Shown here piece by piece: positions 1 through 64,000 of a stretch of DNA of 64,000 nucleotides (position 1 is its first letter; each line of letters opens with the position of its first letter). The notes under the pieces are model-generated. The model saw only the letters and a program-made list of their open reading frames with translations. It was not told where the DNA came from and ran no database searches. The translations under genes and the position numbers were made by a program. This DNA comes from an archaeon. GTDB taxonomy: Archaea > Asgardarchaeota > Thorarchaeia > Thorarchaeales > Thorarchaeaceae. The stretch is from NCBI GenBank assembly GCA_024275415.1, contig JAJRZD010000020.1, positions 1 through 64,000 of the forward strand, in the 5' to 3' direction.

Positions 1-300
1 AGCACTACGCTGTCCGATAGAGTGGAGTCGTTTCTCTGCATGGTGTGGATTGGGACATAGAACGATCGCTCGTGCTCTGAAATCAGAAACCACTCGATTA
101 AGCACTGAGATCTCTGCGATCTCCAACCCCTCATCGAAATCATTTGTTTGTAGTATCTGACTTTCTCCTCTTATGAGACCACGCTCGACCGCCTCCTTCT
201 GGAATTCTGTAAGCTGTGCAACCCCTTGCCTCCGTAGAATCTCCAACAATCGAGGAGAGGTATGCATCAATTCCAGCTCCCTTAATGTGCTCAAGGTCAT
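1..300 (-). CDS. Partial Ski2/DEAD-like helicase N-terminus with degenerate P-loop (runs off window)
   Basis: Open frame from ATG at 300 to window edge: MTLSTLRELELMHTSPRLLEILRRQGVAQLTEFQKEAVERGLIRGESQILQTNDFDEGLEIAEISVLNRVV...RAIVLCPNPHHAEKRLHSIGQR; helicase Q-motif/motif Ia-like spacing. Confidence 0.6.
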   Translation of the reverse strand, partial: MTLSTLRELELMHTSPRLLEILRRQGVAQLTEFQKEAVERGLIRGESQILQTNDFDEGLEIAEISVLNRVVSDFRARAIVLCPNPHHAEKRLHSIGQRSA

Positions 301-556
301 TGGTCTCCTTTATCAGAAATATACATTTGTTCTTTTAGTACATTACTTTTCCTATAGGTGTGCTATTTTTCGAATAAATCATCCTTTTATATTGATTTTG
401 TTCTATAATTCGAAGTGTGCCATTGGTCGCCCTCCCAATACAGTACAATCCTCATCATTCGCACATAACATAAGAGTAATTATTCCCCACTTCACAGGAC
501 AAACCATCCTAAACACCGAAACAGGTCACATCCCTGTTTCACGAGGCTTGGATGTA

Positions 557-1297
557 ATGGCTTTCGTAGCAACTAAAGATAGCAGCTTCAAGGTAATACT
601 AAAAGAAGGGTTCAAGATCAAACCGGGCTCCGTGTTCATATGCGGGTTCCATGGCTTAGGCGAGGTCGGATTCCTGAGCACTGCACACCTTACTCGAACC
701 CTAGAAGCAGAACGGATTGGATTCATCAAGAGCGATATGTTACCTCTTTTCGTGTCAATGGAGAACGAGAAGCTTCTTCTTCCCTTCGAGCTATACTTCT
801 ACGAAGAGAAGGACATGGTCTTTTTTGTCCCAAGGTTTCAACCTCACCAAAGTGAGCAATGGGGATTCATTGAACGGTTGGTAGACTGGATAGTGGAGCA
901 GAAGTTCGCAGAGGTGTTACTTCTTGGCGGGTTGGACTCCAGCTTCAAGGAAGATGAAGAGGATATGAGGTGCGTTCCTACCAGCTCGTATGCAGATCGA
1001 CTTGAGAAATGGTCAGTGCCGCTTCTTGAAGAAGGGCTCTTCGTTGCAGGACCATTAGCGCTGTTGCTTGCGGAACTGGAGATACGCAGTGCCCCAGGCA
1101 TAGGGCTTCTCACATACGCGACACGAGGAAGACCTGACCCACGTTCAGCTGCGACAATGCTTGAGAAAATCAACGAGGTCTATGGTGTCAGCGCCAATGT
1201 GGACCAGTTGATCGAGGAGAGCAAGGAGATCGAACGATTGGAGAAGATGCGCAAGTCCATTGAGGCTGATGCTGATCCATCCCAGATGTACCTCTAA
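557..1297 (+). CDS. PAC2-family (proteasome assembly chaperone 2-like) protein
   Basis: ORF 173..1297, internal ATG at 557 (MAFVATKDSSFKV...) is the likely start because the upstream part is antisense to the helicase; GxxGxGxVGxL and LLLGG motifs typical of PAC2. Confidence 0.75.
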   Translation: MAFVATKDSSFKVILKEGFKIKPGSVFICGFHGLGEVGFLSTAHLTRTLEAERIGFIKSDMLPLFVSMENEKLLLPFELYFYEEKDMVFFVPRFQPHQSEQWGFIERLVDWIVEQKFAEVLLLGGLDSSFKEDEEDMRCVPTSSYADRLEKWSVPLLEEGLFVAGPLALLLAELEIRSAPGIGLLTYATRGRPDPRSAATMLEKINEVYGVSANVDQLIEESKEIERLEKMRKSIEADADPSQMYL

Positions 1298-1417
1298 GGA
1301 CAGAGAGAGGGGCTATAAAGGATCATAGACCCCTCTGTTAGTGGCTATAAATAAAAGTACGAAGTTCACAGAGAAAGCATCAGAAATAGACATGACCTGA
1401 AAACAGAGGATTGATAA

Positions 1418-2629
1418 ATGACGGATTACGATGTAATTGTTGTAGGTGGAGGCCCTTCAGGATCAACTACTGCCAGAAGAGCATCTCAGCATGGGCTTTC
1501 AGTGTTACTGCTTGATAAAGCAGAATTCCCGAGGTTGAAGCCTTGTGCAGGAGGCATCACTGAACCAGCAGAACAGGCATTAGATTTCAGTCTCGAAGAG
1601 GTCTTTCAGAGAAGAATGTATGGCCCGATGCTTTTTGCACCCTCTGGACTCAGGGTTGATTGCACACGTCCAAAAAGAACTGGAGGGATGGTCATGCGAG
1701 AAGATTTCGATAATCTGCTACTTCGGAAAGCAGAGGAGGCAGGTGCCGAAATCAGAGAAGGTGAAAAAGTGACAGGTGTTGTTGAGTCTACGAATAGTGT
1801 GCAGGTCAAAACCTCAGCAGGAAAACAGTATTCAGCCGCCTATCTTGTAGGTGCGGATGGAATCAATAGTATAGTAGCAAAACGCCTTGGGTTCTATGAT
1901 GGGTGGAGAGGAGAAACAGCAGCTGTGGCGATAGAGGTAGAAGCAGAAGTGGATGAGGAAACCGTGACCCGTATCTGTGGAGTGCCTTATGATGAGGAAG
2001 GCGCCGCATTCCACATCTATTTCGGTCCTGTTCCCTATGGCTATGTATGGTGTTTTCCAAAACGATCGGTATTAAGCATGGGGGCAGGGTGCCGACAGGA
2101 CAAAGCACAGAATATGAGAGCCAACTTCAATGCATGGTTTGAAGAGTTCAAGAAAAAACACAACATCCAGCCAAAGATACTATCAGATACATCAGCAAGA
2201 CTGCCGTTTTACGAAGCTGCAAAGACCACGGTGAAAGGGAGAGCACTCGTAGTCGGCGATGCAGCAGGCTTTGTCAATCCCTTTGACGGTGAAGGGATAC
2301 AGATGGCGGTCAAGTCAGGGGTGATCGCTGCCCAAGCACTCCAAGAAGCTGTCGAGTCAAATGATCCGAGTAACCTTATGAACTATGAGAAGCGGTGGAA
2401 ATCTCAATTCAATGATACTCTAAAGGTAGGGAAACGTATTGCGTCACTCTTGTTCAAGAGCGAGAAGAACATGGAAACAATCTGTAGGCTTGGAGCTGAG
2501 GATGAGGTCATCAATGAATTGATGTACAAGCTGATAGCAAGTGAGGGTTCATATGGTAAACATTTCAGAGATCTGATCAAAAGAATCCTTCTCAAACATC
2601 CGAGAGCTGGTCTTTCTCTCTACCTATGA
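1418..2629 (+). CDS. Geranylgeranyl reductase family FAD-dependent oxidoreductase
   Basis: N-terminal DVIVVGGGPSGSTTARRAS dinucleotide-binding motif; GDAAGFVNPFDGEGIQMAVKSG motif. Confidence 0.9.
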   Translation: MTDYDVIVVGGGPSGSTTARRASQHGLSVLLLDKAEFPRLKPCAGGITEPAEQALDFSLEEVFQRRMYGPMLFAPSGLRVDCTRPKRTGGMVMREDFDNLLLRKAEEAGAEIREGEKVTGVVESTNSVQVKTSAGKQYSAAYLVGADGINSIVAKRLGFYDGWRGETAAVAIEVEAEVDEETVTRICGVPYDEEGAAFHIYFGPVPYGYVWCFPKRSVLSMGAGCRQDKAQNMRANFNAWFEEFKKKHNIQPKILSDTSARLPFYEAAKTTVKGRALVVGDAAGFVNPFDGEGIQMAVKSGVIAAQALQEAVESNDPSNLMNYEKRWKSQFNDTLKVGKRIASLLFKSEKNMETICRLGAEDEVINELMYKLIASEGSYGKHFRDLIKRILLKHPRAGLSLYL

Positions 2630-2643
2630 GAATTGAACAGGGT

Positions 2644-2913
2644 TCATAGGACTTGGTGAGTGAGTGGGCACTCGATGTTAGCAGACCTTGGCCGCCAATA
2701 CACTACCCAAGTCCCATCGTCGGTACGTGAGATGTGAACGTGGTTCTTCATGCTGAGGAATTTAGCCTGTTGGATTGCCTCGACGCTCTTCTCATATTCT
2801 CCATCCAGTCTGTAAAGCTTGCCGCCTAGCAATCTCCATTTGTCAGCTGCCTTGGTATCCAGTATTGTGATGACTTGAAGAACTCCCACAAATCTGTTCT
2901 CGTCATGATGCAT
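2644..2913 (-). CDS. Hypothetical protein (89 aa)
   Basis: ORF only. Confidence 0.4.
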   Translation of the reverse strand: MHHDENRFVGVLQVITILDTKAADKWRLLGGKLYRLDGEYEKSVEAIQQAKFLSMKNHVHISRTDDGTWVVYWRPRSANIECPLTHQVL

Positions 2914-2942
2914 TTAATCAATGCTCTCATTGAGATGCGGCA

Positions 2943-3018
2943 GGAACGATGGTCTGGCCCGATTGTGATACTGCATTGGCTTGCATAGATGTAGTCCATG
3001 TCCGATTACATCATGCGA
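2943..3018 (+). pseudogene. Decayed tRNA-Val-like copy
   Basis: TGGTCTGGCCCGATTGTGATACTGCATTG closely matches the tRNA-Val D-arm/anticodon stem at 3094, but acceptor and anticodon stems are broken. Confidence 0.5.
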
Positions 3019-3093
3019 TATCCGCTGGTGGTGTTTTCTTTGTACTCTGACACAATCCTTTTATTTGCAATACAGCCGAAGAGATGATGGCAT

Positions 3094-3171
3094 GGGCCGG
3101 TGGTCTAGCCCGGCTATGATACCGCATTGACAGTGCGGTGGTCACGTGTTCAAATCACGTCCGGCCCACCA
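3094..3171 (+). tRNA. tRNA-Val (GAC), CCA encoded
   Basis: GGGCCGG...CCGGCCC acceptor, CCGCA-TTGACAG-TGCGG anticodon arm, T-loop TTCAAAT. Confidence 0.92.
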
Positions 3172-3984
3172 CTTTCGCGGAATATCCTTGTCCGAGTACA
3201 TTTATCCCTACGCTTGAATTCCTCAAAGATCTCGGAAGCTTCTTCCGTTCTTCCTAACTTGTTTACCGCAACAGATAGCCATACCCACGCCATTGAATTT
3301 TCATATCCACAGTCAATAGAACGTCTAAACAAGTTCTCTATCTCAGCCCAATCTCGGAAGAAAAGCGCCATCTCTCCACAGTGAAACCATGTTTATCCAT
3401 AGAGAGGATTCAACTGGGCCGATTGAGTCAGAACTTCCATCGCTTCATCTAATAGATCATATTGGTCTAATGCATCTCGTTCTTCTCCTAGGAGGATGAT
3501 TATTACTTCCGCTAAACTAGTGAGAAGCTCATGATTGAGAGGAACCAGTCGAAGCTGCTCTTAATATCCGGACTGCATCACGAAGCCTATCATGACGCAT
3601 GAGGAATCTGCCATAGTCTGCTTGGATTTCTGAAAATTCTGGGGCAATTTGAGCCGCACGATAAAGTGCGCGTTCAGCCTCTTTCAAGTCGCTCTTCTCG
3701 GTTAGCAGGAGAGAGATGTTGTGCAGCGCCTCTTCATTGTCCAGACCCAATGCCAAAGCTTCGTCCAAAGCCTCAAGACCTTGCTCAGGCTCATTAAGCA
3801 TCATGTAACAGAATCCGACATCATTGTAAACTACTGGGTCTGGCTCTGTCATCTCCATTACTCGGCCCAACACATTGATAGCTTTTCGATATTCACCATT
3901 TGCCACAAGTCCCTGAGATGTTTCATACAGCCGTTAGAACTCTCGAAGTAACGAGATTGAATACTCGGGGTCATCACTACTCAT
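3150..3984 (-). pseudogene. Disrupted tetratricopeptide-repeat protein
   Basis: ATG at 3984 after GGAGGTG; MSSDDPEYSISLLREF*RLYETSQGLVANGEYRKAINVLG...; in-frame TAA 3934-3936, frameshift near 3530-3560, in-frame TAA 3393-3395 (LNPLYG*TWFHCGEM). Confidence 0.7.
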
Positions 3985-4301
3985 CGTCCCACCTCCAGTA
4001 CCACCCAAGACAAATTGGTGACGATACAGAAGAAACCATGGAATCCAGCTTATACCTGCATGCTTTGTTCGTCAACAGAGAAGTCAGAATGTAGTGTTGA
4101 TAGGACAAGAAAAAGACATACATAACCTACCTTGTTCCTGCTACAGGTGGTTGAGCAACAGGTTCTGCAAACCTAACTCGTACCAGTCCGCTCTGCACTT
4201 TGGTCAAAAAAAGAAGGGACACGACCCCACAAGATGATTCAAAAGCAGGATATTCTTGTTTCCGCAATCCTTGCAAGGTCGTGGTTTAGGAGCGGGCTCC
4301 C

Positions 4302-6950
4302 TTATGTTCTTACATCTGCATCTTTGTATTGAGCAGGGTTTTCGTCAAAGGTCTTCTTGCAGACAGCTGCACAGAAGTAGTACCTCTTACCATCATAGTC
4401 GCTGTAGAGTTCTGCTGTTGCAGTGTCCACATCCATCTTGCATATCGGATCGACTGCTACCACAGGCTCTGCCGTTTCGGAGGGTTCATGATCCGATGTG
4501 TCATCATCATGCTGTCCTGGAGTGTATCTACCTAACAACAACGAGTTCGTAACGACGCTGACACTTGAGAATGCCATTGCAAGAGCAGCAAATTCTGGCA
4601 CTAGGACAATGCCCGTGGATGGATACAGTACTCCAGCTGCAAGGGGCAGTAGTGCAATATTATAGACAAGAGCCCAGAAGAAGTTCTGTTTGATCTTCGC
4701 CATGGTCTTCTTTCCTAATTTGATTGCTTCTACAACATCTATGAGATCATCCTTCACTAGTACGATATCGCCTGTTTCCACAGAAACATCAGTGCCCGAA
4801 CCAAGAGCGATCCCTACGTCCGATTGTGCTAGGGCAGGAGCGTCATTCACTCCGTCACCAGTCATGGCAACCACTCTGCCTTCATCTTGTAGGCTCTTGA
4901 CCTTGCTGGCCTTGTCACCCGGCATCACTTCTGCAAGTACGTTGTTGATCCCAACGGATCTTGCTATCGCACGGGCAGTGCGCTCTTTGTCCCCTGTGAT
5001 CATCAGGACTTCAATGCCCATCTTCTGAAGCAGTGATACTGCTTCTCCGGAGCTTTCCTTTAGGGTGTCTGCTATGGCCAGCAGTGCTAACGGCTTCCCG
5101 TCCTTGCCTGCATAGACTGTAGTCTTGCCTTCCTCTTGGAGGGTCTGAACCTGCTCTTGGAGTTCGCTAATGTCAATCCCATTATCTGTCATGAAACGAT
5201 CATTTCCAATGAGGATGGTTGACCCCTCAACGACCGCACTGACGCCCTGTCCAGTAATCGAGATGAACTCTGTCGATTCCGGAATTGAGATGCCCGCGGC
5301 CTCAGTGTATTGTACGATTGCCTCGGCTAGAGGATGCTCGCTGTTCTTTTCAACTGCAGCGACAAGTCGTAACACATCGGTAGTTTCGACATCTGCGGCG
5401 ACTACCACATCTGTGACGGTGGGCCTTCCGACAGTGAGTGTGCCTGTTTTATCGAAGACCACTGTGTCCACTTTTGGAATGAGTTCGAGACCTGCACCAG
5501 TTTTGATAAGGATTCCATGCTCAGCTCCAGTACCGATTCCGACCATGAGCGATGTAGGTGTTGCAAGACCTAAAGCACATGGACATGCGGCAACAAGAAC
5601 TGCAATCATGAAACTGAGTGACAGTACCCAGTCAGGTATGAGATACAACCACACAAGGAAAGTTGTAGCAGCCAAGACCATGACTATTGGGACAAAGACT
5701 CCAGCAATTGCGTCAGCCTTACGCTGAATAGGGGGTTTCTGTGTCTGTGCTTCTTCTACCAAGCGAACAATCTGGGAAAGAACCGTGTCCTGTCCAACCT
5801 TGGTCGCTTTGATCTTGAGTACACCATTCTTGTTGATAGTGGATCCAATCACAACATCACCGGTCTTCTTGCTCACAGGGATTGACTCCCCGGTGACCAT
5901 GGACTCGTCAACTGACGACTGGCCTTCGATTACCTCACCATCAACTGGAATCTTCTCACCAGGTCTTACAAGGAGTATGTCATCCACCTCAACATCCTCG
6001 ATGGGGATTGTAATCTCTTCACCATCGCGGATGACTACCGCTACCTTAGCTTGGAGATCCAGCAGTTTTCTGATAGCCCTCGAAGTGCGCCCCTTGGCGA
6101 ATGCTTCTAGGAACCTACCTAGGATAATGAAGGTAATCAATAGAGCTGCAGTGTCATAGAATGCGACATAACCTACCAGTACAAAGGTTGCTGCAACGGA
6201 ATAGAAGTATGCCGCGCTTGTCCCTAGCATGATCAGTGTGTCCATGTTCGCCTTTCCATGTCTTGCTGCCCGAAAGCTCGACTTGTAAAACGGATAGCCA
6301 GCAATGAACTGAATTGGTGTTGTTAGTATGAAATTCATGACTTCTGGAGAAACTCCCGGAGGAAGAAATGGACTCAGTATTGCTGGCGCCAGAGTCAGAA
6401 TGAGAACTGGTATACTGAGCACGAGAGAGAAAATGAGTAGCCTCATATAGTAACGAATCTCACGCCCACGTGCTGAAGCCTCCCGGTCAGCCTCAGTAGC
6501 ACCATGCTCGGATGCCTCAAAACCGAGTCTTTCCAGTTCACGTCGCACGATTCGAAACGTGACCAAACTATCGTCATATTCCACAAGCAGTCTGCCCTTA
6601 TCCTCAAAGGCCCTGACATCGATGACACCATTGATGCCCTTGACTTGCTCAATTATTTGTTCCCATTGCTCTGCACTTGGCTGTGGAGTCAGTGTGATCA
6701 TCATTCTTGCTCGTACAGCTCGGTATCCAGTGGATTCTATTGCCTTCTCTAGGGCGGTTCGATCAATCTTATCTGACCGGTATTCCACAAACGCTTTCTC
6801 ATCGAGTAGGTTCACCGAAACTCGGATGACACCATCTTGGTTTGCAATAGCCTTCTCAATGGTACTTACGCACGAGGCACAATGCATCCCTTCGATTTTA
6901 AGCGAAGCTTGTGTTTTATGGTCAGAAGCCTCAACTGTCTTATTCATCAT
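4302..6950 (-). CDS. copA: Heavy-metal (Cu+) P1B-type ATPase with N-terminal HMA and C-terminal YHS domain
   Basis: [37 protein letters not shown]-terminal [36 protein letters not shown]. Confidence 0.95.
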
Positions 6951-7013
6951 ATCACCTTCCTAATTGGAATCTTAACTATACTGACTTTCTGTAGAAGGTA
7001 GTATTTATCCTTT

Positions 7014-7083
7014 GCGATATATCTATGGCGATATATTTATAGGCATTTGTGTGTTGGAATCTATAGCGGTCTAGATATATCTA
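7014..7083. promoter_or_regulatory. Candidate operator/promoter elements between divergent copA and YHS gene
   Basis: Direct repeats GCGATATAT at 7014 and 7028; perfect 12-bp palindrome TAGATATATCTA at 7072-7083. Confidence 0.45.
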
Positions 7084-7120
7084 CCATGATATGTCCACCG
7101 TGTAATGGAGATGATATGAA

Positions 7121-7267
7121 ATGGCAAAAGATCCAGTTTGCGGAATGGAAGTTGATGAGAGTACTGCTAAATTCACTTCAGAACATATGGGCAAGAAGTT
7201 TTACTTCTGTGCTCAGATGTGTAAGAAGAAATTTGACGAGTCTCCCATGAAGTACATGAAGCACTAG
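7121..7267 (+). CDS. Stand-alone YHS-domain protein (48 aa, not in ORF track)
   Basis: MAKDPVCGMEVDESTAKFTSEHMGKKFYFCAQMCKKKFDESPMKYMKH; GGAG upstream. Confidence 0.85.
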   Translation: MAKDPVCGMEVDESTAKFTSEHMGKKFYFCAQMCKKKFDESPMKYMKH

Positions 7268-7355
7268 TATCAGCACCTCTCTGGAATCGGATGGTCATCC
7301 TACCTGTTATCACATTTCTCCTCTTCTTGAACCCCATCCGATTCCTCCCTTATTT

Positions 7356-7886
7356 TCAGAAAAACATACCTGCGCGTTCAGGAAATCGTTTTCTGAACAG
7401 GTCATGCGCGCTCTTCTCAAGTGAGCGTTGCACATTTTTAATATCGGCATGCATGTCTGTCAAGTTGGGGCGAGTGAAGATAGGGCCAGAAAGAAGTAGG
7501 TCAACATCAACAGTTGATGTGTCATGCGGTGAAACAGGAGTTCTCTTGATGATTGATTCAAGGTTTGACTGAGCTGCTACAGGATCGGACATCGACTCTA
7601 CAAGCTTTTGAACATCCCGTTCATCGAGGGGACGAAGTCCATACTCCGGCGACTCACGCAGTCCTTCAACAATTGAGTTTGTATCGGAAAGTTCGATTCC
7701 GGCCCCTGTGAATTCATAAGGGCTAAGTGGAATCAACTGTAGTTGGAATGCTGAATCGGGACCGACGACGATAATCTCTCCTCGTGGTGTGGTTAACACT
7801 CTCCAGCCTCGTGGAGTGTCTAAGTACTGTTTGAGGATGCGTGGGACAATCTTATCAGCGGGCTCAATTCCAGTCAATGTTCTCAT
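7356..7886 (-). CDS. Hypothetical protein (176 aa)
   Basis: ORF with protein-like composition. Confidence 0.55.
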   Translation of the reverse strand: MRTLTGIEPADKIVPRILKQYLDTPRGWRVLTTPRGEIIVVGPDSAFQLQLIPLSPYEFTGAGIELSDTNSIVEGLRESPEYGLRPLDERDVQKLVESMSDPVAAQSNLESIIKRTPVSPHDTSTVDVDLLLSGPIFTRPNLTDMHADIKNVQRSLEKSAHDLFRKRFPERAGMFF

Positions 7887-7976
7887 TACTACCTTCGAGT
7901 GTTCCCAAGATATTCTTATCGCTAGAACCGGTCAGCACGTTTGGCGCCAAATGTGGTCTTGATTGAAATCTTCCGA

Positions 7977-8348
7977 CTAAGGCCGAACCATAAGAGTTTC
8001 TCCAAGACTTGCAGTGGAAGCGATTCCGCCACGTACAAGCCCACACTCAGAACGTAATGATTCGATAATCGCAGATATCTTGTCTTCAATAACATCTGCC
8101 TGTACGTCCCAACTGAGCCGAGGGTCGAATAGATCCTCATAGCTGAGTGTGTAGGAGAAGTTCAATGAAACTCCTCTAATGCTAACGCCAACCGCTGTGA
8201 AAGTCACCCTTCGTAGGCGTTTCTTATCGTCTAGAAAAGGGCCTCGATAGTAATCGGGACGATATGTTACTATCGCTGCTTTTCTCGCGTAGTGCTCAAA
8301 GTCCTCGTATCGGTCCAGAACAACAGGCTGGATCATGTTCATTTCCAT
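7977..8348 (-). CDS. Hypothetical protein (123 aa)
   Basis: ORF with protein-like composition. Confidence 0.55.
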   Translation of the reverse strand: MEMNMIQPVVLDRYEDFEHYARKAAIVTYRPDYYRGPFLDDKKRLRRVTFTAVGVSIRGVSLNFSYTLSYEDLFDPRLSWDVQADVIEDKISAIIESLRSECGLVRGGIASTASLGETLMVRP

Positions 8349-8379
8349 TCATTTCGCCACCTTTTCACCGGTCCATTAA

Positions 8380-8429
8380 AGGAACCCCCCTCACCCGTTC
8401 ATTTCCACTGGAACTTCCGGGGGGTTCCT
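8380..8429. repeat. 11-bp perfect inverted repeat, 28-nt loop
   Basis: AGGAACCCCCC (8380-8390) / GGGGGGTTCCT (8419-8429). Confidence 0.7.
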
Positions 8430-8534
8430 GCTCTTGCGCGCCTCCCAGCGGGCACTCATACACTATAGTATGTTTTACTATATATAAATATTTTTGTATA
8501 TTTATTTTATTAGATATTATCTTATGTTAATGTG

Positions 8535-8552
8535 TTGGAACACGTGTTCCAA
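8535..8552. promoter_or_regulatory. 18-bp perfect palindrome, candidate operator
   Basis: TTGGAACACGTGTTCCAA next to a very AT-rich TATA-containing stretch. Confidence 0.5.
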
Positions 8553-8589
8553 ATATAGTAGGTAAAAGATGGATGGGATGAAGTGTGAT

Positions 8590-9045
8590 TCAGAAGGATT
8601 CACAAATACGGCGAATCCTACGAATCTGTACGAGTTTCACATAGGCAAAGTACTCGAAGAGCCTACTTACTACACGGGATTTGGCACGGGCGGCAATTGA
8701 CAGAAAGAAGGTATAGCCTTTGACCTCATGGTCGAGAGCCTTGTTGCAGACGAAGATACGGGGATCGGTTTCCTCACGAGAAAGGTCAAAAGGAGTTGAG
8801 TCAGGATCTTCGGACAAAAGGTCAGCATCGGAAATCTCAGAAAGTTCCTCACTTATACCAAATCGCATCATATTACGGATTTTTTCAATCAGTTCGGATT
8901 CAGTTTCAGCAAGGATCTCAAGGAGAGCACGTACTTGAGGCGTTTGGACACCCATGGCAGCCCTGTGATAGTACTGATAGTGATTGGAAACAGTGGTCAG
9001 GGCAATTTTTAACATTGCTTCCACAGGATTCTTTTGAGAACTCAT
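8590..9045 (-). CDS. Helical hypothetical protein, paralogue of the neighbouring gene (ferritin-like fold possible)
   Basis: Shares REETDPRIFVCNKAL... and AKSRVVSRLFEYFAYVKLVQI with 9115..9615. Confidence 0.6.
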   Translation of the reverse strand: MSSQKNPVEAMLKIALTTVSNHYQYYHRAAMGVQTPQVRALLEILAETESELIEKIRNMMRFGISEELSEISDADLLSEDPDSTPFDLSREETDPRIFVCNKALDHEVKGYTFFLSIAARAKSRVVSRLFEYFAYVKLVQIRRIRRICESF

Positions 9046-9114
9046 TGCGCGGTCACTATTACTTCACACACTTGTTGAAATGGTTTTTCATGACCACTCT
9101 TTGTCAGTGAGATG

Positions 9115-9615
9115 TCAGTATCGAGAGCACACCTCACGTAGCTGCTCGATCTGCTTCATCTTCAGATAGGAGATATACTCGAAAAGCCTGCTGACAACCT
9201 CGGACTTTGCCTTTGTTGCTAGGCTGAGATATAGCTTGTACGTCTTAATGCTCTTCTCAAGTGCCCTGTTGCAGACGAAGATACGAGGGTCAGTTTCTTC
9301 TCTGAGCGGATGAAAAGGGGTCGGGTCGGGGATAGCGTCTCTATCGGGAACTCGGGACAACTCCTCCAGTTCATCCAAGATGCCGGTGACCATCATATGC
9401 TGTATCCTTTGAATCAATACGGATTCGGATTTTACAAGGAGCATGAGTAGTGCCTTTACTTCAGGCATCTCGGACTTTTCAGCCGTGGACAAGAAGAACT
9501 TGTGCTGTGATTTTGCGGTGAGGAGCGCGAGCTTGAGATGGGGTGTCAATGACTCTACTTCATTCAATGTCAACAGGTAATGGTAAGCAAAGGGAATGAT
9601 AGGGATTTCTGTCAT
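9115..9615 (-). CDS. Helical hypothetical protein, tandem paralogue
   Basis: Shares REETDPRIFVCNRALE / AKSEVVSRLFEYISYLKMKQI with 8590..9045. Confidence 0.6.
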   Translation of the reverse strand: MTEIPIIPFAYHYLLTLNEVESLTPHLKLALLTAKSQHKFFLSTAEKSEMPEVKALLMLLVKSESVLIQRIQHMMVTGILDELEELSRVPDRDAIPDPTPFHPLREETDPRIFVCNRALEKSIKTYKLYLSLATKAKSEVVSRLFEYISYLKMKQIEQLREVCSRY

Positions 9616-10337
9616 GCATTGGGTCTTTGAAAACTGGTTGGATTCTCAAGATACTCTCGGATTATTCGATGGTCACTGTCGGGCATACGATCTTTCAGTA
9701 GGGGGAGTCCTTCATCAATGAAACGGATTAACGCATGAAGGCGCATACCTGCGTCCTCTGCGGCTCTAGCAGCACCTTGTTGCCTGTCGATAAGGACGGC
9801 AATGTCATCACAAGTGACGTTCTTGATGGCTCTGCGGTCTAGTTCTGCCTGCACCTGTGCACGCGCAGTCAACTTGCTTGTCAAACCTGTGACTAAGTCG
9901 TCGACCAGACAGAGGGCATCGCCATCTTCCAAGACACCTTCTACAAGGGCATGCTGCCCGTATTCTTGCAGGACTCTCATCATGTCATCAGGAGACTTGA
10001 CACCTGCCAGCTTTCGAGTGTGCACTGCGGGGATCTTCGACTCGATAGAGATAACAGTGGCAATCGGCACCCCAGCAAAGGCGATTCCGACAAGCTTGTT
10101 GACATGGGGGGCTTCCTCACGAATCATGACGGCCATCGCTGTCCCCACCTTAGATAACGTTTCAGGGAACGATGCAAGGAGCCTGAGCTGGATGTAGAAT
10201 GGGCTCCAGAGGCCTGATACAAGAGTCCAACCATCAGGTCGATCACGGCCTTGAGTCAACAGCAATCGGTGTTCATAAATCTCGGTCATAATCTCTTGCT
10301 TGAGCCTATAGATATCCTGACTCATTTTCTGCCCCAT
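9612..10337 (-). CDS. Orotate phosphoribosyltransferase-like PRTase
   Basis: PRPP-binding loop VEGVLEDGDALCLVDDLVTGLTSK; start of 9615 gene overlaps its stop. Confidence 0.75.
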   Translation of the reverse strand: MGQKMSQDIYRLKQEIMTEIYEHRLLLTQGRDRPDGWTLVSGLWSPFYIQLRLLASFPETLSKVGTAMAVMIREEAPHVNKLVGIAFAGVPIATVISIESKIPAVHTRKLAGVKSPDDMMRVLQEYGQHALVEGVLEDGDALCLVDDLVTGLTSKLTARAQVQAELDRRAIKNVTCDDIAVLIDRQQGAARAAEDAGMRLHALIRFIDEGLPLLKDRMPDSDHRIIREYLENPTSFQRPNA

Positions 10338-10391
10338 TCACCGAATGGACTGAAAAGCTCTTAACTTTGCCGTAGTAGGGAGTGTGAGAGT

Positions 10392-11420
10392 ATGAGTGTG
10401 TATCATGAAGACCTTACTTGGTGGCTACTGAGGTATTCAGAACCAGTAATCAGGTATCGAACACTCGTGGACATTATGGATGAGCGTGATGTAGGTCGCA
10501 TCGGGCGGGCGTTGAATGACCTCTACAAAAGCCCTCTCATCTTGAAATGGTTAGAGCGATTGAAGTTCAATATGGCATTCAACAGGATCCATTCCAACAC
10601 CACTGATGCTTTCGAGAATGTAATCGGCAAACTATCCATGTTGGGGATGAGAGCTGGGCTCCAACCATTCGATAATAAGACACTTCCTTACAGGGCGTGG
10701 CTTACGGACAATCGACAAATGTCTACAGCAGAACCTCGTGGGGATTTCATGAAGACGATTATCGCCTCCCTCCTGTCCTATGCAGGTTACGGCTCGACAA
10801 TGCCCGTATCTGAGCATCTGAAGGCAAGACTTGAAATGCTCCATTCATTCGCGCGCCAGCCAGATTTTGATGCCATATTCAGAGATGAAGAACAATCCAA
10901 AGACACTCCAAACTCGTTTTTGCCATGTGTCCATGACATCAGAGGCTTTGCATTTTGCAATGCCATAATGAACAGTCGAGTCCTACGTAAAAGAGCGGAA
11001 TCTGTTGTGAAAGTGATTATATCTGATGTGTTCCAGTTTCGCCTATGTAAACGTAGCATAGCACGCCGTGGTTCAAGGTTTGATGTCATGGGATGGGCAG
11101 TGCATCTCCCTGGATACGGGTCTAGCCCTGAAGGCGTCGAGTTTGCCGAGCTTTTGCTCACATTGGAAATGATGGCACCATTCGAGCCCGCACGGACAAG
11201 CGAATGGTTCCATGATTCAATGAACTATCTTGCACAATTCAGGACTGAAAGCGGCACCTATAGATTCCCCCGAGCGTGGTTACCAGAAAGGAAGGTCGGC
11301 TACTGGATCCGCGGAGAACGTATGGGACTTGAGGAGAACAGGGGAAACGAGATGGCAATCGAGTGTGAGTCCACTTTCTGGGTCTTACGAATCAGGAAAC
11401 TTGCTGGACTTTATTCGTAG
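10392..11420 (+). CDS. Hypothetical alpha/alpha-toroid (prenyltransferase/squalene cyclase-like) protein
   Basis: WWLLRYSEPVIRYRTLVDIMD start and helical repeat-like pattern. Confidence 0.45.
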   Translation: MSVYHEDLTWWLLRYSEPVIRYRTLVDIMDERDVGRIGRALNDLYKSPLILKWLERLKFNMAFNRIHSNTTDAFENVIGKLSMLGMRAGLQPFDNKTLPYRAWLTDNRQMSTAEPRGDFMKTIIASLLSYAGYGSTMPVSEHLKARLEMLHSFARQPDFDAIFRDEEQSKDTPNSFLPCVHDIRGFAFCNAIMNSRVLRKRAESVVKVIISDVFQFRLCKRSIARRGSRFDVMGWAVHLPGYGSSPEGVEFAELLLTLEMMAPFEPARTSEWFHDSMNYLAQFRTESGTYRFPRAWLPERKVGYWIRGERMGLEENRGNEMAIECESTFWVLRIRKLAGLYS

Positions 11421-12498
11421 TGCGATTGAACCTACTCTTGGTCCCCGTGAAGATGAAGGAAAGTAATCGATTTCGCCGAATCACATAGAGAACGACAGGA
11501 ATCGAAATCACGACACCCAAAGAGAACCGCAATGGCCACAGTAGATCATATCCAGCAACGATATCAGGTATTGTCCAGCCGGCGAGAAGCATGATTGGTG
11601 GTACCAAAAGGAAGGTCAGTGGATGGAACTCGTAGATTTCCTGTGACGCGTTGCCCAGCATGACAAACCAGCGCTGGACAGAAGCAGGAAAATCTGCAAG
11701 ATAACTCGAAACGATAAAAACTATCAGCGTCCCCAGCGTCCCAGTCCCAAGGTAGATGTATACACTCAATCCAAGGTTGTCCACTGCGATATCCGTGAAT
11801 CCATTCAGCTCGGAGACGAGAACGAGAGATACTGTTGCCAACAGAATGACGGTGAGGTCTCTGGTTCGTGAGCCAGTCTTCCATGACGCTCTTCCTCCCT
11901 CTTTTTGTAATTCATTCCCTATAATGGTGTAAGCGCAGGCGACTAGGATGGCGCTGATGTGCCATGGAACCAGCATTGGGTAGAACAGCTGATTGATGAT
12001 TGCAGCTAGCAGAGCAAATGCTGGAATGAGAAGGATGCGAACGGCTCTCGGTACATCTGCGACGAGTCTGTCGAGAATAGCGAACAGCAGAAAACCGAAG
12101 TAAAGGACTGGAAGGAACCAAAGATGCGTGGATTGCATCGGAGGCCCACTACCATATAAGAACCAGAACACAACCTCGTTAGGTGTCAGATAGGTATCCA
12201 CAGCATTCGGTATCAGGTAGAAGAGGATTATCATGGATATCTGCAATATGAAATAAGGGATTAGAAACTGACGCCCTCGTGTTTTTGCGAATTTCCTCAA
12301 GTTGTGCCGGTGACGGCTAGCGTTGTATGTTAGTCCGGCCATAATGAAAAAAAGAGGGATAGTGAAGCTGCTAAGAGTCGTGGTTATGATATTGACATTA
12401 GGTATAATCGCATGAACCATGATGACTGAAAGTATACCGATGCCCTTTGCAATATCGATCCATTCGATACGCGTCTGGTCTGCAGCAAGCTCGGGCAT
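11392..12498 (-). CDS. Acyltransferase-3 family membrane protein
   Basis: IEWIDIAKGIGILSVIMVHA...PLFFIMAGLTY; multiple TM segments. Confidence 0.85.
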   Translation of the reverse strand: MPELAADQTRIEWIDIAKGIGILSVIMVHAIIPNVNIITTTLSSFTIPLFFIMAGLTYNASRHRHNLRKFAKTRGRQFLIPYFILQISMIILFYLIPNAVDTYLTPNEVVFWFLYGSGPPMQSTHLWFLPVLYFGFLLFAILDRLVADVPRAVRILLIPAFALLAAIINQLFYPMLVPWHISAILVACAYTIIGNELQKEGGRASWKTGSRTRDLTVILLATVSLVLVSELNGFTDIAVDNLGLSVYIYLGTGTLGTLIVFIVSSYLADFPASVQRWFVMLGNASQEIYEFHPLTFLLVPPIMLLAGWTIPDIVAGYDLLWPLRFSLGVVISIPVVLYVIRRNRLLSFIFTGTKSRFNRTTNKVQQVS

Positions 12499-12648
12499 CA
12501 GATATCAACACAATATGCTTAGCAGTCACAGACCCATAAATCAACTCTGTTTCAATCAACTCATTTTATCGATGGCTGAAGGAAGTTCTTGGGTTCCATT
12601 GACCTTCGGCAAACTTTTTAACGCTCTCCCATTCGGTCAGTCCCACAT

Positions 12649-12723
12649 GCGTCCGTTGTCTAGGGGCTATGATGGATCCCTGCCACGGATCCGGCCCGGG
12701 TTCGAGTCCCGGCGGACGCACCA
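12649..12723 (+). tRNA. tRNA-Gly (GCC), CCA encoded
   Basis: GCGTCCG/CGGACGC acceptor, GATCC-CTGCCAC-GGATC anticodon arm. Confidence 0.93.
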
Positions 12724-12840
12724 TCCTATGTTTTCTTGGTGCTGATAATCATTCAACAACTATTGCACACCAATGTGACCATCGACCATTTGCGAACTTC
12801 GACTATGCATACGATGTTTCGCATTCACAGACTTGATATA

Positions 12841-13274
12841 ATGGCTTCAATTTCCAGAGGTTGGGAAAAACATGTCCTGTTCCTCTGCACAGGCAACTCA
12901 GCAAGAAGCCAGATAGCGGAATCAATTCTCAGGTTACCGGGAGGGACTGAGTTCGAGGTGTATAGTGCGGGAACTAGTATCTCAGCAGAAGTCAATCCAT
13001 TTACTGTGGAGGTTCTGATAGAGCGGGGGACTCCACAGAGGGACTTTATCCCAAAAAGGCAGACCAGTTTGCCAATATGTCATTCGACCTAGTAACAACT
13101 GTCTGTGACAGTGCAAAACAAACATGCCCGCACTTTCAAGGTGCAAAAGTGAGATTACATTGGTCACTTGATGAGTCTGCTGGATTCTAGGGCACACATG
13201 GGGAGGTTCTTGATTTCTTTCGAATGACAAGGAATGAGATAGAACGCCGAATAAAGCGGGAAATCCTTGTGTAG
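12841..13274 (+). pseudogene. Disrupted ArsC/LMW-protein-tyrosine-phosphatase-like gene
   Basis: VLFLCTGNSARSQIAES P-loop; frameshift at CCCAAAAAGG (~13050); other frame continues KKADQFANMSFDLVTTVCDSAKQTCPHFQGAKVRLHWSLDESAGF*GTHGEVLDFFRMTRNEIERRI with in-frame TAG 13188-13190. Confidence 0.75.
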
Positions 13275-13275
13275 A

Positions 13276-15282
13276 TCAACGCTCCACCCAAGCGAACTTC
13301 CTCTGAAGTGTCTTCGAGTACACCTTTCGCCAGTCGTATTCTACCTTCTGACACCAATCATAGACTATCTTTGGATGAATGTACGACTTCATCGATGTGC
13401 CGAGGTTCCAAGTCCTGCTGGCCTTGGCAAGGGCATAGTCAGTTTCAATCTTCATTTTTACCAATTCTGCTTTTTTGACTCGTTCTTTTGCAGCATCAAC
13501 TGCCTTCTTTGCACGGGCTACACGAGCCGCTGATTTCTCCTTGAAAGATTTCAAGGTGTCCTGTTTTTTCTCAAGCGATACCTTTGCCTTCTCGTAGCGG
13601 TTTCTAGCACTCTTCAATTGTGACTCAGCCTTGTCAAGTCGTTCACGCGCACGCTTGATGCTTTCTTGGGCTTCGTCAAGTCGTTCTTTTTTGGTCGTCT
13701 TTCCCTTTCGTTTACTTGAGCGAATCTTGCTTTTGCGTGCCCTCGCGTTGTCCCATGCTATCTTTGCCTTGTCCCGTGTCTCACGCCGTTGCAGTACAGA
13801 TTGCCAGTACTTCTCTACAAGCATCTTTTGCTTGGTCACAGATTCTTGTCTGCTTTTGAGGTTCTTTGCTTCCTTCCTCTTCAGCACCTTGAGTTTGGAC
13901 TGCTTCTCTGTCACGACCTTTTTCGCTTTCTCGATGTTCTGTGATGCTTTTTTGATGCGGGTCTTGTAACGTTCCTCGCTCTTTGGCCAGCCCTTCGGAG
14001 CTTGTTTGGTATGGTTCATCACACGAGCGACTTCGAGGTTGGCCTTCCTCACAGCTTTCTTCTTGATGAAGTCGGGGTCAGTCTTTCGGGCTTTGCTCTT
14101 CTTCAGCTCCTCTCTCATCATAATTGAGGCATGATGTGTCCTAAACATCTTGGCGGTCAGACCAGTCATGATTTCCCCAAGGAACCGATTAACGTGAGTG
14201 CTATTGATGCTAGAAAAGATTTGAGCTACTTTTTTGGGGTCTGCACCAGTCACATCCCCTTTTCGAGATTCGAATGATTCCAATCGATCTTTCGCCTTCT
14301 CGTATAGTTCCTCGAACACCCTATATACGTCTGGCTCGAGTATGAGTTCCTTGTGCCAAGGAACACTATCCTTCCCTAAGAAATCAAATATGATTGAATT
14401 GCCCTTCAAAGTCAGATGTTCGACACGAAGGGTCGTGGCTCCAACAGTATCAGCCTCATCAGGATCTTTTTCATCTCCGACGCGAAGACTCAGCCGGTCT
14501 ATAAGATAACATGCTGCTGCCACCTCTCTTCTCTTTGCATTGTCAGACTGTAACCCCGCTATTATGTGGTCGCGTATCTCCTGCATTCTCTTCTCGACTT
14601 TGAGAGCCTTGTTGAACTTGGCAGCCTCCCGCTCTTGTTTAATCGGGGTGCTATCATGGAGCCAAAGATACTTGGTCTTCTTGGTCAGCTCATCAGTCCA
14701 CTTTGCGATCCACATGCAGTCTGGGGCCCAGATAATCTCACCCCAGTCCCCTTCAGGAACTTCAGAATCCGGAGAGAGATTGAGGGTTATGTCTTGATGC
14801 TGTGCACCACGTTTCCAGCGCCCGCGGAGAGGGTGTTCGCCACGCCCCATAAAAATCCCAGATGGTTCGGTCTGATATTGACCTAGCTCCATCCGGACAT
14901 CATCAACAAGAGCGTAACCATATGTTTCCTTCAATTGCTCGCGTATTGCCTTACGTGCCTCTCGATCAGCCTTTTTCTCCTCTTTGGTCATCGCCTCTTT
15001 CCGTGCGCGCTCGGAGTTGACATACTCTTCCACTTCAGAGAAATCTACATCTGTCATTTTCAAAGGGGGATTGATACCTAATGCACTACTGAAATCGGCC
15101 ATAAAATTCGCTGCAAATACGGGATCTTCAACATACGGTGTACCCAGCTTTCTTACCCATGCGACAGCCATCTCGCTCTGAAGACGATCAAGCCGAATCC
15201 GTTTACCACGCACCAAGATACTGAATGGGGGAAACTCAGGGGGTTCCAATACAAGTACGCCATTGTGACTGAGTGTTTTCAT
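13276..15282 (-). CDS. DNA topoisomerase IB (eukaryotic type) with long coiled-coil linker
   Basis: Topo I N-domain PPEFPPFSILVRGKRI..., core FRTHHASIMMREEL, C-terminal GTSMKSYIHPKIVYDW with probable catalytic Tyr. Confidence 0.9.
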   Translation of the reverse strand: MKTLSHNGVLVLEPPEFPPFSILVRGKRIRLDRLQSEMAVAWVRKLGTPYVEDPVFAANFMADFSSALGINPPLKMTDVDFSEVEEYVNSERARKEAMTKEEKKADREARKAIREQLKETYGYALVDDVRMELGQYQTEPSGIFMGRGEHPLRGRWKRGAQHQDITLNLSPDSEVPEGDWGEIIWAPDCMWIAKWTDELTKKTKYLWLHDSTPIKQEREAAKFNKALKVEKRMQEIRDHIIAGLQSDNAKRREVAAACYLIDRLSLRVGDEKDPDEADTVGATTLRVEHLTLKGNSIIFDFLGKDSVPWHKELILEPDVYRVFEELYEKAKDRLESFESRKGDVTGADPKKVAQIFSSINSTHVNRFLGEIMTGLTAKMFRTHHASIMMREELKKSKARKTDPDFIKKKAVRKANLEVARVMNHTKQAPKGWPKSEERYKTRIKKASQNIEKAKKVVTEKQSKLKVLKRKEAKNLKSRQESVTKQKMLVEKYWQSVLQRRETRDKAKIAWDNARARKSKIRSSKRKGKTTKKERLDEAQESIKRARERLDKAESQLKSARNRYEKAKVSLEKKQDTLKSFKEKSAARVARAKKAVDAAKERVKKAELVKMKIETDYALAKASRTWNLGTSMKSYIHPKIVYDWCQKVEYDWRKVYSKTLQRKFAWVER

Positions 15283-15671
15283 GTTCTTGCCTCACTGTTT
15301 GGTGCTTGCTGGGCATGGTATCATGGAGAATCCTGTCTAAGCCATTGACCAGTCGGAATATACTGAACAAAAGCATTATGATATTGGAATTGTTTTTTCA
15401 GGATTGGCTTGGATGAAAATGTGTCTATGAACGACATCAAGCCATAGTTACCGCTGCCTTCTCTGTTGTTGAAAGAGATGGATTATCAGTAGAACAGGAA
15501 ACAGAAATCAAATCCATTGAGGGAGCGCTTCCCGATGAGATTGGATAAGAACCCTGCCAAACCGTAGGTGCTCGCAATCTGTGGTGATGACATCGGTCAG
15601 AGGAGTGATGGGACACAGAAGTCGTAAGTGTTGGTGATGGACTATTCACTAACGTTATAGTTCTAGTGAAA

Positions 15672-15749
15672 TGGTGCGGCCAGCGGGATTTGAACCCGCC
15701 TCGGAAGCTTGGAAGGCTTCAATCCTAAACCAGGCTAGACTATGGCCGC
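15672..15749 (-). tRNA. tRNA-Gly (TCC), CCA encoded
   Basis: GCGGCCA/TGGCCGC acceptor, GAAGC-CTTCCAA-GCTTC anticodon arm. Confidence 0.92.
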
Positions 15750-15948
15750 AGGAACTAGAAAACGAATGTTTGCGGTTGAGATTTAAGCGTATTGCTAGAG
15801 TGAACCGATGGAGTAGGTCAGTGGAAGCTGTGATTCTTTGAGATGAATGGTAAGAGGGGGTGGCGATAAAGGGGGTTATGTAATCAAGTGATTTGATGAG
15901 AGCATCAATTGAACAACCCATCAGACTAAATAGGTATCATGTACCGCC

Positions 15949-16548
15949 ATGTTCTATTCAAGAAACAGAGGTCAGCACATCGTGTATGAAGATGAGTATG
16001 TGACAGCCGCCAGAAAGAGTCACGGGGTGTATAAAATAGTCCTTGCAGGGGCAGGGGGTGTTGGTAAGACCTGTATCGCATCCCGTCTTATTACCAAGTC
16101 CTTCATTGATACTGAGATGACCAGAGGGTTGGACATCGAGTCGTGGGAGTTGGTCGATGAGGAGAATGATATTTCATTCAAGTTGGTTTCGGTTGATCTG
16201 GGAGGTCAGTCCCAATTCCGCTTCTTTCAGGATGCGCTGGTGAGAGGTGCGAGCATCGCTCTCGTGGTGTTCGATGTGTCCAGATATGAATCGTTGTTGG
16301 ATCTTGATGAATGGAAGGAGATCATGATGGACATCCCACCAGACCATATGCTTCTTATCGGGAACAAGAAGGACATGGGGATATGCATGAGCCTGGAGGA
16401 GATTGAACGACTCAAGGAGGAATGGGGAACAGACTGCGTTATCATAAGCACAAAGACTGGGGAGGGTTTCGAACTCGTAGAGGAATTTATCTTGGGCCTT
16501 TTGAAAAGGTCATCAGGAAATCCAGATAAGGAGGAGATAATGATTTGA
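15949..16548 (+). CDS. Ras/Arf-like small GTPase
   Basis: GAGGVGKTCIASRL, DLGGQSQFRFFQ, NKKDM, STKTGEGF. Confidence 0.92.
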   Translation: MFYSRNRGQHIVYEDEYVTAARKSHGVYKIVLAGAGGVGKTCIASRLITKSFIDTEMTRGLDIESWELVDEENDISFKLVSVDLGGQSQFRFFQDALVRGASIALVVFDVSRYESLLDLDEWKEIMMDIPPDHMLLIGNKKDMGICMSLEEIERLKEEWGTDCVIISTKTGEGFELVEEFILGLLKRSSGNPDKEEIMI

Positions 16549-17000
16549 CACAGATCTCAATCGCCTTTGGGTGCCCAATCTGTAAGAAGGATGTCAATGT
16601 GCAACTAGATTCTGAGAAGGTGGAGAGTTCGGTAAGAAACCCGGTGCCTGTTGTCGTCACCCATGGTACGCCGGAGCATGCGGTGACCATCTTTGTCGAC
16701 AAGGAACACCGTGTCCGTGCTATCAGTGCCTCAGACATCGTCCAAAGGATAGCTGATGTCGAAAGTAAGCACACCCCTTTCACGAGGAAGTTTGTACCAA
16801 TCCCAGTGGATGATGAGGTATCCTTGTCGGGATTGGACCATGTCCAGATTACGTTGGTCGCACTTGTCGATGGGAAACGAAGCGGTGACGAGTTGGCAAA
16901 GATCTTGGAAATCCCCAAGATGCGAGTAAAGATACTCTGCGAGCAATTGGTACGGATGGGAAAACTAGATTCAGTTCGAGTGGTGATTAGTGAAAAATGA
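16545..17000 (+). CDS. Hypothetical protein with N-terminal zinc-ribbon-like and C-terminal winged-helix-like region
   Basis: CPICKKD; LVDGKRSGDELAKILEIPKMRVKILCEQLVRMGKLD; overlaps GTPase stop. Confidence 0.6.
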   Translation: MTQISIAFGCPICKKDVNVQLDSEKVESSVRNPVPVVVTHGTPEHAVTIFVDKEHRVRAISASDIVQRIADVESKHTPFTRKFVPIPVDDEVSLSGLDHVQITLVALVDGKRSGDELAKILEIPKMRVKILCEQLVRMGKLDSVRVVISEK

Positions 17001-17608
17001 AGAATTGGTTGGTTGTACAAGCATCGAAAATCAAGAAATTGGGAAGTGAGAAGGTAGTCACTCTTACAGTGACAAAGATGAACGAGCTTCTTGTTCAGAG
17101 CCTGTCGGAGGCCATTGGCCCAGAACAGGCTCTCACGAAAGTCTTCGATGGAGGGATGGCTCTTGGTCATGAGTTCATGATGGAACTGAGCGCTGTTCTG
17201 GAAAAGAAGATTGAGCGTGTGCCAGCATATGGCGAAGCTGCATGGCTGATGTTCGCGGGAAAATCTCCTACGAGTCATACTTTCGAAAAGCTTGAGATTG
17301 AAGGGGAAGTGGTCTGGAAATATACACTTATCGACGATGATAGCCCCTTTTGCAGGAACATCTCGTTCCCACACAGGTTCTGTCAGTTCCCTGCTGGAGC
17401 ATATCAAGGCGCAAGCCAGACCTGGTCAGCATTGGCTCGTGAAGGTGAGTTCCATACCATCTGTCGAGAAACGAAGTGTAAGGCTGTGGGAGATGAGCAC
17501 TGTGAGCTCACCTTGATAATTGTGAATAGGGAAGTCCCAATAGAGTTCATCCAAACGCACTTCCCCATCATGTTCGAAGATGTCAAAACTGGTTTTGTTG
17601 ACTATTGA
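16997..17608 (+). CDS. V4R-domain-like sensor protein
   Basis: Tail with Cys/His positions FCRNISFPHRFCQFPAGAYQG...ICRETKCKAVGDEHCELTLI; overlaps previous gene. Confidence 0.65.
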   Translation: MKNWLVVQASKIKKLGSEKVVTLTVTKMNELLVQSLSEAIGPEQALTKVFDGGMALGHEFMMELSAVLEKKIERVPAYGEAAWLMFAGKSPTSHTFEKLEIEGEVVWKYTLIDDDSPFCRNISFPHRFCQFPAGAYQGASQTWSALAREGEFHTICRETKCKAVGDEHCELTLIIVNREVPIEFIQTHFPIMFEDVKTGFVDY

Positions 17609-18317
17609 AACTTCGACGTTTGGATGTAATATCGTTTTTCAATGCATAGAGCCACAGGATCTCGGAACATACATGCCATGCCATCATCACTTCAGTGTCC
17701 AGCTCTATGTGCAGGTCAAAGAAGCCTTGAATATCCAGTTGGAAGTCACCATGTGGAAAAGCACCTATCCCGATTATTACGGGAATCGATATATCAGAGG
17801 GAATCAATGAAAGTAGGCCGCCCAGCCGCGTTTCGTGCCCTCCCTCGACTGCAAGGAGAGTGAGAGCTGTGTCATATCCATCTCTAAGAGAGGAGATGAG
17901 AGTCGATAGATCCTTCTGGATGACCTTGAGCAGGGCGGTGCCCTTTGGAGGGACCTGTCCAACTAACAGAAGTTGTTCCATCAGACCAACGAATCGTTCA
18001 TAGTTCCGGGGTATCCGCACACTGGGATTGACTTCAATAATACGCCCATCATAAAGATGGATATGGATTGTCAAGAAACCTGACTTGCATAGAGGGGTTT
18101 CCAGCAGAGACTGTAAGCAGAAGAAGAGAATATCAGGTCTACCTCGCTTGTGCCCGTTTAGGAGCTGGGTCATCGCTTGGCCGTGATATGTCTGATCCAA
18201 TAGGATCTCATTTGGCTTCTTCCTTCTCAGGGATGCCTGTTTCTGGATTAGCTTCTTGGCTGTGATCTCAGTCGGTACAAGCTCCAGTGCAGTTTCTAAC
18301 AGGACGACATGCAACAT
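17583..18317 (-). CDS. nep1: Nep1/Emg1-type rRNA pseudouridine methyltransferase
   Basis: LHVVLLETALELVP, KKPNEILLDQTYHGQAM, KRGRPDI, NYERFVGLMEQLLLVGQVPP. Confidence 0.88.
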   Translation of the reverse strand: MLHVVLLETALELVPTEITAKKLIQKQASLRRKKPNEILLDQTYHGQAMTQLLNGHKRGRPDILFFCLQSLLETPLCKSGFLTIHIHLYDGRIIEVNPSVRIPRNYERFVGLMEQLLLVGQVPPKGTALLKVIQKDLSTLISSLRDGYDTALTLLAVEGGHETRLGGLLSLIPSDISIPVIIGIGAFPHGDFQLDIQGFFDLHIELDTEVMMAWHVCSEILWLYALKNDITSKRRSFNSQQNQF

Positions 18318-18392
18318 TGCTCTAACCTATCCCTTCGGGACAGACGAACAATTTAAGCGATGTGACGGCCTCTCAAAAACGGGTCGTGACTC

Positions 18393-18719
18393 TTGGGAAG
18401 ACGAAGAAAGCCAAGAAAACAGATAAGGAAGATATCCGCTGCAAGAATCGCATATCTCTGGGAGAACGCAAAACGGATTGTGACACAACGGCCAGACCGT
18501 GCCAGAGATTGGATGCGGATGTCTAAAAGAATCGCCCAGAAGGCACGGATGAAACTGGCGCGTAATATATCACGATCTATTTGCAAGGAGTGTGGTACCA
18601 TCTGGATCTCTGGGAGAACCTGCCGGGTCAGACTACGGCACAACAGGAACAAACACATGAGTGTGACCTGCCTCGTCTGTGGGGCGATACGCAGATTTCC
18701 GGTCAGAGGACAAACTTGA
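18393..18719 (+). CDS. rnp4: RNase P protein component 4 (Rpp21-like)
   Basis: AARIAYLWENAKRIV; zinc ribbon CKECGTIWISGRTCRVR...CLVCGAIRRFPV. Confidence 0.88.
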   Translation: MGRRRKPRKQIRKISAARIAYLWENAKRIVTQRPDRARDWMRMSKRIAQKARMKLARNISRSICKECGTIWISGRTCRVRLRHNRNKHMSVTCLVCGAIRRFPVRGQT

Positions 18720-18752
18720 TTTGCACATGGTGAATTCACTGAATGATTTGTA

Positions 18753-19028
18753 ATGAGCAAGAAACAGCCAGATCCCACAAGAATCTCGATCACATGGAAC
18801 GAACCAGTAATGATTCAGATAGGAAAAGGGGGGCTATCCGATGGAACGATAGCGGAAACAATCCGCATCCTGAAGCGTCACAAGTATGCGAAGGTCAGGC
18901 TGCTGAGAAGCACAGGTGCTGACAGACATTCGAAACACATGATATTTGAGGAACTATGCAAGCGGGTCGGTGCTAGTCTTGCAGGTGTACGCGGAAATAC
19001 TGCAGTCATCTACAAACTGAGAAGATAA
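18753..19028 (+). CDS. YhbY/CRM-domain RNA-binding protein
   Basis: VMIQIGKGGLSDGTIAETIRILKRHKYAKVR...GVRGNTAVIYK. Confidence 0.8.
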   Translation: MSKKQPDPTRISITWNEPVMIQIGKGGLSDGTIAETIRILKRHKYAKVRLLRSTGADRHSKHMIFEELCKRVGASLAGVRGNTAVIYKLRR

Positions 19029-19178
19029 ATTAATGACAGCGCCATTGCAGTCTTAGTGACTTCGTGTTCTAACGATAATCTTTTATGGACACTATTGCCG
19101 ATGAAGCCAGCCTTCTGAGGTAGACAATCATCCCAAATTGGGTTCTGATGTGTCCCTCAATAGATATGGTGAATTGAT

Positions 19179-19634
19179 ATGCCCACAGCTTATGATATTC
19201 CGGCAAACATCTTGATTCGGCGTCTTGCCCAGGACTTGAAGAGTCGAGAACAGATAAAACCACCAGAGTGGGCCGACTTTGTTAAGACGGGCGCTCACAA
19301 AGAACGAGCACCTGACGAGAGTGATTGGTGGTACATCAGATGTGCCAGCATCCTCAGGAAGATCTACATGAAGGGGCCTATTGGCACTGAGAGGTTGCGG
19401 GTACAGTATGGAGGACGGAAACGGCGAGGAAATAAACCAAATCGTTTCCATCGAGGGAGCGGTGCTATTGTGAGGGGTGCTCTTCAACAGCTGGAAAGAG
19501 CCGGGTTCATCAAAAAGCGTGGGAACAAAGGCCGTGAGTTGACCAGCGCAGGCAGGTCATACATGGATAGAGTGTCAGCCAATCTAAAGAAGGAACTGAC
19601 GAAGGCGATTCCAGAACTTGAGAGATACTCCTAA
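19179..19634 (+). CDS. rps19e: Ribosomal protein eS19
   Basis: DESDWWYIRCASILRKIYMKGPIGTERLRVQYGG...GSGAIVRGALQQLE. Confidence 0.95.
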   Translation: MPTAYDIPANILIRRLAQDLKSREQIKPPEWADFVKTGAHKERAPDESDWWYIRCASILRKIYMKGPIGTERLRVQYGGRKRRGNKPNRFHRGSGAIVRGALQQLERAGFIKKRGNKGRELTSAGRSYMDRVSANLKKELTKAIPELERYS

Positions 19635-19648
19635 TCAACTGCTTTAGG

Positions 19649-19987
19649 GTGATCGCATTGAGTGATGACGAGCTAGATGCCATCCGTCAGAGAAAGCTTG
19701 CTGAATTACAACAGCAAGCTGCTCAGGAACGGGCTGTAGAAGGACAAGCTGCAGAGGCTCAGGCACAGAAGGAAGCAATCCTTCGACAGATACTCACTCC
19801 AGAAGCAAGACAGCGTCTGACAAATATCAGGATGGTCAAGCCTCAAATGGCTGAGCAGATTGAGGTCCAGCTCATCCAGCTAGCTGGTTCAGGACGACTC
19901 CGCTCAAGGATAACAGATGAACAGCTGAAATCACTCCTCCTGCAGATACAGGGAAGAGAACGGGAACGAAAGGTAAAATTCAGATGA
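19649..19987 (+). CDS. PDCD5-family DNA-binding protein
   Basis: LTPEARQRLTNIRMVKPQMAEQIEVQLIQLAGSGRL. Confidence 0.92.
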   Translation: MIALSDDELDAIRQRKLAELQQQAAQERAVEGQAAEAQAQKEAILRQILTPEARQRLTNIRMVKPQMAEQIEVQLIQLAGSGRLRSRITDEQLKSLLLQIQGRERERKVKFR

Positions 19988-20008
19988 AAGCTGCGAAAGG
20001 TGAAGAAT

Positions 20009-20164
20009 ATGGCGAGAAACAAGCCCCTCGGAAAGAAGCTCAGGATGGCACGTGCGCTAAAAAGTAACTCTAGCGTACCCACATGGGCTGTGATGAAGAC
20101 CAAAGGGAGGGTCAGAAAGACCCCAGCGCAGCGGAATTGGCGAATGAGCAAGCTGAAACCCTAG
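20009..20164 (+). CDS. rpl39e: Ribosomal protein eL39 (not in ORF track)
   Basis: [51 protein letters not shown]. Confidence 0.95.
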
Positions 20165-20178
20165 AAGGTGAATGAACA

Positions 20179-20577
20179 ATGACGCCAAAGGACGACAAGA
20201 CAGAAGAACCAGTTTCAGATGAAGAGCCAGAGATTGAAGAGATCGAGGATGAGATAGAGGAGCCTGCTGAAGAGAAAGAGAAACCGGCTGCCCCAGCAGA
20301 AGAAGTGATTGAGGAAGAGATCATTGATGAACGGATATACACTGTTCCGCTGCGGAAGGCATATTGGACTGGTAGCAGGCTGAAGAGGGCGAACCGTGCG
20401 GTCAGGATCCTTAAGAAGTTCGTTGAGCGACACATGAAGCCAGAAGAGATGATGATCCAGCCCGAGGTCAACGAGCTGATATGGTCTCGGGGAATAGAGA
20501 AGCCACCTCGTAGGATCCGGATCCGGGCGACCAAGAACGATGAGAATCTTGTACGCGTATATCTGGCGGAGGGATAG
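20179..20577 (+). CDS. rpl31e: Ribosomal protein eL31 with acidic N-terminal extension
   Basis: IYTVPLRKAYWTGSRLKRANRAVRILKKFVERHMK core after ~50 acidic residues. Confidence 0.93.
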   Translation: MTPKDDKTEEPVSDEEPEIEEIEDEIEEPAEEKEKPAAPAEEVIEEEIIDERIYTVPLRKAYWTGSRLKRANRAVRILKKFVERHMKPEEMMIQPEVNELIWSRGIEKPPRRIRIRATKNDENLVRVYLAEG

Positions 20578-20580
20578 TCT

Positions 20581-21249
20581 ATGACAATCGCCCGAACGGA
20601 CTTCGAGGGCGATATCAATGTGGGAGCTTTCGGAGTGGTCACTGACCGTTTCGTGTTTGTGAGCCCCAACTTGTCGGAAAAAGACATGGATATCATTGAA
20701 CGTACATTCAACCTGCCTTTGATCCAATCCACTATTGCGACCATGGATACTGTAGGTCTGATGGTCGCTGCCAATTCGAATGGCATTCTGGTTCCATATA
20801 CCACCTCAAAGGAGGAGTTTGCAACCATTAAAAGAAGCTCTGAGGTGCCAGTCGATTGGATAGACAGCAAAATGACGGCGCTTGGCAATATCATTATTGG
20901 AAACGATAATGGTGCCATCTGCCACCCGGAGTTTGATCAAAAGGCACGAGATACAATAGCAGACACTTTGGACGTCGAGGTCGTTCCTAGCACAATTGCC
21001 AAACTGCCCATTGTGGGGGCAAATGCCATTGCCACCAATCAAGGTGCAGTCATTCATCCAATGGCAACTTCTGAAGAGATAGAGATGCTAACGCAGATGT
21101 TAAAAGTGGAAATCGAGGTGGGTACAGTGAACAGAGGAAGCCCGTACACAAGCCTTGGTGTTCTGGCAAATATTGATGGGATGATTGCGGGTGCTGAGAC
21201 CACAGGTGTGGAATTAGCACACATATCCCAAGTATTAGGATTCGTATAA
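20581..21249 (+). CDS. eif6: Translation initiation factor 6
   Basis: NVGAFGVVTDRFVFV...NSNGILVP...GSPYTSLGVLAN. Confidence 0.96.
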   Translation: MTIARTDFEGDINVGAFGVVTDRFVFVSPNLSEKDMDIIERTFNLPLIQSTIATMDTVGLMVAANSNGILVPYTTSKEEFATIKRSSEVPVDWIDSKMTALGNIIIGNDNGAICHPEFDQKARDTIADTLDVEVVPSTIAKLPIVGANAIATNQGAVIHPMATSEEIEMLTQMLKVEIEVGTVNRGSPYTSLGVLANIDGMIAGAETTGVELAHISQVLGFV

Positions 21250-21250
21250 G

Positions 21251-21505
21251 ATGGTGAAGATGATGAGTTCCAGGATATGGAGAGCAACAGGAGAATATGT
21301 GAAAACAAAACGGATGTTCCAATTCTCGATAGAACTTCTTGCTGACAAGGAGAGTCATGTTAAAGAGCGGATTTACTCTGAAATAGGCAGTAAGCACAGG
21401 GTCAAGAGGAGGCACATTTCTTTTACTAATATTACCGAGATCAAGCCTGATGAGGTCACTGACCTTGACCTCAGACGTGTGCTGGGTGTGGAGTCTGAGA
21501 TATAA
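21251..21505 (+). CDS. rplX: Ribosomal protein LX (eL20/L18a)
   Basis: KTKRMFQFSIELLADKESHVKERIYSEIGSKHRVKRRHI. Confidence 0.88.
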   Translation: MVKMMSSRIWRATGEYVKTKRMFQFSIELLADKESHVKERIYSEIGSKHRVKRRHISFTNITEIKPDEVTDLDLRRVLGVESEI

Positions 21506-21945
21506 TGTCTGAACAACAGCTGCAGAATCTCCTATATCAGCAGAAAGCATTGGAGCATCGCATTGGAGAACTTGAGACGACAATTGGGATGCTACAAAAC
21601 ACATTAGCAAGCTATACCGCGGGAAAGCAAGTACTGGAAGAACTCGCTACCAAAGAAACTGATGAGCCACTTCTCATCAACGTTGGGGGAGCTATCTATA
21701 TCGAAGCAAAGGTTGTGAGCAATGATAGAGTGCTTAGAGGGATTGGCAGTGGGGTTCAGATTGAACAGTCCCTTGAGGATGCAAAGAACACCGTGTCAAA
21801 GAGGATAGAAGAGCTCAATGACTACATGGGAAAGTTGCGTCAGGAATATCAGACTGCTGTCGATCAAGCAGTAATGATTAATCAGCAAGCACAGAGGATA
21901 CTGGCACAGGCTCAGTCAAGAACACAGCAAAAAGGTTCGGAGTGA
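21505..21945 (+). CDS. pfdA: Prefoldin alpha subunit
   Basis: Coiled-coil ends and central LLINVGGAIYIEAKV; position before ftsY. Confidence 0.9.
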   Translation: MSEQQLQNLLYQQKALEHRIGELETTIGMLQNTLASYTAGKQVLEELATKETDEPLLINVGGAIYIEAKVVSNDRVLRGIGSGVQIEQSLEDAKNTVSKRIEELNDYMGKLRQEYQTAVDQAVMINQQAQRILAQAQSRTQQKGSE

Positions 21946-21952
21946 TATATCG

Positions 21953-22861
21953 TTGTTCGAGAAGCTTCGCGGAGCCCTCGATAGTGCAATTACCAAGGCA
22001 ATAACAAAAGAACTGACCGAGAAGAATCTTGCAGACGCGGTCTGGAATCTCCAGCTTGTTCTCATTCAGAACGATGTTGCAGTCGAGGTCGCCGAACATA
22101 TTTGTGATCTCACGAAAAGCAAGATGCTTGGTCAAAGAGCGGGGAGGTTGGAAAAAACCGAACGTCTGTTCAAACAATATCTTATCGAGTCGGTAAAAGA
22201 AGTACTTACTCCAGAGAAGCCCTTCGACCTGCTCGAGTTCATCGCCCAAAGAAAGGCCGATAGCGAAACTACGGCTATCATGCTCGTTGGTGTTAACGGA
22301 ACGGGAAAGACAACTACTCTGGCAAAGATTGCCTATATGCTCAAAAAAAGTGGATATTCTATCGTCATTGCGGCCGGAGATACCTATCGCGCCGGAAGTA
22401 TCGAACAATTACAGAAGCATGCAGACACCCTTGGAATTCGTGTAATCAAGCAGGACTATGGCTCAGATGCTGCTGCAGTAGCATATGACGCAGTCGCTCA
22501 TGCGAAAGCGAAACACATCGATGTTGTACTGATTGATACGGCAGGGCGCATGCAGAGCAATAAGAACCTAATCAACGAAATGAGAAAAATCGCACGGGTC
22601 GCGGAACCCGACCTGAAAATCTTCGTTGGGGACGCACTGGCAGGCAACGATGTCCTCTCACAAGCAAAGGAGTTTCATGAAGCCATCGAGATTGATGGGG
22701 CAATCCTGACAAAGGTCGATGCGGATCCGTCAGGCGGTGCTGCACTTTCAATAACATTTGTCACCGGCAGACCCATCATCTTTGTAGGCATTGGTCAGAC
22801 CTACGAAGACCTTAGAAGGTTTGATCCAGAGTGGTTCACAAGTCGATTGGTCGATGCCTGA
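21953..22861 (+). CDS. ftsY: Signal recognition particle receptor FtsY
   Basis: GVNGTGKTTTLAKIA, DTAGRMQSNKNLI, TKVDADPSGGAALS. Confidence 0.96.
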   Translation: MFEKLRGALDSAITKAITKELTEKNLADAVWNLQLVLIQNDVAVEVAEHICDLTKSKMLGQRAGRLEKTERLFKQYLIESVKEVLTPEKPFDLLEFIAQRKADSETTAIMLVGVNGTGKTTTLAKIAYMLKKSGYSIVIAAGDTYRAGSIEQLQKHADTLGIRVIKQDYGSDAAAVAYDAVAHAKAKHIDVVLIDTAGRMQSNKNLINEMRKIARVAEPDLKIFVGDALAGNDVLSQAKEFHEAIEIDGAILTKVDADPSGGAALSITFVTGRPIIFVGIGQTYEDLRRFDPEWFTSRLVDA

Positions 22862-22891
22862 TTGTAACGGCATTCTTATTACCAATTACTA

Positions 22892-23848
22892 GTGAGCACT
22901 GAATACGACCAAGAGGTGTCAATTTTGAGGCTGAAAGGCAGGAATTTCGTTGACCTATCGGATTTTGAAAGATTCGAGCTGAGAAGGTTCTTGGATACTG
23001 CACATGATTTGAAAAGGAAGCAGAAGCGCGGAGAACCCCACGAGCTATTGAAAGGTAAATCACTCGCAATGATCTTCATGAAATCGTCAACTCGCACCAG
23101 AGTGTCATTCGAGGTAGGAATGACACAGCTGGGCGGACATGCGCTCTATTTGCAGCCTAGTGGAACCCAGCTCGGTCGCGGAGAAACAATCGGCGATACT
23201 GCTCAGGTTCTAAGCAGGTATTGTGATGCAATCATGGCCCGTGTATATAGTCATGACGAGATTATGGAGCTTGCTGAGCATGCAACCGTGCCTGTGATAA
23301 ATGGGCTGTCAGACTTGCTTCATCCTTGTCAGATCATGGCTGATATGCAGACCATTGATGAACACAAGGGAAGACTTGAGGGACTGAAAATAGCATATGT
23401 GGGCGACTCGAATAATGTGAGTAACTCGATAATGCAGGGGTGCACCATCATGGGCATGGACGTCACAATTGGATCCCCCAAGGGATATACACCCCCGGAA
23501 AAGATCCTGAAAAAGACAACTGAGCTCAGCAAGAAATACCACACGACCCTAGAGGTTGTCAATGATGCAAAAGAAGCAGTGAAAAATGCCGATGTCATCT
23601 ATACAGATACATTCTTCAGTATGGGCCAAGAGCGAGACAAGGCTAAAGAGGAAGCATTGATGCCTTTTCAGGTTAATCAAGCTCTTGTTGATGCTGCAAA
23701 AGAAGACGTCATTGTCATGCATTGCCTACCTGCGCATAGAGATGAGGAACTTACCTCCGAAGTGATGGACGGACCTCATAGCGTGGTCTTTGATCAGGCA
23801 GAGAATCGTTTACATGCGCAAAAGGGGATCATGGCTTTGCTCATATAG
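22892..23848 (+). CDS. argF: Ornithine carbamoyltransferase
   Basis: FMKSSTRTRVSFEVGMTQLGG, HPCQIMAD, MHCLPAHRDEE. Confidence 0.95.
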   Translation: MSTEYDQEVSILRLKGRNFVDLSDFERFELRRFLDTAHDLKRKQKRGEPHELLKGKSLAMIFMKSSTRTRVSFEVGMTQLGGHALYLQPSGTQLGRGETIGDTAQVLSRYCDAIMARVYSHDEIMELAEHATVPVINGLSDLLHPCQIMADMQTIDEHKGRLEGLKIAYVGDSNNVSNSIMQGCTIMGMDVTIGSPKGYTPPEKILKKTTELSKKYHTTLEVVNDAKEAVKNADVIYTDTFFSMGQERDKAKEEALMPFQVNQALVDAAKEDVIVMHCLPAHRDEELTSEVMDGPHSVVFDQAENRLHAQKGIMALLI

Positions 23849-24805
23849 GTGAGAAGAGATTTGTCTTTAGAGGTCGTTTCCATAGGACGGATTAACATTG
23901 ACATCATAATGAATGTCAAGACACTCCCCAAAACGAATGAGCATGTCATCAGTGAAGGATCCAGTTTCACCTTTGGAGGGTCTGCAGCGAACTTTGCATC
24001 TCAGTCTGCCCGATTGGGAGTGAAGACAGGCCTTGTTGGCTGTATCGGGAATGACCTCTACGGACAACTTGCCTTGAAGAACCTTCAGGATGCCGGAGTA
24101 GATACAAAGGGCGTCCTTGTGCTGGGCAACCAGCCTACAGGACTTTTCTTCCTTGCACAGGCGAGGAATAAGGAGAAGGTCATCTTCACAGAACCGGGAG
24201 CAAACCGGTTCTTGGAGAGACATCTAATCGACAACGAATATCTGCTTCGAGCAAGAACGGTTCATATCGCTGGAGGATTCTCCAGACTTATGGATCGGGT
24301 CATCGAACTTGCCACAACACATGGGATGATCGTATCAATCGATCCGGGAAGAGCTGCTGAGAATGTTGACTTCTCTTCGATATTGCACAAGGTAGACCTT
24401 CTTTTCCTGAACCAGTCAGAGTTGAAAGCATACTTTGACCTCTCACCGACCGAGAAGGAACTACGGACGTTCGCAAAGACACTACCGGGAATCGTTGTGG
24501 TCAAGATGGGCGACAAGGGGTCTATCGCCACCGATGGATTTGACTTCATCAAATCGCCAATCTTTGAGGTTCCTGTAGTTGACACTCTCGGTGCAGGTGA
24601 CTCGTTTGCAGCTGCATTTGTGACTGCATGGACCAGATCAGAGAATGTCGGTCAGGCATTGAACTTTGCAAATGCCACAGCATCTCAGACAATCAAAGAG
24701 AATGGGGCACAGAACGGGCAGCCAACCTTGCAACAGGTCGCTGGAGTACTCAGAGAGCACGACATCAATATCCATGACATATTGCGGACATTCGGGAAGA
24801 AATAA
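23849..24805 (+). CDS. PfkB-family carbohydrate kinase
   Basis: GGSAANFASQSARLG; DTLGAGDSFAAAFVTAW. Confidence 0.92.
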   Translation: MRRDLSLEVVSIGRINIDIIMNVKTLPKTNEHVISEGSSFTFGGSAANFASQSARLGVKTGLVGCIGNDLYGQLALKNLQDAGVDTKGVLVLGNQPTGLFFLAQARNKEKVIFTEPGANRFLERHLIDNEYLLRARTVHIAGGFSRLMDRVIELATTHGMIVSIDPGRAAENVDFSSILHKVDLLFLNQSELKAYFDLSPTEKELRTFAKTLPGIVVVKMGDKGSIATDGFDFIKSPIFEVPVVDTLGAGDSFAAAFVTAWTRSENVGQALNFANATASQTIKENGAQNGQPTLQQVAGVLREHDINIHDILRTFGKK

Positions 24806-25330
24806 ATCGATTTTCAATACTTGGTGTGATAGTCAGAAACAGCAGGTTGGTTTCCGTTTCACGATATAATCTCCAATCTGTTCGCCATCACTGAATTGTT
24901 GCCCACCTCAAACATCTTAGTTGTGATGTTCTAGACATTAGGTGTATTCCCAAGTCGATGTGCCTTTGAGGTGACTATGCCTCTCAAACTTTTGAGAACT
25001 TGGCCCGCACAGTTGAACCACAATAGTTGCACTTTGCCTCCAAGGGGCCTATCCAATCAATGGATTCCTGTGATAAGGGGGCACTGCACTGAGGTCATTT
25101 TTCAGGAATCCGTACCAAACGTAGACCATCATCTGTTTCTGATTTGTTACTATTTTTCTCGGGAATTGCTGATCGTGGTGCCTGAATTATTCATTTTGGG
25201 AACTTGCCCGTGCCTCATTGCGAGTCTTTGGAGTGAAACAGTTTAGGTTTCGATATTCGATTGTGTATTACCTCCGTAGTATTGCAGTTTTTGTTGGTAT
25301 AATACACAACATGTGCAAAGACAATAGAAG

Positions 25331-26470
25331 GTGCTGAAGATACATCCGCTATTAGAAGAGGTTCTCAAGAGCTCGACAGGTATTAAGCGAACAACGCCGT
25401 CAATCAGGCCAAAGGCTTCTGACAAAAGCCAGATTTCAGACGAGGAACTTGCTGACTTGCTAGAAACAGTAAGTGCACGGATTCTTGTTGTGGGGGTCGG
25501 AGGGGCAGGTAACAATGCAATCACACGTCTGATGGAGGTTGGTGTTGAAGGTGCCGAAACGCTCGCTGTGAACACAGATGCGCAGGATCTATACTTCTGT
25601 AATGCACAGCATAAGTTGCTTCTTGGCAAGGAATCGTGTGGTGGACTCGGAGCAGGCAACGACCCTGATAAAGGAGAAACTGCGGCATTGGAAACCTATG
25701 ACATAATCAAGGATGTTGTAAGAGCGGACTTGGTCTTCATAACCGCAGGAATGGGAGGAGGGACTGGCACAGGCGCAGCACCACACATTGCGAAAGCAGC
25801 AAAAGAGAATGGTGCACTGACCGTGGCAATAGTCTGTTTGCCATTCGAAGTGGAAGGAGCGACAAGAAAGAAGAACGCTAGGCGTGGGTTGAATGCGCTT
25901 ATGGAGTATGTGGATACCCTTATCGCCATTCCAAACGAGAAGCTCCTGGAAATTGCCCCGGATCTGTCGATGCCAGAGGCGTTCATGGTGGCAGACGAGG
26001 TGCTTGTACGTGCGGTGAAGGGCATTGCTGAGTTGATATCAAAGCCAGGATTGGTGAACTTGGACTTTGCAGATGTGAGAACCACGATGAAGAACGGTGG
26101 CGTTTCAATCATCGCTCTCGGGGAAGGACAGGGAGAGGAACGTGCTGAAGAGGCGGTATACAACGCTTTGAAGAATCCGCTCATTGATGTTTCAATCGAG
26201 AATGCTCGGAACATCCTTGTGAATGTCAGTGGCAGCGCTGATCTCCAATTGATGGAAGTCAAACGGGTAGTAGAGCTGGTGACTGAGCAGGCAAACCCTG
26301 ATGCAGAAGTAATCTATGGAGCCCTTATTGTTCCCGAGCTTGAGGACAGGCTTCGCGTGACAATCATTGCATCAGGAGTGAGTTCTCCCTACGTATTTGA
26401 CGCAACTGTCGAACCGGTCCCACCACTTGTGGACGACCTCAAGAACGACCTGGGGATAACCAAACTTTAG
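25331..26470 (+). CDS. ftsZ: Cell division GTPase FtsZ
   Basis: VGVGGAGNNAITRL; GMGGGTGTGAAP; GTG start. Confidence 0.97.
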   Translation: MLKIHPLLEEVLKSSTGIKRTTPSIRPKASDKSQISDEELADLLETVSARILVVGVGGAGNNAITRLMEVGVEGAETLAVNTDAQDLYFCNAQHKLLLGKESCGGLGAGNDPDKGETAALETYDIIKDVVRADLVFITAGMGGGTGTGAAPHIAKAAKENGALTVAIVCLPFEVEGATRKKNARRGLNALMEYVDTLIAIPNEKLLEIAPDLSMPEAFMVADEVLVRAVKGIAELISKPGLVNLDFADVRTTMKNGGVSIIALGEGQGEERAEEAVYNALKNPLIDVSIENARNILVNVSGSADLQLMEVKRVVELVTEQANPDAEVIYGALIVPELEDRLRVTIIASGVSSPYVFDATVEPVPPLVDDLKNDLGITKL

Positions 26471-26557
26471 TTGTAATGATGGTTGCTCAGCAAGGGTTAA
26501 AAGTACACATATGCTGAAACCATTTCATTCAATGAGCTGTGAAACGAACACAGTTCA

Positions 26558-26764
26558 ATGAAGGATAGTGAGCTAACAATGGGAATCGGCGGGTTCATCA
26601 AAGAAAGCAGACGTATATTGAAACTTGCTACAAAGCCAGCCAGAGGCGAGCTTTGGATGAGTACAAAGGTCAGTATCCTTGCAATGTTCGCGGTAGGCTT
26701 GCTAAGTTTCGTCATCCAAATTCTGATGACTCTTATTACCTCTCAGTGGGGCGTACAAAGCTAG
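26558..26764 (+). CDS. secE: SecE/Sec61-gamma
   Basis: Single C-terminal TM, KPARGELWMSTKVSILAMFAVGLLSFVIQI; directly upstream of Spt5. Confidence 0.9.
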   Translation: MKDSELTMGIGGFIKESRRILKLATKPARGELWMSTKVSILAMFAVGLLSFVIQILMTLITSQWGVQS

Positions 26765-26795
26765 AATCCTCCGGGCCAGAAAGGGAGGCCAATAC

Positions 26796-27473
26796 TTGCA
26801 GGTAAGAACCAGTATCTATGCGGTCAGAACCACAATTGGACAGGAAAGAGGTGTCACAGACCTCATCAAAACAGCAGTAGAAGGTGAAACTGATGTGTAT
26901 GCATGCCCATGGTGTGCAGAGGAGTTCCCTTCAGAAAGAGATACTAAGACCCATATGAAGTCCTGTAAGAAAGCGAAGAAGACCGGCGAACCCAAACTCA
27001 TTTCAAGAAATCAGCTCCTTGGGCGTGTAAAAGCGATCCTCGTCCCTGAAACCCTCCGGGGTTACGTGTTCCTAGAAACCCTCGAATTCAGAGATGTGGA
27101 GATTGCAATCTCTGGAGTGCCACATGTCCGTGGCAGAGTAGGCGGGAAGGTTTCATTTGAGGAGATAGACAAGTTCCTTGTACCACCACCAGCTGCGGAG
27201 GGTCTTGGAACTGGAGATGTTGTCGAGCTTACATCAGGCCCCTTCAAGGGAGAACGAGCAAGGATTACTCGTGTGGATACTGCAAAGGAAGAACTTATCG
27301 TCGAACTTCTCGATAGCCCACACACAATTCCTCTAAGAACTCATGCTGACTTTGTCAAGATTGTCGAGAAAGCCCAGAAAGACGAAGCCTTTGGGGACGC
27401 AGAAGAGGATGGAGTGTCCGACACAGAGAAAGACGAGTTTGATGACGAAGACTCATTCTGGGCACAGGAATAG
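26796..27473 (+). CDS. spt5: Transcription elongation factor Spt5/NusG with inserted C2H2-like zinc finger
   Basis: NGN (IYAVRTTIGQER...) and KOW (VELTSGPFKGERARITRVD) split by CPWCAEEFPSERDTKTHMKSC. Confidence 0.93.
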   Translation: MQVRTSIYAVRTTIGQERGVTDLIKTAVEGETDVYACPWCAEEFPSERDTKTHMKSCKKAKKTGEPKLISRNQLLGRVKAILVPETLRGYVFLETLEFRDVEIAISGVPHVRGRVGGKVSFEEIDKFLVPPPAAEGLGTGDVVELTSGPFKGERARITRVDTAKEELIVELLDSPHTIPLRTHADFVKIVEKAQKDEAFGDAEEDGVSDTEKDEFDDEDSFWAQE

Positions 27474-27780
27474 ACAATAGCACTCGTACAGCCTAATGTT
27501 CTATCGCAATAGAGAGCTTGTACAGATCATTCGCGTCTATACCGGTCGTGATTCACGGCTGAGCCTATGACCAGTCCGCAAGTCTTTTAAAACAATGGAA
27601 TTCGATTGCATCTACTCCTTAATGGGACATGGAGCTAGACTGCCATGTCAGGGGTGAAGAAAGTGACAATTGATGCAGCAGACCGACATAAGGTTCCGCA
27701 GTCTAGTTTTTGTCCTTGAGGTCGCCAAGATCGGGGTGTTATTCATCACGAGTACACTGCATCTGGAGTCGTGAACGAGA

Positions 27781-28281
27781 ATGAGTGAAAAAATAACAGT
27801 TAGCGCTCTTGTTGAAGGCGGAAAGGCATCAGGCGGCCCACCGATTGGTCCTGCTCTAGGTCCAACTGGTGTCAATATATTCCAGGTCGTGCAAAAAATC
27901 AACGAGGTGACCCAGCCCTATGCAGGGTTGAAGGTTCCTGTTGATATTATCGTGAATCAGGAAACCAAAGAGTTTGAGGTTGTTGTAGGGATTCCACCTA
28001 CTAGTGCCCTCATCCTGAAAGAAGTTGGAGCACCAAAAGGGTCTGGGGAGCCAAACGTGCAAATTGTAGGCAATCTAACTGTGGACCAGTTAAAGAGCGT
28101 AGCAAAGGCCAAGTCTGAAGACCTTTCAGCTTTGACAATGAAATCTGCTGTAATGATCATTTCTGGCACTTGTGTATCAATGGGAGTCACTATTGAAGGC
28201 AAATCAGCCAAGGAGTTCCAAAAGGAGATCCGTGAGGGTATTTGGGATGCACAACTGGACGAGCCGCTGAGGGAGGAATAG
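27781..28281 (+). CDS. rpl11: Ribosomal protein uL11
   Basis: GGKASGGPPIGPALGPTGVNIFQVVQKIN. Confidence 0.97.
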   Translation: MSEKITVSALVEGGKASGGPPIGPALGPTGVNIFQVVQKINEVTQPYAGLKVPVDIIVNQETKEFEVVVGIPPTSALILKEVGAPKGSGEPNVQIVGNLTVDQLKSVAKAKSEDLSALTMKSAVMIISGTCVSMGVTIEGKSAKEFQKEIREGIWDAQLDEPLREE

Positions 28282-28285
28282 AGCA

Positions 28286-28942
28286 ATGTCATACAATATC
28301 GATTCAATAGAATCCGCAGTGGCCGAGGCCAGAGCCAAAGGTACTGAAAGAGGTATCAAATTCGAGCAGAGCTTCGATCTTGCAGTCAACTTTCGAAAGA
28401 AAGAACTGGATGTTTCAAAGCCAGAGAACAGACTGAATCAGGAACTCATCCTGCCAAACACGCTCTTCCCACCCGCAAAGGTTTGTGCCTTTGGCGATGG
28501 AGAATTCGCTGAGAAGGCATTGGCAGCTGGTGTTGAACGGGTTGTTTCAAAGGATGAGATTCCGAAGATCGCAGAGGAGAAGAAAGTGAGAAAGACCCTT
28601 GCAAAAGGCTATGACTTTTTCATTGCGGTGACCGATGCGATGCCTCTGGTCGGTCGGTATCTTGGTCAGGCACTCGGACCTAGAGGGAAGATGCCAAGAC
28701 CATTGCCGCCACAAGCGGATCTCGGACCGGTCGTCAGTCAGTACCAACGTACAGTACGCATCAGAATGAGGAACACTCCTACGTTCCATGTGAAAGTGGG
28801 TCATGTCACCATGAGTGACAGAGATATCGCGGACAACATTGTTGCAGTACTGGACTTTGTGAGGGGCAAGGAGCTCTTCGAAAGAATAGGCAGCGTCGTG
28901 GTAAAGACCACCATGGGGCCGGCAGTACAGGTGTCCTATTAG
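28286..28942 (+). CDS. rpl1: Ribosomal protein uL1
   Basis: YDFFIAVTDAMPLVGRYLGQALGPRGKMPRP. Confidence 0.96.
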   Translation: MSYNIDSIESAVAEARAKGTERGIKFEQSFDLAVNFRKKELDVSKPENRLNQELILPNTLFPPAKVCAFGDGEFAEKALAAGVERVVSKDEIPKIAEEKKVRKTLAKGYDFFIAVTDAMPLVGRYLGQALGPRGKMPRPLPPQADLGPVVSQYQRTVRIRMRNTPTFHVKVGHVTMSDRDIADNIVAVLDFVRGKELFERIGSVVVKTTMGPAVQVSY

Positions 28943-28954
28943 AGGTGAAGATGA

Positions 28955-29977
28955 ATGAGTGTATATGAACGCCATATCCCCCAATGGAAAATCAATCAGG
29001 TCGAGGAACTAGCGAAAACCATCAAGAAAAGCGGGATGGTAGGGCTAGTCAATGTCGAAGGAGTTGGAGCGAAACAGCTCGACGGCATCCGTTCCAGCCT
29101 GAGAGGTTCTGCGAGGATCAAAATGGCTCGGAATACGTTGATGCTCAGAGCACTTGACGCATCCAAGTTGAAAGGGATTGAAGATCTCAAAAGATTCGTC
29201 AGGGGACCTGTAGCATTCATCTTCAGTGACCAAGACCCTTTTGTTCTAAGCAAGTTCCTAAGCGACAATAAGACAGCAGCCCCTGCTAAAGGTGGACAGA
29301 TCGCACCCAAGGATATCATCATACCAGCCATGAATACCGGTGTTGCACCAGGTCCTTTCATCAGCGAACTGGCTGCACTGAAGATACCTTCACGAGTTAA
29401 AGGAGGCGTCATTCATGTTACTGAAGACACAGTGGTAGTCAAGGAAGGTGAAGTGATATCAAATGCTATGGCACAGATGTTATCAAGACTTGGGATAGAA
29501 CCGATGGAACTACAATTGAAACTTGTTGCAGCATTTACCGAAGGGATGGTGATGTCTGCTGAGAGCTTCGATATCAGCCTTGACGATCTGCTCCAACAAT
29601 TCATTACAGGGCACCAGTACGCAGTCAATCTTTCAGTCAATGCAGGATATCCCACATCTGAAACAATCACAATGATCATTGCGAAAGCAGACAGGGACGC
29701 AAGAACCTTGGCTCTTGAGGTCGGGTTCTTCACGCCAGATTTGCTGAATGAGTTCCTGATAAAAGCGAACTCGGAAGCCTTCGCATTAGCAGCTATCGTT
29801 TCGGAAAAGGATCCAAACGCGATACCCTCCGAGATTCTTGATCAGGTCAAGGCTGTAGCAGCCGCTGCGACATCTGTGGTAACAGATACCAGCCCCGCTG
29901 AAGACAAACCTGAGGAGGAAGATGAGGAGGAAGAAGAAGAAGAAGCCGTTGCAGGTCTAGGAGGCCTGTTTGGCTAA
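28955..29977 (+). CDS. rpl10: Ribosomal protein uL10 (P0)
   Basis: Cluster position; GPVAFIFSDQDPF; acidic tail EEEEAVAGLGGLFG. Confidence 0.96.
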   Translation: MSVYERHIPQWKINQVEELAKTIKKSGMVGLVNVEGVGAKQLDGIRSSLRGSARIKMARNTLMLRALDASKLKGIEDLKRFVRGPVAFIFSDQDPFVLSKFLSDNKTAAPAKGGQIAPKDIIIPAMNTGVAPGPFISELAALKIPSRVKGGVIHVTEDTVVVKEGEVISNAMAQMLSRLGIEPMELQLKLVAAFTEGMVMSAESFDISLDDLLQQFITGHQYAVNLSVNAGYPTSETITMIIAKADRDARTLALEVGFFTPDLLNEFLIKANSEAFALAAIVSEKDPNAIPSEILDQVKAVAAAATSVVTDTSPAEDKPEEEDEEEEEEEAVAGLGGLFG

Positions 29978-29998
29978 GAGTATAAAGAGGTAGTAAAA

Positions 29999-30307
29999 AT
30001 GGAGTACGTATACGCAGCACTTCTGCTCCACAAAGCAGGCAAGGACCTTAAGGCCAAAGCTTTGGAAGATGTTCTCACCGCAGCTGGTGTGACTCCTGAC
30101 AAAGGTCGGGTCAAGGCACTGCTGGCAGCTCTTGATGGCGTGGACATTGATGAGGCACTGAAGAGTGCAGCAGCAATGCCTGTCGCAGCAGCCCCTGTAG
30201 CCGCAGGTGGTACAGCTGAAGCAGCTCCTGCAGCCGAGGAGAAGAAGGAAGAAGAAAAAGAGGAAGAAGAAGAGGAAGTCGCAGGACTCGGAAGCCTCTT
30301 CGGATAA
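29999..30307 (+). CDS. rpl12: Ribosomal protein P1/L12
   Basis: [17 protein letters not shown]...[12 protein letters not shown]. Confidence 0.97.
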
Positions 30308-30469
30308 TTAGACTCGGTTCATTCCGGGTCTGGTTTCGTCCTCTAGAATATATGGGCAGTCGGGTAGCAAACCCGCTTGCCCCAAGTTCATTTTTATCCA
30401 TTATCATTTCCGATTGTCTGAAAATGGTTGTCCAACAGATAAAAAAGTGATAGATCTGAAGGAGAGTCT

Positions 30470-31252
30470 GTGATAATCGTATATCATCCCTCTATGAGAG
30501 AATCGTACGATGGGACTCCTGCGGGTGCTCCTAGGAGGTTGGAAACCTCAATTGAGATACTTGAGAACCATGGAAACTACGAGCTTGTGATAGCAAGGGA
30601 AGCCTCTGAGGAGGAGATACTTCGGGCCCATACAGCCGAGCATCTCAGGAAAGTACAAAGAGAAAGCGAGTCATACCAAGACGAACGCCTATCTTTGATG
30701 GCATCACTTGCTGCGGGAGGAGCTATTATGACGGCAGAAACCGCCATGAGAGGCGAGCCATGTTTCGGACTATTGCGTCCACCGGGACATCATGCATCAG
30801 CTGCATCATATTGGGGATTCTGTTATTTCAACAACCTAGCCATATCATTGCTTCATCTGAAGGCTGTTGTATTAATCAGGTCTGCATATATCATCGACTT
30901 CGACCTTCACACGGGGGACGGAACCATCGATATCCTTGGCGATGACCCGGGTTTCATAATCCATAACCCCAGTGGCGATGGTGATGAGGAGTTTCTCGCG
31001 GACATCAGGGACAGGTTGGATTCTTCTCCGCCAGTAGATATCATCGCTGCCTCTGCCGGGTTCGATCAATACGAAGATGACTGGGGAGGGAATCTGTCCA
31101 CACATGCATTCTACGAGATTGGCCGATTGATGTTTGACTTCGCAAGAAGGAACTGTCAGGGAAGACGGTATGGTATCTTGGAGGGAGGCTATAACTTCAC
31201 AGATTTAGGAAAGAACGTTCTTGCGTTCTGCAATGGGCTTCAAGGCAAATGA
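30470..31252 (+). CDS. Histone deacetylase-family hydrolase
   Basis: RPPGHHASAASYWGFCYFNNLAI; IDFDLHTGDGTIDI; ASAGFDQYEDD. Confidence 0.9.
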   Translation: MIIVYHPSMRESYDGTPAGAPRRLETSIEILENHGNYELVIAREASEEEILRAHTAEHLRKVQRESESYQDERLSLMASLAAGGAIMTAETAMRGEPCFGLLRPPGHHASAASYWGFCYFNNLAISLLHLKAVVLIRSAYIIDFDLHTGDGTIDILGDDPGFIIHNPSGDGDEEFLADIRDRLDSSPPVDIIAASAGFDQYEDDWGGNLSTHAFYEIGRLMFDFARRNCQGRRYGILEGGYNFTDLGKNVLAFCNGLQGK

Positions 31253-31302
31253 TTTAGTGAGTTTATTACACCAAGCGAGGGATGTAGTCACAGTGATGTG
31301 AA

Positions 31303-31554
31303 TTGCTTCCAGTTATGCTCCAAAGTCCTATATCAGATTTCATGGCTCTGATTTCGGCATATTTCGCGGAAATCTGGGAGTTCTTGATATTCATAGGCAG
31401 GGTTTCAGGGGTCGTTATCGTGCTTATCGGTGCCATCTTGTGGTTCACCGATGTAAATCCAGGCCGCGGAAAAGGTCTCGTCGCTAGTGGGATATTGCTT
31501 TCCATCGTAGTGCAATACTTCGTGATGTATCCCCCGGCATTCACAATCGTTTAA
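31303..31554 (+). CDS. Small membrane protein, two predicted TM helices
   Basis: FLIFIGRVSGVVIVLIGAILWF and GLVASGILLSIVVQYFVM. Confidence 0.55.
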   Translation: MLPVMLQSPISDFMALISAYFAEIWEFLIFIGRVSGVVIVLIGAILWFTDVNPGRGKGLVASGILLSIVVQYFVMYPPAFTIV

Positions 31555-31709
31555 TAGAACCTTAAATCGGATTCATGCTACCTTTCTATGGTGGATGCAC
31601 AGGCTTCACATTTTTCCACTCAATCTGAGGACATCTGTCCTCGCCCCCATTTTATTTTTGGTTCCATGCGGAAAGGTTTATGACGGAACTGGTCGGAGCA
31701 AAAACGCGC

Positions 31710-31815
31710 GGGCCCGTTGCCTAGTCTGGATCTGAAGCACATGACTTCAGGGGATTGATAGGGCGCTAGCCTTCTAAGTTAGAGGTCGCGCGTTCGAATC
31801 GCGCCGGGCCCACCA
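31710..31815 (+). tRNA. tRNA-Arg (TCT) with 28-nt intron (31730-31757) in the D-loop
   Basis: GGGCCCG/CGGGCCC acceptor, CTAGC-CTTCTAA-GTTAG anticodon arm; excising ATCTGAAGCACATGACTTCAGGGGATTG restores a normal D-arm. Confidence 0.85.
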
Positions 31816-31857
31816 CCATGTTTCTTACCTCTTTTTGGTTCTGCACATGATGATATG

Positions 31858-33573
31858 TTAGGAGAAATCGAAGGCATGCTTCAACCATTCTGGAAGAGTA
31901 AAATCCAGCTCGCATTCGATCTCCTCAATACTTGAAAGGAAGGGCTTTCGTTTGACCCGCGCTGCTCGCTTAGCGCCAATCCCTGGAATCGCTTTCCATT
32001 GAAACAATGATGTCGACCTTGGTCTGATGGGGTATGGCAACACCTTGAGTGATCGGGGTCCGTGGTCGATGACTACCCCATCGATACAATCATGAATCCC
32101 TTCGCCATTAGGCATATGACAGAGGAGAGGGTATGTCCCGAGCTGACGGAGAAGGATTGTATTGCCTTCCTGATGTTCTACATAGAGGGAGGGAAGAATC
32201 GTTCCGTGGGGTACAACCCACTTTATCATTTCAGTATCAATTTCCTGTCGTATTTGCTCTTTGTGCCTGTAGAACAGATTCCGCTTTATCTTGCTCCCCT
32301 TTACGCCATCTAGACGGGTATTCTCGAACCCAATGACCTGTCGAATGTTTATCCTCCGGACAATTAATCTCTCATTGACAAGGAGTTTCAGGAACTCCAT
32401 GTTGTGCTCAATCGTCCGTTCGGACTCACCAGGTAGCCCATAGAGCAGATTGATTCCTGGAAGTAGATGTGGCACACCCAGATGGTCACGTGCATTCCCA
32501 ATCCCCACCAGGGTTCTGATGGCATGAAGAACCTCGTCGGGAGATGCCTTGAGGTTGTTTCGTCTGATCACCTCTGGATCGAGAGATTCTACTCCAAGGG
32601 CTGCAACATCCCCAGAAGTGTGGTATCTCATGACAACCTTGGCAGCCCGTTTGCTCTCTTCTGGATGGTGAGCGATTGTACCAGGATTCACATTATCGAT
32701 ATGAAGCACTTCCAATCGGGGTGCAACTCTGCGGATTCCTGAGAACATCTCTTCAAGTACCTCGGGGTTAGGTACTGGGAACTCTTCGGAACCCATCTCC
32801 TTGGATCCATATGAGAACAAGTCAGCCTGTTTGCCAATCCGAAAGGCACGCACTCCGACAGAATACAGGGCCTCGATCTCTTTCACTATGTCATTTGGAG
32901 GTCGCTGCTGAGGTGTGCCGTACAATGGCTCAGTGCAGAAAGAGCACCCCCCAGTGATGAACCTAGGGCATCCTCTGTAGGTTTCAATTTCTGCGATGAT
33001 ATATCCACGGTTGACGTTTGGATGCTGCCGAACGATAGGCGCTCCTTTAATAGCTACTTCTCGGATAATTTCGGGAGTGGCGGGGGTGATTGTCGATAAG
33101 GCATCCTCCACTGACAGATGCCCTGATACGATGCTTGAAATGACCATCTCAGGGTCACCAGGGATCACAAAATCCACAGGTGGTGAAAGAAGCTTCGAGG
33201 TGACGGCAATCCTACCTCCTTCGATGCCACATCCAAAATTGGCCCATGGTCCTACTAAGATCGAGGTCGTCGAGTCCAAACGTCGGTCGGAGAAAAGTGT
33301 CTTCGTTTCTCTGACAGATATAGGGGTGCCCCCAACGTATTTCCCGGGCACTATCATCCCTGCAATGAGGATTACCAAATCACAAGTGCTCCAAGTGTCA
33401 ATGGCACGATCAAAGCTCGTTCGAACCTCATCAATTGTGCTATAGAGAACCTCAGCACGGGGATGATGATTCCACACAGCACCTGCGATGTATCGTGGAT
33501 ACATGCTGACATAGGGAGGGACACCGAGGACTGTTGGCTCATCCACATATCCATCAACAATGGCAATTCTCAC
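31858..33573 (-). CDS. Radical SAM protein with C-terminal helix-hairpin-helix-like region
   Basis: ITGGCSFCTEP CxxC cluster; IPGIGAKRAARV HhH; GTG at 33573 is a likely start and nearly removes overlap with the next gene. Confidence 0.82.
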   Translation of the reverse strand: MRIAIVDGYVDEPTVLGVPPYVSMYPRYIAGAVWNHHPRAEVLYSTIDEVRTSFDRAIDTWSTCDLVILIAGMIVPGKYVGGTPISVRETKTLFSDRRLDSTTSILVGPWANFGCGIEGGRIAVTSKLLSPPVDFVIPGDPEMVISSIVSGHLSVEDALSTITPATPEIIREVAIKGAPIVRQHPNVNRGYIIAEIETYRGCPRFITGGCSFCTEPLYGTPQQRPPNDIVKEIEALYSVGVRAFRIGKQADLFSYGSKEMGSEEFPVPNPEVLEEMFSGIRRVAPRLEVLHIDNVNPGTIAHHPEESKRAAKVVMRYHTSGDVAALGVESLDPEVIRRNNLKASPDEVLHAIRTLVGIGNARDHLGVPHLLPGINLLYGLPGESERTIEHNMEFLKLLVNERLIVRRINIRQVIGFENTRLDGVKGSKIKRNLFYRHKEQIRQEIDTEMIKWVVPHGTILPSLYVEHQEGNTILLRQLGTYPLLCHMPNGEGIHDCIDGVVIDHGPRSLKVLPYPIRPRSTSLFQWKAIPGIGAKRAARVKRKPFLSSIEEIECELDFTLPEWLKHAFDFS

Positions 33574-33577
33574 GGGT

Positions 33578-34570
33578 CTAATCCCATCCCTTAAGGCTGT
33601 CAAAACCCGATGCAGGTACGTCAACAGGTCCCTCTGGAGAATTATACATCACTCCAGACCCATGTTTTGCACGGCCAATCACGATAAGGGATATCTTTTG
33701 GCTTTTGGCTATACCATATGCCGTGTCAATCTTGTCTTCAGGAATAGTGATAACAGGAATGAATTCCTCACCACCGAGCATCACCAGATCCAACGCATTT
33801 AGACTCTGTTCACTTACAAACGTCTTCAACTCCGCTGAGAGCGGGAGATGCTGTATCTCAAATGCCAGTCTGCTAAGTCTTGACATCGTGTGGAGTGTGA
33901 TACCCAGACCATCACTACAGTCCATCGATGCCGAGATAGCATCCTCTTGTACTAAGGCCGAGATGAGATTGTGCGGGATATGGGGGTTATAAGCTGCAGC
34001 AAGTGCATTCACCTCGATATTCGGTGGAATATGAAAACTATGCAGAAGATGCCTATATGCAAGGGTGGTGTAACCAAAGTGCCCTGCTACGACAATGAGA
34101 TCTCCGCTTTTTGTACCTCCTCTTGGAATGATACCTTGGGACAATGCGACCCCGATGCTGATACCAGTCAGAACAACATCACAAGCTGATCCCAAATCAC
34201 CACCGATGAAGGAGATATCGTTCTTAAGACCATACTGTGAGAATCCGCGGACTATCTCCCGTGCATCCTCCCGGCTGTAATTGTCAGGAATGCTCAATGA
34301 CAACATCATTGCCTTTGGTATGGCACCCTTTGCAAGTATGTCACTGATAGTCATCACTGCCGTCTTGCGTCCGGCTTGGGCGGGAGTCATCCCGGGCAGC
34401 CAATCAGAATTTCGTACGAAGGTGTCCACATTAACGACAACGTGTGTGGTGTCGGTGATGGGCATATCAGATGCATCATCATCAAAACCTAAGATACCAC
34501 CCGGCACTCGATGGACTAGGTGCCTGATGCTTTGTAGGAAGGCACGTTCTCCTAAATCATCAGGGTTCAT
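33578..34570 (-). CDS. thiL: Thiamine-monophosphate kinase-like AIR synthase family protein
   Basis: VVNVDTFVRNSDWLPGMTPAQAGRKTAVMTISDILAKGAIPKAMMLSLSIP; SFIGGDLG. Confidence 0.85.
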   Translation of the reverse strand: MNPDDLGERAFLQSIRHLVHRVPGGILGFDDDASDMPITDTTHVVVNVDTFVRNSDWLPGMTPAQAGRKTAVMTISDILAKGAIPKAMMLSLSIPDNYSREDAREIVRGFSQYGLKNDISFIGGDLGSACDVVLTGISIGVALSQGIIPRGGTKSGDLIVVAGHFGYTTLAYRHLLHSFHIPPNIEVNALAAAYNPHIPHNLISALVQEDAISASMDCSDGLGITLHTMSRLSRLAFEIQHLPLSAELKTFVSEQSLNALDLVMLGGEEFIPVITIPEDKIDTAYGIAKSQKISLIVIGRAKHGSGVMYNSPEGPVDVPASGFDSLKGWD

Positions 34571-34625
34571 ATCATCAGCCTATGCAGGCTCCACTGACGA
34601 GTAAGATAAGTCTTTCATTCGTTGG

Positions 34626-35723
34626 CTAACTTTCGAGCAGAACCAAATAAGGCAGCGCGTTTCTCACATAGTGATCAACCTTCTCTTCAAAGGCCATATC
34701 ACTTCGAAAGTCATCTGTAGTTAATTTCCTGAATGTATCCTCATCGAAGCTCTTTAGGAGCTGTTTGAGGGAACGCCGGACAAAGTATGTGGCCCTGTCG
34801 CATATCAGAAGGACAGTAAGGTCACCCAACGACTCGAAGAGAAGCGTGCGGTTTTTGGAATTGATAAGCTGCAGTCGGGCATCTGTCTGGAGAGATTCAG
34901 AAAGCAGTGTCGAAATCGCGGTCACTGCCATGCTCATAAGATGCTCAGGTACTTTCGAACTCTCGAAACCTTTGTTCTGCACCAGTCTAGAATAGACAGC
35001 GATACCAGTCGCGTTGTAGAGGATGACATCATGAATGGGAACTGGCATCCTATATAGATAATCGGGATTACGGATGTAGATTGAAACAAGCAAGACAAGC
35101 CCGATGAATGTGATGAGGTCACCGACTTCATAGAGAGAGATGTCGCCAAGCGAACTCAGTTCACTATGATTGGCAATAGCGGTCGGTATACTTCCAATCG
35201 TCAGGATTAAGAGAGAAACCCATTCGGTTCTCGCAGCACGTTCTCGTGTCAGCAGCCAGCAGCGGAATGATACATACATCGCGAACAGGAAGGTAAGGAT
35301 ACGGGAGAGGTCATGTGCGTAGTCGTTCGCTTCTGAGAGGTTGGGTAATGTGGACGAACTTGTAAGAATGATCACGCTTGTGGCGAGTCCAATTCCCAAT
35401 AATGCGCTCATTATGACCAACCGGTCTAATCGAGGAATGAGCCGGACAACTTGTTCGAAGTGCAGATAGATGAAATATAGCATGAGAACATAAAAGACTC
35501 CATTTACGAGAACGGATGTCTTTCCATTCAATAAACCATCAATGGGAATAAAGGGCTCAATTGCGAAAACGGAAACTCCCACAAAACCAAAAATGAGACC
35601 AATAGAGAGAAGGTGTGCCTGCCTGTTTTTCCGTATGGTTTGATAGATGAATAGTCCGAGGAGTATCCCCAGCACGATGTCAAGAGCTATCAGAATGGTT
35701 TCTGCAATCCCGATTGCCTGCAT
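34626..35723 (-). CDS. 7TM-like membrane protein with C-terminal longin/roadblock-like cytosolic domain
   Basis: ~7 hydrophobic helices then ILYNATGIAVYSRLV...LTVLLICDRATYFVRRSLKQLLKSF. Confidence 0.55.
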   Translation of the reverse strand: MQAIGIAETILIALDIVLGILLGLFIYQTIRKNRQAHLLSIGLIFGFVGVSVFAIEPFIPIDGLLNGKTSVLVNGVFYVLMLYFIYLHFEQVVRLIPRLDRLVIMSALLGIGLATSVIILTSSSTLPNLSEANDYAHDLSRILTFLFAMYVSFRCWLLTRERAARTEWVSLLILTIGSIPTAIANHSELSSLGDISLYEVGDLITFIGLVLLVSIYIRNPDYLYRMPVPIHDVILYNATGIAVYSRLVQNKGFESSKVPEHLMSMAVTAISTLLSESLQTDARLQLINSKNRTLLFESLGDLTVLLICDRATYFVRRSLKQLLKSFDEDTFRKLTTDDFRSDMAFEEKVDHYVRNALPYLVLLES

Positions 35724-35852
35724 TCTTACATCTCCATAGATGGCCGAATCTATGGTAGATAGGAAAATCTTGTTTTAGTATTATTTCGTGCAGACATTCT
35801 TTTTTTCTACAGGTATATCTTTATTAGAAAAACGACATGGAGTTGGTTCCAA

Positions 35853-35957
35853 GCCTCGGTGGCTTAGGGGTTATAGCGTCTGCCTCGTAAGCAGAATGTC
35901 GCGGGATGTTGGCCCACCTGAGCCAACACGCGAATTCAAATCCCGCCCGGGGCTCCA
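35853..35957 (+). tRNA. tRNA-Thr (CGT) with 29-nt intron (35906-35934) in the T-arm
   Basis: TCTGC-CTCGTAA-GCAGA anticodon arm; excising ATGTTGGCCCACCTGAGCCAACACGCGAA restores GCGGG-TTCAAAT-CCCGC. Confidence 0.88.
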
Positions 35958-36032
35958 TCTCATTCACACATATATAATTCAAGAGATTGCTGTTCATGGC
36001 ATAGTCGTGTCAGATATTGGAAAATCAGATCA

Positions 36033-37730
36033 TTATCTTCGTCTTAAGAGATAAGCAATCACAACTACAATTGCTGCGATAGATATCGTGATGATAATCA
36101 GAAAAGGCGAGATTGGTGTTCCTTCTATAAATGTGACCAAGAACCAGAGGTAGCCTGTGAACTCGTTCCCGACCTTGATGGTTAGGTTCCCATTCTGCTC
36201 TAATGATGCAATATCAAGACCCACACGTGAAACAGTGGTGGAACTAGCATCCACACTCGAAGTGGATTCGAGCATTGTGCCATCAGTCAGTCGAATAGTG
36301 ATAGCGTCAATTGTCTTGATCCTTGGACTAAGACTTCGTGTCACCATGGTGGCCGAAATGATTTTGCCCTGCAGTGTCGCATCGTGGAATGCTACAGATA
36401 CTCGGGGAGTCTGCTCAAGAAGATACTTGTATGCAGGGACAAGCTCCAACCAGAGATTTTCGATGTGCTTTGCATCGGGACTGAAGTATTCATAAATCCC
36501 ATTGAATGCCATGATTCGGTGGGTGGAATTTTCTGTATAGATGTAGTATAGCTCACTGGATTCTGCAGTTGCATTGTGATACACCTCGAAAGTCACTGGT
36601 GCAATGCAACCTAATTCATGGTACATGTATTCATCCCAGCCACCAGAAAGTATTGCTGGCCAGACCTTGGAGATTCTCTTCACCGAGTAGCCAGCATAAT
36701 CGTTGAATCCCTCTGGAAGAATTACTCGGTAATCATCCCACATCTGAGTGTAGAGAGAAGGCTCAATCCAATTCCCGGCTGTATCGGTTACGAAAAAAGT
36801 AGCGTTGATACCAGTATGTAGTGAATACGCCACTCCAAACCGATGTTGTTGAGCAAAATCACGGAAGACTTGGGTTTCAGGCTCGGAGAAGGGAGCGGTT
36901 CCGGCAAACGCTTGGCTTGTCGAGTCCAACGATGCAGTCGGTTCAATTCCCCAATTGGTATCATAGTTGCGATTGAGGTCGGTATGTCCCACCCAATCCT
37001 CATTGATGCGCCCGTCATTGTCATCATCCACACCTTCGTAGTATGCATAGAGGAATGTGAGTTCATTGTTCGACTCCTTCTTCCAGACCTCGAACTGAGT
37101 CACATAACCATCGCCATTAGCATCATCATAAGTGTCCTCATCGAAAAGCCCATCACCATCATCGTCATAGGGACGGAGGTTCTTTCGGAGCCAATGATTA
37201 CTCGTATTGTAGATATAGTCGAGAGCATCAGGATTGAGTGTGGGAATCACATAGATCTCTTCTGTGTCAATGTATTCTGTTATTTGTGGGTCTGTGCCAT
37301 AGCTGTTTACAAGCCATTGTATGAAGTAGAGCGCTTGGTTGACTGTGACCTTCTCTCGCCCATGATGGTGTGCCACAACTAGCGTCTTAGCCTTCTGGCG
37401 GGAGGATGCTTCATTGATGATCCTTATACTGAGAATGTCCCGTTTCTCATAGCTCTGTCCAATCACAGCCACATCCACCAGTTGAGGCACGGCGGAATGT
37501 GCATTCTCTACTTCTTCAGCGACCATAGAGGTATTCAGGAATTGATTGGGATAGAGCAGAGCTACATCGTCCCAAGTCCTATTAATCGATGTCGTTTCAA
37601 TCTCTGTGAGTATTGGCATTACAGCACCAACTTGATTTGGAAAAAAAGCCGGCAAAAATAATGAGATAAGTATCCCACTTGTAAGCAGGAGATTTTTGAC
37701 AGAGAGCAGTTTCAAAGTCGAACCTCCCAA
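36033..37730 (-). CDS. Secreted/membrane-anchored M14 zinc carboxypeptidase with Ca-binding DxDxDG loops
   Basis: Signal peptide; HHGREKV zinc site; TDLNRNYDTNWG; DDDGDGLFDED, DANGDGYVTQFE, DDDNDGRINED; C-terminal TM. Confidence 0.88.
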   Translation of the reverse strand: MGGSTLKLLSVKNLLLTSGILISLFLPAFFPNQVGAVMPILTEIETTSINRTWDDVALLYPNQFLNTSMVAEEVENAHSAVPQLVDVAVIGQSYEKRDILSIRIINEASSRQKAKTLVVAHHHGREKVTVNQALYFIQWLVNSYGTDPQITEYIDTEEIYVIPTLNPDALDYIYNTSNHWLRKNLRPYDDDGDGLFDEDTYDDANGDGYVTQFEVWKKESNNELTFLYAYYEGVDDDNDGRINEDWVGHTDLNRNYDTNWGIEPTASLDSTSQAFAGTAPFSEPETQVFRDFAQQHRFGVAYSLHTGINATFFVTDTAGNWIEPSLYTQMWDDYRVILPEGFNDYAGYSVKRISKVWPAILSGGWDEYMYHELGCIAPVTFEVYHNATAESSELYYIYTENSTHRIMAFNGIYEYFSPDAKHIENLWLELVPAYKYLLEQTPRVSVAFHDATLQGKIISATMVTRSLSPRIKTIDAITIRLTDGTMLESTSSVDASSTTVSRVGLDIASLEQNGNLTIKVGNEFTGYLWFLVTFIEGTPISPFLIIITISIAAIVVVIAYLLRRR

Positions 37731-37865
37731 AATATATGAACAATATGCGGATTAGGCAAATAATACCTCTTTGTTCAACGCAGTTGGGAAGAAAGTTGTG
37801 CATCTTTCACCAGAGTTATTATGGTTCATCAAGATAATAGTACAGGTAAGAGGTGAAAGAATATT

Positions 37866-37952
37866 ATGTTTAGGAAGAAACAATCCAAAAAAGATAAGCG
37901 GAAGAGAAAATCACTCCCACCTTTCGAGTGGTTCGCAGCCGCGACCAGATAA
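37866..37952 (+). CDS. Candidate 28-aa basic micro-ORF
   Basis: AGGTGA upstream of ATG; MFRKKQSKKDKRKRKSLPPFEWFAAATR. Confidence 0.3.
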   Translation: MFRKKQSKKDKRKRKSLPPFEWFAAATR

Positions 37953-38084
37953 TGAAATCTGGCCATAATGGGAAAGCATGAAGAGCATCCAAACTCTTCT
38001 CTGTTCCCTGAATTCTAATTTTCTCCTGAGAAGCTCATTGTTGCAAAGATGTTTTTTAGATTGTATGAAAGATGCGAGAAGGAA

Positions 38085-38202
38085 TGGTGCGGAGGGCGAG
38101 ATTCGAACTCGCGATTCGTGTGGGAACCGGGTTTCGATTCCCAAATCACTACTGAACTAGGCCCTCAACCTAGCGCCTTTGACCTGGCTTGGCAACCTCC
38201 GC
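38085..38202 (-). tRNA. tRNA-Leu (GAG) with ~30-nt intron (38115-38144) in the variable arm
   Basis: GCGGAGG/CCTCCGC acceptor, CTAGG-TTGAGGG-CCTAG anticodon arm; insert has TGGGAA/TTCCCA stem. Confidence 0.85.
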
Positions 38203-38406
38203 GTTGTATCCCAAGAGGGTTCCAAGCTGCTCGAGAATATATATGAGGGTTTTGCGAGCAGTTCCTGCCAACCCACATTAATTCCAATGATAAGGATTTC
38301 TATTAGTCCCATAAATAAATGATACCAGTAGACATACAACAGCAGTCAACCTATTATCATTTGTTGAGGATGACGGATTCCAATGGTAGAAAGGAGTCTG
38401 ATGTAA

Positions 38407-38454
38407 GGACCCGCCCCATTGAGGTCGAGGGAGGCAGGGTGTGGGGGCGGGTCC
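38407..38454. repeat. GC-rich 11-bp perfect inverted repeat, 26-nt loop
   Basis: GGACCCGCCCC (38407-38417) / GGGGCGGGTCC (38444-38454). Confidence 0.8.
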
Positions 38455-38474
38455 GAGGCAGGGAGAAGTATGAA

Positions 38475-38491
38475 GGCCTTTATTCAAGGCC
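38475..38491. repeat. 6-bp hairpin following the 38407 inverted repeat
   Basis: GGCCTT-TATTC-AAGGCC. Confidence 0.5.
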
Positions 38492-38665
38492 ACAATATAT
38501 CATGATGATTTGAGAATTTAAGCCCCTGAGATAAATGAGGTTCGATTAGAAAGGTAAGATTTGGACAGATGTGTCAGGAAATGATAATCAAAGTGTAGTT
38601 CGAGCAACATGTTGATTAGGGACTTGTAATGATGCTTTAACAGGAACATTCACAGGTGATACCAG

Positions 38666-39664
38666 ATGAGTACTCCGAAAATTGGCGTGATAGGAACTGG
38701 CAACATGGGTCGGATTCATTCGAGAGTCTTGAGTGAGATGCGGATGTTGGCAGGGGTATCAGACATCAATATCGATTCTGCAACAAGGATTGCAGACCTT
38801 TATGATGTGCCAGCCTTTGAGGAGTACCATGCAATGATTACAGAAACTGAACTCGATGGCGTGATCATTTCGACTCCAACATTCACACATGCCAAGATTG
38901 CCGAGGATATCGCCAAGAAGCATCCTGAGATTAATGGGATAATGATAGAAAAGCCCCTTGCAAGCAAGTTGGAGGACGCCAAACGGGTCGCTAAGACATT
39001 GAGGGGTTGCAAGATACCTACCATTGTATCACACACTGAAATCTACAATCCTATTGTTCGAAGGGCACTATCACTTCTTGAAGAAGGGGCAATCGGTATT
39101 CCGAAGAACATCATCCATGACCGCAGAGGTTTCGTACAGCCCACAAGAGTACAATCGTTAGGAGATGTTTTTGAAGACCTAGGAGTGCACGACTTTGACA
39201 TCATGACTCGCATTAGCCAAGGACCAGCCAGACTTTATGCTCAGGCGAGGAAAGAGGGAGGGGTCTATAATGCAGGAACGGTAATGGTCACCTTTGAGAG
39301 TGGCACAGAACATTGTTTCCATCTATCACGGGAGTATGCAGGCCGTGCAAGAATGATGAATGTTTCGGGAAGTAAGGGTACGCTCATTCTAGATCTTTTT
39401 GCACAAATCATTTACGTCAAGGATCTTGATCAGGAACCCCTTGCCGAAGAACGCACGATTCGTCTGCCAGAAAGAGGGGCAACCATCAAGGTATATGGAG
39501 AGCCTGTGCGAGAGGTTCTGATGGATTTCATACGAATGCTTGAAACTGGTTCCCAGCCAAAGGTCGGATTGGAAGATGGGATAAACACACTGAGGATAAT
39601 CGAAGCCGCAAGAGAGAGTGCACGAACAGGAAAGGTCGTAAACATCTCTATCAATTCGAGGTGA
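38666..39664 (+). CDS. Gfo/Idh/MocA-family oxidoreductase
   Basis: KIGVIGTGNMGRIHSRVL; IEKPLASKLEDAKRV; LGVHDFDIM. Confidence 0.9.
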   Translation: MSTPKIGVIGTGNMGRIHSRVLSEMRMLAGVSDINIDSATRIADLYDVPAFEEYHAMITETELDGVIISTPTFTHAKIAEDIAKKHPEINGIMIEKPLASKLEDAKRVAKTLRGCKIPTIVSHTEIYNPIVRRALSLLEEGAIGIPKNIIHDRRGFVQPTRVQSLGDVFEDLGVHDFDIMTRISQGPARLYAQARKEGGVYNAGTVMVTFESGTEHCFHLSREYAGRARMMNVSGSKGTLILDLFAQIIYVKDLDQEPLAEERTIRLPERGATIKVYGEPVREVLMDFIRMLETGSQPKVGLEDGINTLRIIEAARESARTGKVVNISINSR

Positions 39665-40964
39665 TTTTCCCGACCAGATGTGTCTTTTTTGTATCAGTTA
39701 TGGTTACTTCAATGGGCTCGCCGATTGGCGAATTGCCTTCAACTATGACCAGTTTGTAGGTGTCTGTTCGACCTTTGAGTTGGTTATTCGCTGTTTTTCC
39801 GGTGATGATGACAGAGCCTCTCCAGCCAAGCCAGAATGAATTAGCCTCCCTAACAAGCTCGTCCACAAGAAGAGACAGCTGACGACTTCGTCGCTTCTTT
39901 GTCTGAGTGTGTACTTTTTTCTTTGACTTCGATGCTGGAGTTCCTGGCCGATCCCCATATTTTGAAATATTGATTACCGAAGGTCTGGTTTCTCGAAGGA
40001 CATCCACCGTCATTTCAAAATCTTCGTCTGTTTCCCCAGGATGCCCCACAATGATATCCGTTGCAATTGTTGCCTGTGGGAACCTGTTCCGAATTGCCCC
40101 AATGACCAGTTTCCACTCGTGCACAGAATACTTCCGGTTCATCTCCTTCAGAACATTGTCGGATCCCGATTGAAGAGGGACATGAAAGAATTGAAAGAAA
40201 TGAGGCGAGGACATAACATCAAGAACGGGTTCAATCTTGTCAAGAATCAGATTCGGGTTGAACATGCCCAGTCTAAACTTGTGACTGCCATCAATCTCTG
40301 CAATTGTTTGTAACAAGTCAACAAGGCTCTCACCTGAGTCGTATCCGAATGCTCCAATGTCTTGGGCCGTAAGTCGTATTTCCCTGAACCCATAATGTAC
40401 GCATCGTCGCACGACATCACGTATCTCTGAAATGGTGTAGCTTCGTACATTCGTACGAGCGAATCGTACTGCACAGTATGAGCAAGCACCGATACACCCC
40501 TCACAAATGGGGATTGTGCATATGACGGTGCCAGTGGGACTCTCGTAGTAGCGTAGCTTCGAGCTGGTATCTGAATCAAGGTACATTATGCCAGAATCAC
40601 CCTGAAGGATTCTCAAAACGATAGAGCCAAGTGAGTCAAGAGATTGAGGACCGATTATTGCAGCGAAATTTGGGATCGCCTTCGTGACTCGCTGTAACGA
40701 TATCCGTGGAAGGCATCCTGTGACAACAACGGGAACAGGATGCTGAGAAAGCGTTTCTAGTCGACTGATTATCTTGTCTTCCGTAGGTTCTTTGACACCA
40801 CAGCTGTTCAGGATTATGATATCTGATGATGTGATATCATCACTGCGCTCAAGACCCATCTGGTGCAGCCTGCCAATGATGAGATCGGAGTCCGCTATGT
40901 TCAGGCTACATCCGTAAGTTTCAAGATAGAATCGATATATCATCGGACTAACCACCTTGAACAT
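39651..40964 (-). CDS. tRNA N6-threonylcarbamoyladenosine methylthiotransferase (MtaB/CDKAL1-like)
   Basis: YLETYGCSLNIADSD; CEGCIGACSYCAVRFARTNVRSY; TRAM-like C-terminus. Confidence 0.9.
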   Translation of the reverse strand: MFKVVSPMIYRFYLETYGCSLNIADSDLIIGRLHQMGLERSDDITSSDIIILNSCGVKEPTEDKIISRLETLSQHPVPVVVTGCLPRISLQRVTKAIPNFAAIIGPQSLDSLGSIVLRILQGDSGIMYLDSDTSSKLRYYESPTGTVICTIPICEGCIGACSYCAVRFARTNVRSYTISEIRDVVRRCVHYGFREIRLTAQDIGAFGYDSGESLVDLLQTIAEIDGSHKFRLGMFNPNLILDKIEPVLDVMSSPHFFQFFHVPLQSGSDNVLKEMNRKYSVHEWKLVIGAIRNRFPQATIATDIIVGHPGETDEDFEMTVDVLRETRPSVINISKYGDRPGTPASKSKKKVHTQTKKRRSRQLSLLVDELVREANSFWLGWRGSVIITGKTANNQLKGRTDTYKLVIVEGNSPIGEPIEVTITDTKKTHLVGKITSN

Positions 40965-41229
40965 GGGGCAAGATGATTATCTCATCATCCGGATGCAATG
41001 CAGTCCGAATGCCGCCGAGATTGGAAACATCCTTCATGTTTAGCATGAATATCAGATTCCCACTGACACGGCCTTCATCCATGAGCAGTTCCTTTGCGGG
41101 AACCCCCCACCTTTCGATGAGTGCCTCTACAACATCGTTCACTGTAGCATTTTCGGGCAATTCGAGCGATATCCACTCGTTGCCTATCAGCCTACGTAAT
41201 GGACCAAACGTCTTAACCTTGATTCGCAA
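40948..41229 (-). CDS. MoaD/ThiS-like ubiquitin-fold sulfur carrier
   Basis: MRIKVKTFGPLRRLIG...DDEIIILPHVQGG with terminal GG. Confidence 0.85.
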   Translation of the reverse strand: MRIKVKTFGPLRRLIGNEWISLELPENATVNDVVEALIERWGVPAKELLMDEGRVSGNLIFMLNMKDVSNLGGIRTALHPDDEIIILPHVQGG

Positions 41230-41264
41230 GTGTCGACCCCTAATACATCATTCAAGCATGTCCA

Positions 41265-41648
41265 CTATTCAGACTTTTGATAGAACTCAATCAGCTCATC
41301 GGTCATTGAAGCCACTGCTTGCACAATCGCGTCTATCTGCTCTCTGGTGGCTGCATTGACATGAATGCCCACTGATACAAGGACAGGTATCTGCAATACC
41401 TGACAGATTGATTCAGCAGAAGAATTGGCAACAAGATAGTCCTTATGGCCCGGAGCTGTAATCGTATTCACACTGACTGTCGTTGCATCTCGGTAGTGGC
41501 TTTTTGTTGGATAGGCAAGAGCTACTCCACCAATATGATGCTCGTCACCTCCATAGATTGCCACCAGAAGATCAGAACCAATCCTTTGATGAGAAAGGAC
41601 AAGTTCTATTCCGTTAATAGACCGCGTGATCATCGCCATGCAAACCAC
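41265..41648 (-). CDS. Conserved hypothetical protein (LpdD-like?)
   Basis: ORF; HHIGGVALAYP and NTITAPGHKDYLVANSSAESIC. Confidence 0.45.
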   Translation of the reverse strand: MVCMAMITRSINGIELVLSHQRIGSDLLVAIYGGDEHHIGGVALAYPTKSHYRDATTVSVNTITAPGHKDYLVANSSAESICQVLQIPVLVSVGIHVNAATREQIDAIVQAVASMTDELIEFYQKSE

Positions 41649-41666
41649 CTTTCGGATTATGTGCCA

Positions 41667-43220
41667 TTATCCTTGTTGTTTTTGCTTGTGAATCCTCCAT
41701 GACAAGGTCAGGGACTTCGGATGAGCAGCATAGTACTCGTCCAACCTACGAATGGCAGTGGAATGTGGTGCAGATTTCACTATATCAGGACTTTCTCGTG
41801 CCTCTTTTGCGATTTCCCTGTACACCTCAATCATCAGATCAAGTTCTTCTTTAGATTCAGTTTCTGTAGGTTCTATCATTAATGCCTCATTAACGATTAG
41901 CGGGAAGTAGATGGTCGGGGCGTGAATGCCAAAGTCCAACAACCGTTTCGCAATATCCATAGCAGTGATACCTGTCGATTCCTTGAGAGCCTCAGCAGAG
42001 ATGACACCCTCGTGCATACGAGGAGCATCCTTTGAAAAGGGGAGCGTGAACCCATCTAGATTGCTGATATGGTGGGCGACATAGTTCGCATTGAGTACCG
42101 CGGTTTCGGATACTTTCTTGAGACCCTGTTTCCCTAACGCCAGCGCATACGCATAAGCACGAACTAAGACACCAAAGTTGCCATAGTAGGACTGGACATG
42201 ACCAATAGACTGGGGAAGGTCATAATCAAAAAAGAAGCTCCCATCATTCCGTTTCCTAATCCTAGGAATTGGAAGGAACTGCTCAAGCTCCTTGACCACG
42301 CCAACAGGACCAGCTCCAGGACCACCCCCACCATGAGGGGTCGAGAATGTCTTGTGTAGGTTCAGATGTACCACAGCAACACCCATGTCGCCCGGACGGG
42401 TGATGCCCATAATCGCATTGAAATTGGCGCCATCATAGTAGAGTAGGCCCCCCGCATCATGAACAATCCCAGATATCTCCCCGATGTTCTTCTCGAACAC
42501 TCCGATTGTGTTGGGGTTGGTCAGCATCAGTCCTGCCGTGCTAGAACCAGCCGCTTCCTTTACTGCATCAAGATCGACGAGTCCTTCCTTGTCTGAGGGA
42601 ATCACGACAACTTTGTAGCCGGCCATTGCAGCAGATGCAGGATTGGTTCCATGCGCAGCGTCAGGAATGAGCATCTCAGTTCGTTGCTCACATTCCTCAG
42701 ATATGCACTTGTGATAGGCACGGATGATAAGGACACCTGTGAACTCACCCTGCGCTCCAGCAGCAGGTTGCAATGTGATTGCGCTCATCCCTGTTATCTC
42801 AGAGAGCCATTGCTCAAGTTCCCACATGATCTCTAGCGAGCCCTGTACTTGAGATTCGTCTTGATAGGGATGCGCCCATAAAAAGCTAGACAAATTCGCA
42901 CTGAACTCATTCTCTGCCGGATTGTATTTCATAGTGCAGCTGCCAAGGGGATAGGTGCCCTGAGTGACCGAGAAGTTCATCTGAGACAGGCGCGTGAAGT
43001 GTCTGACTACTCTAGGCTCAGAAACCTCGGGTAGGTTAGGAGCGTGTTTTCTTTTCAGCACATCAGGAATCAGTGTGTCTATATCTCCCACCATGTCGAT
43101 GATGTCACTGTCAATCGACGGAAAGGTATGACCAATCATTCCAGGCTCAGACAGTTCAAAGATTAGAGGTTCTTTCCAATACGCCTGCCTAAAGCGCCGA
43201 GATGATATCCGGTCAGCCAT
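41667..43220 (-). CDS. gcvPB: Glycine dehydrogenase (decarboxylating) subunit 2
   Basis: LNLHKTFSTPHGGGGPGAGPVGV PLP-lysine motif. Confidence 0.96.
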   Translation of the reverse strand: MADRISSRRFRQAYWKEPLIFELSEPGMIGHTFPSIDSDIIDMVGDIDTLIPDVLKRKHAPNLPEVSEPRVVRHFTRLSQMNFSVTQGTYPLGSCTMKYNPAENEFSANLSSFLWAHPYQDESQVQGSLEIMWELEQWLSEITGMSAITLQPAAGAQGEFTGVLIIRAYHKCISEECEQRTEMLIPDAAHGTNPASAAMAGYKVVVIPSDKEGLVDLDAVKEAAGSSTAGLMLTNPNTIGVFEKNIGEISGIVHDAGGLLYYDGANFNAIMGITRPGDMGVAVVHLNLHKTFSTPHGGGGPGAGPVGVVKELEQFLPIPRIRKRNDGSFFFDYDLPQSIGHVQSYYGNFGVLVRAYAYALALGKQGLKKVSETAVLNANYVAHHISNLDGFTLPFSKDAPRMHEGVISAEALKESTGITAMDIAKRLLDFGIHAPTIYFPLIVNEALMIEPTETESKEELDLMIEVYREIAKEARESPDIVKSAPHSTAIRRLDEYYAAHPKSLTLSWRIHKQKQQG

Positions 43221-44740
43221 TATTGCGCACCCTCCATAATATCACTGACAGCTGAAACAAGCTCGTCAATTGTTTCTCTGGTGTGAATCTCCGTAACACA
43301 CAAGAGCATTGATTCTCCGAATTGAGGAAATTGATCCGATAATATGACTCCACCATGAAGATTGCGTTTCAAAAGCTCTTTGTGTACGGTTTCAGCTTTG
43401 ATGCCTTGAAAGCTGACAACGAATTCCTTCCAGAAGGGACCGTCGAGAGCAGGGGCATTGACGCCTTCTATCTGGTCAAGCCTCTTTGCTGCATAGTGTG
43501 AATGGTAGAGGATGGTTTCACCAAGTTCCCTGAATCCGGACTTTCCCAGTAGAGATGTGTATATGGCTGCTTGAACCGCCATGAGTGCTTGATTCGAACA
43601 GATGTTACTTGTCGCCTTTTCTCGACGAATGTGCTGCTCACGAGCGCTGATAGTAAGGACAAACCCTCGATCATGTGGTTCATTGATTGTCCGAGTCATG
43701 CCCACGAGCCGTCCGGGCATCTGAAATACAAGTTTGCGATTATTGACACATCCAAAAACACCAAGTAACGGGCCACCATAGGACATTGGAATACCCAGTG
43801 GCTGTCCCTCGGATATCACGATGTCTGCTCCGTAGTCACCAGGGGAACGGACGACCCCAAGAGAGAGTATGTCGACTCCTGCGATGACCAGAGCGCCTGC
43901 ATCATGTGCAATACCTGCAATCTCATCAACCTGAGTTTCGAAGGTGCCAAGATAAGAGGGGTTCTCAATGTATATTGCCGCCACTGAGGAGTCCATCTTC
44001 TCATTCAAATCATCGAGGGACATCAATCCGGTTTCATGATCAAAGGCAACGAGTTCAAGGTCGATACCAACTGGCTCGGTGTATGTTTCGGTGACCTTGA
44101 GGTGAACTGGGTTCATCGTTCTTGGAAAGAGCATCTTGTTACGTTTCTTCACGCGTACAGCCATTCGCACAGCTTCTGCAAGAGATGTTGCCATATCGTA
44201 CATGCTACTATTGACTACATCAATGTCAAGCAGTTCCGCCATCAGACTTTGGTATTCAAAAAGCGTTTGGAGCATTCCCTGACTGACCTCTGGCTGATAA
44301 CTAGTGTATGCAGTAACGAATTCTGACCTACTCCCCAACGAAACCACCGCAGCCGGAATATAGTGAGGCGCAACTCCCGCTCCAAGAAAGGCTCTTCCAT
44401 CATTTACAGGCTTGTTCTTCCTGCCGAGTTCCAAAATTCTATTCGTAACCTCAATCTCCGAACGCGAATCGGGGATATCGAGATCATGTCCCAAACGAAA
44501 TTCATCAGGGATGTTTGCGAAGAGGTCAGTGATATCCTTCATGTCTATTGACCGGAGCATTTCCTGCCGCATCTCGTCTGTCGTAGGAATCCAAGGATGT
44601 TTCCAACTCATTGGTATCCACACCATCGTCCTGTTGGTGATTCTCTCGAAAACTATCTGCCAATTAGACTTTTGCATTGTCCTGCAAAAAAAGATCTGAA
44701 CCAGTCGCATGATTTTTAAACAGAGCAAATATCTGCACAC
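43220..44740 (-). CDS. gcvPA: Glycine dehydrogenase (decarboxylating) subunit 1
   Basis: FLGAGVAPHYIPAAV, TAYTSYQPEVSQGMLQTLFEYQ; adjacent to gcvPB; true start probably downstream of ORF start. Confidence 0.95.
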   Translation of the reverse strand: MCRYLLCLKIMRLVQIFFCRTMQKSNWQIVFERITNRTMVWIPMSWKHPWIPTTDEMRQEMLRSIDMKDITDLFANIPDEFRLGHDLDIPDSRSEIEVTNRILELGRKNKPVNDGRAFLGAGVAPHYIPAAVVSLGSRSEFVTAYTSYQPEVSQGMLQTLFEYQSLMAELLDIDVVNSSMYDMATSLAEAVRMAVRVKKRNKMLFPRTMNPVHLKVTETYTEPVGIDLELVAFDHETGLMSLDDLNEKMDSSVAAIYIENPSYLGTFETQVDEIAGIAHDAGALVIAGVDILSLGVVRSPGDYGADIVISEGQPLGIPMSYGGPLLGVFGCVNNRKLVFQMPGRLVGMTRTINEPHDRGFVLTISAREQHIRREKATSNICSNQALMAVQAAIYTSLLGKSGFRELGETILYHSHYAAKRLDQIEGVNAPALDGPFWKEFVVSFQGIKAETVHKELLKRNLHGGVILSDQFPQFGESMLLCVTEIHTRETIDELVSAVSDIMEGAQ

Positions 44741-44752
44741 GCCAGTTCATAG

Positions 44753-45085
44753 GTGGACAGATGCATGAAGCAATGGCTTATGGAAATCCTTGCGTGTCCT
44801 GCAGAGAATTGTGGGAACAAGTTGAACCTTGATGTGTTCACGAGTCATGTGGTCAAAACAAACACAGAAGAGGTCAAAGAAATCGATGAGGCATTGATAG
44901 TCTGTCCAAAATGCGGTCGATGGTATCCTGTCATTGAAGGGATCGCCTGCATGTTACCCGATCATCTCCGGATGAGCGGAAAACAGAGAGTCGAGGAAAC
45001 AAAGTTCCTCCAAAGATGGAAAGACAAACTGGATTCCTCAATTCTCAACGAGGGAAAGCCTTTTGGTCTTACATCCACCTCGTAG
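44753..45085 (+). CDS. Trm112-family zinc-binding protein
   Basis: MKQWLMEILACPAENCGNKL...VCPKCGRWYPVIEGIACMLPD. Confidence 0.85.
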   Translation: MDRCMKQWLMEILACPAENCGNKLNLDVFTSHVVKTNTEEVKEIDEALIVCPKCGRWYPVIEGIACMLPDHLRMSGKQRVEETKFLQRWKDKLDSSILNEGKPFGLTSTS

Positions 45086-45092
45086 AGTCACT

Positions 45093-45200
45093 AGCCCCGT
45101 GGTGTAGCGGTCAATCATATCGGGTTTTGGAGTCGCATAGACTCATTCTATGCGATGAAAGTCCCCGGTGACCCAGGTTCGAGTCCTGGCGGGGCTACCA
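45093..45200 (+). tRNA. tRNA-Gln (TTG) with 32-nt intron (45131-45162) at canonical 37/38
   Basis: AGCCCCG/CGGGGCT acceptor; loop TTTTGG|C; intron AGTCGCATAGACTCATTCTATGCGATGAAAGT with CGCATAG/CTATGCG stem. Confidence 0.88.
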
Positions 45201-45229
45201 CTTCAACCTGCGTCATCGGTTAGTGGGAA

Positions 45230-46066
45230 CTACTCTCTTGGTACACTGCTAACCAAGTCACGATGAAGACGTTTCACTTGCGAGAGTACTAGACGTTCAC
45301 CATTGACAAGCACCTCGACATTGATGTGCTCTTTAAGACCGCTTGTAGATAGCTTTTTCATGAGAACACCTTCGACTTGGAACACACCAGCGGGGTTATC
45401 CATAGCTACTGTAATCCGCATGGGTTTGTCAGTTCCTTTCTCGAGGTGGACATCTTGAATAGCCATAGCACTTACGCTATGAATGTCAACCTTGCCTTTA
45501 TGAAAGGGAACCATTGTGCGCCCCTTGCTCATATCCGAGCCATCTCCAATCTTTGTGACACCAGCCTCAAAGGTCAGACATTGAATGTCATCATCATGAG
45601 AGTAGATTCCGTGGAGGATGGCCGAGAGAATATCAGTGGACTTCCCAGGGTCATCATAGATGTGATCCAGCTTCTTCTCCAGAATGGGAGCTGCAAGATG
45701 TATTGCGGCCTGGTAGTGCTCTTTCCGGTGTATCACCATTCCAAGATCGTGAAGATATGTCGATGAAAGAACAACCAGTCGTGCGTCATCGGAGTCGCCG
45801 ATACCTTCTGCGACGATATTGGGTTTGAACGTTTCGTCTAGGATGTCAAAGGCACGTAATGCATTCCAAGTTGCCACTTCAGCATGGACATGCCCATGAT
45901 CAGTGTACCCTAATCGTGCGACAGCCATCCGATTTGCTGTGCGCAGATAGGATTGGACGCGCGGAGAACCGCTGAGATATTGGTACATCTCAAGGGATTT
46001 CGTGTTCGGCTTCAACAGTGTGCGAGGGCTTACTTTCTCTCGATTGAAGGGTTCGGTGGAATTCAT
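45230..46066 (-). CDS. HD-domain phosphohydrolase
   Basis: DHGHVHAEV...STYLHDLGMVIHR. Confidence 0.82.
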   Translation of the reverse strand: MNSTEPFNREKVSPRTLLKPNTKSLEMYQYLSGSPRVQSYLRTANRMAVARLGYTDHGHVHAEVATWNALRAFDILDETFKPNIVAEGIGDSDDARLVVLSSTYLHDLGMVIHRKEHYQAAIHLAAPILEKKLDHIYDDPGKSTDILSAILHGIYSHDDDIQCLTFEAGVTKIGDGSDMSKGRTMVPFHKGKVDIHSVSAMAIQDVHLEKGTDKPMRITVAMDNPAGVFQVEGVLMKKLSTSGLKEHINVEVLVNGERLVLSQVKRLHRDLVSSVPRE

Positions 46067-46128
46067 AATAAAAGACCCCGAGGGACTCTAGAGGAGTCCC
46101 TAGGAGCTGATAAGGATTCCGCAAGGGA

Positions 46129-49086
46129 CTATATTTCGCCAGCTTCTTCCTGGAAGGTCAGAAGAATCCTATCAGTTGCTGTTGTGGCTTTCTTGATAGT
46201 CTTGAGATAATCCTGACGCGACTTCTCAAACGCAGCACGGCTTATCTTTTGCTTCTTCTTTCTCAGGAGGAGCTGACGAAGACCAGCCTTGGCACCCTCG
46301 ATTTTCTCGTCTTGAAGTTCGAGTTGAGATATGAGATCGCGATACCGTGCACCATGTTGAATCAAGCTCTCCTTTAGTTTCGGTAGAGCTTTGTCCACCT
46401 CATTCATCTGATTCTTGATATCTCGTTCTCGGATCATGAACTCTTTCTTAGTGACCTTGCCTTTTCTCCTTGCAGATTCGAGCTTTTCCAACTCAAGGTT
46501 CAACGAAACCTTCTTTGAATAGGTCTTTGCAAATTCTGACAGGAGCTCGATAGGTGCACCAGCCTGTCGGGTTTCTACGTGGCTGTCAGTTCGGTCTTCT
46601 GCACCGGATGATGATTCGATAAAGCCCCATCGCCGATATGCCACAAAGATTGACGCAATGAAACCAATAATCATTGCAAAGACAACAGGACGTGATGCAG
46701 AACCGATTGATATGCTATATACTAACACAATCTGAGGTGGGTTATACCTAGTTGTGTTGTACTTGGTAAACCGAAGAGTGGCATCAAACACACCATGGAG
46801 CAACCGATAATCCCCACTCACAGATTTTACATCAATGGCTGGAGAGAGAACGACATCTACAACATGGGTCTGGACAAGAGTGTCGCCGAATGTCCCCATG
46901 GGTAGTGATAGGATGGTTCCGCTGGTGTTTGTTTGAATATAAGATTCCATCTGCACGGTATAGTCAATATAGAACGTGTAAGAGTAGCCAGGGAGAAAAC
47001 CTTTCTCTCCAAATCGATCTTTCTGAAGGTTAATCTGAAGCTTGAGTGTGGAGTTCAAATCCCACTCACCAGTGGGTTGCGAGTTCGCAAGAATACCGAC
47101 CTCATCGAATATCTTCACGGATGGGACATATTCAGGCAACGTGAAGAGGAGGATGCTCTCTTTTGCAGGACCTATGTTTCTCATAGATATCTCTTCATGA
47201 AAACGCATGTATCCCCAAGGGTCTATAGTAACCCTTGTGTACCTGTCCGCGAGAATCAATGGGGTGTATGAGGTCATCTCAAAGCTGAAAGACTCACTCT
47301 GCATGGGGAGCAAGTTATGCCAGACGCCTTCTGGAGTGTCAGTAAGGAGTGTATCACCACTCCTAAAGGCAAGTATCAGCTGAGCGGTTCTGAGTACGTA
47401 GGGAACCATTGGATATTTCATGAACTCGACTTCATAGGTATTCTCATCAAAATCAATGAGTGTATGAAGTGAGTGGAATTGGAAGGTTATTGTGAATCGA
47501 TAGGTGCGACCGTAATCAACAGCTTGGAACATATACACGCGCCAGTGATAGAGTCCCTGATAGTCCTCAAGTCGGACTATTTCGAGCGCGTTCTCGTCAG
47601 AATCGGCAGCACTTATGTCTAATAGGCGGTCACCATATTCTGCGGGGAGGAATATCTCGAGGGCATTGATAGGTGCAGAGCCGTTGTTCCTCACATCATA
47701 AACATCACGGACCTCAGTGGTATGGTAAAACTTTGTGGCCACGGTTCGTTCCACATCAAGTTTCATCCCTAGGAGTGGGAGGTATGGACGGTCAATGACA
47801 ATCTCTACGGACTGAACTGTCGTCACATTCGAGGGGTCTGTTGCGTTGACGAGGATAGTATGAGTGCCTTCATCTATTTCTGTAAGGTCAAGTGACGTTT
47901 CCCAAAGACCCGTCTGGAAGTCATAAGTTATCTCTGTCCATTCGTCATCATCCAATCGATAGAAGGTTCTTCGAACCCATGAGTTGTCTGACACGTTCAG
48001 AGAAAGATCTGCCACATATCCAAGCGTGGCATTTGCTTCAGGACTGTTGATCTGAATAGTGGGGCCTTCATTTGGAGTGAAAGAAGTCATAGGAGTTGCA
48101 GCCCATGCGGTATGTTGTGCCGGCAACTCAGAGATATCCTCACTACTGCCATACATGAGCATGAACGGATATGACAGATCAGTTGCATTGGTTAGAGGGA
48201 TATCATCAGGATCTGTGCTATTCATCAGAATGAAGTACTCGAGTTGTGTTTTCGTCCCATCGTCGCTTCCGTCTGCAGAGATAATCCTACTCTGGTTTGC
48301 ATCGGGCTGGTGTTGAAAGGTACTAATTCCATGTTCATCGCTGTATTCGATGTCGCTTGCAAGAGCTGGATTGCTGAATTCGTTGTTGATACGGGTAACA
48401 GTTATGATATACTCCAAATCCTGCCCATACATCGGATGCGATGGTTCGTTGTATGCCTCCTCAGCAGGAATGATAAAGTGCTTTGTTTCACCAATCCTCA
48501 TCCCAATGATGGCATCCTTGTAACCTTGTAAGAGACTCTCGTCACCGATAGGGGTTGTCGAATCATCATTCGGGACATTACCTTCTTCAACAAGAGTGCC
48601 ATTCCTCAGTTTGAGGATGTAGTGAACCGTAACTACATCAGATGCCTTGACTCTGGTATAGGTCTGATGAGGAGTCCCAGGGGCATAGCCGAAAATCAAA
48701 TCCGAATTGTTTAGACCATCTGACCGGAAATCATCGGTATAGTTCTTCCATCCTAGAGCGATCCAACCAGATGTCGCAGCCTCAAGGCCCACAAAAAGGA
48801 CTGACGAATTATGTTCCATGTACACGGTGATACCGGTCACAGGATCTGTGTAGGACGACGAATATTCCGTAGGGTCAATAATCCCATCAGCACGGCCAAA
48901 ATGTTCGTCAACATAGGGGATGGATAGATTGACAGAAGATTCAGCTAGCGCTATTGATGGGGCAGGATCAGATATCGTTGTGCTTCTGTCCCATCCATCA
49001 TTATCTAGGGTAAGTAGCATGACACTGTTGCTAAGTAGAAGTGTCAATAGTATGAGAATCGCTGCTCTTTGTTTAAACAGACCCAA
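46129..49086 (-). CDS. DOMON(FKBP-inserted)-Ig-like-ribophorin I-like membrane protein with cytosolic coiled coil
   Basis: Signal peptide; DOMON halves around FKBP segment SDVVTVHYILKLRNGTLVEEG...GMRIGETKHFIIPAEEAYN; ribophorin-like repeats; TM VVFAMIIGFIASIFVAY; charged coiled coil. Confidence 0.7.
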   Translation of the reverse strand: MGLFKQRAAILILLTLLLSNSVMLLTLDNDGWDRSTTISDPAPSIALAESSVNLSIPYVDEHFGRADGIIDPTEYSSSYTDPVTGITVYMEHNSSVLFVGLEAATSGWIALGWKNYTDDFRSDGLNNSDLIFGYAPGTPHQTYTRVKASDVVTVHYILKLRNGTLVEEGNVPNDDSTTPIGDESLLQGYKDAIIGMRIGETKHFIIPAEEAYNEPSHPMYGQDLEYIITVTRINNEFSNPALASDIEYSDEHGISTFQHQPDANQSRIISADGSDDGTKTQLEYFILMNSTDPDDIPLTNATDLSYPFMLMYGSSEDISELPAQHTAWAATPMTSFTPNEGPTIQINSPEANATLGYVADLSLNVSDNSWVRRTFYRLDDDEWTEITYDFQTGLWETSLDLTEIDEGTHTILVNATDPSNVTTVQSVEIVIDRPYLPLLGMKLDVERTVATKFYHTTEVRDVYDVRNNGSAPINALEIFLPAEYGDRLLDISAADSDENALEIVRLEDYQGLYHWRVYMFQAVDYGRTYRFTITFQFHSLHTLIDFDENTYEVEFMKYPMVPYVLRTAQLILAFRSGDTLLTDTPEGVWHNLLPMQSESFSFEMTSYTPLILADRYTRVTIDPWGYMRFHEEISMRNIGPAKESILLFTLPEYVPSVKIFDEVGILANSQPTGEWDLNSTLKLQINLQKDRFGEKGFLPGYSYTFYIDYTVQMESYIQTNTSGTILSLPMGTFGDTLVQTHVVDVVLSPAIDVKSVSGDYRLLHGVFDATLRFTKYNTTRYNPPQIVLVYSISIGSASRPVVFAMIIGFIASIFVAYRRWGFIESSSGAEDRTDSHVETRQAGAPIELLSEFAKTYSKKVSLNLELEKLESARRKGKVTKKEFMIRERDIKNQMNEVDKALPKLKESLIQHGARYRDLISQLELQDEKIEGAKAGLRQLLLRKKKQKISRAAFEKSRQDYLKTIKKATTATDRILLTFQEEAGEI

Positions 49087-49268
49087 TACAGATCACCGTT
49101 TATTATTCTGATAGATAATGGTCTAGTTTGCCAGACCACGAACAATGCGCACGAATTTCGAGTCCGTTAAAATAGTTTCCGTTAGATTAGGCATTGTACC
49201 TAAAAGCAGCAATACCTAAAAACCGTTAAATGGTGTTCGAATCAGGTGTGTGAGAGGTCGAATCACAA

Positions 49269-50285
49269 ATGCTCTTGATGCTGATGGTTGCACTGGTTTC
49301 CTTTGTTATCGTCGTGATGTTCATGCCAGGAACGATAAGGATGCTCCGAGAGAAGGATATCGTTGGCATCGATGTGCACAAACACAATAAACCTGAGGTG
49401 CCCAAAGGCGGAGGTTTCGTGTTTCTCTTTGCAATAGTGGCATCAATTCTAGTAGTCATTGGTGTAACAACATTCCAAGAGGGCAACGTGAACCCAGGAC
49501 TTCTAGCAGCATTGGTTTCAATACTGATGGCGGGGATGATAGGCCTTCTAGATGACACCTTCGATTTCAGGAATCGCACAAAGGTCGTACTTCCACTTGT
49601 CGCTTCCATACCAATCATTGCAATGCAAGTAGGCACAACAAAGATGGACATCCCTCTCATTGGCACTATTGATTTAGGAATAATATACCCCCTGATTGTA
49701 GTCCCATTGATGATGACGTTCATTATCGATTCCACGAACATGTACGGAGGAATGAATGGACTAGAATCAATCTTGGCTGCGATAAATGCCTCTGCGATTG
49801 TGATGTTTCTCGTCTTGAAGACAGTACTGTTTCAGGACACAATCTCCAGTGGACAAGCAGATGCAGGAATTGTCGCAGGAGCACTATTGGGGGCTTCAAT
49901 CGGATTTCTCATCTTCAACTGGTATCCGGCAAAGGTGCTCCCCGGGGATGTAGGAAGACTTGCACTCGGTGCAACTATTGCTTCTGCATTGATCTTGGGG
50001 AACATGGATCGCCTCGCGGTGATGCTCTATGCACCGTTCATGTTCAATTTCTTGCTCTATCTCATATATCGTGTTCATGTGAAAAGAACAGGAAAAGAAT
50101 GGACCAAATTCGCAAAGCCAAGAGAGGATGGCACTCTTGAGGTTGTGGGCCCCTACACAATGTATTGGCTGTTGCCACATCTCTCGAAGAAGGTAACTGA
50201 AAGATTGAACGTGGTGATGCTTGCGCTCCTTCAGGCATTGCTTGCCTATGGTACAATCTATTTGATATTATTCCCGGTATTCTGA
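49269..50285 (+). CDS. ALG7/WecA/MraY-family N-acetylglucosaminyl-1-phosphate transferase
   Basis: Polytopic; HKHNKPEVPKGGG, GLLDDTFDFRNRTK, DSTNMYGGMNGLES, VLPGDVGRLALGA. Confidence 0.9.
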   Translation: MLLMLMVALVSFVIVVMFMPGTIRMLREKDIVGIDVHKHNKPEVPKGGGFVFLFAIVASILVVIGVTTFQEGNVNPGLLAALVSILMAGMIGLLDDTFDFRNRTKVVLPLVASIPIIAMQVGTTKMDIPLIGTIDLGIIYPLIVVPLMMTFIIDSTNMYGGMNGLESILAAINASAIVMFLVLKTVLFQDTISSGQADAGIVAGALLGASIGFLIFNWYPAKVLPGDVGRLALGATIASALILGNMDRLAVMLYAPFMFNFLLYLIYRVHVKRTGKEWTKFAKPREDGTLEVVGPYTMYWLLPHLSKKVTERLNVVMLALLQALLAYGTIYLILFPVF

Positions 50286-50304
50286 GAAACAGGACAATGG
50301 AACC

Positions 50305-51357
50305 TTATTGAATCTTTGTTGGAAGATACTCGTCAACTACAAAGTCGATTCCAAAACGGCTGAAGGCCTGCTGCTCAGCTTTCTTTCGAAGTCGCCTGAA
50401 GGATTCTATTGCGGATTGCCAGTCATCGGATAAATAACGCGAGTCTTTGGACAGTTCGTCTAATCTCTTAAGATCACGATTATTCATGTCCTCACAGGGA
50501 AGATTGTATCTCACAATATCATCAGCATTCACCCCAATCCATTCAGCTGTCGGGATTGCTAAATCGCGGATGTGTGCTGCATTAGCACTGCCTGCAATGA
50601 TGACCCTTGCGATGTGCATCCCCCACGGGTCGCCATCGGTGAATATCTTCACAGGCAAGTGCAGTTCGTCGTGCAATCGTCGCATCAATCTTCGTGTCGA
50701 TCGAGGTGCCTGGCCACCCAGATGCACCAAAATACAGTCGAATCGTTCCCAGCATCGGGTTTCGATGAGTCGGGAGAACATTCCCCCGGACTCGACAGCA
50801 AGAATGAGCTTGGCATCCGTCCTTACAGGAGATGCCGAGAGTAGGGCAGGACCTATCGGCAATCCATCGGGACTTATCGTGAGGTCAACTTCCTTGTCTT
50901 CATAGCCTTTGACAGTGTAACGCATGATAACTTTCCCGTAGATAGAAGAATGCTCTTCCGGGAAGAAACCCAATGACTCACGGGGATATTCAATCAGGGC
51001 TTCAAGGTCAGATAATAATCTGTCCGATTCAGCTTGGTCTTTGAATCTGACGCCGAACGCCTCACTTGAATAGTAGAGGTCTCTTAGAGAGCTTGTCCTA
51101 CCGGACTCAAGAAGTCGCTTCGAGAATGAAGCGATCCACATTAGCTGCATGAAGCTCCGAATATGCTTGCTATTTGACGAGTCGCGGGTAGTCCTAGAGT
51201 CCCCAAGGATGAATTGCTCGGTCTGCTCGTCAAACACTATGTTTTCTGTACTCCGAGCAGGTATCTCAATTCTTGGAAAATGTCCATCCTCAATTGATGA
51301 CAGAATCTTTTTCCCCAGCTCAGTCAAACTCTTGATAGGGTCGCTCATATCAGACAT
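50305..51357 (-). CDS. top6A: DNA topoisomerase VI subunit A
   Basis: LRDLYYSSEAFGVRF; FTDGDPWGMHIARV Toprim. Confidence 0.95.
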   Translation of the reverse strand: MSDMSDPIKSLTELGKKILSSIEDGHFPRIEIPARSTENIVFDEQTEQFILGDSRTTRDSSNSKHIRSFMQLMWIASFSKRLLESGRTSSLRDLYYSSEAFGVRFKDQAESDRLLSDLEALIEYPRESLGFFPEEHSSIYGKVIMRYTVKGYEDKEVDLTISPDGLPIGPALLSASPVRTDAKLILAVESGGMFSRLIETRCWERFDCILVHLGGQAPRSTRRLMRRLHDELHLPVKIFTDGDPWGMHIARVIIAGSANAAHIRDLAIPTAEWIGVNADDIVRYNLPCEDMNNRDLKRLDELSKDSRYLSDDWQSAIESFRRLRKKAEQQAFSRFGIDFVVDEYLPTKIQ

Positions 51358-52876
51358 CGCTATCTACCTCGAAAAGTTCGTTAATCATCCGTGATGTGTC
51401 AGGAATATTGTCAACCCCTGCAACCTCACTACTGAACTTGGCCAGCAGGTTGAAAAGCCTTGAGAACTCCTTCAACTTCCGTCTAGAATGTAAAGCACGC
51501 TTCTTCCCCTCAGAAAACACTTTCAGTTTTCGGCCAAGCTCACGATACAATGATAGTATCTCAGAGGTAATTGAACTGACTGATGTGATGGATTGCTTCC
51601 CAGCCGCTGAATAAGGAACCCTAATGGAGCAGAAGTGTGTGAAGATAGCTACGCCACTGATTTCAGGAGGCTTGTATCGCGCCCAAGGGATGCGCTTGAG
51701 TGTCTTCGCAAAGACATCATCAGTTGAGTCATAGAGCAGCGGTACACGATTGGCAAACCTGAAGAGATGTGGAATGTCGGATTGTTCGAATGCATCACTA
51801 ATTGCCAACACACCTTCCACGATATACGGGAAACCATCCCATTCGAGGGGGCCTCGTTGGGAATAACCAATCACTGTGGCGTTGAATTCTTTCCGAATCG
51901 CATTAAAGAACGACTCCTTTCCGACAGGACTCAGGCAAGTCGCACTTGGTTTCCCAAACTTGTCATACTTGCGGAGAGAATTGCCTAGATATGAGAGCGC
52001 TTCTCTATCAAGAGACCCTATTGTCGCTCGCGGATCCATCCGGATGAAATTGAGAAATTTTTCAGCGGTCTTATGCCCTAGCTGCTGAAAGGAACCAACC
52101 AGAAATTCGTGAAGACGCAGATCCGGATTCTTTGCAGCAAGACGTCTGATTAGTTCAAGATCTGCTGCATGGGGATGTGGCAACGAGTCCACTGGTAGTG
52201 AAGGGATCTTCTTGGTGAACCCTCCGAAAGTGTACCGTTCTGTATCATCCAATGATAGAGTGATCCGCGCATGGGGAGTGGAAATGCCAGTTAGTCGCAA
52301 ATATTCGATGACACGCTCGCGAGATCGTTTCAAATCACCATTCAATGTGATGTGTACTGTGGTACCTCGCTCTTTCCGTTTCAACGGGTTCGACGATTTG
52401 ACGATAGGTGAGTTTGATTCGATATCGATGTACACACTGTATTCGTTCCCTTCGTTCTGAGCGGTTTTTGTGTGTATTACAGCTGGTGTACCTGTCGAGA
52501 TCTGTCCATAGAGTACCGCCATTGTGACCCCAAGCCCAAAGGTGCCTCGCCTCTGTCTAGAACTATATTTGTTGCCATACAACACCTTGCCAAACGCGTT
52601 TGGAACGTTCTCATCGGGCACCCCAGTACCATTGTCAGATACCGACACGGTGCAGGTGCGTCCAAGCTCGGATTGGATTGTTACATCTACGGTAGGAAGC
52701 ACTCTTGCTTCCTCACATGAATCAAGGCTGTTCTCTACGAGTTCTCGCACTGTCGTGTACAGCGACTGGGTCGGGTTCTCAAAGCCAGCCATCTGTCGGT
52801 TCCTGTAGAAGAATTCGGCTGGTGATATCCCTCTGAAGTTTCCAGACGCTGAACCAGTCATAGTGTTCAATCTCAT
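51350..52876 (-). CDS. top6B: DNA topoisomerase VI subunit B
   Basis: VRELVENSLDSCEE; SDNGTGVP; RRGTFGLGVTMAVLYGQ. Confidence 0.96.
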   Translation of the reverse strand: MRLNTMTGSASGNFRGISPAEFFYRNRQMAGFENPTQSLYTTVRELVENSLDSCEEARVLPTVDVTIQSELGRTCTVSVSDNGTGVPDENVPNAFGKVLYGNKYSSRQRRGTFGLGVTMAVLYGQISTGTPAVIHTKTAQNEGNEYSVYIDIESNSPIVKSSNPLKRKERGTTVHITLNGDLKRSRERVIEYLRLTGISTPHARITLSLDDTERYTFGGFTKKIPSLPVDSLPHPHAADLELIRRLAAKNPDLRLHEFLVGSFQQLGHKTAEKFLNFIRMDPRATIGSLDREALSYLGNSLRKYDKFGKPSATCLSPVGKESFFNAIRKEFNATVIGYSQRGPLEWDGFPYIVEGVLAISDAFEQSDIPHLFRFANRVPLLYDSTDDVFAKTLKRIPWARYKPPEISGVAIFTHFCSIRVPYSAAGKQSITSVSSITSEILSLYRELGRKLKVFSEGKKRALHSRRKLKEFSRLFNLLAKFSSEVAGVDNIPDTSRMINELFEVDSDV

Positions 52877-52916
52877 ATCATAAGGATGATATTTTCAGGC
52901 CGCGTATTACGCTTGG

Positions 52917-53486
52917 TCAGTAGTCGCTCATCCAAAGCTCGGATTTGATTCGGTTAATCTCACGGCGACTTCTCTCAAGGTATTTGTAGACAGAGCCATG
53001 TGGAGCGCCATCAATCAACATGGTCACAGCCCGAGTTGCATAATCAAGCTGTGGATCATAACCTATGATAGCAACTGTCCGCCCATACACCGAAACTTTG
53101 GTTTCTGTAACCTCCTCAATCACCCGACGAGTACGGCCGTTCTCGCCAATTATCCTACCTGCCACCCGTTTCAGCTGAGATGGAGAAGTGCCAACAAACT
53201 CTCTAAGAGAGATGATTACTAGGCGGGCGTCCTCATCAATCAGAGACAGAGCACGTTTGGGACTAAAACCTCGTGCCATTGCCTGAATGATGTCCCGTGC
53301 TTTCCAAAGGAGCACATGATCGTCGGCATTCGCAGAACCCCTAATAGTGACGACACCATCTGAGCCGACCTCAATCTTAGTGTTCGTTAGTTGTTCGACT
53401 CGTTTGCGGACACGTCCATTTCGCCCCACTATGACTGCAATACGTTCCTCGGGAACACGAATTACTTTATGAAACATCATTTTCAA
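52917..53486 (-). CDS. KH-domain RNA-binding protein (Pno1/Dim2-like)
   Basis: Two KH motifs IAVIVGRNGRVRKRVE and AGRIIGENGRTRRVIEE. Confidence 0.9.
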   Translation of the reverse strand: MKMMFHKVIRVPEERIAVIVGRNGRVRKRVEQLTNTKIEVGSDGVVTIRGSANADDHVLLWKARDIIQAMARGFSPKRALSLIDEDARLVIISLREFVGTSPSQLKRVAGRIIGENGRTRRVIEEVTETKVSVYGRTVAIIGYDPQLDYATRAVTMLIDGAPHGSVYKYLERSRREINRIKSELWMSDY

Positions 53487-54271
53487 GAATCACCTGAGTT
53501 AAGAATCTCGGAGGTCAGGTCTTGGGGGTCCTGGGTATCCACTCCAAGTTTATTGAAGAAGTGTGTTATGTTTTTAATATCACGATAGAGGTATCTCGAA
53601 GCATTATCGTGGTCACGGACAAGAGATTGTGATACATCAATGAAAACAGGTTCGCCCACCCAGAGAATGTTATACTCGCTGAGGTCTGCATGCACAAGCT
53701 TTGCTTTTGTATAGCCCATCTTAATCATCTTGATGATGTCACGATAGGTCGTTTCTGGCGAAGGTATTTCCACGTTCTTGATCAATGGCGCTGCAGTCGC
53801 ATTTTTTTGGTCGCCAATGAATTCCATTATCAGCACATTCCGATATATGGCAACAGGCTTAGGTACGCGCACACCAGCATCATAATAGCGAGCAAGGTTC
53901 TTGTATTCCTTCATGGCCCATTGTGGCACAAGAACCCTATTCTTTCGCCCCACACGTTTGAAACGAGGGTCTCCAACCATATATTCCCTCATAAAATCGG
54001 TTTCTGCTGTCGAAACACGGTATATCTTCACAGCAACCGATTTGTTATCAGTGGTTTCTCCACGATACACATTTGCTTCTTTCCCTGTACTTATGACACC
54101 ATGAACTGCATTGATGACACCCCTGTTGAAAAGACGAAAGATGACCTTGAGTGTTGGAGGGTCAATTACGCCCTCAACAACCTTGAATTCGTCATCATCA
54201 CGGCGACGCTTTGACCTGCGACTGTCTAGTTGGTCTTCGATCTTGCGCCGTTGCTTTTCAGCTCTCTTCAA
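53483..54271 (-). CDS. rio1: RIO1-family serine protein kinase
   Basis: STGKEANVYRG; KLVHADLSEYNILW; FIDVSQS. Confidence 0.95.
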   Translation of the reverse strand: MKRAEKQRRKIEDQLDSRRSKRRRDDDEFKVVEGVIDPPTLKVIFRLFNRGVINAVHGVISTGKEANVYRGETTDNKSVAVKIYRVSTAETDFMREYMVGDPRFKRVGRKNRVLVPQWAMKEYKNLARYYDAGVRVPKPVAIYRNVLIMEFIGDQKNATAAPLIKNVEIPSPETTYRDIIKMIKMGYTKAKLVHADLSEYNILWVGEPVFIDVSQSLVRDHDNASRYLYRDIKNITHFFNKLGVDTQDPQDLTSEILNSGDS

Positions 54272-54349
54272 TTCAGTTTATCACCTGTCAGATAGGATAC
54301 TATCCTTTCAAGAGAATGTACCTATGAAGAAAAAGCTTGAGATTGTTAT

Positions 54350-54679
54350 CTAAAACATCTTGAGAATCTTATGTCGGTTCAGCCAATCAAGCTCGTTGTT
54401 TCGATACCTATAGACGACATCGCATTTCTGATCAGACTGGAACTCCCACGGAACTACAAGAACCGTATCACCAATTCGCATCCAGACTCGCTTTTTCATT
54501 CGACCGGGTATCCTCCCAATCCGGATATTGCCATCTTCGCAACGTATCCTGACACGGTCATGTCCAAGCATCTGGATGATGATTCCAAAAAGCTCACCAT
54601 TATCTCGATTAGGTGTCCGTACACGGACTAATTCTCCATCGGGTCCTATTACTGGTCCATCTCGTCTTCGTCGTGACAA
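54350..54679 (-). CDS. eif1A: Translation initiation factor eIF1A
   Basis: QMLGHDRVRIRCEDGNIRIGRIPGRMKKRVWMRIGDTVLV. Confidence 0.95.
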   Translation of the reverse strand: MSRRRRDGPVIGPDGELVRVRTPNRDNGELFGIIIQMLGHDRVRIRCEDGNIRIGRIPGRMKKRVWMRIGDTVLVVPWEFQSDQKCDVVYRYRNNELDWLNRHKILKMF

Positions 54680-54782
54680 AATAATCCTCCAATCAATGCT
54701 AGGGGTGCCCTAGCCGCTATGTCTGGAAGTACTACCAAGCATTTAAGACTAACGAAATCGCCACCTTACTGTGGCTCACCCC

Positions 54783-55856
54783 TTATTCGGGGACAGGATA
54801 TAGCTTGTTATTGTGCTCAATGAGATAGATAGAGTCACCCGACACATACTGTCGGATCGATTCGTCATCAAGCTCGAGTATTTCGAATGTGTCCGATGCC
54901 ATTACCTGAAGAGGCTTCCCATAGACATTAGAAACGACAGTGAACTCGCGTTTGGAATCTCCCTCTGTGATGAATCTGATAGTCTTCCATTTCGAGCTCT
55001 TTGGAGAAACAGTGAACCTATGCCGTCTTACAAGGTCATAGCAGGTAAGTCCGCCCTTCCCCATCTTCAGAACTCGACATGGATTGCCTACAACCTCAAT
55101 GAAGTCCCCTGGCAAGAATTGAGGGAGTCGAAGAAGAATCGTTGTTCTGTACTTCTTCTTGCCGCCCCTGTCTTGGGAATATAACTTGAAATTCTCCTTT
55201 CTGCTCGCTAGGAATTGTGCCTCAACCTCTTCGGCAATCTTACGACAGAGTAAATCGGATCCGAGGTACAGATCCAAACCAAATTTTGTTTCATCTATCT
55301 GTAAAATGAAAGCACGAGTGTCTTTCCCGTATTCGGCAATAGTGCGTTCTTTGGCAATCTCAAGTATCTGATCCTGCTCTTCTTTTGTCAACGGCCGTTC
55401 ATCAGCCCGAATCTGTAGGGTCGCCTCATAATAACCGCCGCTCATCATTGAGCACGAATCGCAGGACATGTAGGAATACCGTATCTCTGTGGGGTATTCT
55501 TCTGTATGTGGTTCTAGGTCTGGAGCGGACTTTCCTGTCACAACTAGGCGTACCAACAGAACTCTATCCAATCGGTTCTCTTCAATAATATCCACACTCA
55601 GTCCCGGTACCAATGGGGTTATTTCCATATCTAGAAGTATGTCAATCTGTTCTGCCCTCTGTGCATCTTTGTTTTGTGATGACAGGGTCTTCCATCCGCC
55701 AGGAATTTTCACGGAGCCACACTTTTTGCAAATTGTTATAGACAGCGGAGAACTCACTTTGACTAGTGGATGCTCGTTGTTGTAACAATTCTGGCAGAGA
55801 CCATCCAGAATAGATGGCTCTCCACACAAATAGCAAGGAGATCTCATCGCGTCCAC
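54783..55856 (-). CDS. nmd3: NMD3-family protein
   Basis: Zinc-binding CYLCGEPSILDGLCQNCY and CKKCGSVKIPGGW; CDSC. Confidence 0.88.
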   Translation of the reverse strand: MDAMRSPCYLCGEPSILDGLCQNCYNNEHPLVKVSSPLSITICKKCGSVKIPGGWKTLSSQNKDAQRAEQIDILLDMEITPLVPGLSVDIIEENRLDRVLLVRLVVTGKSAPDLEPHTEEYPTEIRYSYMSCDSCSMMSGGYYEATLQIRADERPLTKEEQDQILEIAKERTIAEYGKDTRAFILQIDETKFGLDLYLGSDLLCRKIAEEVEAQFLASRKENFKLYSQDRGGKKKYRTTILLRLPQFLPGDFIEVVGNPCRVLKMGKGGLTCYDLVRRHRFTVSPKSSKWKTIRFITEGDSKREFTVVSNVYGKPLQVMASDTFEILELDDESIRQYVSGDSIYLIEHNNKLYPVPE

Positions 55857-55946
55857 TGGAGTTTTGGACGTCTGAGATACTTATGAATTCAGTTGTAGGA
55901 GATGACGACTATATTCGCGAGAGTAGGGAACAGAAAAGTGTCAGTG

Positions 55947-56249
55947 CTAGAGCTTCATCCATTGGGCGTGAGGCTCCCCTTGGATGTAAAGGACAGCATT
56001 CTTATGGACGAGTCCGGCCTCAATTGCTGCTGTGACGGTGATCGTGCCAATCATGTTGGCAATGGTCGCGTTTTGGAGGTATTTGATGCAAGTTGCAGTG
56101 TCAACTAGATCACCTCCATAGAACTCCTTGCTTACATTGAAGCGTATCTCACCATCAATGAGAGTTCGTCCAAGTAGATTCTCATCACAAGCAGACACAA
56201 GTACGTGGTCCAATGTTTCACGAATTCGAACATAGACTGATTTTGACAT
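55947..56249 (-). CDS. DUF424-family protein
   Basis: VLVSACDENLLGRTLIDGEIRFNVSKEFYGG; between NMD3 and eIF2-beta. Confidence 0.85.
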   Translation of the reverse strand: MSKSVYVRIRETLDHVLVSACDENLLGRTLIDGEIRFNVSKEFYGGDLVDTATCIKYLQNATIANMIGTITVTAAIEAGLVHKNAVLYIQGEPHAQWMKL

Positions 56250-56259
56250 TGAAGGAACC

Positions 56260-56673
56260 TCATACAGGACGAATCGATGTGCTTGCCCCGCAGGCGGAGC
56301 ACTTCAGATAATATGCGTGTCCGTCCTTGTCCATGTTAGTATCGGGACGACCACACACAGGACAAAGGACATAGGCATCGATATATTTCGAAAGAACCTC
56401 ATTAACCGTATTTGCTGTAAATTTGCCTTGGAAAATAGCACTTCCACCCTCCATATTCCCAGCTGTTGCCAGCTGCCCAGCGACATATTTGAGTACCTCT
56501 TTGCCAGGCCTGTTGAGGACACCCAGAATCTCTTGGAAATTCTGCCAGATTGTCCTAGTCCCCTGGATCATCAGCTGGACATGAGGTACCTTGAATCGTT
56601 CACCAGAACGTTTGAACGCATCTTCAGGCACACTATCTCTTGCCCTTTCAAGCAATTTCTCGTAGTCGTCCAT
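56260..56673 (-). CDS. eif2b: Translation initiation factor 2 beta
   Basis: GTRTIWQNFQEI; YVLCPVCGRPDTNMDKDGHAYYLKCSACGA. Confidence 0.96.
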   Translation of the reverse strand: MDDYEKLLERARDSVPEDAFKRSGERFKVPHVQLMIQGTRTIWQNFQEILGVLNRPGKEVLKYVAGQLATAGNMEGGSAIFQGKFTANTVNEVLSKYIDAYVLCPVCGRPDTNMDKDGHAYYLKCSACGASTSIRPV

Positions 56674-56725
56674 GTATAATGTTTCCCCGTTAATAGTTAT
56701 TGAAGGTTCTGATTAGTCACATAGG

Positions 56726-57418
56726 CTAGTCGATAGGACGATAGACCCCGACCTCCTGTTCCATGATCAGTTCTTTGTCCACTAAATCAAGTATCTCCAG
56801 ATTGATCTGCCAAGCGTCAACACCCTTTTCCTCAAAATGAGATACGATGGTCTTGATACCTACACCATCCGGGTTATCATTATCGATGATATATTGGAGA
56901 ATCTCGCCAGCGACACCGCCAACGCCAGACTTCAGAGATGGTTTAGAAGGCGAGGACGGTTCGATAAATGATTCCAATGCGCCTTCACGGGTCGAATGCT
57001 GTTTGGTGGTATTGCCATCCTTATTTTGACGAAGAATGGTCATCTGGCGCTCGTACTTGTGGATAACAAGCAAGTTTGGATCATCAATTGGCTTGACAAT
57101 CTCAGGTGCAATATAGATCTCATCGTTATACTCTCGGATTCTACCAATCACCATGGCGAGGACATTCAAGTCAATCTTTTGCAGCAGAGATGCTTTAGCA
57201 CCCCATACCTTGGCACGGATGACTCCAGTGCCATCATCAAGTGTGATGCTAGCATAATTATTGTCGCCGGCAACCTGATCCACTATACTTCCTAGAAGGA
57301 ACACACGACGGAGTTCCACTCCTTGAGGAGTTATCACACGGAATCCCTCATCCTCACTATATTCGCCATCGAGTATATCACTAACAGATGCTCGGATCGC
57401 AGTCTGTCGCTCCTTCAC
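56726..57418 (-). CDS. RPA32-like OB-fold protein with C-terminal winged helix
   Basis: RRVFLLGSIVDQVAGDNNYASITLDDGTGVIRAKVWG; wH-like C-terminus. Confidence 0.82.
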   Translation of the reverse strand: MKERQTAIRASVSDILDGEYSEDEGFRVITPQGVELRRVFLLGSIVDQVAGDNNYASITLDDGTGVIRAKVWGAKASLLQKIDLNVLAMVIGRIREYNDEIYIAPEIVKPIDDPNLLVIHKYERQMTILRQNKDGNTTKQHSTREGALESFIEPSSPSKPSLKSGVGGVAGEILQYIIDNDNPDGVGIKTIVSHFEEKGVDAWQINLEILDLVDKELIMEQEVGVYRPID

Positions 57419-57482
57419 AGAATCATGTCACCTGCCTGCCAGATGTCTGTCGTGACCACCCTTTATAGAGTTCACTATTACA

Positions 57483-58517
57483 CTAGAAGAAATCAGACAA
57501 TGAGCTCTGTTGTACCCCCTCGCGTTCCGCTTCACGCTTCTGTATTAAGCGCTCAAGTGCAGCAGTCACACGGTTCGCACTAAAATCATGCTCTGAGCAG
57601 AGAATCATTGTGACCTCTTCGACGTTAGGATCTTCCCAAGAAAACGGTTTAACCTCCATATTGGGAGGGTCTAAGAATATCTTACGGATTTCCTCAAACG
57701 GGAAATCAATCGTGTATTTCCCTGATTCAATGATTCCTTCAATAGAACCAAACTCACGAATGAGTTTGAGCGCAGTCTTAGGACCTACCCGAGGAACCTT
57801 GTCATTGTAATCCGTTCCAACAAGTAAGGCGATATCAATCAGCTGCTCTCGTGAGATGCCTAACAATCTCAAGTTCAGGTCTAAATCAATCAATTCCGGA
57901 GAGATTATCTTGAAGGTATTAGTTCGTGAAACGCGTCTTTTGCCTGAAACTGAAAGGTTCCGTATCATTCTTGGACAATTATATAGGAGAGAGTCATTGT
58001 CTTGGCTTGCACTAGCATACACCATGTTCTCCCTAGCCATCTGTGCTGCCAGCGCTTCACCCTCAGACGGAGCTTGTATCCATGGGATACCCATTGCGGT
58101 CAACAGCCGCTTGCTCTCGTCAATCATCCCAGTGGTGAGTGTGGAGCTTGCCTGTGCTGCTTTTCGCGCATCATCGATTCGTCCTTCTTTCTTAGCAAGC
58201 TGCCATTCTTCAAATGCAGCTTCACGAACCGCTCGCCGCCTCTCAACTTCTCCAGACTTGAGTTTGGGCGGTTCACCATCAAAGACATAAACTGGAAGTA
58301 TCCCTTGTTCGAGAAGGTTCATATTGCGATAGAATATCCCGCTTAGGTGGCTAGTGACTCTTCCTTTCCGATCCATGAGGGGAGTTCCATCACGCTGTCT
58401 GATAGTGGAGAGAAATTGGTACAGGGTATTGAACGCATCTATAGCAACCTTCTTCCCTGCGAGATCAGATATTGTTATTTTCTGAGCTTGTATGATGTCA
58501 GAGAGTTTTGTCCCCAT
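57483..58517 (-). CDS. fen: Flap endonuclease 1
   Basis: Start MGTKLSD at 58517; KVAIDAFNTLYQFLSTIRQRDGTPLMD; VGTDYNDKVPRVGPKTALKLI; PIP box QQSSLSDFF. Confidence 0.95.
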   Translation of the reverse strand: MGTKLSDIIQAQKITISDLAGKKVAIDAFNTLYQFLSTIRQRDGTPLMDRKGRVTSHLSGIFYRNMNLLEQGILPVYVFDGEPPKLKSGEVERRRAVREAAFEEWQLAKKEGRIDDARKAAQASSTLTTGMIDESKRLLTAMGIPWIQAPSEGEALAAQMARENMVYASASQDNDSLLYNCPRMIRNLSVSGKRRVSRTNTFKIISPELIDLDLNLRLLGISREQLIDIALLVGTDYNDKVPRVGPKTALKLIREFGSIEGIIESGKYTIDFPFEEIRKIFLDPPNMEVKPFSWEDPNVEEVTMILCSEHDFSANRVTAALERLIQKREAEREGVQQSSLSDFF

Positions 58518-58670
58518 TGAATCCGCTCCAACACTCAGTAGGAGTGGTTTATCATATATCATTTGAGGAGTGCTTCCTAATGAGTACTCTTCGGTAAGTT
58601 TATAATATTCCCAAAGGTGGCGACAGGAGACCAACACCAAATATTTGGCTCTGGTGATACTTTGTCAACA

Positions 58671-58838
58671 ATGAAGACGATTAGGTGCACATCGTGCCAC
58701 GGTTCAATTTCTCCCAAGGAGGATAGTGTAAAGATGCAATGCCCAAACTGTGGAGTTGCTACAATATGGCGTTGCGGATCATGCAGGAAGTTCTCTAACC
58801 GGTATTCCTGCCCAAACTGTGGCTTTGAGGGGCCATGA
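58671..58838 (+). CDS. Small archaeal zinc-ribbon protein
   Basis: MKTIRCTSCHGSISP...MQCPNCGVATIWRCGSCRKFSNRYSCPNCGFEGP. Confidence 0.88.
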   Translation: MKTIRCTSCHGSISPKEDSVKMQCPNCGVATIWRCGSCRKFSNRYSCPNCGFEGP

Positions 58839-58855
58839 TTCAAGGAGAGATAGAA

Positions 58856-59125
58856 ATGGCAAGAGTGATTATCACAATTAGAGTGATGCCTGTAGATATT
58901 GATGTGGATCTAGAAGGTCTACTTGAACAAATCAGACAGAACATCCCTGAAGGCACTGATGTTAGAGCGAATGAGATCGTGCCTGTCGCATTTGGTCTCA
59001 AGGCACTCAGGATAAATCTGGCAAGAGACGAATCGTTAGGGGGAACTGACGATATCGAAGAGGCAATCAGCAACCTTGAGGGCGTTTCACAAGTCGAGGT
59101 TGAGGTTGTTTCAAGAATCTCTTGA
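58856..59125 (+). CDS. Translation elongation factor 1-beta
   Basis: MARVIITIRVMPVDIDVDLEGL...EIVPVAFGLKALRIN. Confidence 0.92.
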   Translation: MARVIITIRVMPVDIDVDLEGLLEQIRQNIPEGTDVRANEIVPVAFGLKALRINLARDESLGGTDDIEEAISNLEGVSQVEVEVVSRIS

Positions 59126-59182
59126 TAGACGAAATGCCACCTAGTTTATCTCATAACTCATAGTTTAAATTAATAATTTCCC

Positions 59183-59198
59183 GCCGGTGCATACCGGC
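59183..59198. terminator. Hairpin GCCGGT-GCAT-ACCGGC after EF1-beta, possible terminator
   Basis: 6-bp perfect stem in an AT-rich intergenic region. Confidence 0.35.
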
Positions 59199-59268
59199 CA
59201 CTAACATAGTCGGTTATATGGGACAGACAAGACTCAATAGTGATAGTCTGTACACAAAGGAGATATAG

Positions 59269-61512
<2,244 letters not shown>

Positions 61513-61521
61513 TGAAGTCAA

Positions 61522-61782
61522 GTGGCACCATGGAATGCTATACCCTTAAGGAATCTGATCCTGAACATAATCCACAAACGGAAAGGGATTATCCTTGATG
61601 ATGAGCTGATTCGGGCTTTGGAGAAGGAAAACGGAACAAAACCCAGTGAGGCCGAGTTGAACTCCGCCCTCCTAAAACTAGAGATAAATGGCATTGTCCA
61701 TGTCAGTCAAATCACAAAAACAAAGCGACGAATCGAGGTTATCACCGAAGCACATGAATTCCTTCATGTAGATGAAGACTGA
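61522..61782 (+). CDS. Small winged-helix-like protein
   Basis: DDELIRALEKENGTKPSEAELNSALLKLEINGIVHVSQ. Confidence 0.6.
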   Translation: MAPWNAIPLRNLILNIIHKRKGIILDDELIRALEKENGTKPSEAELNSALLKLEINGIVHVSQITKTKRRIEVITEAHEFLHVDED

Positions 61783-61808
61783 CTGCCTATTACTAGGAGG
61801 TATGGCCA

Positions 61809-62270
61809 TTGTCGGGAAAAAAAGTACTGGCAGCTGGCAAGTTCGATATATTGCATCTCGGGCATCTGGCATATCTCGAACAGGCGAAGGAACTCGCGGG
61901 CCAAGAAGGACAACTCATTGTTGTGATTGCTAGGGATGATACTATTACACGGGAGAGAGGGGCTCCTCCAGTGTTTCCACAAGAACAGAGACGAAGACTT
62001 GTGGAGGCTCTTGATGTGGTCAACTCAGCTGTTGTGGGATACAAGACGGATGACCACACCAGAATAGTCGCGGATATCAAACCAGATATCATAGCTTTGG
62101 GGTATGACCAACTGACTAATGTGGAGGGTCTCAAGCAAGCCATTAGATTGAAAGGACTACATACTGAGATAGTCCGGTTGAAAAAACGAAACGCGGATGG
62201 TCTTTGTTCATCAACCCTCATCCGAAAAAGAATCATCCAGTTCTACAGAGAAAATGGGACGCCCGAGTGA
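61809..62270 (+). CDS. ribL: Nucleotidyltransferase, RibL-like FAD synthase
   Basis: AAGKFDILHLGHLAYLEQAK; CSSTLIRKRI. Confidence 0.88.
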   Translation: MSGKKVLAAGKFDILHLGHLAYLEQAKELAGQEGQLIVVIARDDTITRERGAPPVFPQEQRRRLVEALDVVNSAVVGYKTDDHTRIVADIKPDIIALGYDQLTNVEGLKQAIRLKGLHTEIVRLKKRNADGLCSSTLIRKRIIQFYRENGTPE

Positions 62271-62272
62271 AC

Positions 62273-63613
62273 TCAGATGATAAGTTCACCACGGGATTCA
62301 ATCTCCTGACGTTTCCGAGCCAGAGCCTCTTGTCTATCGAACATCCACCGCCAAATTAGGAAAACGATGAATACAGATACGCCGAGTACTCCCAGATACG
62401 CATATGTCCACACACCTTGTGGGAAATGCAACAGAAGGTCGGGTAATGGTCCATTCCAGAAATATGGGAAATTAATGACGACCCCGAAGGCGTATAGAAG
62501 ACCGACGATGGTAATCAGTTTAAGATATGCAATTGCCTGACGATCATCGTCAAGCAAGAAGATCAACGCCCCAAACCAGAACAGATACCAGGGCATCACC
62601 CATCGGAACGCGAATAGTAGAGTGGGTATCATATAGATATAAAGAGGTTGCAGCAGTTTCAAGCGTCCCCACCAAGAGGCCTTGAGGAATGCCTCTTTCT
62701 CCGGTAAGAATTGATGCACTGTGATGAGGATAAATGCCAGTACGAGTACCAATGGAATAAGAGCGGGATACCACTGATATGTCGAGCCCTCAGGGCCCCA
62801 GACATCCGGCGTCCCCCAAGCTAGTCCTGGAAAGAGAGGATTCACAATGAACGAGCTGTAAGAGGAGCTGTTCAAGAAATGGGATATAAGAGAATCATAG
62901 TTCTGCCCTGCCACAGCAAGTGGAACAACTGTGATCATAATAGATGCGAAGAACCAAATCAGTGATGTGGGGGCGCTAAGAAACAGGACAGGCAATGCAA
63001 CGATGGAGTATATCTTCGTCTGAAATGAAAGCCCTAATGTGAACATCGCCTTGTTGTTTTGACCCTCGCTTCGTAGTACGAGTGCCATAAGCAAGAGGCA
63101 GTCTGTAAGTGGCTCAAGCTTCCCGCCGCCTGCAGACATTATCAGTCCATAGATGAAATATCCTGCAAAGAATAGACGGGCCCAACGAACCTTGTAAACC
63201 TTGTCACCTAATAGAATCGCCATCAATACAAGATTGAGATTGAACACGAGGACTAGGATGAAATTCATCCACATATGCTGAAAACCGCCCACTCCGGGAA
63301 ACAGGAATGTCGCAATTGCAAAGAATATCAGTCCAAAGACGGGGTATTCATAGGTTATATTCCCAAGGTAGTCAGGCAGAGTGTGGTTCCCATCTTGGAA
63401 GTGTTCACCCATGGCTTCTGCAACCTCTGCATCATTCATGTCGTACACTGCAAATCCGTAGACCCAGAAAGCTTCCCCGTACATCTCGTTACGGTTTCGA
63501 TCCCTTTGAATAACTAAGGAATCGGCGATGGGAATAGCAATCATCGAGATAGCAAGACTAAGAATAAGGTACTTTCTCATCTCATATATCTTAAAGGAGA
63601 TTGCATTTAGCAT
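62273..63613 (-). CDS. Polytopic membrane glycosyltransferase-like protein (GT-C fold)
   Basis: ~10 TM helices; WMPWYLFWFGAL; ATG at 63613 likely start. Confidence 0.6.
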   Translation of the reverse strand: MLNAISFKIYEMRKYLILSLAISMIAIPIADSLVIQRDRNRNEMYGEAFWVYGFAVYDMNDAEVAEAMGEHFQDGNHTLPDYLGNITYEYPVFGLIFFAIATFLFPGVGGFQHMWMNFILVLVFNLNLVLMAILLGDKVYKVRWARLFFAGYFIYGLIMSAGGGKLEPLTDCLLLMALVLRSEGQNNKAMFTLGLSFQTKIYSIVALPVLFLSAPTSLIWFFASIMITVVPLAVAGQNYDSLISHFLNSSSYSSFIVNPLFPGLAWGTPDVWGPEGSTYQWYPALIPLVLVLAFILITVHQFLPEKEAFLKASWWGRLKLLQPLYIYMIPTLLFAFRWVMPWYLFWFGALIFLLDDDRQAIAYLKLITIVGLLYAFGVVINFPYFWNGPLPDLLLHFPQGVWTYAYLGVLGVSVFIVFLIWRWMFDRQEALARKRQEIESRGELII

Positions 63614-63731
63614 GTGATAGTCACCATTCAACTTCGACTTCTTTTGATGGCTGTAGGCAAGGACGAGTAACCCATAGTTAACTCTTTTGACGAGTCAATA
63701 GGGATTGTGTGAATAAAATAAAAAAACACCA

Positions 63732-64000
63732 TTCAGGTGAGATAGGTCGGACAGGGCCACTCGTCACATCGTAGGCAACTTGTGCATTTGTTTTCATCAA
63801 CTGCAATTTTGCCATCGACTAGATGGAGCGCGTTACGGTCACATTTTGGGATACATGAACCACAGGCTTGACAGAAAAGCACCCGTGTGACTGCACGTTC
63901 TACTTGACGAGCAAGACGCTCTATTTGGGATTCACGTTTCCCACGAATGACAAGCGAGCCTGAGCTAAAAAGGATAATCGAGGTGTTTCCTGAGCGTATC
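63732..64000 (-). CDS. Partial protein with C-terminal double 4Fe-4S ferredoxin domain (runs off window)
   Basis: VLFCQACGSCIPKCDRNALHLVDGKIAVDENKCTSCLRCDEWPCPTYLT* read on minus strand. Confidence 0.75.

What the first reader, a model, noticed from the sequence alone, without database searches (positions are those of the whole stretch)
46129..49086. Ribophorin I (Ost1)-like fusion carrying DOMON, FKBP and coiled-coil modules
The region at about 46690-47770 reads like eukaryotic ribophorin I: two tandem beta-rich halves, KLDVERTVATKFYHTTEVRDVYDVRNNGSAPIN... and RYTRVTIDPWGYMRFHEEISMRNIGPAKESILLFTLPEYVPSVKIFDEVGILANS...GFLPGYSYTFYIDYTVQMESYI. Ribophorin-like OST subunits have been described in Asgard genomes. 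The N-terminal DOMON and FKBP modules plus a cytosolic coiled coil would make this an unusual multi-domain oligosaccharyltransferase-associated protein, combining folding and glycosylation functions.
Basis: partly seen in the sequence, partly recalled or inferred. Interest (0 to 1): 0.88.

Follow-up and report, generated by a model that had tools for sequence, protein, structure and literature searches.

The report
Ost1 glycosylation subunit with built-in FKBP
In one whole class of Asgard archaea (Thorarchaeia), the protein that in our own cells helps attach sugars to newly made proteins and docks ribosomes (Ost1/ribophorin I) carries an exported protein-folding domain (FKBP, set inside a DOMON domain), suggesting that folding and sugar attachment are physically joined in these relatives of eukaryotes.

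Summary
A 985-aa ORF (46129-49086, minus strand, TTG start) has this order: signal peptide, DOMON domain split by an inserted FKBP domain, Ig-like domain, two-part Ost1 lumenal domain, one transmembrane helix, cytosolic four-helix bundle. Asgard Ost1 is already published. The N-terminal module is the new part: one full-length frame in 42 of 47 class genomes (46-62% identity), on Ost1 in none of 185 other Asgard genomes searched, and more conserved than the Ost1 lumenal domains. Elsewhere in Asgards, DOMON and FKBP occur as separate exported, membrane-anchored proteins; in the Thorarchaeia checked, the only exported FKBP found is the fused one. The gene is divergent from a DPAGT1/ALG7-like GPT in 29 of 31 loci. 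I read it as a constitutive OST/translocon subunit placing a folding/peptide-binding module beside the nascent chain. PPIase activity, DOMON ligand and assembly with STT3 are inferred. New variant of a known kind.

The parts
46129..49086 (-). Thorarchaeial Ost1 (ribophorin I) with N-terminal DOMON/FKBP/Ig extension, 985 aa, TTG start
49012..49086 (-). signal peptide (residues ~1-25, MGLFKQRAAILILLTLLLSNSVMLL)
   Evidence: sequence shows it directly; positive n-region and hydrophobic h-region in aligned homologues; not tested with SignalP
48664..48933 (-). DOMON, first half (residues 52-141), with conserved DGIIDPxEY
48379..48663 (-). FKBP-type domain inserted in the DOMON (residues 142-236; Pfam hit 145-228)
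48091..48378 (-). DOMON, second half (residues 237-332)
47791..48078 (-). Ig-like domain (Big_7; residues 337-432)
47251..47769 (-). Ost1 lumenal-type domain 1 (residues 440-612)
46717..47250 (-). Ost1 lumenal-type domain 2 (residues 613-790; Pfam Ribophorin_I hit 646-749)
46612..46707 (-). single transmembrane helix (residues 794-825)
   Evidence: helix 365-396 of the model
46132..46560 (-). cytosolic four-helix bundle (residues 843-985), homologous to 8WHN, which binds ribosomes
   Evidence: PMC11417166
49269..50285 (+). GPT: DPAGT1/ALG7-like UDP-GlcNAc:polyprenyl-phosphate GlcNAc-1-P transferase, divergent neighbour
45230..46066 (-). conserved downstream gene (278 aa, no Pfam hit; H-D motif by eye), kept beside Ost1 in Thorarchaeia

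Best explanation
This is the single Ost1/ribophorin I orthologue of a Thorarchaeia genome, a non-catalytic subunit of a membrane oligosaccharyltransferase at the Sec61-type translocon. The cytosolic four-helix bundle docks the translating ribosome, one helix anchors the protein, and the two-domain Ost1 ectodomain packs with STT3. On its outer (N-terminal) end the lineage has permanently added an exported module, a DOMON beta-sandwich carrying an inserted FKBP domain, followed by an Ig-like spacer. I propose that this module holds or isomerises nascent chains as they leave the translocon and meet STT3, so that folding and N-glycosylation happen at one site. Shown: Ost1 homology over its whole length, the nested architecture, its conservation, its restriction to the class, and linkage to a GlcNAc-1-P transferase gene. 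Inferred: assembly with STT3 and the translocon, ribosome binding by this copy, contact with nascent chains, and PPIase activity or DOMON ligand.
For: Ost1: Pfam above cut-off; profile to human and yeast Ost1 and 8WHN; a Thorarchaeia-only profile still reaches 8WHN at 1.2e-10; Foldseek top eight all Ost1; one TM helix plus four cytosolic helices in the model; 8WHN binds ribosomes experimentally (PMC11417166). Genome has one STT3 and OST3/6-like parts. GPT is divergent from Ost1 in 29 of 31 Thorarchaeia loci and lies within the fetched 10-17 kb around Ost1 in 7 of 17 other Asgard genomes. Module: full-length fusion in 42 of 47 class genomes, on Ost1 in none of 185 others. Mean pairwise identity: DOMON-A 64%, FKBP 58%, DOMON-B 54%, Ost1 domains 42-48%, bundle 70%. 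The modules are separate exported, membrane-anchored proteins in other Asgards and no separate exported FKBP was found among the Thorarchaeia FKBPs read. Ectodomain has 16 N-X-S/T sequons against 5.8 expected by shuffling.
Against: No experiment on this protein. The FKBP pocket is altered: Y26 and Y82 are kept, I56 is L and W59 is Y, but F36 is variable, D37 is Q/E and F46 is S, so catalytic activity is uncertain. In the human translocon FKBP11's site is buried and it is argued to act as an adaptor, not an isomerase (PMC12804085). The Thorarchaeia-only full-length profile did not list eukaryotic Ost1 at E<=0.01; intermediate Asgard sequences or structure were needed. TRAP-alpha hits in this genome are below cut-off.
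Confidence: 0.78

Rival explanations
1. The N-terminal module is only a scaffold or recruiter: the FKBP domain is catalytically dead and, like FKBP11 in human translocons, binds a partner protein, while the DOMON binds some ligand. Glycosylation is the protein's only enzymatic context. This is a rival to the nascent-chain folding step, not to the Ost1 assignment.
For: FKBP pocket residues are degraded at F36, D37 and F46. Human FKBP11 buries its site against CCDC134 and is argued not to be an isomerase (PMC12804085). A ribophorin-less relative with the same DOMON(FKBP)-Ig part and its own TM exists in G015, so the module has a use apart from Ost1.
Against: Y26, Y82, the aromatic at W59 and the glycine G69 are invariant or nearly so in 23 sequences, consistent with a retained peptide-binding groove.
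Confidence: 0.4
2. The ribophorin-like part has left the OST: it is an S-layer or adhesion-type surface protein built from beta-sandwich domains that uses the Ost1 fold as a generic scaffold.
For: Many beta-sandwich domains, high sequon content, Ig-like domain.
Against: Only one Ost1-like gene in the genome; the ribosome-binding bundle is the best-conserved part (70%), unexpected for a mere surface protein; linkage to GPT; Foldseek is specific to Ost1 and far ahead of generic sandwiches.
Confidence: 0.04
3. The fusion is an assembly or gene-calling artefact (chimeric contig or read-through).
For: The genome is in 127 contigs and is not fully clean (4.46% contamination).
Against: The same architecture in one open frame in 42 of 47 independent genomes at 46-62% identity with the same neighbours.
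Confidence: 0.01

Closest known systems
MK-D1 OST1 (Lokiarchaeon, WP_147663064.1, PDB 8WHN; PMC11417166)
   Same: Signal peptide, Ost1 ectodomain, one TM, cytosolic four-helix bundle; bundle homologous by phmmer at 1.7e-6 and by profiles at 1.2e-10 and 1.7e-29
   Different: Other Asgard Ost1 frames are mostly about 560-760 aa and lack the DOMON/FKBP/Ig extension
Eukaryotic Ost1 / ribophorin I (human 6s7o_E, 8b6l_O; yeast 6ezn_A)
   Same: Two-domain lumenal part, TM and (human) cytosolic bundle; Foldseek E 3.5e-30, profile E 6.6e-38
   Different: 14-15% identity in the structural alignment; no FKBP or DOMON in cis; eukaryotes bring FKBP11 (PMC12804085) and the lectin malectin (PMC9144812) to the OST in trans
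FKBP11 at the human secretory translocon (9n9j_A)
   Same: An exported FKBP domain held at the OST/ribosome-translocon; structural hit E 7e-5, sequence hit 9e-4
   Different: Separate single-pass protein, recruited during synthesis of certain substrates; here the FKBP is a fixed part of Ost1 and sits inside a DOMON; the shared location is most simply convergent (not tested by a tree)
Stand-alone exported Asgard FKBPs and DOMON proteins (L117-L131)
   Same: Same domains, including the YTxPxHxLYG-type stretch in the FKBP; joined DOMON halves align to the L129 DOMON at 3e-13 across the insertion point
   Different: Separate genes with their own membrane anchors, not attached to Ost1

Membership tests
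Ost1 / ribophorin I (PF04597) | Significant match to the family profile | tested here: met
   27.4 bits against a cut-off of 25; 26.9 bits in the genome search
Ost1 / ribophorin I (PF04597) | Two tandem beta-rich ectodomains with the Ost1 fold | tested here: met
   AlphaFold pLDDT 87.5; Foldseek top eight all Ost1, TM-score up to 0.69 normalised by target
Ost1 / ribophorin I (PF04597) | N-terminal signal peptide, single TM, type I topology | tested here: inconclusive
   Signal-like N-terminus in the alignment and one TM helix in the model; SignalP not run, cleavage and topology not tested
Ost1 / ribophorin I (PF04597) | Cytosolic four-helix bundle that binds ribosomes | tested here: met
   Four helices modelled, homologous to 8WHN at 1.7e-6; ribosome binding itself shown only for the MK-D1 and human proteins, not for this one
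Ost1 / ribophorin I (PF04597) | Physical subunit of an OST complex with STT3 | not testable with these tools
   Only co-occurrence: one STT3 and OST3/6-like parts in the genome, GPT linkage
FKBP-type PPIase (PF00254) | Match to family profile and fold | tested here: met
   43.3 bits against a cut-off of 21.1; all 23 members match; FKBP structures among the best Foldseek hits
FKBP-type PPIase (PF00254) | Intact catalytic pocket (Y26, F36, D37, F46, V55, I56, W59, Y82 of FKBP12) | tested here: inconclusive
   Y26 and Y82 invariant, W59 as Y/F, I56 as L; F36 variable, D37 as Q/E, F46 as S
DOMON (PF03351) | Match to family profile above cut-off | tested here: not met
   Intact proteins: one of 23 members at 5.9e-5. 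With the FKBP set aside: 14.9 bits (window) and 23 bits (L027) against a cut-off of 32.7; each half alone none
DOMON (PF03351) | Homology to an undisputed DOMON across the insertion point | tested here: met
   Joined halves align to L129 (PF03351 E 2e-28) at 3e-13, 29% identity, through the junction
DOMON (PF03351) | Heme or sugar ligand bound | not testable with these tools
   No invariant Met/His pair evident in the DOMON columns; ligand unknown

The most novel reading that the evidence does not exclude
Thorarchaeia have a constitutive folding-and-glycosylation subunit: an FKBP chaperone/prolyl isomerase built covalently into Ost1 and acting on nascent chains beside STT3, so exported folding help at the translocon existed in Asgard archaea without an ER, and the FKBP11- and malectin-like functions recruited to Ost1 in eukaryotes have a cis-fused counterpart in archaea.
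Probability: 0.45. Interest if true: 0.78.

Novelty: new variant of a known kind. Interest (0 to 1): 0.63.

Why it matters
How the eukaryotic ER came to couple translocation, N-glycosylation and folding is an open question of eukaryogenesis. Carilo et al. (PMC11417166) reported no predicted signal peptides on homologues of ER chaperones in Asgard archaea and took the chaperone homologues to be cytoplasmic. Here an exported FKBP is fixed to the OST subunit that, in a relative, binds ribosomes, in nearly every sampled member of a class, and exported stand-alone FKBPs occur in other Asgards. That makes the question testable: one soluble piece of about 385 residues and one bundle can be expressed and assayed for PPIase/holdase activity and ribosome binding.

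Tried and rejected
Generic beta-sandwich or DUF reading of 435-810: rejected, the weakest of the eight Ost1 chains leads the next fold by some 10 orders of magnitude. Assembly chimera: rejected. Coiled coil as a general oligomeriser: replaced by the four-helix bundle. DOMON as a plain N-terminal domain: replaced by a DOMON interrupted by the FKBP. Heme binding by the DOMON: no invariant Met/His pair seen, not pursued. TRAP-alpha in this genome: only sub-threshold hits. Foldseek on the N-terminal model gave FKBPs and assorted Ig-like proteins, no DOMON named among the 50 listed, so the DOMON claim rests on sequence. Literature searches for Thorarchaeota with FKBP, for Asgard with peptidyl-prolyl and translocon, for Asgard with oligosaccharyltransferase and FKBP, and for ribophorin I with FKBP, fusion and archaea found no paper in the held library, which lacks most subscription journals, so absence there is weak evidence of novelty. 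FKBP12 residue numbering rests on the FKBP2 alignment and my knowledge of FKBP12.

Full report
What is there. The minus-strand ORF 46129-49086 codes for 985 aa and is the only Ost1-like gene in the 92.9%-complete genome. A GGTGAt motif precedes the TTG start, and most aligned homologues looked at show the same motif and TTG. Pfam finds FKBP_C at 145-228 (4.7e-11), Big_7 at 342-413 (2.3e-6) and Ribophorin_I at 646-749 (27.4 bits, cut-off 25).

Ost1 part. phmmer of the single sequence against the PDB gives as best hit 8WHN, the cytosolic domain of MK-D1 OST1 (1.7e-6, residues 841-975). A profile of 23 Thorarchaeia and 15 other Asgard sequences matches human Ost1 (6s7o_E, 6.6e-38), 8WHN (1.7e-29) and yeast Ost1 (6c26_1, 1.9e-19). 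A profile of the Thorarchaeia alone, full length, finds 8WHN (1.2e-10) and FKBPs but no eukaryotic Ost1 at E <= 0.01, so sequence alone needs the Asgard intermediates. The AlphaFold model of 430-985 (pLDDT 87.5) has beta-rich domains, one long TM helix and four cytosolic helices. Its eight best PDB matches are all Ost1, 3.5e-30 to 6e-19; the next are integrins at 3e-8.

N-terminal module. The AlphaFold model of 52-436 (pLDDT 87.2) gives beta strands before and after an FKBP unit. FKBP2/FKBP13 and human FKBP11 in the translocon are among the structural matches. When the FKBP residues are left out, the two flanking pieces together match DOMON weakly (14.9 bits in the window, 23 bits in L027, cut-off 32.7) and neither piece alone does. 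The joined pieces align at 3e-13 through the junction to L129, a stand-alone exported protein that is an unambiguous DOMON (2e-28). So the FKBP is inserted in a DOMON; DOMON membership is met by homology and not by the Pfam cut-off. In the FKBP, Y26 and Y82 equivalents are invariant, W59 is Y (one F), I56 is L, F36 varies, D37 is Q/E and F46 is S in 23 sequences (numbering by alignment to FKBP2 and my knowledge of FKBP12). A peptide-binding groove is likely; catalysis is open.

Distribution. In the class (47 genomes) 45 have a match; 42 carry it in one frame of 822 aa or more, G001 and G043 in pieces on two contigs, G045 only a C-terminal fragment, G006 and G011 none (my count). In 232 Asgard genomes the Ost1 profile finds frames mostly of about 560-760 aa outside the class, and the N-terminal profile finds no further fusion: all listed hits outside the class lie in frames of 389 aa or less. 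Those read out include signal-peptide FKBPs with a TM helix and often a zinc-ribbon-like tail, N-terminally TM-anchored FKBPs, and exported DOMON proteins, some with a C-terminal TM. Sixteen Thorarchaeia genomes have the fused FKBP plus one FKBP in a frame of about 258-317 aa, and two have an extra FKBP12-like one. The ones read out, including our own genome's, begin without a signal peptide. Separate proteins in one group and a fusion in another is the classical sign of a functional link (inference).

Constraint. Mean pairwise identity is 64% DOMON-A, 58% FKBP, 54% DOMON-B, 45% Ig, 42% and 48% for the two Ost1 domains, 70% for the cytosolic bundle. The added module is therefore held more tightly than the Ost1 domains it sits on. 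The ectodomain of the window protein has 16 N-X-S/T sequons against 5.8 in shuffles (none of 1000 as high; five homologues similar), so it is probably itself N-glycosylated (inference).

Surroundings. The divergent neighbour 49269-50285 belongs to Glycos_transf_4 and is closer to human DPAGT1 (1.4e-19) than to MraY (1.4e-10): by family knowledge, the first enzyme of lipid-linked oligosaccharide assembly. It lies beside Ost1 in 29 of 31 Thorarchaeia loci; in the two without it (L009, L021) the contig ends at or within the start of the gene. A GPT relative also lies in the fetched stretch around Ost1 in 7 of 17 other Asgard genomes, so the linkage is wider than the fusion. STT3 is at G000:C10:26394, with an OST3/6-type membrane part 4 kb away and thioredoxin-type parts elsewhere.

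Comparison with what is known. Asgard Ost1, OST3/6, STT3 and others are published (PMC10307638; PMC8813620), and MK-D1 OST1's bundle binds human ribosomes (PMC11417166). In mammals FKBP11 joins the secretory translocon but is argued to be an adaptor (PMC12804085), and malectin binds ribophorin I (PMC9144812). DOMON domains are described as heme- or sugar-binding (PMC4846438). A glycan-binding DOMON on Ost1 would parallel malectin; that is speculation. I found no paper in the held library that describes the fusion.

Verdict. A true Ost1 with a lineage-wide exported DOMON/FKBP/Ig extension: a new variant of a known kind. That it is Ost1 is close to certain; that the extension serves nascent-chain folding at the OST is plausible but untested.

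Noticed in passing
L077:3130-4887 (G015:C125): A ribophorin-less relative: signal peptide, DOMON with inserted FKBP, Ig-like domains, own TM, 586-aa frame. Shows the module can live apart from Ost1 (genome 9% contaminated, so its owner is uncertain).
   Followed up: partly
L117, L119, L121, L122, L124-L128; L118, L120, L123: Exported, membrane-anchored stand-alone FKBPs in other Asgard families, several with a C-terminal zinc-ribbon-like tail; one family (G209, G210, G213) uses an N-terminal TM anchor.
   Followed up: partly
L078, L080, L086, L087, L089, L092, L094: A GPT (DPAGT1-like) gene lies near Ost1 in 7 of 17 non-thorarchaeial Asgard genomes, in varying orientation.
   Followed up: partly
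G006 (single contig, 86% complete): No Ost1 match at all, although two genomes of the same genus have it; loss, masking or assembly gap not distinguished.
   Followed up: no
G000:C10:22133-22447, C60:688-858, C21:26892-27047: OST3/6 seems split: a membrane part of 139 aa near STT3, and thioredoxin-type parts elsewhere (a 370-aa tandem thioredoxin frame).
   Followed up: no
window 45230-46066 (-): 278-aa protein with no Pfam or NCBIfam hit, 65-80% identical and next to Ost1 in nearly all Thorarchaeia loci; contains an H-D motif by eye.
   Followed up: no
window 50305-58640 (-): Topo VI A and B, a PNO1/KRR1-like KH protein, RIO kinase, NMD3 and FEN1-like (XPG) genes follow on one strand, an archaeal information-processing cluster.
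   Followed up: no
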